30,344 bases of DNA, from positions 1 to 30,344 of the IMG/VR virus record IMGVR_UViG_3300017605_000843. One strand, 5' to 3'. Made by a program: the position numbers and the translations under genes. Under the pieces are notes generated by a model. That model saw only the letters and a program-made list of their open reading frames with translations. It was not told where the DNA came from and did not search any database. Origin of the DNA: a virus. Positions 1-30,344 of this stretch are shown piece by piece. The first letter of the stretch is position 1, and each line of letters opens with the position of its first letter.

Positions 1-380
1 CCATCGCCATCTGCCACACCTGCCCCGTCAAACAGCAGTGCCTCGACAAGGCGCTGGCCTGCCCGCCCGGTCAGGATCACGGCGTGTGGGGCGCCACCAC
101 CGGACGGCAGCGTCGCGACATCCGCGCCGGCCGGATGACCGTCGAGCAGGCGTGGGCAGGCGCTGGCCGCCACCATGGCAATGGCGCCGCAAACTTCATC
201 ACCCACGCCCAAGCCCTTGCCGCCCGCACCCACTGCCGTCGGGACCACGAGTACACCGAAGAGAACACCCGCATCAAGCCGAACGGCCGTCGGGACTGCC
301 GCAAGTGCAACGCCGAACGGTGTCGACGGCAGCGCTTGCGCGCCAGGGAGCGCCAGGCCGCGGCGGCAGGCGTTTCATGA
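1..380 (+). CDS. WhiB-family transcriptional regulator with C-terminal zinc knuckle, 5' partial
   Basis: The reading frame is open from base 3, so the start and probably the first cluster cysteine lie outside the window. The visible part has C-x2-C-x5-C (CHTCPVKQQC) followed by GVWGATTG, the iron-sulphur cysteine set and the G-[VI]-W-G turn of WhiB-like proteins. WhiB proteins bind a 4Fe-4S cluster and act with the primary sigma factor; phage versions such as that of TM4 are known to interfere with host WhiB control. After the WhiB part comes a second module, a C-x3-H ... C-x2-C pattern within an Arg-rich tail (HCRRDHEYTEENTR, then CRKCNAERCRR), which looks like a zinc knuckle of the kind found on HNH-type phage proteins. 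The stop overlaps the next start as ATGA, so the two genes are probably translationally coupled. The WhiB call is firm; the role of the tail is unknown. Confidence 0.85.
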   Translation, partial: IAICHTCPVKQQCLDKALACPPGQDHGVWGATTGRQRRDIRAGRMTVEQAWAGAGRHHGNGAANFITHAQALAARTHCRRDHEYTEENTRIKPNGRRDCRKCNAERCRRQRLRARERQAAAAGVS

Positions 381-706
381 GCCGGCGTACCTGGGGCCGC
401 GGCCAGTCCCGCGGCGTACCCGAGGGCTACTACACCTGGTACGACTGGGCGCTGGTGTACCGCTGGTGGGTTGGCGACAGTGCCGGCCTGCGCCACCCGT
501 ACCTGCTGGAGATCCGGGAACTGCTGCGCTTGGGGGCCGAGGCCGGCCTGTCACACGGGGAGCTGGCGTCGAGACTGGGCGTGGCCGACACTACGGTGTA
601 CCGCTGGGCGCGCAAGTCAAACCAGCAGCTCGCTGTCCCCGGCGCGCCGGTTGCGCAGCATGAACCCGTCGTTATAGCTGTAGGTGAGTACCGCATCGTT
701 CCGTAA
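377..706 (+). CDS. Small helix-turn-helix DNA-binding protein
   Basis: A 109-aa protein starting at the ATG that overlaps the WhiB stop (ATGA). The N-terminal half is rich in Trp and Tyr (YYTWYDWALVYRWW). Residues about 57-80 (LSHGELASRLGVADTTVYRWARK) fit a helix-turn-helix whose second helix would be the recognition helix. It is probably a DNA-binding regulator expressed with the WhiB gene. Its last 30 codons run antisense through the 3' end of the convergent HTH gene, so one of the two C-terminal ends may be dispensable. No family name is recognised beyond HTH. Confidence 0.65.
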   Translation: MSRRTWGRGQSRGVPEGYYTWYDWALVYRWWVGDSAGLRHPYLLEIRELLRLGAEAGLSHGELASRLGVADTTVYRWARKSNQQLAVPGAPVAQHEPVVIAVGEYRIVP

Positions 707-1045
707 CAGGAACGCCTCCAGCTCGCGCGCCCACTTCAACTCTTGCGGCGAGGCGCCCCGCCCGGACTGGCGTTTGCCGTAGCCGACTGCCGCCCGGTAC
801 ACCCAGCCTTGGGTGTGCTGGGGGCTTCGGACGGGCCACGGCAGGATGTATTTGGCCCGGTCCTCCTGGCCTTCGCGGATGCGTTTGACCCGCAGGCTGA
901 TGGCCTGCTGGGTGATGCTTCTGCCCTGGTCGGTGAAGTGTCGGGCGATTTCGCTGTAGTTGAGGCCCTCGTCGAGCTTGGCCACGATCTCGTCGTCGGA
1001 TATGGACGGCTTCCGACCACCCCGACGATGCGGTTCCGTCGTCAT
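617..1045 (-). CDS. HTH regulator, probable immunity repressor or Cro/Xis-like protein
   Basis: A 142-aa protein with a basic N-terminus (HRRGGRKPS) and a helix-turn-helix region at residues about 17-57 (DDEIVAKLDEGLNYSEIARHF, then SITQQAISLRVKRIRE). It is transcribed divergently from the integrase, and the 169 bp between them hold many CTTGTG/CACAAG half-sites, the layout of a temperate-phage control region. The ATG at 1045 has no Shine-Dalgarno sequence but sits six bases after a TAGCAT hexamer, so the mRNA is probably leaderless, which is common for actinobacterial regulators. Repressor is the most natural role by position; an excision or Cro-like role is possible. Its C-terminus overlaps the convergent gene by 90 bp. 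Confidence 0.7.
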   Translation of the reverse strand: MTTEPHRRGGRKPSISDDEIVAKLDEGLNYSEIARHFTDQGRSITQQAISLRVKRIREGQEDRAKYILPWPVRSPQHTQGWVYRAAVGYGKRQSGRGASPQELKWARELEAFLLRNDAVLTYSYNDGFMLRNRRAGDSELLV

Positions 1046-1051
1046 ATCGTG

Positions 1052-1081
1052 ATGCTACAAGTTGTGTCAGCTTGTGCACAA
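1052..1081 (-). promoter_or_regulatory. Leaderless promoter of the HTH regulator
   Basis: On the minus strand a TTGTGC -35-like hexamer (1081-1076) and a TAGCAT -10 hexamer (1057-1052) are 18 bp apart. The ATG at 1045 begins six bases after the -10, the distance expected for transcription starting at the start codon. The 12-bp palindrome CTTGTGCACAAG (1071-1082) covers the -35 element, so binding there would be autoregulatory. Inferred from sequence only. Confidence 0.5.
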
Positions 1082-1203
1082 GTATGGGTCTGCCTTGCAG
1101 AACAAGCTTGCTTGTGGTTACATCCTCCCAGCACAAGCAGCCCGGAATACTCGGGGTAGATGAACTCCACAAGTAACCTTGACCAAACTTGTGGGCACAA
1201 GTT
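1055..1203. repeat. Operator array of CTTGTG/CACAAG half-sites
   Basis: The region holds a perfect 12-bp palindrome CTTGTGCACAAG (1071-1082), an inverted repeat ACAAGC-TT-GCTTGT (1102-1115) running on into CTTGTGG, single half-sites CACAAG (1132-1137) and CCACAAGT (1167-1174), and AACTTGTG-GG-CACAAGTT (1186-1203, 8-bp perfect arms). A looser site CTACAAGTTGTG lies at 1055-1066. The density and their overlap with both promoters mark them as operators, probably for the adjacent HTH regulator. Confidence 0.7.
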
Positions 1204-1208
1204 AGGGT
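1179..1208 (+). promoter_or_regulatory. Leaderless integrase promoter with embedded operator
   Basis: TTGACC (1179-1184) and TAGGGT (1203-1208) are 18 bp apart, a good actinobacterial -35/-10 pair. The palindrome AACTTGTG-GG-CACAAGTT fills the spacer and touches the -10. The GTG start at 1215 follows the -10 by six bases, so the message is probably leaderless. This is the same geometry as the facing promoter. Confidence 0.6.
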
Positions 1209-1214
1209 GAGCGC

Positions 1215-2219
1215 GTGAAGATGAAAGACCTGGCCAACCGGTACCTGGAGCAGCGCCGGCCCGGCATGGGCAAGCAGACCCACAAGAATGTGTCGAGCCT
1301 CCTGAGCCGGTTCGCGGCCGAGTGGGACAGGACCCGCCGGGTGCCCCGCGGCCTGTCCGAGGACTGGGTTGCGGAGTGGCTGGTCCGGTTCCGCAACGGG
1401 CAGGCCGGGGGTCGGGGCAGGCCGCTGGAGAACTCGACCTACAACAAGGCTGTCGAGCAGCTGAAGGCGTTCTTCGAGTGGCTGGTGCGCCGCGGCGACG
1501 TGGTGCCGCACGTGCTGGACGCGCTGCAGCGGTTCCGGGAGGAACCGAAGGAGTACCTGCAACTGAGTTCGGCGCAGGTCGTGCACATGATCGAGACGTG
1601 CCCGGACCCGTGGGAGCGGTGGGTGCTGGCGTTCGGGTCGCAGACGCTGGGCCGCGACAGCGAGCTGTGCAACCGCAAGGTCAAGCACCTGCACCTGGAT
1701 CAAGGCGCGCTGGACTGGTACCGCAAGAAGACGGTCGACATCGACCGGTTGCCGATCACGCAGCCGCTGGCGGAGGAGTGGCGCCGCTGGGCGTACGTGT
1801 ACCAGTCGCGGTGCGGTTCGCTGCACCCCGAGTACCCGCTGGTGCCGCGCAGGTCCGGGCATCAGGGCGCGTGGACGTGGGTGCCGGACAGGCCGCCAGG
1901 GCATGGCCTGTCGCAGATCGTGCAGAAGCACGCCGCACGGGTGGCTGGTTTGCCCCAGGAGAGCCTGAAAGGGCAGGGCGTGCACATTGTCCGCAGGAGT
2001 ATGGCCCGGGCGCTGTACGAGCGTTTGAGGGCCGAGGAGCACGCGGAGCCGGTGCGGGTGGTGCAGGCCCTGTTGGGCCATGCGGACCCGAAGACGACCC
2101 GCCAGTACATCGGGCTGAAGCCGGACCGCGAGGAACGCAACCAACTGCTGGTGGGCAGCGACCTGCTCTGGACTGAGCGGGACAACGTCGTAGAGTTGAG
2201 GAGTGTCGGCAATGAGTGA
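1215..2219 (+). CDS. int: Tyrosine recombinase / phage integrase
   Basis: A 334-aa site-specific recombinase that would join phage attP to host attB. The N-terminal part (about 1-110) is a core-binding, SAM-like domain. The catalytic domain shows the family residues in order: Arg147 in TLGRDSEL, a candidate Lys171 or Lys172 in the beta-hairpin region, H-x2-R at His257-Arg260 (VHIVRRSMA), His289 in LLGHADPKTT, and the nucleophile Tyr298 in TTRQYIGL. It starts with GTG at 1215 directly downstream of a promoter with an embedded operator and has no Shine-Dalgarno, so expression is probably leaderless and repressor-controlled. An in-frame ATG two codons later is a less likely start. No attP core could be identified nearby, because that needs the host sequence. 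Confidence 0.95.
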   Translation: MKMKDLANRYLEQRRPGMGKQTHKNVSSLLSRFAAEWDRTRRVPRGLSEDWVAEWLVRFRNGQAGGRGRPLENSTYNKAVEQLKAFFEWLVRRGDVVPHVLDALQRFREEPKEYLQLSSAQVVHMIETCPDPWERWVLAFGSQTLGRDSELCNRKVKHLHLDQGALDWYRKKTVDIDRLPITQPLAEEWRRWAYVYQSRCGSLHPEYPLVPRRSGHQGAWTWVPDRPPGHGLSQIVQKHAARVAGLPQESLKGQGVHIVRRSMARALYERLRAEEHAEPVRVVQALLGHADPKTTRQYIGLKPDREERNQLLVGSDLLWTERDNVVELRSVGNE

Positions 2220-2394
2220 ACTGCCAGAGGTGGGCAGCCGGTGGATGGACACCGAAGGCGAGGACGGGGAGATCACCGTCACCGAGCCGGGTAGCTACGT
2301 CGTCGCAGAGAACGCGCGCGGCGACGACCTGTGGATCAACTGGCAGCACTTCGGCCGACGTTATCGACGGATTGAGGAGCCTGATGGCCGTTAA
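2212..2394 (+). CDS. Small acidic hypothetical protein
   Basis: A 60-aa protein. The ATG at 2212 is preferred over the in-frame GTG at 2203 because GAGGAG (2198-2203) lies eight bases before it. It overlaps the integrase stop by 8 bp, so it should be co-translated with it. The sequence (SRWMDTEGEDGEITVTEPGS, then WINWQHFGRRYRRI) suggests a small beta-barrel fold, but no family is recognised. Its position after the integrase would suit a directionality factor or accessory protein; this is only an inference. Confidence 0.6.
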   Translation: MSELPEVGSRWMDTEGEDGEITVTEPGSYVVAENARGDDLWINWQHFGRRYRRIEEPDGR

Positions 2395-2677
2395 GGAAGT
2401 GCTGGTCTGCGCCAAATGTGGGGCAGACATCGAAGAAGACCCGCTGCTCGGGGACCGGCAAGGTGGCAAGCGGGAGATCCGACACCCCGGCAACACCTGG
2501 GAGATCGTGCTGTGCACCAAGTGCGCCCAGCCCCTGTTCGACCTGTACAAGGAGTATGTGGAGCTGGTGAGGCCGGGCGGTACGGCGCTGGGCGCCGATG
2601 TCCTCAAGTACCTGCCGCGCATCATCGACGATGGCCCCGCGAAGCCGGGGCAGCCCACGTTCAGCGGAGGCGACTAG
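2384..2677 (+). CDS. Small two-CxxC zinc-binding protein, unknown function
   Basis: A 97-aa protein starting at ATG 2384, seven bases before the stop of the upstream gene, with GAGGAG at 2374-2379 as ribosome site. Two CxxC pairs (CAKCG near residue 10 and CTKCA near residue 46) should form one zinc site. The C-terminal part (LFDLYKEYVELV, then DVLKYLPRII) is helical and the tail is Pro/Gly-rich. It is the last gene of the rightward integrase cluster and meets the leftward operon with a 4-bp 3' overlap. Function unknown. Confidence 0.65.
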   Translation: MAVKEVLVCAKCGADIEEDPLLGDRQGGKREIRHPGNTWEIVLCTKCAQPLFDLYKEYVELVRPGGTALGADVLKYLPRIIDDGPAKPGQPTFSGGD

Positions 2678-2919
2678 CCCGCACGGAACAGCGTTCGCCA
2701 GTCCATGCCCTGCACCAGGAAGTGGACCCCGATCCACAGCCACAGTCCGACAGCGATGAACCAGACGGGCGGAGCTGACTGGATCACCGGCCGCAGGTGC
2801 GCGGTCAGCTCGTTGTGGGACCTGTTCACGAGGGTCCACGTTTCGAGGGCGAAGAAGAACACGATCCATAGGGTCCAGGCGACGGTCCAGCCGTCCAGCC
2901 TCCAGGCGCTCCAGTTCAT
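2674..2919 (-). CDS. Two-helix membrane protein, holin candidate
   Basis: An 81-aa protein with two hydrophobic segments, about residues 11-32 (WTVAWTLWIVFFFALETW) and 50-72 (VWFIAVGLWLWIGVHFLV), both very rich in Trp. Size, two transmembrane helices and position at the distal end of the late operon suit a holin or lysis accessory protein, but no holin family is recognised. Its ATG overlaps the stop of a 19-codon reading frame just upstream (TGATG). Confidence 0.6.
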   Translation of the reverse strand: MNWSAWRLDGWTVAWTLWIVFFFALETWTLVNRSHNELTAHLRPVIQSAPPVWFIAVGLWLWIGVHFLVQGMDWRTLFRAG

Positions 2920-2978
2920 CAGTTGCCTCCCGCGGAGCGGCGAGGAACTGCGGCGATCACATCTCCGATGAATCGCAT
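2919..2978 (-). CDS. Possible 19-aa micro-ORF between membrane genes
   Basis: Between two small membrane-protein genes, an ATG at 2978 opens a 19-codon frame (MRFIGDVIAAVPRRSAGGN) whose TGA overlaps the next ATG. GGGAG lies about ten bases upstream of its ATG, and its own 3' part holds a GGGAGG that serves the next gene. It may be a leader peptide that couples translation or simply spacer sequence. The evidence is only the tight start-stop packing. Confidence 0.3.
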   Translation of the reverse strand: MRFIGDVIAAVPRRSAGGN

Positions 2979-2980
2979 GC

Positions 2981-3193
2981 CTACGCTCCCGTCTTGATGC
3001 CGAGGTAGGCCAGCGCCGCAGCGATCAGCGGGCTGGCCGAGAGCCCGGTCCAAAAGTGCCAGCGCTTCACGCCCCGGTCGATCTCCTTCGCCTCCAGGGC
3101 GTTCAGCCGGTAGACGGTGACGGCGACATGCTCGCCGATCTGCTTGTCGAGCGCGACCAGCAGGTCATAAATCTCGTCCGTTGTCTTCGCCAC
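2981..3193 (-). CDS. Small tail-anchored membrane protein, holin-like
   Basis: A 70-aa protein starting with GTG at 3193, three bases after the beta-propeller tail gene. The N-terminal 40 residues (DEIYDLLVALDKQIGEHVAV, then YRLNALEAKEI) look like an amphipathic helix or coiled coil. One hydrophobic segment follows at about 46-67 (FWTGLSASPLIAAALAYLGI). This arrangement resembles many small phage membrane proteins annotated near lysis genes; a holin role is plausible but not shown. Confidence 0.6.
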   Translation of the reverse strand: MAKTTDEIYDLLVALDKQIGEHVAVTVYRLNALEAKEIDRGVKRWHFWTGLSASPLIAAALAYLGIKTGA

Positions 3194-3196
3194 CTT

Positions 3197-5071
3197 TTAC
3201 ACCTGCCTGAGTATGACGTTGAGAATGCCGCCGAACTTGCCCCGCACGCCGGGCCCCACGTCCTGTCGGAACTGGGCCCTGCTGATCTCGGCCTGATAGT
3301 TGATGCCCAGCAGCTTGTCCTGCACAGTCACCTGCTCGGAGCGCTGGGCCAGCGCCAGCAGCGGCAACAGCCGGTCCTTCGCGTAACCGTCGTAGCCGAT
3401 CTCCGGCTGGCCCTGCGCCTGCTCCCGGTCCCAGCACATCAACGGCAAGGTCACCTCGGGGAACCTGGTGGGTACCGGCTTGGCCTTCATCTGCCAGCTG
3501 CGGAGCAGCACCCCGTTACCTGAGCCCGTGTCGCGCAGCGTGAAAGTCAGGCGGAACGCCTGCGAGGTGGGCAGGCCCTGGCAGGAGAACTCGAAGTTTG
3601 AGGCGCCGCCCGCGATGTTGAACGTGGCCGTGTCGCCCTCGCCCGTTTCGACTGTCACCGACATGACGTTGTCGATACCGGCCACCGTTGGGAAGTCGCC
3701 CTCCACCGTCACGTAGTGCAGGCGCTTCGGCTCGGTCGTGCCGAACCTGGCCCAGCTGGTGGTGAGCGTGGCTTCGCCGGGCGTGTAGCTGGGCTGGGAG
3801 ATGAGGTTGCCCGCGGCCGTGGTGCCGAACGTGAACCCGCCGTCATACACTTCGATGCCGGTCAGGTAGTCGGTGCCGGTGGCGCCGATGCCGGTGGCCA
3901 TGCGGGCGTGCGCGTAGCCGCCGACCTGGTCGGTGGGGGTGGACAGGTCGATCCACCAGACGCTGTCTTCCGCGCCCACATAGATGAGGGTGCCGTCACC
4001 GGTGAGCGAGGTGCAGGGCACGCCCTCCACCAGCAGGGTGCCCATCTGGGGCTGGCCGTACGGGGTGAACGAGCCGACCCTGGCCCCGTTGGAGGTGGCC
4101 AGCGCGAACAGGGAGCCCACGTAGAAGAACACGTCCTGCACGATCTCGCGCGGCGGCATGCGCAGCTGCACGATCGGCGGACCCAACACGATGGTGCCGG
4201 CCGACTCGGTCACCGACATGCTCGACACATCCGACTTGGTGCCGGAGTAGCCGGACAGGTAGATGCCGTTCGGGCCCTCGCTGACCGACGTGTACACGTA
4301 GTCGGTGGACGGGTTGGTGTAGTGCGGGGAGCCCACCGCCACCGGCGGCACGGCCGGGTTGGGGTCCAGCTCGTGCACCTTGTTGCCGACGCACACGATG
4401 AGTCGCTGCTTCGCGAACCCCATCGCGACCGGCCCGGTGAACGTGAGGGTGTGCGTGTTGGTGGCCACGCCGCTGGAGTCGACCCGGTAGATTTTGTCGG
4501 CTATCGCCACATACACGTTCGTGCCGTCAGTCGTCATGGCCGCAGGGACGCCCGAGGCGCCCAACGTGACCGTGACCGAGCCAGTCAGGCCCGGCAGGGT
4601 GGCGACATAGATTTGGTTGGCGGAGGTGGATGCGGTGACCAGTTTCGGCACCGCCGACCACACCACCTGCTCGCACAGCCCGCGTCCAGCGGTGCTGGTG
4701 GTGAGCTGGCCGGCGATCGACAGCTCCCCCGAGGTGTGCGGGAACGCCGCGGTGGACGTGTCAAAGCGGATACGGGAGATGTCAGGGTCTCCACTGTCCA
4801 GATACTTCTGGCCCTGCCCGCCGTGGAAACTGGCCTGGCTGCGCAGCCACCAGTCCCCGAAGCTGTTCTCCCCGGCCTGCTGGCTGGAGTCGAACTGCTC
4901 CTTCTCGCTCGATCGCAGATCCCACAGCATCGGGTCCTGCTGGTCCGGCTTGATCCGGAACGGGATGCCGCCGATCATGTAGTCGCAGGGGACACCCGAC
5001 GCGATGAGCGCGGACAGCTGACCCGACAGGCTGATCGGGACCGTAGTTGGGGGCGTGATCTCTGCACTCAC
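3197..5071 (-). CDS. Beta-propeller tail protein, tail nozzle-like
   Basis: A 624-aa protein starting with GTG at 5071 behind a good GGGAGG site. Residues about 130-430 hold repeated short motifs of the form G-x-YVA/YVG-hydrophobic-D (ANQIYVATLPG, TNVYVAIADKIYRVD, TLIYVGAEDSVWWID), typical of beta-propeller blades. The flanking N- and C-terminal regions look like beta-sandwich tail domains. In T7-like phages the nozzle (gp12) has a beta-propeller body, so a nozzle or other distal tail role is likely. In the leftward operon it is the last large virion gene, ahead of the small membrane proteins. The family is not identified with certainty. Confidence 0.65.
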   Translation of the reverse strand: MSAEITPPTTVPISLSGQLSALIASGVPCDYMIGGIPFRIKPDQQDPMLWDLRSSEKEQFDSSQQAGENSFGDWWLRSQASFHGGQGQKYLDSGDPDISRIRFDTSTAAFPHTSGELSIAGQLTTSTAGRGLCEQVVWSAVPKLVTASTSANQIYVATLPGLTGSVTVTLGASGVPAAMTTDGTNVYVAIADKIYRVDSSGVATNTHTLTFTGPVAMGFAKQRLIVCVGNKVHELDPNPAVPPVAVGSPHYTNPSTDYVYTSVSEGPNGIYLSGYSGTKSDVSSMSVTESAGTIVLGPPIVQLRMPPREIVQDVFFYVGSLFALATSNGARVGSFTPYGQPQMGTLLVEGVPCTSLTGDGTLIYVGAEDSVWWIDLSTPTDQVGGYAHARMATGIGATGTDYLTGIEVYDGGFTFGTTAAGNLISQPSYTPGEATLTTSWARFGTTEPKRLHYVTVEGDFPTVAGIDNVMSVTVETGEGDTATFNIAGGASNFEFSCQGLPTSQAFRLTFTLRDTGSGNGVLLRSWQMKAKPVPTRFPEVTLPLMCWDREQAQGQPEIGYDGYAKDRLLPLLALAQRSEQVTVQDKLLGINYQAEISRAQFRQDVGPGVRGKFGGILNVILRQV

Positions 5072-5083
5072 TGCCGCCTCCCG

Positions 5084-6553
5084 CTAGGCCCGGAGCCAGA
5101 CGGCGCGGAATGAAGCCGAACAGGTTTGCGAAGACCCGGTTTGCTGTACGTAGATCACCGAGTACTGCACGCCGGAGGTGATCCGCACGATTCCGCAGTC
5201 ATGCGAGCAGTTGTTTGAGCTGTCGCCGAGAATCAGTGTTCCCGTGTCGTCAGGCTGCCGCATGCGGAACGCCTGCACATTCGAGCCGGACGGGCTTACC
5301 GGGTTCTTCACGGTCACCGAAAGATCCCACAGGCCGGAGCGGTTGAAGGTGATCACACCGTTGGTGACGGTCCCCATTCCGCCATCGGACAAGGTGATGT
5401 CGCCTGGGTTGACGGTGATCGTCGACCACGAGATGGATCTGGGAGTGTTGGTGGGGATGGACTGGCCGGTCATGGTCCACGCGCCCTCGTGCCTGTTGAC
5501 GGTGGTGCGGCCAGCGAACTGGGTCTCCCACGTGCTGCCCGTCCACCTCTTGAACAGCGAGTCGGACAGGTCATACACCAGCTGGTCTGTCGCGGGAGAT
5601 GTCACGACCGCAGTCGACGACACCGTGATGGCGACAGGTGCCCCCCACGAGGTGATGCCCTGCGCCGCGGCGATGGACGCCCCCGCCGACACGGCACCCG
5701 TCAGCGTGGATGCCCCATCCACTACCAGGGTCGAGTCGGTGTCCAGCGCGCCGCCCGCGTGAATGGGCCCCAGGATGGAGGCCGACAGGCCGGTCACCGA
5801 ACCGGAGGTGGTGAGGCTGCCGCCCGACACGGTGCCGCTGGCGGTGACGCCGCCGGTCACGCTGGCCCCACCTGACAGGGTGGCGGCACCGGTCACGCCC
5901 AGCGTGCCGCCCACCGTGGTGTTGCCGGTGACTGACTCGTTGCCGTTGACGGTGAGCGCCGTCCCTGTGGACGGGGTGATGGCGACGTTGCCAGTGTTGG
6001 ACACGCGGAACCGGTCCACCCCGGACTGCTGGGCCAGGAACGCTGCCCTCGCCGCGTCGCCCGCCGTGTTCTTGTGCACGAACCCGTCACGCGCGGAAGC
6101 GTTGTCCGCCACCGACTCGTAAGAGGCCGTCACCCCAGCGGGCAGGGCATCCGAGTGCAGGGAGCGGTGCGCGCCCCGGAACGTCTTGTCCTGGAGGGTC
6201 TGGTTGCCGGTCGTGCCCACCACGGCCCCGGTGACGCCGTGCGCGGTGGTGGCGGCGTTGTGCGTCTCGCCCTCGTTGAAGTGCGAGGCCGGCACCACAT
6301 GCTCGAAGGTGACGCCCGCGCCGTGCGAGGTGGCGGCGGTGCCGCCCTGCCCGCGGGTGATGGTGAGCACCGACCCCGCCACGTTCGTGACCCTGACGAG
6401 TTCGGCGGAGGCCCCGCCCTTCTCGAACATGCCCCAATACGGGGCGTCGGGGAAGCCGGTGTAGGCGGCAACCGTGAAGGTCAAGTCGGCGGGCCCGACC
6501 AGTGCGGCAGTGGTGGCCACGCTGGCGGTGTTCACATAGTTCTCGCCACTCAT
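5084..6553 (-). CDS. Tail fibre / receptor-binding-type protein
   Basis: A 489-aa protein. Its N-terminus (LTFTVAAYTGFPDAPYWGMF, then ITRGQGGTAATSHGAG) resembles the virion-attachment domain of many actinophage fibres. The middle (about 195-290) is a Gly/Ser/Thr/Val repeat region (TVGGTLGVTGAATLSGGASV) typical of trimeric beta-helical stalks. The C-terminal 145 residues (from about NRHEGAWTMTGQ to the end) look like a C1q/TNF-type jelly-roll head with aromatic and Gly positions. It probably contacts the host surface. The ATG overlaps the stop of the preceding gene (ATGA). Confidence 0.75.
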   Translation of the reverse strand: MSGENYVNTASVATTAALVGPADLTFTVAAYTGFPDAPYWGMFEKGGASAELVRVTNVAGSVLTITRGQGGTAATSHGAGVTFEHVVPASHFNEGETHNAATTAHGVTGAVVGTTGNQTLQDKTFRGAHRSLHSDALPAGVTASYESVADNASARDGFVHKNTAGDAARAAFLAQQSGVDRFRVSNTGNVAITPSTGTALTVNGNESVTGNTTVGGTLGVTGAATLSGGASVTGGVTASGTVSGGSLTTSGSVTGLSASILGPIHAGGALDTDSTLVVDGASTLTGAVSAGASIAAAQGITSWGAPVAITVSSTAVVTSPATDQLVYDLSDSLFKRWTGSTWETQFAGRTTVNRHEGAWTMTGQSIPTNTPRSISWSTITVNPGDITLSDGGMGTVTNGVITFNRSGLWDLSVTVKNPVSPSGSNVQAFRMRQPDDTGTLILGDSSNNCSHDCGIVRITSGVQYSVIYVQQTGSSQTCSASFRAVWLRA

Positions 6554-7458
6554 GAGGCCAGCTCCTTGTGGGGGCGGACCGGCCAGCGGTCCAGCAACTT
6601 GCGGCGCTCAACCTCAAGGCGCGTCGCGAACAACTCCTGGAAGCGGCGGCTGCTTGAGGTAGCCGACCAGCCCTGAAGGGCCCGTGCCCGCTCCCCCTGC
6701 TCCACCGAGGACTGCTGAGTCCTGGCCGCCTCCGGCGCCAGAATCAGACCGGCCTTCGCGTACAGGCCCGGCAGATCCGCTGCCGACGCCGGCAGGCCCG
6801 TGGATGCCCACGTGGCCGACAGGTCCGAAGGCTCCGGCACAGTGATGGCGGTGCGGTAGGTGACGCGCATCGTCACCCCCGACAGGCCTTGCGGCGGGAT
6901 GCGCAGGTACTTCTTGCCGTCCGTGTTGGTGGCGTCCAACGTCCAGACCTGGATGGGCCGGTGCTGCTGCGTCGGCCCCAAGTCTTCGAGCGTCACGTTC
7001 AGGATGGCTTCGGTGCCGGCAGGCATCTCGTAGTTGGACTGCTGCGGGGTCGTGGTGAACTCGGTCTCCGCGACGGCGAACAGGTCCTGGGAGATGGCGT
7101 GAATGCCTTCCACCAGTTTCCGCGCCACCTGGTAGCGCGGCCAGGTCGGGTTCACAACCACCCGCGTGTTGACGGCCACCGTGTCATTCGCGGTGGTGCC
7201 AGCCTGCGCCCTGAACCAGGGCGGGCAGGTGGTGGTGGAACCGTCCACGGCGTAGCGAGTGACGTGCACGATCTCGCCGGTCGCGAGTTCGAGGTGCGCA
7301 TTGTTGAGGTCGGTTACCAGGTCGGCGAGTTGTACGCCAACAATGGCGTTGGAGCCGTCGCGCGACCAGTCGACGAAGGTGCCCGTGACTTCGGGGCTGG
7401 AGCTGTAGTTGCGGAGGTCCCCAATGGTTTCCTCAGCCAGCTCATTGAGTGTCGTCAC
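6550..7458 (-). CDS. Putative head-to-tail adaptor / tail tubular protein A-like
   Basis: A 302-aa protein starting with GTG at 7458, which shares one base with the stop of the preceding gene. The N-terminus (MTTLNELAEETIGDLRN) and a helical segment (WPRYQVARKLVEGIHAISQDLFAV) combined with beta-rich parts are compatible with a ring-forming connector such as T7 gp11. Its C-terminal region (about 255-302) is charged and helical. Position between capsid genes and the fibre/nozzle genes agrees with a connector. No diagnostic motif was seen, so the assignment is tentative. Confidence 0.5.
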   Translation of the reverse strand: MTTLNELAEETIGDLRNYSSSPEVTGTFVDWSRDGSNAIVGVQLADLVTDLNNAHLELATGEIVHVTRYAVDGSTTTCPPWFRAQAGTTANDTVAVNTRVVVNPTWPRYQVARKLVEGIHAISQDLFAVAETEFTTTPQQSNYEMPAGTEAILNVTLEDLGPTQQHRPIQVWTLDATNTDGKKYLRIPPQGLSGVTMRVTYRTAITVPEPSDLSATWASTGLPASAADLPGLYAKAGLILAPEAARTQQSSVEQGERARALQGWSATSSSRRFQELFATRLEVERRKLLDRWPVRPHKELAS

Positions 7459-7766
7459 TATGCCCCCGCGGCTTCCTTGGCGGCCTCGACATAGGTTCGC
7501 CTAATCGACTTGGGCTGAATGCCCTGCTTCCGCACCGCTCGATATTCGTCCAGGTTCCGCTCAAGTCGACGGTTGGCGTCAACCGTGTCGCCGACCAGCG
7601 TCTGAAGATTGGCCGACTTCGCGCACTCGCCCCAGCTTCGATGAAGGCCGGGAGTCGGACAACCCGACCGACAGTTGTCGCCCAACGCCTCGATGGCGTC
7701 GCCGTACTCGTCCCTGATTTTGCCCATGGCTTCAGCGAGCGTCATCGGCGCGTTAGAGCTGGACAT
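7458..7766 (-). CDS. Hypothetical helical virion-module protein
   Basis: A 102-aa protein beginning at ATG 7766, inside the end of the upstream gene (14-bp overlap), with GAGG seven bases ahead. The first half (LAEAMGKIRDEYGDAIEALG) and second half (DANRRLERNLDEYRAVRKQG) are helical; there are three cysteines in the middle (CRSGC, C). The C-terminus ends in an Ala/Glu helix. It could be a connector or chaperone by position. Function not recognised. Confidence 0.6.
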   Translation of the reverse strand: MSSSNAPMTLAEAMGKIRDEYGDAIEALGDNCRSGCPTPGLHRSWGECAKSANLQTLVGDTVDANRRLERNLDEYRAVRKQGIQPKSIRRTYVEAAKEAAGA

Positions 7767-9123
7767 TCTCGACCTCGAATCCGTGGGTCAACCACAGGTT
7801 TTTGACGGCGGGATCATCGGTGGTGTTCACGTGCCCGCCATACCAAATGTACTTGGTGCCGAAAGGGATCGCCCCAGAGCTATCTGAACCAGGCGACGGA
7901 CTGCCCTGCGCAGTCGTGAACAAGCCGTTCTCGTCACCGAACACCGTGGCTTCCCGATAGGTGCTGGTGGTGAGCGAGCCTTTCAGCGTCCACTTCTCGC
8001 GGACCGTTGGCATCACCAGTCGCCAGGCAGGGTTCACGAACTCGGCCGACATGGCCGTGTCGAATTCGAACGCCGTGTTGAGTCGCCTGCTCCAGCGATG
8101 CCCGATGGGCAGCGTCTGCTCCGTGGAAGTGGCGACGCTGATCGGCTGACTGGTCCCCGATGTCGACCCAACAGTCAGGGCCGCGTCGGTCTCGCCCGTC
8201 AGGCCCAGCGCCTTGCTCTTGACCTTCCCGACCGGTAGGGCCAGCTCAGTGCTCGCCGCGGTCCCGAGAGCCCTGGGCCGCAGCCTCCCGACCGGCATCG
8301 CCGTCTCGGCTGAGACGGCCTGTGAGGCGTCCTTGCGCTTGGCGCGGGTGAAACCTAGGGCCGCATCGGTTTCGGCCGTTAGCGTCAGGCCCCTGGCCTT
8401 GGAACGGGCTATCGGCTGCGACGTGTCCGACTCGCCGACAGTCGCGGAAGCCTTGGACTTCCGCCTGCCCAGCGCCTGCCCGGTATCCAACTCGGTGACC
8501 GTGTTGGCCGCGGCCGAACCTCCACCGCCAGCCGGCGACAGGGCGATCAGGATCGCCGCAGACGGCGACGACGACGTGACCGACCCGCCCGAAGCAGTCT
8601 GCGACCCGGTCGCCGTGCCAATCTTGTAGGCCGCCGAACCCGAGTCGAAATCCGCCACTTCGGTGTAGCCGGTCGGCGGGGTGTGTGTCCCATTCGAGTC
8701 GTTGTAGGTCGACCAGATCAGGTCCGGAATCGTGGCGGTCGTCACCGCCGTGGAGCCGAACGAGCCGGCGGTGCCCGACCAGCCGTTGACCGCCTCGATG
8801 GGGTTGCCTGTCGCAACCCTTCCCGAGTGGCAGAACACGTGAGCGTGCGACCAGGCCGACCCCGTCCATGAGAACGTGTAGGTTCCCGAGTCAGAGCCGG
8901 TCAGACGCTTCCAGTAGATGCGGATGTTGGCGGCGGAGTCGCCCGACAGGTAGGCGGTGCCCCAGTCGGTGAACCCGGCCGGGGCGGTAACCGCGGACGT
9001 GTTGCCCCAGCGGGACAGGACAACCACGACAACGTCTCCGGCGACGGCACCGGCCGGAACCGCAGGCGCCTGACTCGAAACGTTCGAGTCATTGCCCGTG
9101 TTCGAAGAGGACCGGTACGCCAT
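7753..9123 (-). CDS. Minor tail/structural protein with about 20-residue repeats
   Basis: A 456-aa protein. Residues 1-200 form a beta-rich domain (GDVVVVVLSRWG, VTAPAGFTDWG, IYWKRLTGSDSGTYTFSW) seen in many actinophage minor tail or decoration proteins. Residues about 205-365 carry degenerate repeats with the pattern ETD-x-ALP-[IV]-GR-x-[KR]-x-KAL (for example ETDAALGFTRAK, STELALPVGKVK), a motif often present in Streptomyces phage structural proteins. The last 90 residues are beta-rich (REKWTLKGSLTTSTYREATVFG). It is probably displayed on the virion; the exact role is unknown. Confidence 0.65.
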   Translation of the reverse strand: MAYRSSSNTGNDSNVSSQAPAVPAGAVAGDVVVVVLSRWGNTSAVTAPAGFTDWGTAYLSGDSAANIRIYWKRLTGSDSGTYTFSWTGSAWSHAHVFCHSGRVATGNPIEAVNGWSGTAGSFGSTAVTTATIPDLIWSTYNDSNGTHTPPTGYTEVADFDSGSAAYKIGTATGSQTASGGSVTSSSPSAAILIALSPAGGGGSAAANTVTELDTGQALGRRKSKASATVGESDTSQPIARSKARGLTLTAETDAALGFTRAKRKDASQAVSAETAMPVGRLRPRALGTAASTELALPVGKVKSKALGLTGETDAALTVGSTSGTSQPISVATSTEQTLPIGHRWSRRLNTAFEFDTAMSAEFVNPAWRLVMPTVREKWTLKGSLTTSTYREATVFGDENGLFTTAQGSPSPGSDSSGAIPFGTKYIWYGGHVNTTDDPAVKNLWLTHGFEVENVQL

Positions 9124-9130
9124 CGAAGAA

Positions 9131-9400
9131 CTACACCTTCAGTAGCACGAATGTGAACCGCACGGGCCGGTCCGTCGCGGACGGATTCCGCACCACCGCC
9201 CGGAACACCTGCTGCCCGGAGGCGTTCAGCTGGAAGCCGAGACCCTGGAACTCCAGCACCGGATGGATGTCCGTGAACCCCCACGAGATCCCGGTCCAGC
9301 CAGAGGGTGAGGGGAACTCGAACTCCTGCGTGGTGTTGGCCGGGACGTTCTGCGGGCCGGTGTTCTTGTAGTCGAGTTCGGCAACGACAGGGATGTGCAC
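9131..9400 (-). CDS. Small beta-rich virion-module protein
   Basis: An 89-aa protein with a GTG start at 9400, one base from the stop of the Acb2-like gene. The sequence is mostly beta (VVAELDYKNTGPQNV, GWTGISWGFTDIHPVLEF, VRFTFVLLKV) and resembles small single-domain decoration or tail accessory proteins. It is embedded in the head-tail gene run with minimal spacing. No family recognised. Confidence 0.6.
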   Translation of the reverse strand: MHIPVVAELDYKNTGPQNVPANTTQEFEFPSPSGWTGISWGFTDIHPVLEFQGLGFQLNASGQQVFRAVVRNPSATDRPVRFTFVLLKV

Positions 9401-9622
9401 TCAGAACACATCCTCTGGCTTGGCGATAGACCTGACGAAGGCCATGAAGCCTTCCTGGAGGTGCGTCTTGGCGAGCGCCATCCAGCGCCTGTCGACGCCA
9501 TCGAGAGCGCCGATGCGGCGCCACAGTTCGCCCGCTTCACACTCCAGAGCCTTGATCTGATTGATTGCCGCAACGTCTTCATCGGGCAGCTTGCGGTAGC
9601 CGCTGATCGGCTGGTCGCTCAT
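9401..9622 (-). CDS. Acb2-like small protein, candidate anti-CBASS cyclic-nucleotide sponge
   Basis: A 73-aa protein, all helical. Three blocks agree with the Acb2/Vs.4 family as remembered: an N-terminal ISGYRKL followed by an acidic helix with N-x-IKALE, a central DRRWMALAKTHLQ, and the ending EGFMAFVRSIAKPED. Family members are short helical-hairpin proteins that assemble into oligomers and sequester cyclic di- and trinucleotides made by CBASS cyclases, blocking abortive defence. Here the gene lies between a head protein and a small beta-rich protein in the late operon, close after the capsid gene, with tight spacing, so it would be made together with capsid. The match is by pattern recognition only; a small structural chaperone is the alternative. 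Confidence 0.6.
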   Translation of the reverse strand: MSDQPISGYRKLPDEDVAAINQIKALECEAGELWRRIGALDGVDRRWMALAKTHLQEGFMAFVRSIAKPEDVF

Positions 9623-9630
9623 GGAATCCC

Positions 9631-10068
9631 TTACGTGATGCGAAGGAAGTTGGACACGGTGGCCGTCACATCCGAGCCGTCCGGGGTGATCGCCCAGTCG
9701 TGCTTGGTGAGCGGCACCAGCGTGCTGTCGGTACCGGTCGTGGTGTCCGGGTCGTAGGCGATCAGCAGAGCGCCGATCGCGTTGCCAGTCAGGCCAGTCC
9801 AGGTCTGGTCCGCGATGTCGATGTCCACCCGATCGTTGGTGTCATCGACCGTGACCGTCACCGAAGTGACCGTCTTGCGCCCGGCCGTAGTCTGCTCGTT
9901 GGTGGTGCCGGCGAGTAGGGCCGACACGTCGTCGTAGTCCTTGAGGGTGGCGTCGGTCTCCAGGCCGGTCGCCTCCAGCGGGATGACGATGAGCGCGTCG
10001 TTGGCCGCGGGCAGTTCGGCGTAGTACTTGACCTTGCCCTTGGCGATGTTGAAAACCAGGTCCGCGAT
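9631..10068 (-). CDS. Conserved head-region protein with an apparent AUC start
   Basis: A 145-aa protein. In this frame there is no ATG, GTG or TTG between an upstream TGA and the GTG at 9927, yet the coding sequence clearly begins earlier: an ATC codon at 10068 is followed by ADLVFNIAKGKVKYYAELPA, which resembles the N-terminus MADLVFNIAKG of an actinophage gene family usually found just after the capsid gene. GGAGGG stands eight bases before the ATC, whereas GTG 9927 has no ribosome site and would remove 47 residues. The remainder (LEATDLKD-type segment, then DDTNDRVDIDIADQTWTGL and VPLTKHDWAITPDGSDVTA) is beta-rich and suggests a capsid decoration or head protein. The start could also reflect a single-base change from ATG. 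Confidence 0.75.
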   Translation of the reverse strand: MADLVFNIAKGKVKYYAELPAANDALIVIPLEATGLETDATLKDYDDVSALLAGTTNEQTTAGRKTVTSVTVTVDDTNDRVDIDIADQTWTGLTGNAIGALLIAYDPDTTTGTDSTLVPLTKHDWAITPDGSDVTATVSNFLRIT

Positions 10069-10082
10069 CTCTACGGCCCTCC

Positions 10083-10523
10083 CTAAGCGCCGCGACGGTT
10101 CAGGTCGCGGATCTGAGATACGTACTCACGCCTCGCCGCCAATTCGGCGACGGGCAGAGTCTTAGTTGTCCAGGTCTTTGTGCGACCACGGAACTCGATG
10201 ACCAACTTCGCCTGTTCTTGCTTCAGCTTGAGATAGGGAAGAATGGCCCGACACACGTCTTCAGCTCGACCGCCCGAGATTCGCCAGTGGGTAGCCGGCT
10301 TGTGGCCTTGCCGCCGCGGCGGATACGTGTTGATCGTTCCGCCGAACATCTGGGCGAACCAGGCAGGAATCACCGGGTCGGTCATCACGACGGCGATGTA
10401 GGCGCGAATGGTTGGCGACTTGCGCCGTTTGCCGTCCGCTTTCACCTCGGTGATCCCGATGGTGCCCTCGCCGTCCATGATTCCTGCGGCGTATGCCAGG
10501 TCCACCGGATCGAAATCGGCCAT
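10083..10523 (-). CDS. LAGLIDADG homing endonuclease, single motif, free-standing
   Basis: A 146-aa protein starting at ATG 10523. Residues 9-20 (LAYAAGIMDGEG) are a LAGLIDADG helix with acidic residues Asp17 and Glu19 in the catalytic position. The rest (AYIAVVMTDPVIPAWFAQMF, then THWRISGGRAEDVCRAILPYL, KQEQAKLVIEF) follows the beta-beta-alpha pattern of single-motif enzymes that work as homodimers. It lies between the capsid gene and the gene that normally follows it, so it is a mobile gene inserted into the late operon rather than part of an intein or visible intron. Its stop is 14 bases before the AUC start of the next gene. Confidence 0.85.
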   Translation of the reverse strand: MADFDPVDLAYAAGIMDGEGTIGITEVKADGKRRKSPTIRAYIAVVMTDPVIPAWFAQMFGGTINTYPPRRQGHKPATHWRISGGRAEDVCRAILPYLKLKQEQAKLVIEFRGRTKTWTTKTLPVAELAARREYVSQIRDLNRRGA

Positions 10524-10568
10524 GCCGAGTAACCCCTTGAACTGAGGAAGGAGGGGGAAAGGGGAGAA

Positions 10569-10597
10569 GGGGGCCCCGGGCGCGACTCGGGGCCCCC
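10569..10597 (-). terminator. Strong hairpin after the capsid gene (terminator or attenuator)
   Basis: Seven bases after the capsid stop a perfect 10-bp stem (GGGGGCCCCG/CGGGGCCCCC) encloses a 9-base loop. It is followed on the minus strand by a pyrimidine-rich run (TTCTCCCCTTTCCCCC) rather than a U tract. It would lower transcription of the downstream genes relative to capsid, or protect the capsid mRNA 3' end. Confidence 0.7.
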
Positions 10598-10603
10598 GTT
10601 CGG

Positions 10604-11584
10604 CTACGCTTTGCCGTCGACCGCGGGGACGGTGCCCGCGTAGAAGGCGGTCTCGATGGTGGAGCTGGACTTGAGCAGCTGGATCGCGTTCTCTCGGAAC
10701 CGCGACACACCCAGCAGCGCGTACCAGCCCACGCGGTAGAACCGCTTCAGTGCGTCGATCGGGTCCGCGACCACGATCCGCACATCGTCGCCGACAGCCT
10801 CGAAGAGGGCTTCCTTGTCGATGAAGTACGACGTGTACACGTCGTTGGTGCCGGCGACCACCGTGCACTTGGAGTTCTCGATGAACCGGACGCCCATGTA
10901 GTCGCCCAGCACCCGGTTGTAGATGGCGCTGGTGTCGACCTGCTCGTGCGGCTGCTTCCAGGTGTTGGTGCCCGACTCGGTGAACAGGTCGTGCGCAACG
11001 TCCGGGTGGATGACGCACGCGGACTTGTCGCCGAAGCGCGGTTCGGCGTTGCGGCGCCGAAGCAGCGTCTTCATGGTGGTGACACCAGTCGACGTGATCT
11101 TGGTGGTGGACGCGGCAGTCGGGTTCGCCAGCTGCGGGCCACCCGCCGCCATGTAGGCGACGTTCGAGGCACCATCCAGAACGGCGCGGTAAACCGCGTC
11201 GATGGAGCGGGTCGCGTTGAGACCCATCTCCATGCCGATCTCGCCGGCAGCGGCCTGCGACCAGTCGGTCTTACGCAGCAAGTGCGTGTCGACCATCGCG
11301 TTGCCGTACTCGGCCATGGTCACGTTGAACTGGCGGTCCGCGGGCGCGGCAACCGAGTCGACATCCAGGGACTCGGACAGCGGCGTGGTCGCCAGGGCCA
11401 GCTCACCACGGATCGTCTTGGTGACGACCTTGCCGGGGTAGGACTGGCGCTCCGGACGGGAGTCGGTGAACGCGCGGAAGATGGGTTCCTCGACGAGGTA
11501 CTTGGCGACCTCAAGGTCAAGGGCCGTGGCGACACGAGTCGTCCACGAGGTAGTGGTGTTGAGTGTTCCACCGGGGACAGGCAT
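10604..11584 (-). CDS. Major capsid protein
   Basis: A 326-aa protein beginning MPVPGGTLNTTTSW, with AAGGAAG ahead of the ATG. Length, an early helix (ALDLEVAKYLVEEPIFRAF), conserved-looking strand and loop segments (SYPGKVVTKTIRGELALATT, ADRQFNVTMAEYGNAM) and the C-terminal DDVRIVVADPIDALKRFYRV, YALLGVSRFRENAIQLLKSS fit an HK97-fold capsid protein of the N4 gp56-like group. It follows the scaffold gene and is followed by a strong hairpin, the usual arrangement for the most abundant virion protein. The capsid call is firm; the subfamily is an inference. Confidence 0.88.
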   Translation of the reverse strand: MPVPGGTLNTTTSWTTRVATALDLEVAKYLVEEPIFRAFTDSRPERQSYPGKVVTKTIRGELALATTPLSESLDVDSVAAPADRQFNVTMAEYGNAMVDTHLLRKTDWSQAAAGEIGMEMGLNATRSIDAVYRAVLDGASNVAYMAAGGPQLANPTAASTTKITSTGVTTMKTLLRRRNAEPRFGDKSACVIHPDVAHDLFTESGTNTWKQPHEQVDTSAIYNRVLGDYMGVRFIENSKCTVVAGTNDVYTSYFIDKEALFEAVGDDVRIVVADPIDALKRFYRVGWYALLGVSRFRENAIQLLKSSSTIETAFYAGTVPAVDGKA

Positions 11585-11629
11585 GGCTCTTCCTTCAAGG
11601 GATCAGGGAGCCGCCAGCGGTGTTCGGGC

Positions 11630-12127
11630 TTAGTACTCCGGGAAACCGGAAGCCTGGTAGAACTCGCGCTTGGCGGCTTCGAGGTCCGCGCCCTTCAACG
11701 TCTTCGCTGCCTGCTGCGCCTTCGTGATCGCGGCGTCAAAGCCGCCGGCGAGAGCGTCGGAGCCGAGGCTTGTTGCCTCCTGGTACCGTTCGGCAGCTTC
11801 GCGGTGTGCGCGCTGCTCCTCGGTTTCCTGCTCCTGCTTGGCCGGAGCCTCCTCGACAGCCTCAATGTTGAAGAAACCCTTCGAGGTTTCCCACCACTGC
11901 TTCATGGCGTCGGGGGTCTTGTCGCCGTTGTAGAGTCCACGAACGAAGTCAGGCACCTTGAGTTCGTCCCACGTCGACTTCACGGTCCGCTGGGCTTCAG
12001 CGGTTCGCAGGTCTTCCAGCTCCTTGTCCTTCTGCTTCAGCTGGGCGTGAGCCTGCTTCAGCAACTGGCGCAGCTTGCCGGGGTCCTGCTGGGTGTCGTC
12101 GTCAACAAACTCAGAGTTGTCAGACAC
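11630..12127 (-). CDS. Capsid scaffolding protein
   Basis: A 165-aa acidic protein rich in Glu, Gln and Lys, starting with GTG at 12127. Residues about 15-50 form a coiled coil (KLRQLLKQAHAQLKQKDKEL), a middle part carries VPDFVRGLYNGD, and residues 95-150 form another charged helical segment (KQEQETEEQRAHREAAERYQ). Composition and position immediately before the major capsid gene are those of scaffolding proteins, which guide prohead assembly and leave before packaging. Its leader holds several hairpins and the tRNA-like element. Confidence 0.82.
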   Translation of the reverse strand: MSDNSEFVDDDTQQDPGKLRQLLKQAHAQLKQKDKELEDLRTAEAQRTVKSTWDELKVPDFVRGLYNGDKTPDAMKQWWETSKGFFNIEAVEEAPAKQEQETEEQRAHREAAERYQEATSLGSDALAGGFDAAITKAQQAAKTLKGADLEAAKREFYQASGFPEY

Positions 12128-12142
12128 GGTGATTACCTACGT

Positions 12143-12290
12143 CTCTTTCGGAGAAAGAGGCGCGAGCGATGACTTCTGCGAAGCATCGCGATCGCCCTCA
12201 TGAGCCGCCAGGTGGGCGAGGGGATCTCCCGCCTGGGATTGCTGTGGAACATGCCTATTCGGTTACGCCTTGCTCGCCTAGGCGCGCGAG
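12143..12290 (-). other. Structured RNA leader ahead of scaffold/capsid genes
   Basis: No gene is seen here. Four hairpins follow one another in the RNA read leftwards: CTCGC/GCGAG enclosing the palindrome CGCCTAGGCG (12273-12290), CCAGG/CCTGG with inner GGG/CCC pairs (12208-12236), CGATG-bulge-CTTC/GAAG-CATCG with a TGC loop (12167-12188), and CTCTTTC-GGA-GAAAGAG (12143-12159). The last ends about 16 bases before the GTG of the scaffold gene. They could stabilise the capsid mRNA, process the tRNA-like element, or gate translation. Confidence 0.5.
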
Positions 12291-12298
12291 AAAGGGAG

Positions 12299-12372
12299 TG
12301 GTGAGGGCAGGATTCGAACCTGCATATGACCCAGGCTTTGGGCCTGGCGCCTCTCCTGTCGGCTGCATCACC
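12299..12372 (-). tRNA. tRNA or degenerate tRNA-like element (anticodon position reads CAA)
   Basis: A 74-base minus-strand cloverleaf can be drawn: acceptor GGTGATG/CCTCACC with one mismatch, D arm GCC-GACAGGAGA-GGC containing the invariant GG, a CCAGG-CCCAAAG-CCTGG arm in the anticodon place, a 7-base variable loop, and a perfect T arm GCAGG-TTCGAAT-CCTGC. The T and D arms are convincing. Oddities are C at position 8, C instead of U33, a Watson-Crick 32-38 pair, and a short variable loop although CAA would mean leucine. A perfect copy of the acceptor 5' strand (GGTGAGG) occurs 28 bases upstream (12400-12394), just past which is another hairpin (CCGGGA/TCCCGG, 12399-12417). It may be a decayed tRNA, or a tRNA-like structure used for RNA processing. 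Confidence 0.55.
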
Positions 12373-12442
12373 ATGCGGGGCGGAGGACTCTCACCTCACC
12401 GGGATTCACGGTCCCGGAACCTTGCGTTCGACCCAGCGCTAT

Positions 12443-12465
12443 CAGTATATAAGGCGCCACTTATG
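12443..12465. repeat. Palindromic repeat copy 1, promoter-like
   Basis: CAGTATATAAGG followed by CGCCACTTATG matches the copy at 12871-12894 at nearly every position outside a 2-3 base centre. ATAAG/CTTAT arms are inverted. Read on the minus strand it is ATAAGT-n2-CGCCTTATA-n-ACTG. It lies upstream of the tRNA-like element and scaffold gene and downstream of the 97-aa gene. It could be a late promoter, an operator, or a recombination scar. Confidence 0.55.
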
Positions 12466-12525
12466 GGCCTCTAGCTGCGCAAATAAGAGACGGCCCCTCC
12501 CGGAGGAAGGGCCGTCGGGCCAGGG

Positions 12526-12819
12526 CTACTTACCCTGGCGGGGTAGCGCTTGTCGGCGCGCCTTGCAGAGGGCCTCGATGAGGTGGTCGATCCCCTCGCG
12601 ATCCAACGTGATCCGCCACCCGTCGAAGCGTTCCGCAGCCTCGAAGCTTTCGCCCGTGTCCTTCTCGGGGAACTCGAACGGCGAGTGCAGATTGACTGTC
12701 GCGATCTGCACGTGCCCGGAGGCGCCTGCAACATTCTCGGGAGCGCGCCTCCAGGACACTTCCGTGTACCAGCCGCCGAGGACGGGCGCGTTCGCGGACT
12801 TGATCTTCTCTTTGGGCAT
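12526..12819 (-). CDS. Hypothetical protein in a repeat-flanked cassette
   Basis: A 97-aa protein starting at ATG 12819 with AGGGG five bases ahead. The N-terminal two thirds is beta-rich (VLGGWYTEVSWRRAPE, GHVQIATVNLHSPFEF), and the C-terminal part (WRITLDREGIDHLIEALCKA) is an amphipathic helix of a type common in small Streptomyces phage proteins of unknown role. It is separated from the neighbouring virion genes by non-coding stretches that each carry a copy of the same 24-bp palindromic repeat, so it could be an independently expressed or inserted gene. Confidence 0.65.
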   Translation of the reverse strand: MPKEKIKSANAPVLGGWYTEVSWRRAPENVAGASGHVQIATVNLHSPFEFPEKDTGESFEAAERFDGWRITLDREGIDHLIEALCKARRQALPRQGK

Positions 12820-12870
12820 CTCGCCCCTGCCTTTCCATCCCGGAAACCTGGCGCTATTGCCAGGTGCTTC

Positions 12871-12894
12871 CAGTTTATAAGGCGGGACTTATAG
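12871..12894. repeat. Palindromic repeat copy 2, promoter-like
   Basis: TATAAG-GCGGGA-CTTATA with CAGT before it, the partner of the repeat at 12443-12465. It is about 50 bp upstream of the 97-aa gene and directly after the stop of the 279-aa gene. Minus-strand reading gives CTTATAAACTG, which could serve as a -10 region. Presence of the same element ahead of two leftward units suggests a shared promoter or operator. Confidence 0.55.
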
Positions 12895-12905
12895 ATCCTG
12901 ACCTG

Positions 12906-13745
12906 CTAGTAGTCCCCGGACCTGTCCCGCGACAGGCTGGACTGCGTGCCCAGATAGTTCTCGGCGAACCGACCCTGGTCCGTCGCCAACACCTGGCGCC
13001 GCTGCTGCTCCGCCCGCTGATCACCCAACAGTGCGGCGTCCTCCTGCTCCTTACGGCCGAGCTGGACGCCCGCAGTCTTCGCCAGGAAACCCTCGTACTG
13101 CTCGCGGCCCGCGATGTCGCGGTAGCCCTTCTCGGCCTCGTCCCGGCTGACGCCCGAGTCAGCGAGGAAGCCCAGCCGCTCCTGGTCCAGGGCGGAGGCG
13201 TCGCCGAACGCCTTCACGGACTCGGCGCCCAGGCTGTAAATCTGGGCCTGCCGCTTCAACGTGGTCTCCGACAGGGTTGGGTCCATCAACGCCTTGATGG
13301 CGTCACGCGGGGTCAGGCCGTGCTGGGCCCAGGCGTCCTTCACCTCGCGGGGCTGCATGTCCCAGTTCTCCTGATACATGGAGAGCCGGTCGTTCAGCTC
13401 CTGCGGGCTGAGATCGTTGGAGATCCACTTGTTCAGGTTGTCCTGCGAGTCGTACTCGCCCGAGCCGACATAGCGGCGCACCACAGACTTGAGGCTCGCT
13501 TCCGTGGCCAGGAACTCCGCCTCGGACAGGGCGGGCAGCCCGTTCTTGATGCGCTGCAAGTTGCCGGCGAACCGTGTCTTGTACGCCTCGGTTTCGCGCA
13601 ACTTGATGGGGATCACCTCGGAGCTGTCGCCCGCGGTGAGCATGTCCCGCACGTCACCGAGCAGGCTCGACAGACCCCACTGATCGAGCAGGGCCTGGAG
13701 CATGGTGAAGGCGTTGTTGTCGAACGTGGGTGTAGGCGTGGTCAT
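12906..13745 (-). CDS. Putative internal virion / ejection protein, 279 aa
   Basis: A largely helical protein (FTMLQALLDQWGLSSLLGDV, LRETEAYKTRFAGNLQRIKN, then Asp/Gln/Arg-rich helices to the C-terminus). Its ATG overlaps the stop of the 55-aa gene (ATGA). Together with the 300-, 560- and 1895-aa proteins it forms a block between portal and scaffold, the place where short-tailed phages may carry core or ejection proteins. The helical, Gln/Ala/Glu-rich composition agrees, but there is no diagnostic motif. Confidence 0.55.
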   Translation of the reverse strand: MTTPTPTFDNNAFTMLQALLDQWGLSSLLGDVRDMLTAGDSSEVIPIKLRETEAYKTRFAGNLQRIKNGLPALSEAEFLATEASLKSVVRRYVGSGEYDSQDNLNKWISNDLSPQELNDRLSMYQENWDMQPREVKDAWAQHGLTPRDAIKALMDPTLSETTLKRQAQIYSLGAESVKAFGDASALDQERLGFLADSGVSRDEAEKGYRDIAGREQYEGFLAKTAGVQLGRKEQEDAALLGDQRAEQQRRQVLATDQGRFAENYLGTQSSLSRDRSGDY

Positions 13746-13909
13746 TCGACGACCTCCAGGCGCGGCCAGGGGGACGCTTCCTCTTCGGTAAAAAAGAAGG
13801 CCGTCACGCTCCCATGCTCGGGGACGGTGAGCCCGCCCCAGCGGGCTTCGCCGCCCGCTTCGAGGCGGACGACCGGATACCCGTCAGGGTGCAGCTTGAT
13901 CTCAGTCAT
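13742..13909 (-). CDS. Small hypothetical protein, 55 aa
   Basis: The ATG at 13909 lies two bases after the stop of the 300-aa gene, and the stop overlaps the next ATG (ATGA), so this is a tightly coupled real gene although short. The sequence (IKLHPDGYPVVRLEAGGEAR, then GSVTAFFFTEEEASPWPRL) suggests a small beta domain. Function unknown. Confidence 0.7.
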   Translation of the reverse strand: MTEIKLHPDGYPVVRLEAGGEARWGGLTVPEHGSVTAFFFTEEEASPWPRLEVVE

Positions 13910-13911
13910 GA

Positions 13912-14814
13912 TCACCCGATCATTCCGAAGGCGCGCCCGATGACCGTTGCCGTCTCGGCCACGGCCTGCTTCGCGTTGTTGGTGAAGCCCCAGCGCGGGT
14001 CCGTGCGCAGCTCCTGCTGCGCCTGCCACACCGCCGTAGCGACCGGCGGCTTGCCTGCCTGCGTGGTGCCCTGCAACCACTTCTGGACGTACTTGTCGTC
14101 CAGGCTGACGTCCTGCGGGTTCAGCTCCAGCGTCTGCGCGTAGGTGTCGATGTAGGGCTGCGCCAAATCCATGACGGTCTCGCCCTGCTCGATGCGGTCC
14201 GCGAACGCGCCATACTTGGCTTTCGCGTAGTTCTTCATCTTCTGCTGCCACCCGGCCAGCGCGTCCTGGCCGGTGTCGCCGTACTGCAAGCCGGAGCCCG
14301 CGGCGGCACGCACCTGGTTGGCGAGATCCTTCGGGTTGTAGCCGTACGCCCACGCCAGCTCGCGCGCCTGCCCCAGCAGCGTCCCGTACTCGCCCGACGC
14401 CTCATCGTCGGACGGCAGGTGGCCGAACTTCTGGAGATGCCGGAACACCAGGCCGCGCGTGGTCTGCTCGTCGTAGCCGTGCAACTGCGAATACAGCCAC
14501 AGCTCCTGGGCTTTCTGGGTGCCGATGGCGCCCAAGCCCATGCCGCCCGCCATGGCGGCGATAGAACCGCCACCGGCCTGAAGCGACTGCTGCGCGGTGG
14601 CCGGGTCCGCCCACTGCTGGGTGATCCACTGGCGGGTGGGTGCCGGCGTCTTCTTCCACCACTTGGTGTTGGCGACCGCCATCTGGAAGCGTTCGGATGT
14701 CCACTTGCCTTTGACGGCCTGCTGCATGAGCTTGCCGATTTCGGGCACGGCACGCGCCAGCATGGCCACGAAGCCATACTGGGCTTTGATGTCGGCGGGT
14801 GAAGGCCCAGCCAT
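13912..14814 (-). CDS. Putative internal virion protein, 300 aa
   Basis: An Ala/Gln-rich helical protein. Segments include ADIKAQYGFVAMLARAVPEI, ANTKWWKKTPAPTRQWITQQ, a glycine-rich hydrophobic stretch GGGSIAAMAGGMGLGAIG that may interact with membrane, KYGAFADRIEQGETVMDLAQ and DVSLDDKYVQKWLQGT. These resemble structural proteins seen in other actinophages with very large virion proteins. It is followed at once by the 55-aa gene. An ejection or tail-core role is inferred from context. Confidence 0.55.
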   Translation of the reverse strand: MAGPSPADIKAQYGFVAMLARAVPEIGKLMQQAVKGKWTSERFQMAVANTKWWKKTPAPTRQWITQQWADPATAQQSLQAGGGSIAAMAGGMGLGAIGTQKAQELWLYSQLHGYDEQTTRGLVFRHLQKFGHLPSDDEASGEYGTLLGQARELAWAYGYNPKDLANQVRAAAGSGLQYGDTGQDALAGWQQKMKNYAKAKYGAFADRIEQGETVMDLAQPYIDTYAQTLELNPQDVSLDDKYVQKWLQGTTQAGKPPVATAVWQAQQELRTDPRWGFTNNAKQAVAETATVIGRAFGMIG

Positions 14815-14843
14815 TACGCGGCGCTCCTAACGGTTCTCACTCG

Positions 14844-16526
14844 CTACCCCGCAATCCCGGCGAACGGATTCGAGCCGCCCATCATGGTGATGAAGTCGGC
14901 GGCCAGGTTCCCGTACTGGTTCTTGGCCGCCTCCTCCTCGAAGTGCTTGGTGATCCACGCCACGGCCTGACCCTCCGGGTCCAGGCGGGTGAACTCGCCG
15001 CCCGCGTAGTAGTTCGCGGACTCGGTGCGCTCCATGCCGTGGTAGTAGGCGACAAACTCTGCCGCCTCATCCGGGGTCAGTTCGCGGCCCATGCGCTGGC
15101 GGGCGATCGAACCGACCAGCGAAGTCAGTTCGGTGGCGTCCGTCAACTGCACGGACTGCCCGCCGCCGCCTCCCCCGCCGTAACCTCCACCCCAGCCACC
15201 GCCGCCATACCCGCCCCCACCGCCACCGCCGTAGTCACCGTTGGCGGTCGTCTGAGCGCCCACATCGGCGGCCATGGCGGTCAGCTCGGCGATGCTGTCA
15301 TCGATCGCCACCTCGTCGCCGTTGTTCTGCAAGATGGCGACCTGGTTCGCCAGCTCCTTCAGGGCCTTCAAGTCCTCGGCGCTGACGAACGCTTTCACCG
15401 GGTTGCCGTTGCGGTCCACCACCACGCGGGAGCGCTGGTTGTTGGCCGACGAGTCCGAGCCGTAGGCGGACGTCATCGCCAACGCCGTGATCATCTCGGC
15501 TGCGTAGGCCGAGTCGTGGCGCATGCGCGCGAACTTGGACTGAATCCACTGGTCCGCCGTCACCACCGTCAACAGGCCGGACTCGTCGCGGGTCACCAGG
15601 TACGGCGACAGGTTGCTGGGTGAGGTGACCGACTGGAACGAACCGCTGTCCACGATGCCCGTGAATGTGCCGTCCCCGCCTTCCTCGCCGGGGTCGCCCT
15701 CCAGGCCGACCGTGCCACCCTTGCGCTTCTTGTCCCGCCAATCCCCAACCTTCAGGCGGTAGTCGGCCCACACCGACATCTCGTTGAGGGTCGCGAGTAG
15801 AGGGTTCTCGGTCAGATCGTCGAGCGTGAAGTACCTGCGCCGCGACTGCTCGCGGAACGCATCCGCCAGCTCCTGCCCGGCCGCGGTGCGTTCGCCGTCC
15901 CGCAGCGGGTCTTTCCTCAAGGACTCCAACATCTCGTTGACGGTGCGGGACACCTTGCCGGTTTCGCGAACCGTCTTCGCGGTGTCGTGCGCCTTCTTCT
16001 TCTCGGCCGGCGTGAGGTCGCCGAACGACGGCGCGCCCACCAAGCCCGGCCCCTGCACCACGTTCCCGAACTCGTCGGTCGGGTTACCGGTGCGACGCTC
16101 GATACCTGGCCCTTGGAGGGCGTTGCCGTACTTGTCGACAGGGTTGCCCTTGTCGTCGAAGCCGTCGCGAATGACAGGCTTCGAGGGCTTGACGCCCGGC
16201 CCCTGGATCGGGTTTCCGAGCTGGTCCTTGGGCCGCTCCACCAAGCCCAGCAGCTCATCGGTGCGAGCACTCTTCGGTGCCGGCCCCATCTTCGGGGGCT
16301 TCGGCAGCTTGCGCGGCGGAGGCTTGCGGGGCAGAACGAACCCGCCACCCCAGCCCGCGTAGCGCTGGTTGCGGCTGTAGCTGTTCCTGGCCGCCTGCTC
16401 GGCCTGCTGTCGGCGCAGCGCGTTGGCCATGCGGTTGGCGTTGGCCGCCCGCTGATTGGCGAGCTGGGCGGCACGCTTGAGCGCGCCGGTGGCGCCACCA
16501 GCCTTGGTTACGTCGAGGTCGCCCAT
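14844..16526 (-). CDS. Putative virion protein with GNxxQGPG repeats and a Gly-rich linker
   Basis: A 560-aa protein starting three bases after the giant gene. Residues 1-90 are basic and Pro-rich. Three copies of D-x-[LYF]-GN-x2-QGPG-[VIL] occur at 101-112, 131-142 and 151-162. A middle helical region follows, then a nearly pure Gly/Tyr linker at about 430-460, and a C-terminal domain containing LTSLVGSIARQRMGRELTPD, VAYYHGMERTESANYY and AADFITMMGGSNPF. The build, with flexible linkers between modules, fits a protein extruded through a narrow channel. Family not recognised. Confidence 0.55.
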   Translation of the reverse strand: MGDLDVTKAGGATGALKRAAQLANQRAANANRMANALRRQQAEQAARNSYSRNQRYAGWGGGFVLPRKPPPRKLPKPPKMGPAPKSARTDELLGLVERPKDQLGNPIQGPGVKPSKPVIRDGFDDKGNPVDKYGNALQGPGIERRTGNPTDEFGNVVQGPGLVGAPSFGDLTPAEKKKAHDTAKTVRETGKVSRTVNEMLESLRKDPLRDGERTAAGQELADAFREQSRRRYFTLDDLTENPLLATLNEMSVWADYRLKVGDWRDKKRKGGTVGLEGDPGEEGGDGTFTGIVDSGSFQSVTSPSNLSPYLVTRDESGLLTVVTADQWIQSKFARMRHDSAYAAEMITALAMTSAYGSDSSANNQRSRVVVDRNGNPVKAFVSAEDLKALKELANQVAILQNNGDEVAIDDSIAELTAMAADVGAQTTANGDYGGGGGGGYGGGGWGGGYGGGGGGGQSVQLTDATELTSLVGSIARQRMGRELTPDEAAEFVAYYHGMERTESANYYAGGEFTRLDPEGQAVAWITKHFEEEAAKNQYGNLAADFITMMGGSNPFAGIAG

Positions 16527-16529
16527 GTG

Positions 16530-19500
16530 TTACTGACCCTCGCTAACTCTCATCAGGTTCCACAGGCCAGACAGTTGGCCGCCCATCGCCTCAGCGGCGG
16601 ACCGCTGCTCAGCGTCCAGACCCTTCAGGTCCACGCCCAGCCATTTCACGTCGCCGCGGCGACGGTAGGCCGAGTTCAGTTCGGACCGGCCGGCGTTGTC
16701 GTAGTAGTCCACCGCCATGTACTTCTCGCGGTACTCCTGGTAGTCGTCCCACATTTCCTGGATCTGCGGGCGCAGGCTGGCCAGGGATTCGGGCAGCGGG
16801 TCCGTGCCATCGACCAGACGCTGCAAACTAGGGGCGATTTCAGAATGAACGAAGTCGGGGTTTGATCGCCTGTTCAGCTCGGCCGATGCCAGCGGGTGGG
16901 CGCGGCGCCAGCCGTCCTCCCATGCGTCGAGTTTATCAGAGACGGCTTTCTTGGCCCCCGGCGTCGAATTCATCGCCTCGAAATAGCGGGACCTGGTCTC
17001 GTAGTATTCGCGGATGTCATCCGACAAGGTGACGTCGGCGTAGAACTCTTCCAGATCCTTGTGCGTGCGAATGTCGGACTTGAGCTGGAGCTTGTACGCC
17101 TCATTGCTGAAGTCGCCGCCTGCGGCCGGCATCAACGCGATGGCGATCGTCGGGTTGCCCTCCACGAACGCTTTGTTCTCGAACAGCCAGCGGGTGGCCT
17201 CGATCGTGTAAGGGGCGTACCCCTCTTCGACGCCAGCCACCTTCGTGGAGCCCGTGGAGAACGCGGCCGGGTTCACAATCAGCTCGCCAGGATATCTGCG
17301 GGCGAACTCGGCGACAGCCTCCGAGTCGGCCCGGAAGAAGTTGTCCGGGTACTTGGCGGACATCTCGTTGCGGATGTCGAAGAACTCGCTACGCAGGTTC
17401 GGCAGGCCCTGCATGCGGGCCGCCACATCCAGCTCCACCTGGTCCGGGTCGGCCAGCTGGGGGCTGGCCGGCAGGAACGTGCCGAAGATGGCACGCTGCA
17501 ACATGATGTTGGTGGTGGTGGCCTTCACCGCATCCAGGAAGCGAGCCCGCTCGGCGGGACTGGCGTCCGAGCCGGGGGTTTGGCCGGCCACCTCCGCGTA
17601 CATGAGGGCCGACCTCATCGCCGACTGGAACTGCTCGTCCGCGTTGTTCTGGTCCGCGAACACGGTGAGCCGGGAGAACATGGACGGCACGAAGCCACGC
17701 CAGTCGAACGTGCCGCGGGTCCCCTCGAAGTCGGAGCCTCCGGCGAAGGCGCGCTTCATGCGCTCCAGGTCCACTGTGGCGGACGGCCAAATCTTCTCGG
17801 CCACATCCGCAGCCATCCCGAAGATGGGGTTGGCGGAGAACTGCAACGGGTTGGAGAAGCCGGGGTTGAGGAACCGGACCTGGCTCTTGAGCCCGTCGAA
17901 CTGGGGCACCCGCAGGACCTCGTCAGACTGCAAGCCCAGTCCCGCGAAAGCGTCCGCCAGCACCCGCTGGGCCAGCGCCGTGCCGGGGTAGGCGAAGGTC
18001 AGCCGGTACTCGGTGTTGCCTTCCTCGTCCTGCATGGGCTCGTAGTGCATGATGCCGGCGTGCACGCCGGCCTGGCTGAGGATGTTGGCGCGGGCCAAAC
18101 CCTCCGGGTGCGCCTTGGTGGCGGAGATCAGTCGGCGCAGGAAGTCCTCCTGGGCACGCTGGAACATCAGCCACTTGTCGGCCATCTCCGAGAACACCGA
18201 CTTCTCGGCGGGGTTGTCGGTCCCCAGGAAAACACGGGCAACCGCACGATTGTTGACGGTCGCCTCCAGCAGGTGCGCGGCCTGGCCCTGCGACATGCCC
18301 TTGTCCACGAGCGCGCCCATGAGGGGCGCCAGCTCGTCTTGGGCCAGCCTGCGCTGCGCGATGAACGCGGGCATCATGAACAGTTTGTCGAGTGGTTCGG
18401 CGACCACCGCCCCGTAGGCGCGGGTGGCCAGGTTGGACAGGCCGTTCTGCCAGCCGTTCTTCTCGGGGATCATGGGCGCGTAGATGGGGGCGACCAGACC
18501 CTCCGGGCGCACATGCTCCGGCAGCTTGCCCAGCTCGGCGGCCGACAGTTCGTCCCCCGCGGCCAGCTTGCGCAGCAGTGGCTCCGCCTCGTCCGGGAAC
18601 GAGACGGACAGGCCGCCGTCGCCGCGAGACGTCTTGCCGCCCATGTGGTGCACCAGGTCGTCCACGGCACGCTTGGCGGCGTGCTCGGCCGCTACGATGC
18701 GGTCGGCGTGGGACACGACCGGCTTGCCGTTGGGCAGGTACTGGAGGGCGGCACCGTTGGCGCGCATGCTCGCGCCCAGCTCGTGCTCGGCGTACAGGTG
18801 CGCCATCAGGTAGTCCGCGTTGCCCAACCGGGCCGGATCAACCGGCAGGTTCTCGCCGAGATCCTTCACCATCTGGTCGACGGTCAGCCGCTCCAGGTCG
18901 GGGCGGAGGCCCACCGCCTGTGCGATGTCCTCGTCCATCGCCGCAACTTGGGCGGGGTCCAGCTTGGACAGGTCTTCAACGTCGGCCAGGTGTTTGGTGG
19001 TGACTTCCTCGGTGATCCGCGCCACGCGGCGCGGCTCGTCCACGTCGGCGAGGGCCCGCCGCGCGATCCACTGCATGACCAGCTTGCCGGTCGGGTCCGC
19101 CTGTCGACGGCCCAGCTCGGCGGCCCACAGCTGCGAGTTGAAGTCGGTGTCGAACTTGTAGCCGTTGACGATCTTCACGGGCCGGAAGGAGATGTTGCGG
19201 CCCGCCGCGTCCGTGATGCGCTTGCGGTCCACATGGGTGGAGCGCTCCGCCATGTTCCAGGCGTAGGAGTCGGCGGCGTTGCCGAACTGCTTGGCGGTGG
19301 CCTGCAACATGTCTGCCGCCATCTCGCCGTCCAGGTACTCGTCCAGCGGGGTGTCGGTCAGCTTGCCGCCCTTGCGTTCCGCCCGTGCCGCGCGCACCCG
19401 GCGCAGCCTGTCCCACGGGCCCAGCATGGCCAGCTGGCGTACCCGCGTCTCGGAGCCGGACGCCAGGAGTTCCCCGAACTCGCCGAGGTCCACGTCCTGT

Positions 19501-22217
19501 CCGAGGCGGGCCATGATCTCGGCGGCGCCAGCGTTGAAGCCGCCACGCTCCAACATGGCGGAGACAGTGGACACGTACTTCTCGGGTTCGGTGCGACGCA
19601 CCTCCTCCAGCTTGTCCAGGTCGTCCGGGGTCAGGTTGTTGACGTGGTTGGCCAGGCGCTCAAGGTCGTGGTCGGCGACCTTGCGGGCCAGCACGTCCGC
19701 CTTCACCGCTTTGCGCGCCTGCCGCGCCTGCCCCAAGACGGCCGGGTCACGCCACGCCGTGAAGATCCCGAGTTCGGCACCCTGCCGGAACATGTTGGAC
19801 CAGGTGGTGACCTTGCTGGACTTCCACGCCCTGACAAGGGCGTTGGCGGTCTGCCCATCCGAGGTGCGGGTGATCATGTTGTAGATGCCGGCACGGTTCG
19901 CCAGGCCGCGCAGCTCCCGCCAGTTCGGCAGCTCGATCCCCTCCGACAGCTGCCACGGGTGCACGGCGGCCGGCATCTTCAGATCGCCGACACGGATGTA
20001 GTTGTTGTCGGGGGTGGTGTAGAACTCGCGGCTACCAGCCTTGTAGCCGTTGATGTACTCGCCCTCGGGCACCAGGCCCTTGGTGAGCTGGTCCACGATC
20101 TTCTGCGCCTCGGGCGTGTTCCGCAGGTTCATCGTGTCCAGCAGGGAGCCCACGGTCTGGCGAGTCATCAGCCAGCGCTCGGCGGGCGTGGCGCCCGCAT
20201 ACATGGTGGTCATCATCTGCGCCTGCCGCTTCGGCATGAACTGGGAGACCAGCTGCCCGTACACCTTCACGCTGTCAGGCGAGGTGGGCACGATCGTCTT
20301 GTTGCTGAAGGTGCGCTCGAAGTTCCTCCACCCGCGCGAGTACATGTGGGAGATGCCGAACGTGTAGTTGTTCTTCAGCCACTCGCTGGACTCGGGCGAC
20401 ACCAGCTGCTCCCAGCGGCCCTTCTCGTCCGCCAGCACATGCCCGTCCAGGTCGATCGGCTTCTTGCCGACCTCCTTCAGCTGCTTCATCACCGAGGCGT
20501 CGCGCCGGTTGAACGCCTCCAGCGCCGGCGCGATCTTGTCGCGGATCGCACCATTGATAGAGACCTGGCCGGGCAGCAGCAGGCGCGAACCGGTGATCTC
20601 CCGACCGGACGCCATCGCGTCCAACAGGATGAACGTGGACAGCTCGTCCGCCACCTTCTCGCGCTGCGCTGCCCGCTCCGCGGCGGTCAGCTTGGTGCCG
20701 TCCGCCGCGGTGAACCGCCACAGCGGCTTGCCGTCACCATTCACGTCGATCGTCCACGGCTGCACGCCGCGAGCCTTGTCGGATGCGGCCTTCGCCTCAT
20801 CCTTCAGCTCTTCCACGGTGCGGGCCCGCAGTGAACCGACCGAGCCGGTGCGCTGCCCCAGCAGCAGGTCCAGGGTCTTGTCGTAGCCGGGATACCGGCG
20901 CAGCCAGGCGGCCCGCAGCTTGGCCGCCTCCGGGGTGTCCACCCCGGCCTGCACCATGTCCTCCACAGCCTGCATGGCCCCGTCGAATCGCTTGGCCACG
21001 GCACCGCGCGGGGCGAAGGCGTCGTCGGACGCCTTCAGCATCTGGAAGGTCTTCTCGATGCGCTCGGCCGGCTGGGCCGCCACGCCCCAGCGCGCAGCGC
21101 GCACAGCCTGATACCCCTTCGCCGCGAGCACGGCGGGATCGATGTGCCAAGTGACGATGGTGTCCACCGCGGCGGACGTGATCTGGCGGGAGAGGGCGCC
21201 GGGGGCGAAGAAGTCGCCCGGCTCCTGCGCCGACTCGGGCACGAGACCCTTCAGGATGCCCCAGCCCAGCGAGGCTTGGGAGCCGTCGCCGACAGCCGAG
21301 ATCAACTCTTGCGCGTTCTTGCCTTTCTCGCCACTGGTCGCGCGCAGGATCAGATCCTGGGCGCCCGGCGAGAGGGCGGTGAACGAGCGCGCCAAATCCT
21401 CCATGGCGCCCGAGGTGACGATCTCGCGTGCCGCGTCAACGTCTCGCGGGCTCCAGCGGTTCAGGCCCTTGACCGTCTCGATGTGCTCGTCGGTGACGGG
21501 CGCACGGACTTCGCCGAAGTCCTGGCTGTAAAAGTTGACACGATCCCCGAACCGGTCGGGGTTGAGGCCGCCCGCCCGCATGTCGCGGGCCTGCGCGTCG
21601 GAGATGTCGCCAGTGATGCCGCGGTAGACGCCCTCGCCCCAGTTCTCGACGCCCTGCACCAGCCCGAGGGCTAGGGTACCGAGGCCCGCGCCGGGAATAG
21701 GGCTCTCCATGAGCCAGTCTTTGGCGTTGTTCAAGCCCTCATCGACGGCATTGTCGGAGGCGTAGCCCGCCGCGAGCGGGCCCGCGACGCCACGGTTCCA
21801 CGCCCACGTGGCGCCCTCGAAGATGGATTCGCCAACCTTGGCGACCCCGGCGCCCACGTCGTAGAGGCGGTCCCCAAACCAGCCGAGTAGGCCGCCGTCA
21901 TCGTCGAGGGCGTGCCGCTTGGGCTGGGCCGTGGGGTGAGCCACGTTCGCTTCGCGCGTCTGGAACCCGGCGTTCGCCAGCTTGCTGTCGACGTCCTTGG
22001 CCTTGGACGTGTAGTAGGCGTCGAACGACTTCATCGCGAGAGCGAGCGGGACGTTCTTGTCCATGAGGCCCTTGAGGATTTCGGGCTCGTCACGGAACAG
22101 GCCGGCGCGCTGCACGGCGGTGGAGTAGCGGATGCGCGAGTCCTGGACCGGCCTGGCCGCTGCGGCTACAATCCGGTCAGGGTCGGCTACCTTCTGCCAC
22201 CAGAATTTTCTCGCGAT
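16530..22217 (-). CDS. Giant virion (ejection-type) protein, about 1895 aa, apparent AUC start
   Basis: The frame is conventionally open from GTG 22115 (1861 aa), but that codon has no ribosome site. Coding-like sequence continues upstream for 34 codons (ARKFWWQKVADPDRIVAAAR, then PVQDSRIRYSTA) to an ATC at 22217, preceded by GGAGGG with a 7-base spacer. The protein is mostly helical with no obvious signal peptide; readable segments include LDKLFMMPAFIAQRRLAQDE, FSRLTVFADQNNADEQFQSA and DNNYIRVGDLKMPAAVHPW. No lysozyme, polymerase or protease motif was recognised. Lying between portal and scaffold, and far larger than other virion proteins, it is probably an internal protein ejected with DNA, analogous in position and size class to T7 gp16 or N4 internal proteins. 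Confidence 0.75.
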   Translation of the reverse strand: MARKFWWQKVADPDRIVAAAARPVQDSRIRYSTAVQRAGLFRDEPEILKGLMDKNVPLALAMKSFDAYYTSKAKDVDSKLANAGFQTREANVAHPTAQPKRHALDDDGGLLGWFGDRLYDVGAGVAKVGESIFEGATWAWNRGVAGPLAAGYASDNAVDEGLNNAKDWLMESPIPGAGLGTLALGLVQGVENWGEGVYRGITGDISDAQARDMRAGGLNPDRFGDRVNFYSQDFGEVRAPVTDEHIETVKGLNRWSPRDVDAAREIVTSGAMEDLARSFTALSPGAQDLILRATSGEKGKNAQELISAVGDGSQASLGWGILKGLVPESAQEPGDFFAPGALSRQITSAAVDTIVTWHIDPAVLAAKGYQAVRAARWGVAAQPAERIEKTFQMLKASDDAFAPRGAVAKRFDGAMQAVEDMVQAGVDTPEAAKLRAAWLRRYPGYDKTLDLLLGQRTGSVGSLRARTVEELKDEAKAASDKARGVQPWTIDVNGDGKPLWRFTAADGTKLTAAERAAQREKVADELSTFILLDAMASGREITGSRLLLPGQVSINGAIRDKIAPALEAFNRRDASVMKQLKEVGKKPIDLDGHVLADEKGRWEQLVSPESSEWLKNNYTFGISHMYSRGWRNFERTFSNKTIVPTSPDSVKVYGQLVSQFMPKRQAQMMTTMYAGATPAERWLMTRQTVGSLLDTMNLRNTPEAQKIVDQLTKGLVPEGEYINGYKAGSREFYTTPDNNYIRVGDLKMPAAVHPWQLSEGIELPNWRELRGLANRAGIYNMITRTSDGQTANALVRAWKSSKVTTWSNMFRQGAELGIFTAWRDPAVLGQARQARKAVKADVLARKVADHDLERLANHVNNLTPDDLDKLEEVRRTEPEKYVSTVSAMLERGGFNAGAAEIMARLGQDVDLGEFGELLASGSETRVRQLAMLGPWDRLRRVRAARAERKGGKLTDTPLDEYLDGEMAADMLQATAKQFGNAADSYAWNMAERSTHVDRKRITDAAGRNISFRPVKIVNGYKFDTDFNSQLWAAELGRRQADPTGKLVMQWIARRALADVDEPRRVARITEEVTTKHLADVEDLSKLDPAQVAAMDEDIAQAVGLRPDLERLTVDQMVKDLGENLPVDPARLGNADYLMAHLYAEHELGASMRANGAALQYLPNGKPVVSHADRIVAAEHAAKRAVDDLVHHMGGKTSRGDGGLSVSFPDEAEPLLRKLAAGDELSAAELGKLPEHVRPEGLVAPIYAPMIPEKNGWQNGLSNLATRAYGAVVAEPLDKLFMMPAFIAQRRLAQDELAPLMGALVDKGMSQGQAAHLLEATVNNRAVARVFLGTDNPAEKSVFSEMADKWLMFQRAQEDFLRRLISATKAHPEGLARANILSQAGVHAGIMHYEPMQDEEGNTEYRLTFAYPGTALAQRVLADAFAGLGLQSDEVLRVPQFDGLKSQVRFLNPGFSNPLQFSANPIFGMAADVAEKIWPSATVDLERMKRAFAGGSDFEGTRGTFDWRGFVPSMFSRLTVFADQNNADEQFQSAMRSALMYAEVAGQTPGSDASPAERARFLDAVKATTTNIMLQRAIFGTFLPASPQLADPDQVELDVAARMQGLPNLRSEFFDIRNEMSAKYPDNFFRADSEAVAEFARRYPGELIVNPAAFSTGSTKVAGVEEGYAPYTIEATRWLFENKAFVEGNPTIAIALMPAAGGDFSNEAYKLQLKSDIRTHKDLEEFYADVTLSDDIREYYETRSRYFEAMNSTPGAKKAVSDKLDAWEDGWRRAHPLASAELNRRSNPDFVHSEIAPSLQRLVDGTDPLPESLASLRPQIQEMWDDYQEYREKYMAVDYYDNAGRSELNSAYRRRGDVKWLGVDLKGLDAEQRSAAEAMGGQLSGLWNLMRVSEGQ

Positions 22218-22283
22218 GGTTCGGCCCTCCGGTAACGGAATTCAAGATCGAGGCGATATAGGTCTGGAACGAAAGGGGGCGCC

Positions 22284-22499
22284 ATGCTCGCCGCCAAGAT
22301 CACTGGGGTGATCGCACTGATCCTGGTCGCCGGCATGATGCTCGCCGGCGAACTCAACCGGTACATCCCGCAAACCAAGGCTGCCGCCAGCCTCGCCGGG
22401 CTGGCGCTGCTCGCCCTCGCCCTTGTCGCCGGCTACTGGTCGGTGCGGGCCATCGTGCGCGCAGACAGGCGGCGCCGCGCTATTGACCCATCGCGCTAA
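22284..22499 (+). CDS. Opposite-strand two-helix membrane protein
   Basis: A 71-aa protein, the only rightward gene inside the late operon, filling the 262-bp gap between the giant gene and the 148-aa gene. AAAGGGGG stands just before its ATG. Two hydrophobic helices, about 6-24 (ITGVIALILVAGMMLAGEL) and 36-56 (AASLAGLALLALALVAGYW), are followed by an Arg-rich tail (RADRRRRA), so a holin-like or superinfection-exclusion role is conceivable. Its last 20 bases overlap the convergent gene. The gap location and a good ribosome site support it; function is unknown. Confidence 0.6.
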   Translation: MLAAKITGVIALILVAGMMLAGELNRYIPQTKAAASLAGLALLALALVAGYWSVRAIVRADRRRRAIDPSR

Positions 22500-22926
22500 G
22501 CATATTCACCAGCGCAGTCAGACCCTCGTCACCGTTCGCGTACTCTGCGATCTGCTCCGACACGCGCCGCTGAGGGCGCGGCATGGCGCCACCCACCACC
22601 TCGTTACGCCCGGGCCCCATGGGGGCGCCAGTGGTGACCGGCACGGACGGGTCGCCAGGGTCGAACAGGCCCGGCAGTGGCCGGGGTTCCGGAGCTGGTG
22701 CGGCCGCAGGCCCCTGGCCTCCGCCCGCGAGCTGCCTGGCCATGCTGGACGGCGACGGGCCAGTAGGCCCGGCGGGCGCCTCAGCGAGCGGGGCCGCCTT
22801 CTGGGTGGCCGCGTACTCCTGGGCCTCCCCGTACTTGGGGTCGGGCAGGCTGCGGATGGGCTGGCCGCCCGCGTCGGTCCTCTTGGAGAGGGCGCCGGGA
22901 CTGGAGACCTGGGCCGGACTAGTCAT
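22480..22926 (-). CDS. Pro/Ala-rich hypothetical virion-module protein
   Basis: A 148-aa protein, low complexity through residues 45-115 (Pro, Ala, Gly), with a short helical end (RRVSEQIAEYANGDEGLTAL). It is coupled to the preceding 59-aa gene by an 8-bp overlap. The disordered middle suggests a linker or scaffold-like accessory protein. No family recognised. Confidence 0.6.
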   Translation of the reverse strand: MTSPAQVSSPGALSKRTDAGGQPIRSLPDPKYGEAQEYAATQKAAPLAEAPAGPTGPSPSSMARQLAGGGQGPAAAPAPEPRPLPGLFDPGDPSVPVTTGAPMGPGRNEVVGGAMPRPQRRVSEQIAEYANGDEGLTALVNMLSAMGQ

Positions 22927-23098
22927 CGGCGTCCTCCCCCAGTGGGCGGCCGTTCATCGTGATCTTCACATTGCTCGACGCGCTGACGCTGAAGGTCACC
23001 GGACTTGCGGTAAGGAAGTGGCGCGTGGACGAAACGAAAGCGCGCTCCACATCCTCAACCGGCTCGTCGTCTTCGTAGAAGTCGCACGTACTAGTCAT
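22919..23098 (-). CDS. Small hypothetical protein, 59 aa
   Basis: The ATG at 23098 (MTSTCDFYEDDEP) is preferred over an upstream in-frame ATG because it sits at the end of the previous gene with an 8-bp overlap. The C-terminal half (PVTFSVSASSNVKITMNGRP) is beta-rich and the ending is acidic. It has a similar layout to its upstream neighbour (short beta domain, acidic end), suggesting a related pair. Function unknown. Confidence 0.6.
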   Translation of the reverse strand: MTSTCDFYEDDEPVEDVERAFVSSTRHFLTASPVTFSVSASSNVKITMNGRPLGEDADD

Positions 23099-23276
23099 CG
23101 GCCACCTCATCGTGGAAGCCAGAGCCAGCACCGAAGCCGAACTTGGCGCCCGGCTGGGCCGCCTTGAGCAGGTCCGCGCAATGGGATGTCAGCTTCTGGA
23201 GCCCCTTGCGGTCCAGATCAACCTTCTGGTTGATGGTCACGATGCCCTTGCCCTCGATGGCTACCTGAATTTCCAC
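23091..23276 (-). CDS. Small hypothetical protein after portal, 61 aa
   Basis: The GTG at 23276 lies one base after the portal stop and gives MEIQVAIEGKGIVTINQKVD followed by an amphipathic helix (RKGLQKLTSHCADLLKAA) and a Gly/Phe-rich end. Longer readings of the frame run inside the portal gene and are not credible. The helix resembles that of the 97-aa protein elsewhere in the operon. Function unknown. Confidence 0.6.
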   Translation of the reverse strand: MEIQVAIEGKGIVTINQKVDLDRKGLQKLTSHCADLLKAAQPGAKFGFGAGSGFHDEVADD

Positions 23277-23277
23277 G

Positions 23278-25119
23278 CTATGCACCCACCGCTCTACGAC
23301 GTGACACGCTTGCTTCCATCTGCGCCGGACCCTGCCCGCGCAGACGCGACAACAGGCCCTGAATGGCCGGCATACCGCCCGGTGGGCCACCAGCCTGGCC
23401 GTACGCCACGCCCTCGGTCAGCCCGTTCTCGCGCACCCCAGGTGGTAGCTCCGGCCCGCCAGGACCGGCGGGCCCCTCCGGGCCCATACCCTGCTCCGGG
23501 ATAGCACCCTCGGGAACCTCTGGCTCCTCCGGCTCGGGCGGCGCGAACGCCTCCAAGGCGGCATCCTCGATGGACTTGCCCTTCTTGCGGAGCTGGATCA
23601 GCTTCGCCACCGCGGTCAACACCTGCCGCGGGTCCTGGCCCTGCATCACCATCGGACCGATAGCCTGCTCCAGGCCCATCAGGCCCTGCCTCAGCGCCGA
23701 GGAGAGGCCCTCGGCGTCCACCTGCCGCTGCTCCTCTTCAGGATCGAGGTCGAACGGGAGCTGCCTGCGGGTGGTATCGCGGCTGATCAGCTCGTCACCG
23801 CGCAGCTGAAGCAGCGCAACCAGCGCCTGCGCCGGGGTCTGGCCGGACGCGAACCCGTAGGTCACCTTGCAGGAGTAGCTGTCGCCGATGTCCTTCACGG
23901 GCGCGTAGGTGATCTCGAACGGCTTGCCGGTCAACACGCCCGTGATCTTCTTCTGGACGTTCGGCCACAGGGCCACATCCAGGGTGAAGCACAGCTCGGT
24001 GGCCTCCTCCAGCGCCCGGCCAATGACCGTCTGCATGGTCTTGACCTGGGTGTTGAGCGTCCCCGCCAGGGCCTCCACACCCTTGCCGGTGATGATGTTC
24101 CCGGAGATGCCCCCGGAGCGGGCCTCCGGGTAGCGGGAGCCCTCCTTCACCGCCCGATCAAGCTGCTCCGCCACCGCGAACACGTCATCAGGGATATCGA
24201 GCCTGACGCGCCCGATGGACTGCGCCCCGTTCTGGGAGCGGATCACCGAGTTCGGGCCATACGACATCTCGGTGACGTCATCCGGCACCGCGATCGGGGC
24301 GTTGATCGCCTTATCGGCGGCGTCCAGCTGGTACTGGGTGATGATGTGCTTCGCCAACATCGGGAACACGGCGTCGTCGTACTGCCCGCGGGGCGTGTCC
24401 TCCTGGTCCGGCCGCTCCGCGATAGCCACCAGCGTCCGACCCAGGTTGTGCCGCCACTGGGCCAGCACGTGATACCCGCAATCGGGCAGATACACCACGT
24501 TCTGGTCGCGGTCCCGGTAGTCCACCAGCTGCACGGTCTCGGAAGCCGACCGCTTGCGCCCGCCCTCGTATTCAATGAACGGTGCCGAGTCCGGGTACTT
24601 GGACACCAGGGTCAGCACATCAACGTAGCTGACTTTCGCGTACCAGATGGTGCGCCGGAACCGGTCCTTGTAGTAGTAGGTGCCGAAGCTGGACTCCCAG
24701 CGGATACGCGGGCACTTTTCCTGCCAGTCCGGGTCCACCAGGTACACGCCGAACGCATACGACATGGCAGCGTCCGAGAAGTCGATGTTCTGGACCGCCA
24801 GGTCCGACTTGTCCCAGTAGTAGGACGCCACCTTGTTCTTCTTGCCGGCACGAGCCACATCGGCGGCGCTGGACATGTTGCCGGAGGCGCACGACAGGGA
24901 CGGCAGCGGGGCAATCAGCTCCGCCGTGTCCCTGGCCGCGTTGTCAATGGCATTCGCGATAGCCATCTGCGGCATGGAGTCGGCGAAATGCCCGGGGAAT
25001 TCCTCGTGCAGCTTGCCGCGCCTGACGAGGCGGACCAGGTGCGAGTCCCGGTCGCGCTGCTGGGAGCGCATGCGCATGGCCTCCACGTGCGTGTGGAGGC
25101 GCTGGATTTCGTCTGTCAT
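23278..25119 (-). CDS. Portal protein
   Basis: A 613-aa protein directly following terminase, with its ATG overlapping the terminase... coding end by 4 bp (ATGA). The mixed alpha/beta body (DNAARDTAELIAPLPSLSCA, ESSFGTYYYKDRFRRTIWYA, TEMSYGPNSVIRSQNGAQS) and the segment with repeated long helices near 330-400 (GVEALAGTLNTQVKTMQTVI) fit a portal ring subunit with the stem and clip regions. The last 100 residues are Pro/Gly-rich and probably disordered. Size is within the usual range for short-tailed phage portals. The dodecameric ring forms the DNA gate at one capsid vertex. Confidence 0.82.
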   Translation of the reverse strand: MTDEIQRLHTHVEAMRMRSQQRDRDSHLVRLVRRGKLHEEFPGHFADSMPQMAIANAIDNAARDTAELIAPLPSLSCASGNMSSAADVARAGKKNKVASYYWDKSDLAVQNIDFSDAAMSYAFGVYLVDPDWQEKCPRIRWESSFGTYYYKDRFRRTIWYAKVSYVDVLTLVSKYPDSAPFIEYEGGRKRSASETVQLVDYRDRDQNVVYLPDCGYHVLAQWRHNLGRTLVAIAERPDQEDTPRGQYDDAVFPMLAKHIITQYQLDAADKAINAPIAVPDDVTEMSYGPNSVIRSQNGAQSIGRVRLDIPDDVFAVAEQLDRAVKEGSRYPEARSGGISGNIITGKGVEALAGTLNTQVKTMQTVIGRALEEATELCFTLDVALWPNVQKKITGVLTGKPFEITYAPVKDIGDSYSCKVTYGFASGQTPAQALVALLQLRGDELISRDTTRRQLPFDLDPEEEQRQVDAEGLSSALRQGLMGLEQAIGPMVMQGQDPRQVLTAVAKLIQLRKKGKSIEDAALEAFAPPEPEEPEVPEGAIPEQGMGPEGPAGPGGPELPPGVRENGLTEGVAYGQAGGPPGGMPAIQGLLSRLRGQGPAQMEASVSRRRAVGA

Positions 25120-27107
25120 GCCGACCCCAGTACGTCACGCCACTGGTATGGCTCAGGCTCTCTGGCGTGCCTGTTCTGACTGGCCATGATTGCCTCAAAT
25201 TGCTCTTGATGGCTGTCGAATCTAAACGTGCCGCGCTGCGCCATGGCGGCGCGAGAAACGAACCGGGACTCAAAGTGGGTTTGAGAACCCAACCCACCCC
25301 TCAGATATTGTCGCACACCCAATTCGGCGAACCAGAGCATCATCACCATGTCCTGGATCTGCTTCTTGTTCCCCGCCTCCCACGTCGTCAACTGCCCCTT
25401 CAACGTGTCGATATGGGGGCAGCGCCGCGGCGACGGCAAATCAATACGGCCGTCACCATCAGGGGCAGGCTCAGCGATACCGTGCCCCGGGGAAAGGGGC
25501 ACCATCTTGCCGTCAATCAACTGCACCGCCGCCAAGAACAACGGCTGGAGGGTGGCTTCCACCCCTTTGTCGGGGTCCCACTTGTTCTGCCGGGTCTCGT
25601 GCTCCACCAGCCGGCAGCCGTGGGCGGTCAGGAACTCCCGGATCTCGGGCAGCTGAGTGATGAACTGCTGAACCGCGTTCTTCTCGATCCGCCACTCATT
25701 GATCCCGTACTTCAAGGTCCAGTCCTTGAGCCGCTGAATCGACTCGGCCGGGTAGACGCCCTTCTTCGTCCAGGCGTCCAGCACCCAACGGCGGGCCTTC
25801 AGCCCGTACTTCTTGTCGACCGCCACCACACCCATCGCGTTGAAGCCCGCACTGGACGCCGGGTCCCACGCGCCCACCTTGTAGAGGCCCTGCTGCCCCT
25901 CGCGCCGGTGCCCTGGCGCCATCGGGGTCATGGGCCCGTGGAAGCGGTACTTGGAGATGGAGGCGTTGACCGCCTCAGCCGGGAACGTGGCGTTGTCCGG
26001 CACGTCGTTCTGCTGGTAGATCAGCTCGAAATGCCGCGGGTTGGCGAACGCGGCCCGCTTCTTGCGGATCACCTTCGGGGCCATGCGCTCCGGCCACAAC
26101 ACCTGCCAGGTGTTCCAGTCTGTGGAGTGCTCGTTCTCCAGGATCGCGGGCTGGCTGAAGTAGGTGTAGGTCGGGTTGTCTTCCAGGTCCTTCGCCTCGT
26201 CGCGAAGGTAGCGGTACATGTCCACCGTGCCCACGCGGGTGCCCAGCACCACCAGCCTGCCGGGGCTCTCGCTCTCCGTGCCCGGCTCCAGGCGGGACGA
26301 GACCTCCTGCGCCACCCAGTTGGCGTGCGCCTCGTAGGAGGTGTAGTTGGTGAGGTCCTCGCAGTCATCGAGGATCACCCAGTCGGCGCGCGTGCCGTAA
26401 ATCTGGCCGCCGATGCCCAGGGCCTGGACGGTGGGGTCCTTCTCCTCCGGGTTCCGGCCCTTCACGTAGATCATGTCCTCGCGCCAGGCCAGGCCATCCG
26501 CCTTGTCGTCGGACCGCCAACCGCCCTCCGGCCCGAACGCGGCATGCATCTGCTCGTAGCGCGGGTGCGTGAGCCGCTGCTTGATGCCCAACAGGAACTG
26601 CTTCGCCAAGCGCTGCGTCTTGGAGACGATGATGATGCGGACTGACGGGTCACGGTTGATCAACCACGTTACGAAGTTCATCGTCCACGTGGCCGACTTG
26701 CCGTGGTTCGGCGGGAAGTTGAGGATCACCTGGTCGGTGCCCTCAGCACCCACCTGGTACTTCATCAGCGGGAAGCGTTGAACCTTCTCGCCGCCTTCCG
26801 TCACCCAGAAGTCGCGGGGCTCACGGCCCGACATGACGTCGAACGCCCGCAGCTGATGCAGCGGCAAAGGCTGGAACAAGTACTTGGCCGCGAACTCGGG
26901 GAAGTCCGGCACCACAGCCGCGGCCTTCTCGCCACGCTTCACCCGCTCCGCGATGGCGTCGGCACGCTTCTTGAAGTCGGGCTTCTTGCGCCAGTCCTTC
27001 CAGGTCTCCTCGGAGCGCCCCACCGAAGCCATGGCTTCGCGCACACCCATGCCGGCGGCGCGGCGCTGGAGCACCAGCTCCATAGCCTCTTGGGTGGGGA
27101 TCTTCAC
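25116..27107 (-). CDS. terL: Terminase large subunit
   Basis: The GTG at 27107 with AGGAG ahead is chosen; the frame is open further upstream but that part is non-coding in character. The 663-aa protein starts with an HTH-like helical segment (MELVLQRRAAGMGVREAMAS, 8-45). The ATPase has Walker A FPPNHGKSA (131-139), Walker B VILDDCED (244-251) and a coupling motif VVLGTR (286-291). The RNase H-like nuclease has acidic residues Asp415 in GAWDPA, Glu475 in WRIEKNA and probably Asp586 near the end of the domain. It packages DNA through the portal. No separate small subunit was seen upstream, so the N-terminal helices may help DNA recognition. Confidence 0.95.
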   Translation of the reverse strand: MKIPTQEAMELVLQRRAAGMGVREAMASVGRSEETWKDWRKKPDFKKRADAIAERVKRGEKAAAVVPDFPEFAAKYLFQPLPLHQLRAFDVMSGREPRDFWVTEGGEKVQRFPLMKYQVGAEGTDQVILNFPPNHGKSATWTMNFVTWLINRDPSVRIIIVSKTQRLAKQFLLGIKQRLTHPRYEQMHAAFGPEGGWRSDDKADGLAWREDMIYVKGRNPEEKDPTVQALGIGGQIYGTRADWVILDDCEDLTNYTSYEAHANWVAQEVSSRLEPGTESESPGRLVVLGTRVGTVDMYRYLRDEAKDLEDNPTYTYFSQPAILENEHSTDWNTWQVLWPERMAPKVIRKKRAAFANPRHFELIYQQNDVPDNATFPAEAVNASISKYRFHGPMTPMAPGHRREGQQGLYKVGAWDPASSAGFNAMGVVAVDKKYGLKARRWVLDAWTKKGVYPAESIQRLKDWTLKYGINEWRIEKNAVQQFITQLPEIREFLTAHGCRLVEHETRQNKWDPDKGVEATLQPLFLAAVQLIDGKMVPLSPGHGIAEPAPDGDGRIDLPSPRRCPHIDTLKGQLTTWEAGNKKQIQDMVMMLWFAELGVRQYLRGGLGSQTHFESRFVSRAAMAQRGTFRFDSHQEQFEAIMASQNRHAREPEPYQWRDVLGSA

Positions 27108-27404
27108 GGGACTCCTGAACGTGATGAAAGCGCATACACGCAATCCGGCGTGTGAGGTGTTAGTCCGGCACCAGGAAAAGGGTAGAGAAAGGGCCATCAG
27201 TGACTGGCTGACCCAGCAGCGCGCTCTTGGATGAGCGCTGACCGGCACGAGCGGGAGCGAGTGCTGGTGCTCAAGCGCCGGGCTTGTAGGCCCGGCTTGC
27301 AGCAAGACAAACTGGACCCACAGGAATAGTAGCAACCCCAAAAGAGGGTCCTCTGACCTGCGGCTTTCTAGTAGGTGACCTCTATCACACGTGCGGTAGC
27401 GTAG
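27108..27404 (-). other. Non-coding stretch with tandem hairpins upstream of terL
   Basis: No gene is visible in these 297 bp. CAGCGC...GCGCTG with inner GCTC/GAGC pairs (27217-27240) and GCCGGGC-TTGTAG-GCCCGGC (27277-27296) are strong hairpins. The stretch separates three small genes from terL, so it may hold a processing site, a weak terminator or an internal promoter; no clear promoter was found. Confidence 0.45.
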
Positions 27405-27716
27405 CTATCCGCCGCTAGCGACACTCACTCCGTTCGTGTCGATTACGTACTGAGGGGGCGCCCCTTCAAGGGCGGCACCCCTCCGCAACCGCCCCACAAC
27501 AGTGCCGTGCTCCAGCAACTGCGCCTTCAAAGGCGGCGAGTAGATCGGCACCTTCTCGTAGGTGGCGTTCCGGAACAGCCCCGACAACACGACCACCTGA
27601 GCGAACACCGGGAAGGTGGTCCCACGTGCGGTCTTCAGCTCTTCCTCGCCAGTCAGAGCTGTCACATGCAGCATGCGCCCCTCGAAGGCGCGCTCCTGCC
27701 AGGCCGGTTTATCCAC
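27405..27716 (-). CDS. Hypothetical protein, 103 aa
   Basis: A beta-rich protein starting with GTG at 27716 inside the end of the upstream gene (8-bp overlap). Segments MLHVTALTGEEELKTARG, FPVFAQVVVLSGLFRNATY and KVPIYSPPLKAQLLEHGTVV suggest a small barrel such as an OB-like fold. It is the third gene from the promoter of the late operon. A role in packaging or DNA binding would fit its place, but this is not shown. Confidence 0.6.
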   Translation of the reverse strand: MDKPAWQERAFEGRMLHVTALTGEEELKTARGTTFPVFAQVVVLSGLFRNATYEKVPIYSPPLKAQLLEHGTVVGRLRRGAALEGAPPQYVIDTNGVSVASGG

Positions 27717-27924
27717 GGCGGGCCCTCACCTTCCGGACGGAAGTCCAGCCAGCCCTGAACCCGCGGCAGACAATCCAGTCGCCCCCGCAGGGGCAGACTT
27801 TCCCGCGCTGATCCTCTAGCCGGTCACTCACTGGCGTCTCAAACGCCAGCTTGATGCCGAGCGCTACCCCATGCCCGAACAGATCGGGGTAGAGGAACAG
27901 GTCATCCGAGGTCAATTTCCTCAT
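27709..27924 (-). CDS. Small Cys-containing hypothetical protein
   Basis: A 71-aa protein with CPCGG and a further Cys (VCPCGGDWIVCRGF) and a strongly basic C-terminus. It overlaps both neighbours by a few bases, so the three small genes form one translational unit. The Cys cluster suggests metal binding. Function unknown. Confidence 0.6.
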   Translation of the reverse strand: MRKLTSDDLFLYPDLFGHGVALGIKLAFETPVSDRLEDQRGKVCPCGGDWIVCRGFRAGWTSVRKVRARRG

Positions 27925-28145
27925 GGCTCACCCTGGCAGGGGCAGCCCACGGGGCCCCAGCCTGAATTGTCGGGCTGGCCGCAGGGGCAGAACCACTCCA
28001 CGCAGTTCCCTTCCGAGCAGGGCCGCTGTTCCAGCTCGGAATCCTTGCGCCTGCCGCAGCAGGCCCGCGGGGCTCGCCCGTAGGCGGCCACCAGCGCGAT
28101 GAACTCGGGGTCGTCACCGAGCAGCTCCCGCTCCCAATCCTGCAT
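27921..28145 (-). CDS. Small Cys-rich hypothetical protein, first gene of the late operon
   Basis: A 74-aa protein with eight cysteines: CC near residue 29, then C...C at 43-48, CPC at 53-55, and CPC near the end. The N-terminus is an acidic helix (MQDWERELLGDDPEFIALVA). The Cys spacing indicates one or two zinc sites. It is the first leftward gene after the large divergent intergenic region and overlaps the next gene by ATGA. Confidence 0.65.
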   Translation of the reverse strand: MQDWERELLGDDPEFIALVAAYGRAPRACCGRRKDSELEQRPCSEGNCVEWFCPCGQPDNSGWGPVGCPCQGEP

Positions 28146-28211
28146 ATAACCAGTCTAGAAACCGGGCAGACATAGCCCCGTCAGCTTCCGTCCCCAGGTC
28201 GGACGGTCGGT

Positions 28212-28261
28212 CCCCCTATCCCCCAGGTTCTCCCCCCATATCCCCGCCCAGTCCCACCCCC
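28212..28261 (-). promoter_or_regulatory. Two G-quadruplex motifs in the late-operon leader
   Basis: The plus strand has seven C-runs of 3-6 bases. On the minus strand they give two standard four-run G-quadruplex patterns that share one run: 28242-28261 with loops of 1, 3 and 1, and 28212-28245 with loops of 4, 7 and 3. If the leftward promoter at 28294-28322 is real, these lie in the 5' untranslated RNA of the late operon. Confidence 0.65.
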
Positions 28262-28293
28262 GGTCAAAATCACCCCACATTTCGACGCGGAGA

Positions 28294-28322
28294 GTAATAT
28301 ATATACACACACATAGTAACAA
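28294..28322 (-). promoter_or_regulatory. Candidate late-operon promoter in an AT-rich stretch
   Basis: On the minus strand TTGTTA (28322-28317) and TATTAC (28299-28294) are 17 bp apart within an alternating TATATATA/ACACACA stretch, the most AT-rich place in the window. It faces the leftward virion operon with a leader of about 140 nt. The same stretch could be a DNA-unwinding element. Confidence 0.45.
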
Positions 28323-28341
28323 ACAGGGGGGTCTGCACGCG

Positions 28342-28357
28342 CGCCCGCGCGCGGGCG
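28342..28357. repeat. 16-bp perfect GC palindrome
   Basis: CGCCCGCGCGCGGGCG is a perfect palindrome within a run of pure G and C next to the AT-rich stretch. Possible roles are a hairpin terminator between divergent units, a Z-DNA forming tract, or part of an origin or packaging site. Confidence 0.5.
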
Positions 28358-28416
28358 GCGCGGCCGGCGCACCACAGCTGACCTGCGTAAATACAGCTAT
28401 GTAAGATCATCATGTA

Positions 28417-28437
28417 CCCCCTCCCCCCGCCCCACCC
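28417..28437 (-). promoter_or_regulatory. Third G-quadruplex motif, one-base loops
   Basis: Four C-runs of 5, 6, 4 and 3 bases separated by single bases give, on the minus strand, a four-run G-quadruplex with 1-nt loops, predicted to be very stable. It lies between the two divergent operons. Confidence 0.6.
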
Positions 28438-28462
28438 GGGGGCATCCCGCCCGATTATGCAT

Positions 28463-28534
28463 GCAGTACGGGCGTACTGCTAGATAGGGGCGGCAGGCCG
28501 GACCCGACCCCTCGTATTGCGTATGGCGTACGCA
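28463..28534. repeat. Two palindromes upstream of the rightward operon
   Basis: GCAGTACG-GG-CGTACTGC (28463-28480) has perfect 8-bp arms and abuts a TAGATA hexamer preceded by TGC; TGCGTA-TGGCG-TACGCA (28518-28534) has 6-bp arms. Both share the CGTAC core but differ from the CTTGTG sites, so they may bind a second regulator. Confidence 0.5.
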
Positions 28535-28589
28535 GTGAGGTGCCGAGCTGGGCTGACCCGCCGTGACCAAACCGTGACTTGACTCGGGG

Positions 28590-28639
28590 TTGCTTGTGGA
28601 GTCAGGCTTGTGATCCGCAAGTCAAGGCAAACCACAAGG
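28590..28639 (+). promoter_or_regulatory. CTTGTG operator copies before the rightward operon
   Basis: CTTGTGG (28593-28599), CTTGTGA (28607-28613) and CCACAAGG (28632-28639) repeat the half-site of the integrase control region; the 10-mer TTGCTTGTGG at 28590-28599 is identical to 1108-1117. The last site includes the ribosome site of the first gene. A TTGACT at 28579-28584 may be a -35; the -10 is unclear. Confidence 0.55.
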
Positions 28640-28646
28640 AGTGGAC

Positions 28647-28913
28647 ATGACCGAGAGCGTGGCGCAGCGGCTGGCCGAGCGGATCCAGGGGCTGGTGAAC
28701 GATCTGGAGCCGGCGGTGGTGAGCGAGGTCCGTAAGCACCTGGCCGAGGCGCTGAGCGGGGTGGCGCAGGACGTGGAGGACGACGGCATGGTGGCGCTGG
28801 CCCCGGATGGGTGCGGGCGGCCCACGCCGCTGGATGTGGCGTCGGAGGAGTCGTTCGTGGAGGGCATGCGGTTCGCGGCCCGCCTGGTGGCGGACGAGCA
28901 GTTCGACTACTGA
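28647..28913 (+). CDS. Small acidic helical protein, unknown function
   Basis: An 88-aa protein. The ATG at 28647 follows AAGGAG by five bases; an in-frame GTG six bases earlier is less well placed. The sequence is helical (VAQRLAERIQGLVNDLEPAV, VRKHLAEALSGVAQDVEDD) with a second helix near the end (FVEGMRFAARLVADEQFDY). As the first gene after CTTGTG operators it should be repressed in the lysogen. Function unknown. Confidence 0.65.
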   Translation: MTESVAQRLAERIQGLVNDLEPAVVSEVRKHLAEALSGVAQDVEDDGMVALAPDGCGRPTPLDVASEESFVEGMRFAARLVADEQFDY

Positions 28914-28924
28914 GCCGGTTGCGT

Positions 28925-28947
28925 GGTGCCCGTACGGGGCGGGCACC
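28925..28947 (+). terminator. Intergenic hairpin
   Basis: GGTGCCCG/CGGGCACC, 8-bp perfect stem with a 7-base loop, just after the first rightward gene. There is no U tract, so it may be a partial terminator or an mRNA-stabilising element. Confidence 0.5.
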
Positions 28948-28982
28948 CGCGCTGTCAGTTCAGGAGCGAAGGAGAGAGAGCG

Positions 28983-29300
28983 ATGGACGACAAGGACTTG
29001 GGCATCCTGAGCCCGAACATGGTTTACGTGATGTGCTACCCGACCGGCCCGGACTTGTGGATGCGCCGCGATGAGCTGGACATCCCCGAGGAGGTAAAAG
29101 CCGGCACGGAGGTGTGGCTTGCCCCCGCCGGCGCCCTGGCCGCGGCCGGCGTCAAGGTAGTCCGCGCAGTGACGGGTCACCGTGTCGAGCTGGAGTGGGA
29201 GGCGGACCAATTGCGCCTGCGCACAGGTAACGACACGCGATTTCACGCAGTGATCGACAAGGGTGTCGTGCTGAGCGGCACCGTCGTGGAGATGCGCTGA
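28983..29300 (+). CDS. Hypothetical protein, 105 aa
   Basis: The ATG at 28983 has AAGGAG upstream; an earlier in-frame GTG is rejected because it falls in the hairpin. The N-terminus (MDDKDLGILSPNMVYVMCYP) and the central part (EVKAGTEVWLAPAGALAAAG, KVVRAVTGHRVELEWEADQL) suggest a compact beta-rich fold. Unknown function; part of the small-gene rightward series. Confidence 0.65.
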   Translation: MDDKDLGILSPNMVYVMCYPTGPDLWMRRDELDIPEEVKAGTEVWLAPAGALAAAGVKVVRAVTGHRVELEWEADQLRLRTGNDTRFHAVIDKGVVLSGTVVEMR

Positions 29301-29333
29301 TCAGCGATCGGTCGACCGGTTAAGGAGAGCGTG

Positions 29334-29492
29334 ATGAGTGAGTGCTGGAGCGGCTGGTGTATCGCCAGCGACTGCGACGGATACAACCACGTGGATGTCA
29401 CCGGCTACACGTGGCAGGAAGCGCAGGGCGATGTCTACGACCCTGAGCGTGGCGAGTTCGTGAGCCCGACTGAGTCGAACAGCAACGACTGA
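29334..29492 (+). CDS. Short Trp/Cys-containing protein, 52 aa
   Basis: ATG at 29334 with TAAGGAG ten bases ahead. The protein (MSECWSGWCIASDCDGYNHV to the end NSND) contains three cysteines in its first 15 residues and several aromatic residues, then an acidic tail. The good ribosome site and the position between other small genes support it. Function unknown. Confidence 0.6.
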   Translation: MSECWSGWCIASDCDGYNHVDVTGYTWQEAQGDVYDPERGEFVSPTESNSND

Positions 29493-29504
29493 CCCGCTTG
29501 CTTC

Positions 29505-29526
29505 GGGCACGACGTTGAGCGTGCCC
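29505..29526 (+). terminator. Intergenic hairpin
   Basis: GGGCACG-ACGTTGAG-CGTGCCC, a 7-bp perfect stem, lies between the 52-aa gene and the next one. It shares the GTGCCC core with the hairpin at 28925-28947. No U tract follows. Confidence 0.45.
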
Positions 29527-29559
29527 CTAGCTGGTTGATCAGACGGCAAGGGAGTTGTC

Positions 29560-29769
29560 ATGTCGAGGAAGTCTTGGGCCATCATGCGTCTGGTCCTGTT
29601 CGCTGCGGCACTGTTGGCCGCGGCCGTGTTCAGCGTGACCACGTACGCGGGTGCGCTGGGCTCGGAACCGGTGACCGTGGAGGTGACGGGCGTGGACTGC
29701 CCGACCGAGGACAGCTGCACGGTGGACTACTACGACGGGGCGTGGCACGTGACGGAGGTGCAGCCGTGA
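29560..29769 (+). CDS. Small membrane-anchored or secreted protein, 69 aa
   Basis: ATG at 29560 with AAGGGAG ahead. Residues 1-10 are basic (MSRKSWAIMR), followed by a hydrophobic helix (LVLFAAALLAAAVFSVTTYA), then a short outside domain with two cysteines (VDCPTEDSCTVDYYDG) that could form a disulfide. This is a signal-anchor layout. The stop overlaps the next GTG (GTGA). Possible roles such as superinfection exclusion are speculative. Confidence 0.65.
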   Translation: MSRKSWAIMRLVLFAAALLAAAVFSVTTYAGALGSEPVTVEVTGVDCPTEDSCTVDYYDGAWHVTEVQP

Positions 29770-30005
29770 GCTACGCGGACGCGAGAGGCTGGCTGCTGGA
29801 CGAGTGCCGCACGTGCCACCAGTTCGGCTACGTCATCGAGGATGAGGTGACGGACGAGCGGTTCTGTGCCGAGCACGCCGGCCCGCTCCGCTGGAGTGGC
29901 CACGACGTGGACGCCTACAGCCTGGCTCTCAAGCTGGCGGGCATGCACGACGCTGCCTTGCCTGTCCCGTTCATCCCGTTGGAGAGTAAGAGGGGTGCGG
30001 CATGA
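29766..30005 (+). CDS. Small zinc-binding protein, 79 aa
   Basis: GTG at 29766 overlaps the previous stop. Residues 13-35 hold C-x2-C ... C-x2-H (CRTCHQFGYV, then FCAEH), a zinc-ribbon-like site. The rest contains an amphipathic helix (DVDAYSLALKLAGMHDAALP). The ATG of the next gene overlaps its stop (ATGA), so three genes are coupled. Function unknown. Confidence 0.65.
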   Translation: MSYADARGWLLDECRTCHQFGYVIEDEVTDERFCAEHAGPLRWSGHDVDAYSLALKLAGMHDAALPVPFIPLESKRGAA

Positions 30006-30172
30006 GCGAGAGCAGGCTGGCCTACGTGTACGCCTACGGCAGGTTGTCCGAGCTGGTCCGCCTGTATCTGGCGGGCCTGGCCGGTCGGGACCAGCTGGCG
30101 GACATGTCGGCCAGGATCGAGGCGGAGCTAAGGAGTGCGCTCGGCACGACTGAACCGCGGGCCGCGGGTTGA
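30002..30172 (+). CDS. Small helical protein, 56 aa
   Basis: ATG at 30002 overlaps the preceding stop. Sequence MSESRLAYVYAYGRLSELVR followed by LYLAGLAGRDQLADMSARIE is almost entirely helical and probably forms a coiled-coil dimer. It is short but well placed by coupling. Function unknown. Confidence 0.6.
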   Translation: MSESRLAYVYAYGRLSELVRLYLAGLAGRDQLADMSARIEAELRSALGTTEPRAAG

Positions 30173-30227
30173 AGCGCGGCGCACTGTCGAGACGATGCAT
30201 GATTCAGTTACTCAACAGGAGGTAGAG

Positions 30228-30344
30228 ATGATCACGTACCGGGACATGCTGGACCAGGTTCGCCAGGCGACGGACGCCAGCGAGGGCAAGTTCGACAACG
30301 AGGCGATCACCGCCGAGCTGATCGAGGCGCACGGGCTGGTGAAC
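30228..30344 (+). CDS. Partial gene at the right edge
   Basis: ATG at 30228 with AGGAGG eight bases ahead starts a frame (MITYRDMLDQVRQATDASEG, then KFDNEAITAELIEAHGLVN) that stays open to the window end, 39 codons. Helical and acidic. Nothing more can be said without the rest. Confidence 0.6.
   Translation, partial: MITYRDMLDQVRQATDASEGKFDNEAITAELIEAHGLVN

Follow-up and report, generated by a model that had tools for sequence, protein, structure and literature searches.

The stretch of DNA analysed here, called the window throughout, is a 30,344-base IMG/VR fragment with a GC content of about 66%. Its features are collected in Table 1, including an acb2-like open reading frame whose translation is MSDQPISGYRKLPDEDVAAINQIKALECEAGELWRRIGALDGVDRRWMALAKTHLQEGFMAFVRSIAKPEDVF.

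Table 1. Genes and other features of the window, with their positions and strands.
Feature	Position	Strand	Remarks
SU10-adaptor-like virion gene	6550..7458	-	just below Pfam cut-off; same block as acb2
89-aa late gene, directly downstream of acb2	9131..9400	-	conserved: L096 79%, L182 59%
acb2-like gene	9401..9622	-	73 aa, ATG start; PF24729 Acb2_Tad1_hairpin; predicted cyclic-oligonucleotide sponge
145-aa late gene, directly upstream of acb2	9631..10068	-	phrog_26662; first codon apparently ATC
free-standing endonuclease gene	10083..10523	-	phrog_5046 'HNH endonuclease'; second insertion
major capsid protein	10604..11584	-	phrog_1357; 35% to Streptomyces phage MCP
single tRNA-Leu (caa)	12298-12372	-	shortly upstream of capsid gene
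portal protein	23278..25119	-	
terminase large subunit	25116..27341	-	36-39% to Streptomyces Beephvirinae-type phages

A reading of this DNA from its letters alone (the sequence-only reading) had placed the gene inside the virion operon, just after capsid genes. The late location was borne out by the capsid, adaptor-like and late-gene neighbours on the same strand, and the TGA stop of acb2 abuts the GTG start of the 89-aa gene. The capsid gene lies upstream, and the endonuclease and 145-aa genes separate it from acb2; therefore, the description is right to within two genes. Two of these neighbours have peculiarities of their own. The 145-aa gene appears to start with ATC (window 10066-10068; IADLVFNIAKGK...) behind a GGAGG-like ribosome site, both here and in a related phage (L096:7055), and its homologues start with ATG or GTG, apart from one set with ATT (L253-L255, L257). 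The endonuclease has a LAGLIDADG-like GIMDGEG motif, seen by eye, and is missing in the same related phage (522 bp vs 60 bp).

The capsid protein has Streptomyces phages as its nearest deposited phages, as does the terminase, and the primase of a sister contig matches almost exclusively actinophages. The actinophage affinity assumed by the sequence-only reading is thus supported, and these similarities suggest that the host of the window phage is likely actinobacterial. No capsid relatives in prophages that could assign a host were found among the genome contigs searched. Streptomyces phage Kumquat has a cluster of about 20 tRNA genes where the window has its single tRNA-Leu.

We found that the 73-aa frame is a genuine gene and a member of the Acb2/Tad1-hairpin family. 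All four motifs that had been quoted for it (ISGYR, NxIKALE, RWxALAKTHLQ and a fourth) occur in its translation. The proposed HMM check against the hairpin family gave PF24729 as the sole Pfam family matched (E 5.3e-17; 62.2 bits against a cut-off of 27 bits; profile positions 1-58 of 58), and the same search gave no match of the window protein to the Tad2 family PF11195. In the PDB, phmmer matched Acb2 of Pseudomonas phages (8h2j/8ixz, E about 1.5e-7) and, weakly, T4 Vs.4 (E 0.07). A family HMM run on the window matched the acb2 frame alone and gave 0 matches in 100 codon-shuffled windows, which serves as a sanity check only, the query being inside the model. PADLOC, with the defence models of its 2023 library, gave no match. 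Membership, as claimed from the motifs, is therefore backed by Pfam, by the sequence match to solved Acb2 proteins and by the predicted fold. The latter is an AlphaFold2 monomer (pLDDT 86.7; 25 input sequences, from the window and viral contigs) with two helices, 14-38 and 45-67, that is, a single-domain helical hairpin of the Acb2/Vs.4 type. The structural match that had been sought was found with Foldseek: the best nine PDB entries were all Acb2 or Vs.4 (probability 1.00, TMq 0.72-0.78), and the next fold was Rop (E 2.4). Owing to the shortness of this two-helix hairpin, the E-values of the nine were no better than about 1e-3.

T4 Vs.4 is a hexamer that binds three cGAMP molecules with a Kd of about 30 nM and contacts them through Y8, H11, K23, R79 and F82 (Jenson et al., PMC10097602). 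Y8A has been used as a binding-deficient mutant, and T68M reduces binding (PMC12657230). In our alignments, Y8, K23 and R79 are retained in the window protein as Y9, K24 and R64, and the equivalent of T68 is T53. The positions of H11 and F82 are occupied by L12 and A67, the residues of Pseudomonas Acb2. The alignment numbering is also consistent with Y11, K26 and R67 of that protein, which we take to be its ligand residues. Besides, T53, R64 and P69 are invariant in both family alignments. Since Y9, K24, R64 and T53 are kept, the ligand pocket looks intact, and the protein would presumably bind a nucleotide. The Pfam match, the predicted fold and the retained Tyr, Lys and Arg together make a cyclic-nucleotide sponge the likely function of the window protein.

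Search with the capsid protein revealed two sister contigs, L095 (phage G001) and L096 (phage G002), whose capsid proteins are 87% and 85% identical to that of the window and which are colinear with it through the head block; search with the neighbouring genes added a third sister, G006 (contigs L182/L183). The 145-aa and 89-aa genes of the window have a single gene, acb2, between them. In L096, the TAA of the 145-aa gene is followed after 8 nt by the GTG of the 89-aa gene, and in L182 the two genes overlap as TAGTG, with acb2 absent between them in both. In L095 the region is replaced, and other genes occupy the acb2 site. By this comparison, the acb2 gene of the window is a clean one-gene insertion between two late genes. 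It is not a conserved virion component, its site being empty in two sister contigs and its region replaced in the third.

The sisters keep their sponge genes elsewhere. The only acb2 gene of G001 (73% identical) is about 23 kb distant from the capsid gene. A lysin gene overlaps it with its end, and genes for endonuclease VII, primase and polymerase-exonuclease come after it. Similarly, the single acb2 of G006 (44% identical) lies in the order DnaB helicase, amidase lysin, acb2, endonuclease VII, primase. No acb2 was found in G002 within 47.5 kb, and its corresponding slot, flanked by an amidase-like gene and endonuclease VII, encodes a Tad2-like protein of 75 aa (PF11195, 82.1 bits, cut-off 25 bits). 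The founding members of Tad2 are anti-Thoeris sponges (PMC12043709). The Tad2-like gene lies at L264:15030-15257 (-), and the sister acb2 genes used as comparators lie at L002:6001-6222 and L263:6442-6669. In the more distant Kumquat, helicase and resolvase are adjacent, with nothing in between. With acb2 in two sisters and a Tad2-like gene at the matching place in the third, the slot therefore seems to accept different sponge genes, and the comparison of gene orders makes it clear that a sponge gene has moved between sites in these phages. The window phage carries acb2 in its virion operon instead of, or as well as, a copy in this slot; the 30-kb window ends before the slot.

The origin of the gene was approached through phylogeny and codon use. 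In a tree of 153 rows and 70 columns, the window protein pairs with that of L002, and both fall with L003/L004 inside a 27-row clade (support 100/98) whose remaining members come from Pseudomonas genomes and Pseudomonas phages. This placement is one well-supported fork, and the deep branches are unresolved because there are only 70 columns. The window protein is 57–62% identical to its nearest Pseudomonas homologues, from a prophage and a phage. The simplest reading of this modest tree evidence would be a transfer, in either direction, between phages of different phyla. The GC3 of acb2 (0.784) is below that of the resident late genes (0.865-0.904), a contrast of about 2.5 standard errors over 74 codons, and its codon use in the window may be called foreign-looking. 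The still lower GC3 of the endonuclease gene (0.743) suggests that this gene arrived recently. Between the window acb2 and the 73%-identical L002, dN was about 0.22 and dS about 1.04, giving a dN/dS of about 0.21 for this one pair, with dS near saturation. This ratio argues for a protein that is maintained, and acb2 thus appears to be under purifying selection.

Positions of acb2 in other phages were also compared. It lies two genes past the capsid gene in Leptolyngbya phage Lsp-JY19, between a head-tail adaptor gene and protease/capsid genes in Acinetobacter phage Ab9, immediately before the tail sheath in Vibrio phage 1.246.O, immediately before the portal in Microcystis phage Mwe-JY05 and between terminase and portal in a Kutzneria (Actinomycetota) prophage. 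In Kutzneria viridogrisea, the acb2-like frame of the prophage (L131:5836-6207, +) would be extended at its N terminus by about 50 residues, depending on the start codon. Further acb2 genes are in lysis/terminase or replication regions. A PHROG tally of the 150 nearest ORFs, sampled from about 150 acb2 loci, showed head-tail adaptor, portal, head-protease and minor-head families as recurrent neighbours. A link of acb2 with neighbouring HNH or homing endonucleases, which would point to transfer by co-conversion, was rejected as a general rule: endonuclease genes do occur close to acb2 in the window as well as in Pseudomonas phages and Aeromonas phage MQM1, but the top 25 PHROGs of this tally included no HNH family. 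In annotated phage records, acb2 is labelled hypothetical or misnamed, and we found no paper on the late-operon pattern among open-licence literature. The sequence-only reading had held that an actinophage late-gene location would extend what is known of these proteins. This holds to a limited extent: Acb2 has already been annotated in actinophages (PMC13348362, PMC11953737), and acb2 genes in head operons occur in deposited phages as well as in the Kutzneria prophage.

We consider, with a probability of about 0.85, that the window encodes an Acb2-type sponge on an autonomous mobile cassette within the virion operon, and that its location reflects gain or relocation and not a tie to the capsid. 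The protein would be a minimal sponge, a two-helix hairpin assembling as a hexamer, which would tightly bind the cyclic di- and/or trinucleotides of CBASS-type cyclases and so leave the effectors inactive. The cassette, about 0.22 kb, would be an autonomous counter-defence unit, cleanly inserted between two genes of the virion operon; it would presumably be translated along with these, and its expression would then be late. A sponge of this kind should act in trans on a diffusible nucleotide, so that genomic position would matter through timing only. A late-timing advantage of the present position is possible.

Three other explanations were weighed. The first, which we regard as unlikely though worth keeping in mind, is that the fold serves as a sponge for another signal, such as the cyclic trinucleotides of type III CRISPR or CBASS or a Thoeris-type molecule, with little binding of cGAMP. 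Acb2 homologues indeed do not all accept the same ligands, and their site for trinucleotides is a distinct one (PMC12043709). In addition, the window protein lacks H11 and F82 of T4, and the slot that contains acb2 in other sisters encodes a Tad2-like protein in one. However, the Tyr, Lys and Arg of the dinucleotide pocket are all present, and the extra beta domain of Tad1 is missing.

The second is that selection keeps acb2 after the capsid gene for late co-expression at the place and time at which capsid assembly is detected by a CBASS sensor; the sequence-only reading had likewise placed the sponge where the signal from the capsid arises. Whether capsid is a trigger of CBASS, as that reading took for granted, is unsettled: capsid mutations help acb2-deleted phage to evade CBASS, but wild-type major capsid protein alone induced no CBASS toxicity, according to a review (PMC10419184). 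That many phages have acb2-like genes next to those for portal, head maturation protease, adaptor and capsid would also fit such selection. In contrast, the sisters, with 85-91% identical capsid or upstream-neighbour proteins, lack acb2 at this place and carry it about 23-27 kb away in the lysin/replication cassette, or not at all; other relatives have it in the replication region; and none of the 80 fetched loci of the 145-aa neighbour family has acb2 nearby (flanks up to 3 kb). Because of the empty sites and the alternative positions in sisters, we disfavour a role for capsid proximity and judge this explanation improbable. The third, that the hairpin was repurposed as a virion or assembly accessory (a decoration protein or connector chaperone) and lost nucleotide binding, would suit a gene embedded between two conserved late genes with its stop abutting the next start, but is very improbable given that both neighbours occur without acb2 in two sister contigs, the residues for the ligand are retained and the closest homologue (73%) is encoded away from the virion operon. 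The position of acb2 in the window is most likely due to a mobile cassette that was gained or relocated.

These observations add an Acb2 to the actinophages, in a lineage with affinity to Streptomyces phages, and the comparison of sisters shows that sponge genes shift between lysis/replication and late modules. As acb2 and Tad2-like genes, which belong to different sponge families, were found at the same slot, the site between lysin and endonuclease VII is a place to seek unknown counter-defence genes of actinophages. It may tentatively be proposed that this group of actinophages handles sponges as exchangeable cassettes, with the slot swapping acb2 and Tad2-like genes and the window copy perhaps retimed to late expression. 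If true, sponge swaps at one slot would mirror the signalling defences used by the hosts. In addition, the two locations of acb2 raise a testable question, namely, at which stage of infection the sponge is needed.

With regard to known systems, Acb2 of Pseudomonas phages (8h2j, 8h2x, 8ixz) and its prophage homologues are the closest, sharing the fold, the Y/K/R and T residues and a well-supported tree clade with the window protein. The latter differs in its length (73 aa) and shorter inter-helix loop, and its gene, for which sponge activity is predicted, is in a late operon on an actinophage-type genome. T4 Vs.4 (7uq2) has family, fold and the equivalents of Y8, K23, R79 and T68 in common with it, whereas identity is very low, H11 and F82 are not retained and the genomic setting is another. 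Tad1 shares the two-helix hairpin of PF24729; its N-terminal beta-sheet domain, which precedes the hairpin (PMC12043709), is missing from the predicted monomer, which consists of two helices only. Microbacterium phage Statler (gp57) and the Mycobacterium cluster E phages Xandras (gp101) and BigBubba (gp102) likewise have Acb2 in phages of Actinobacteria (PMC13348362, PMC11953737), and differ in that, going by the gene numbers of their annotation, acb2 is not part of the structural block. Late-operon acb2 is not new, and the window protein is of a known type; the unusual part is the location of its gene.
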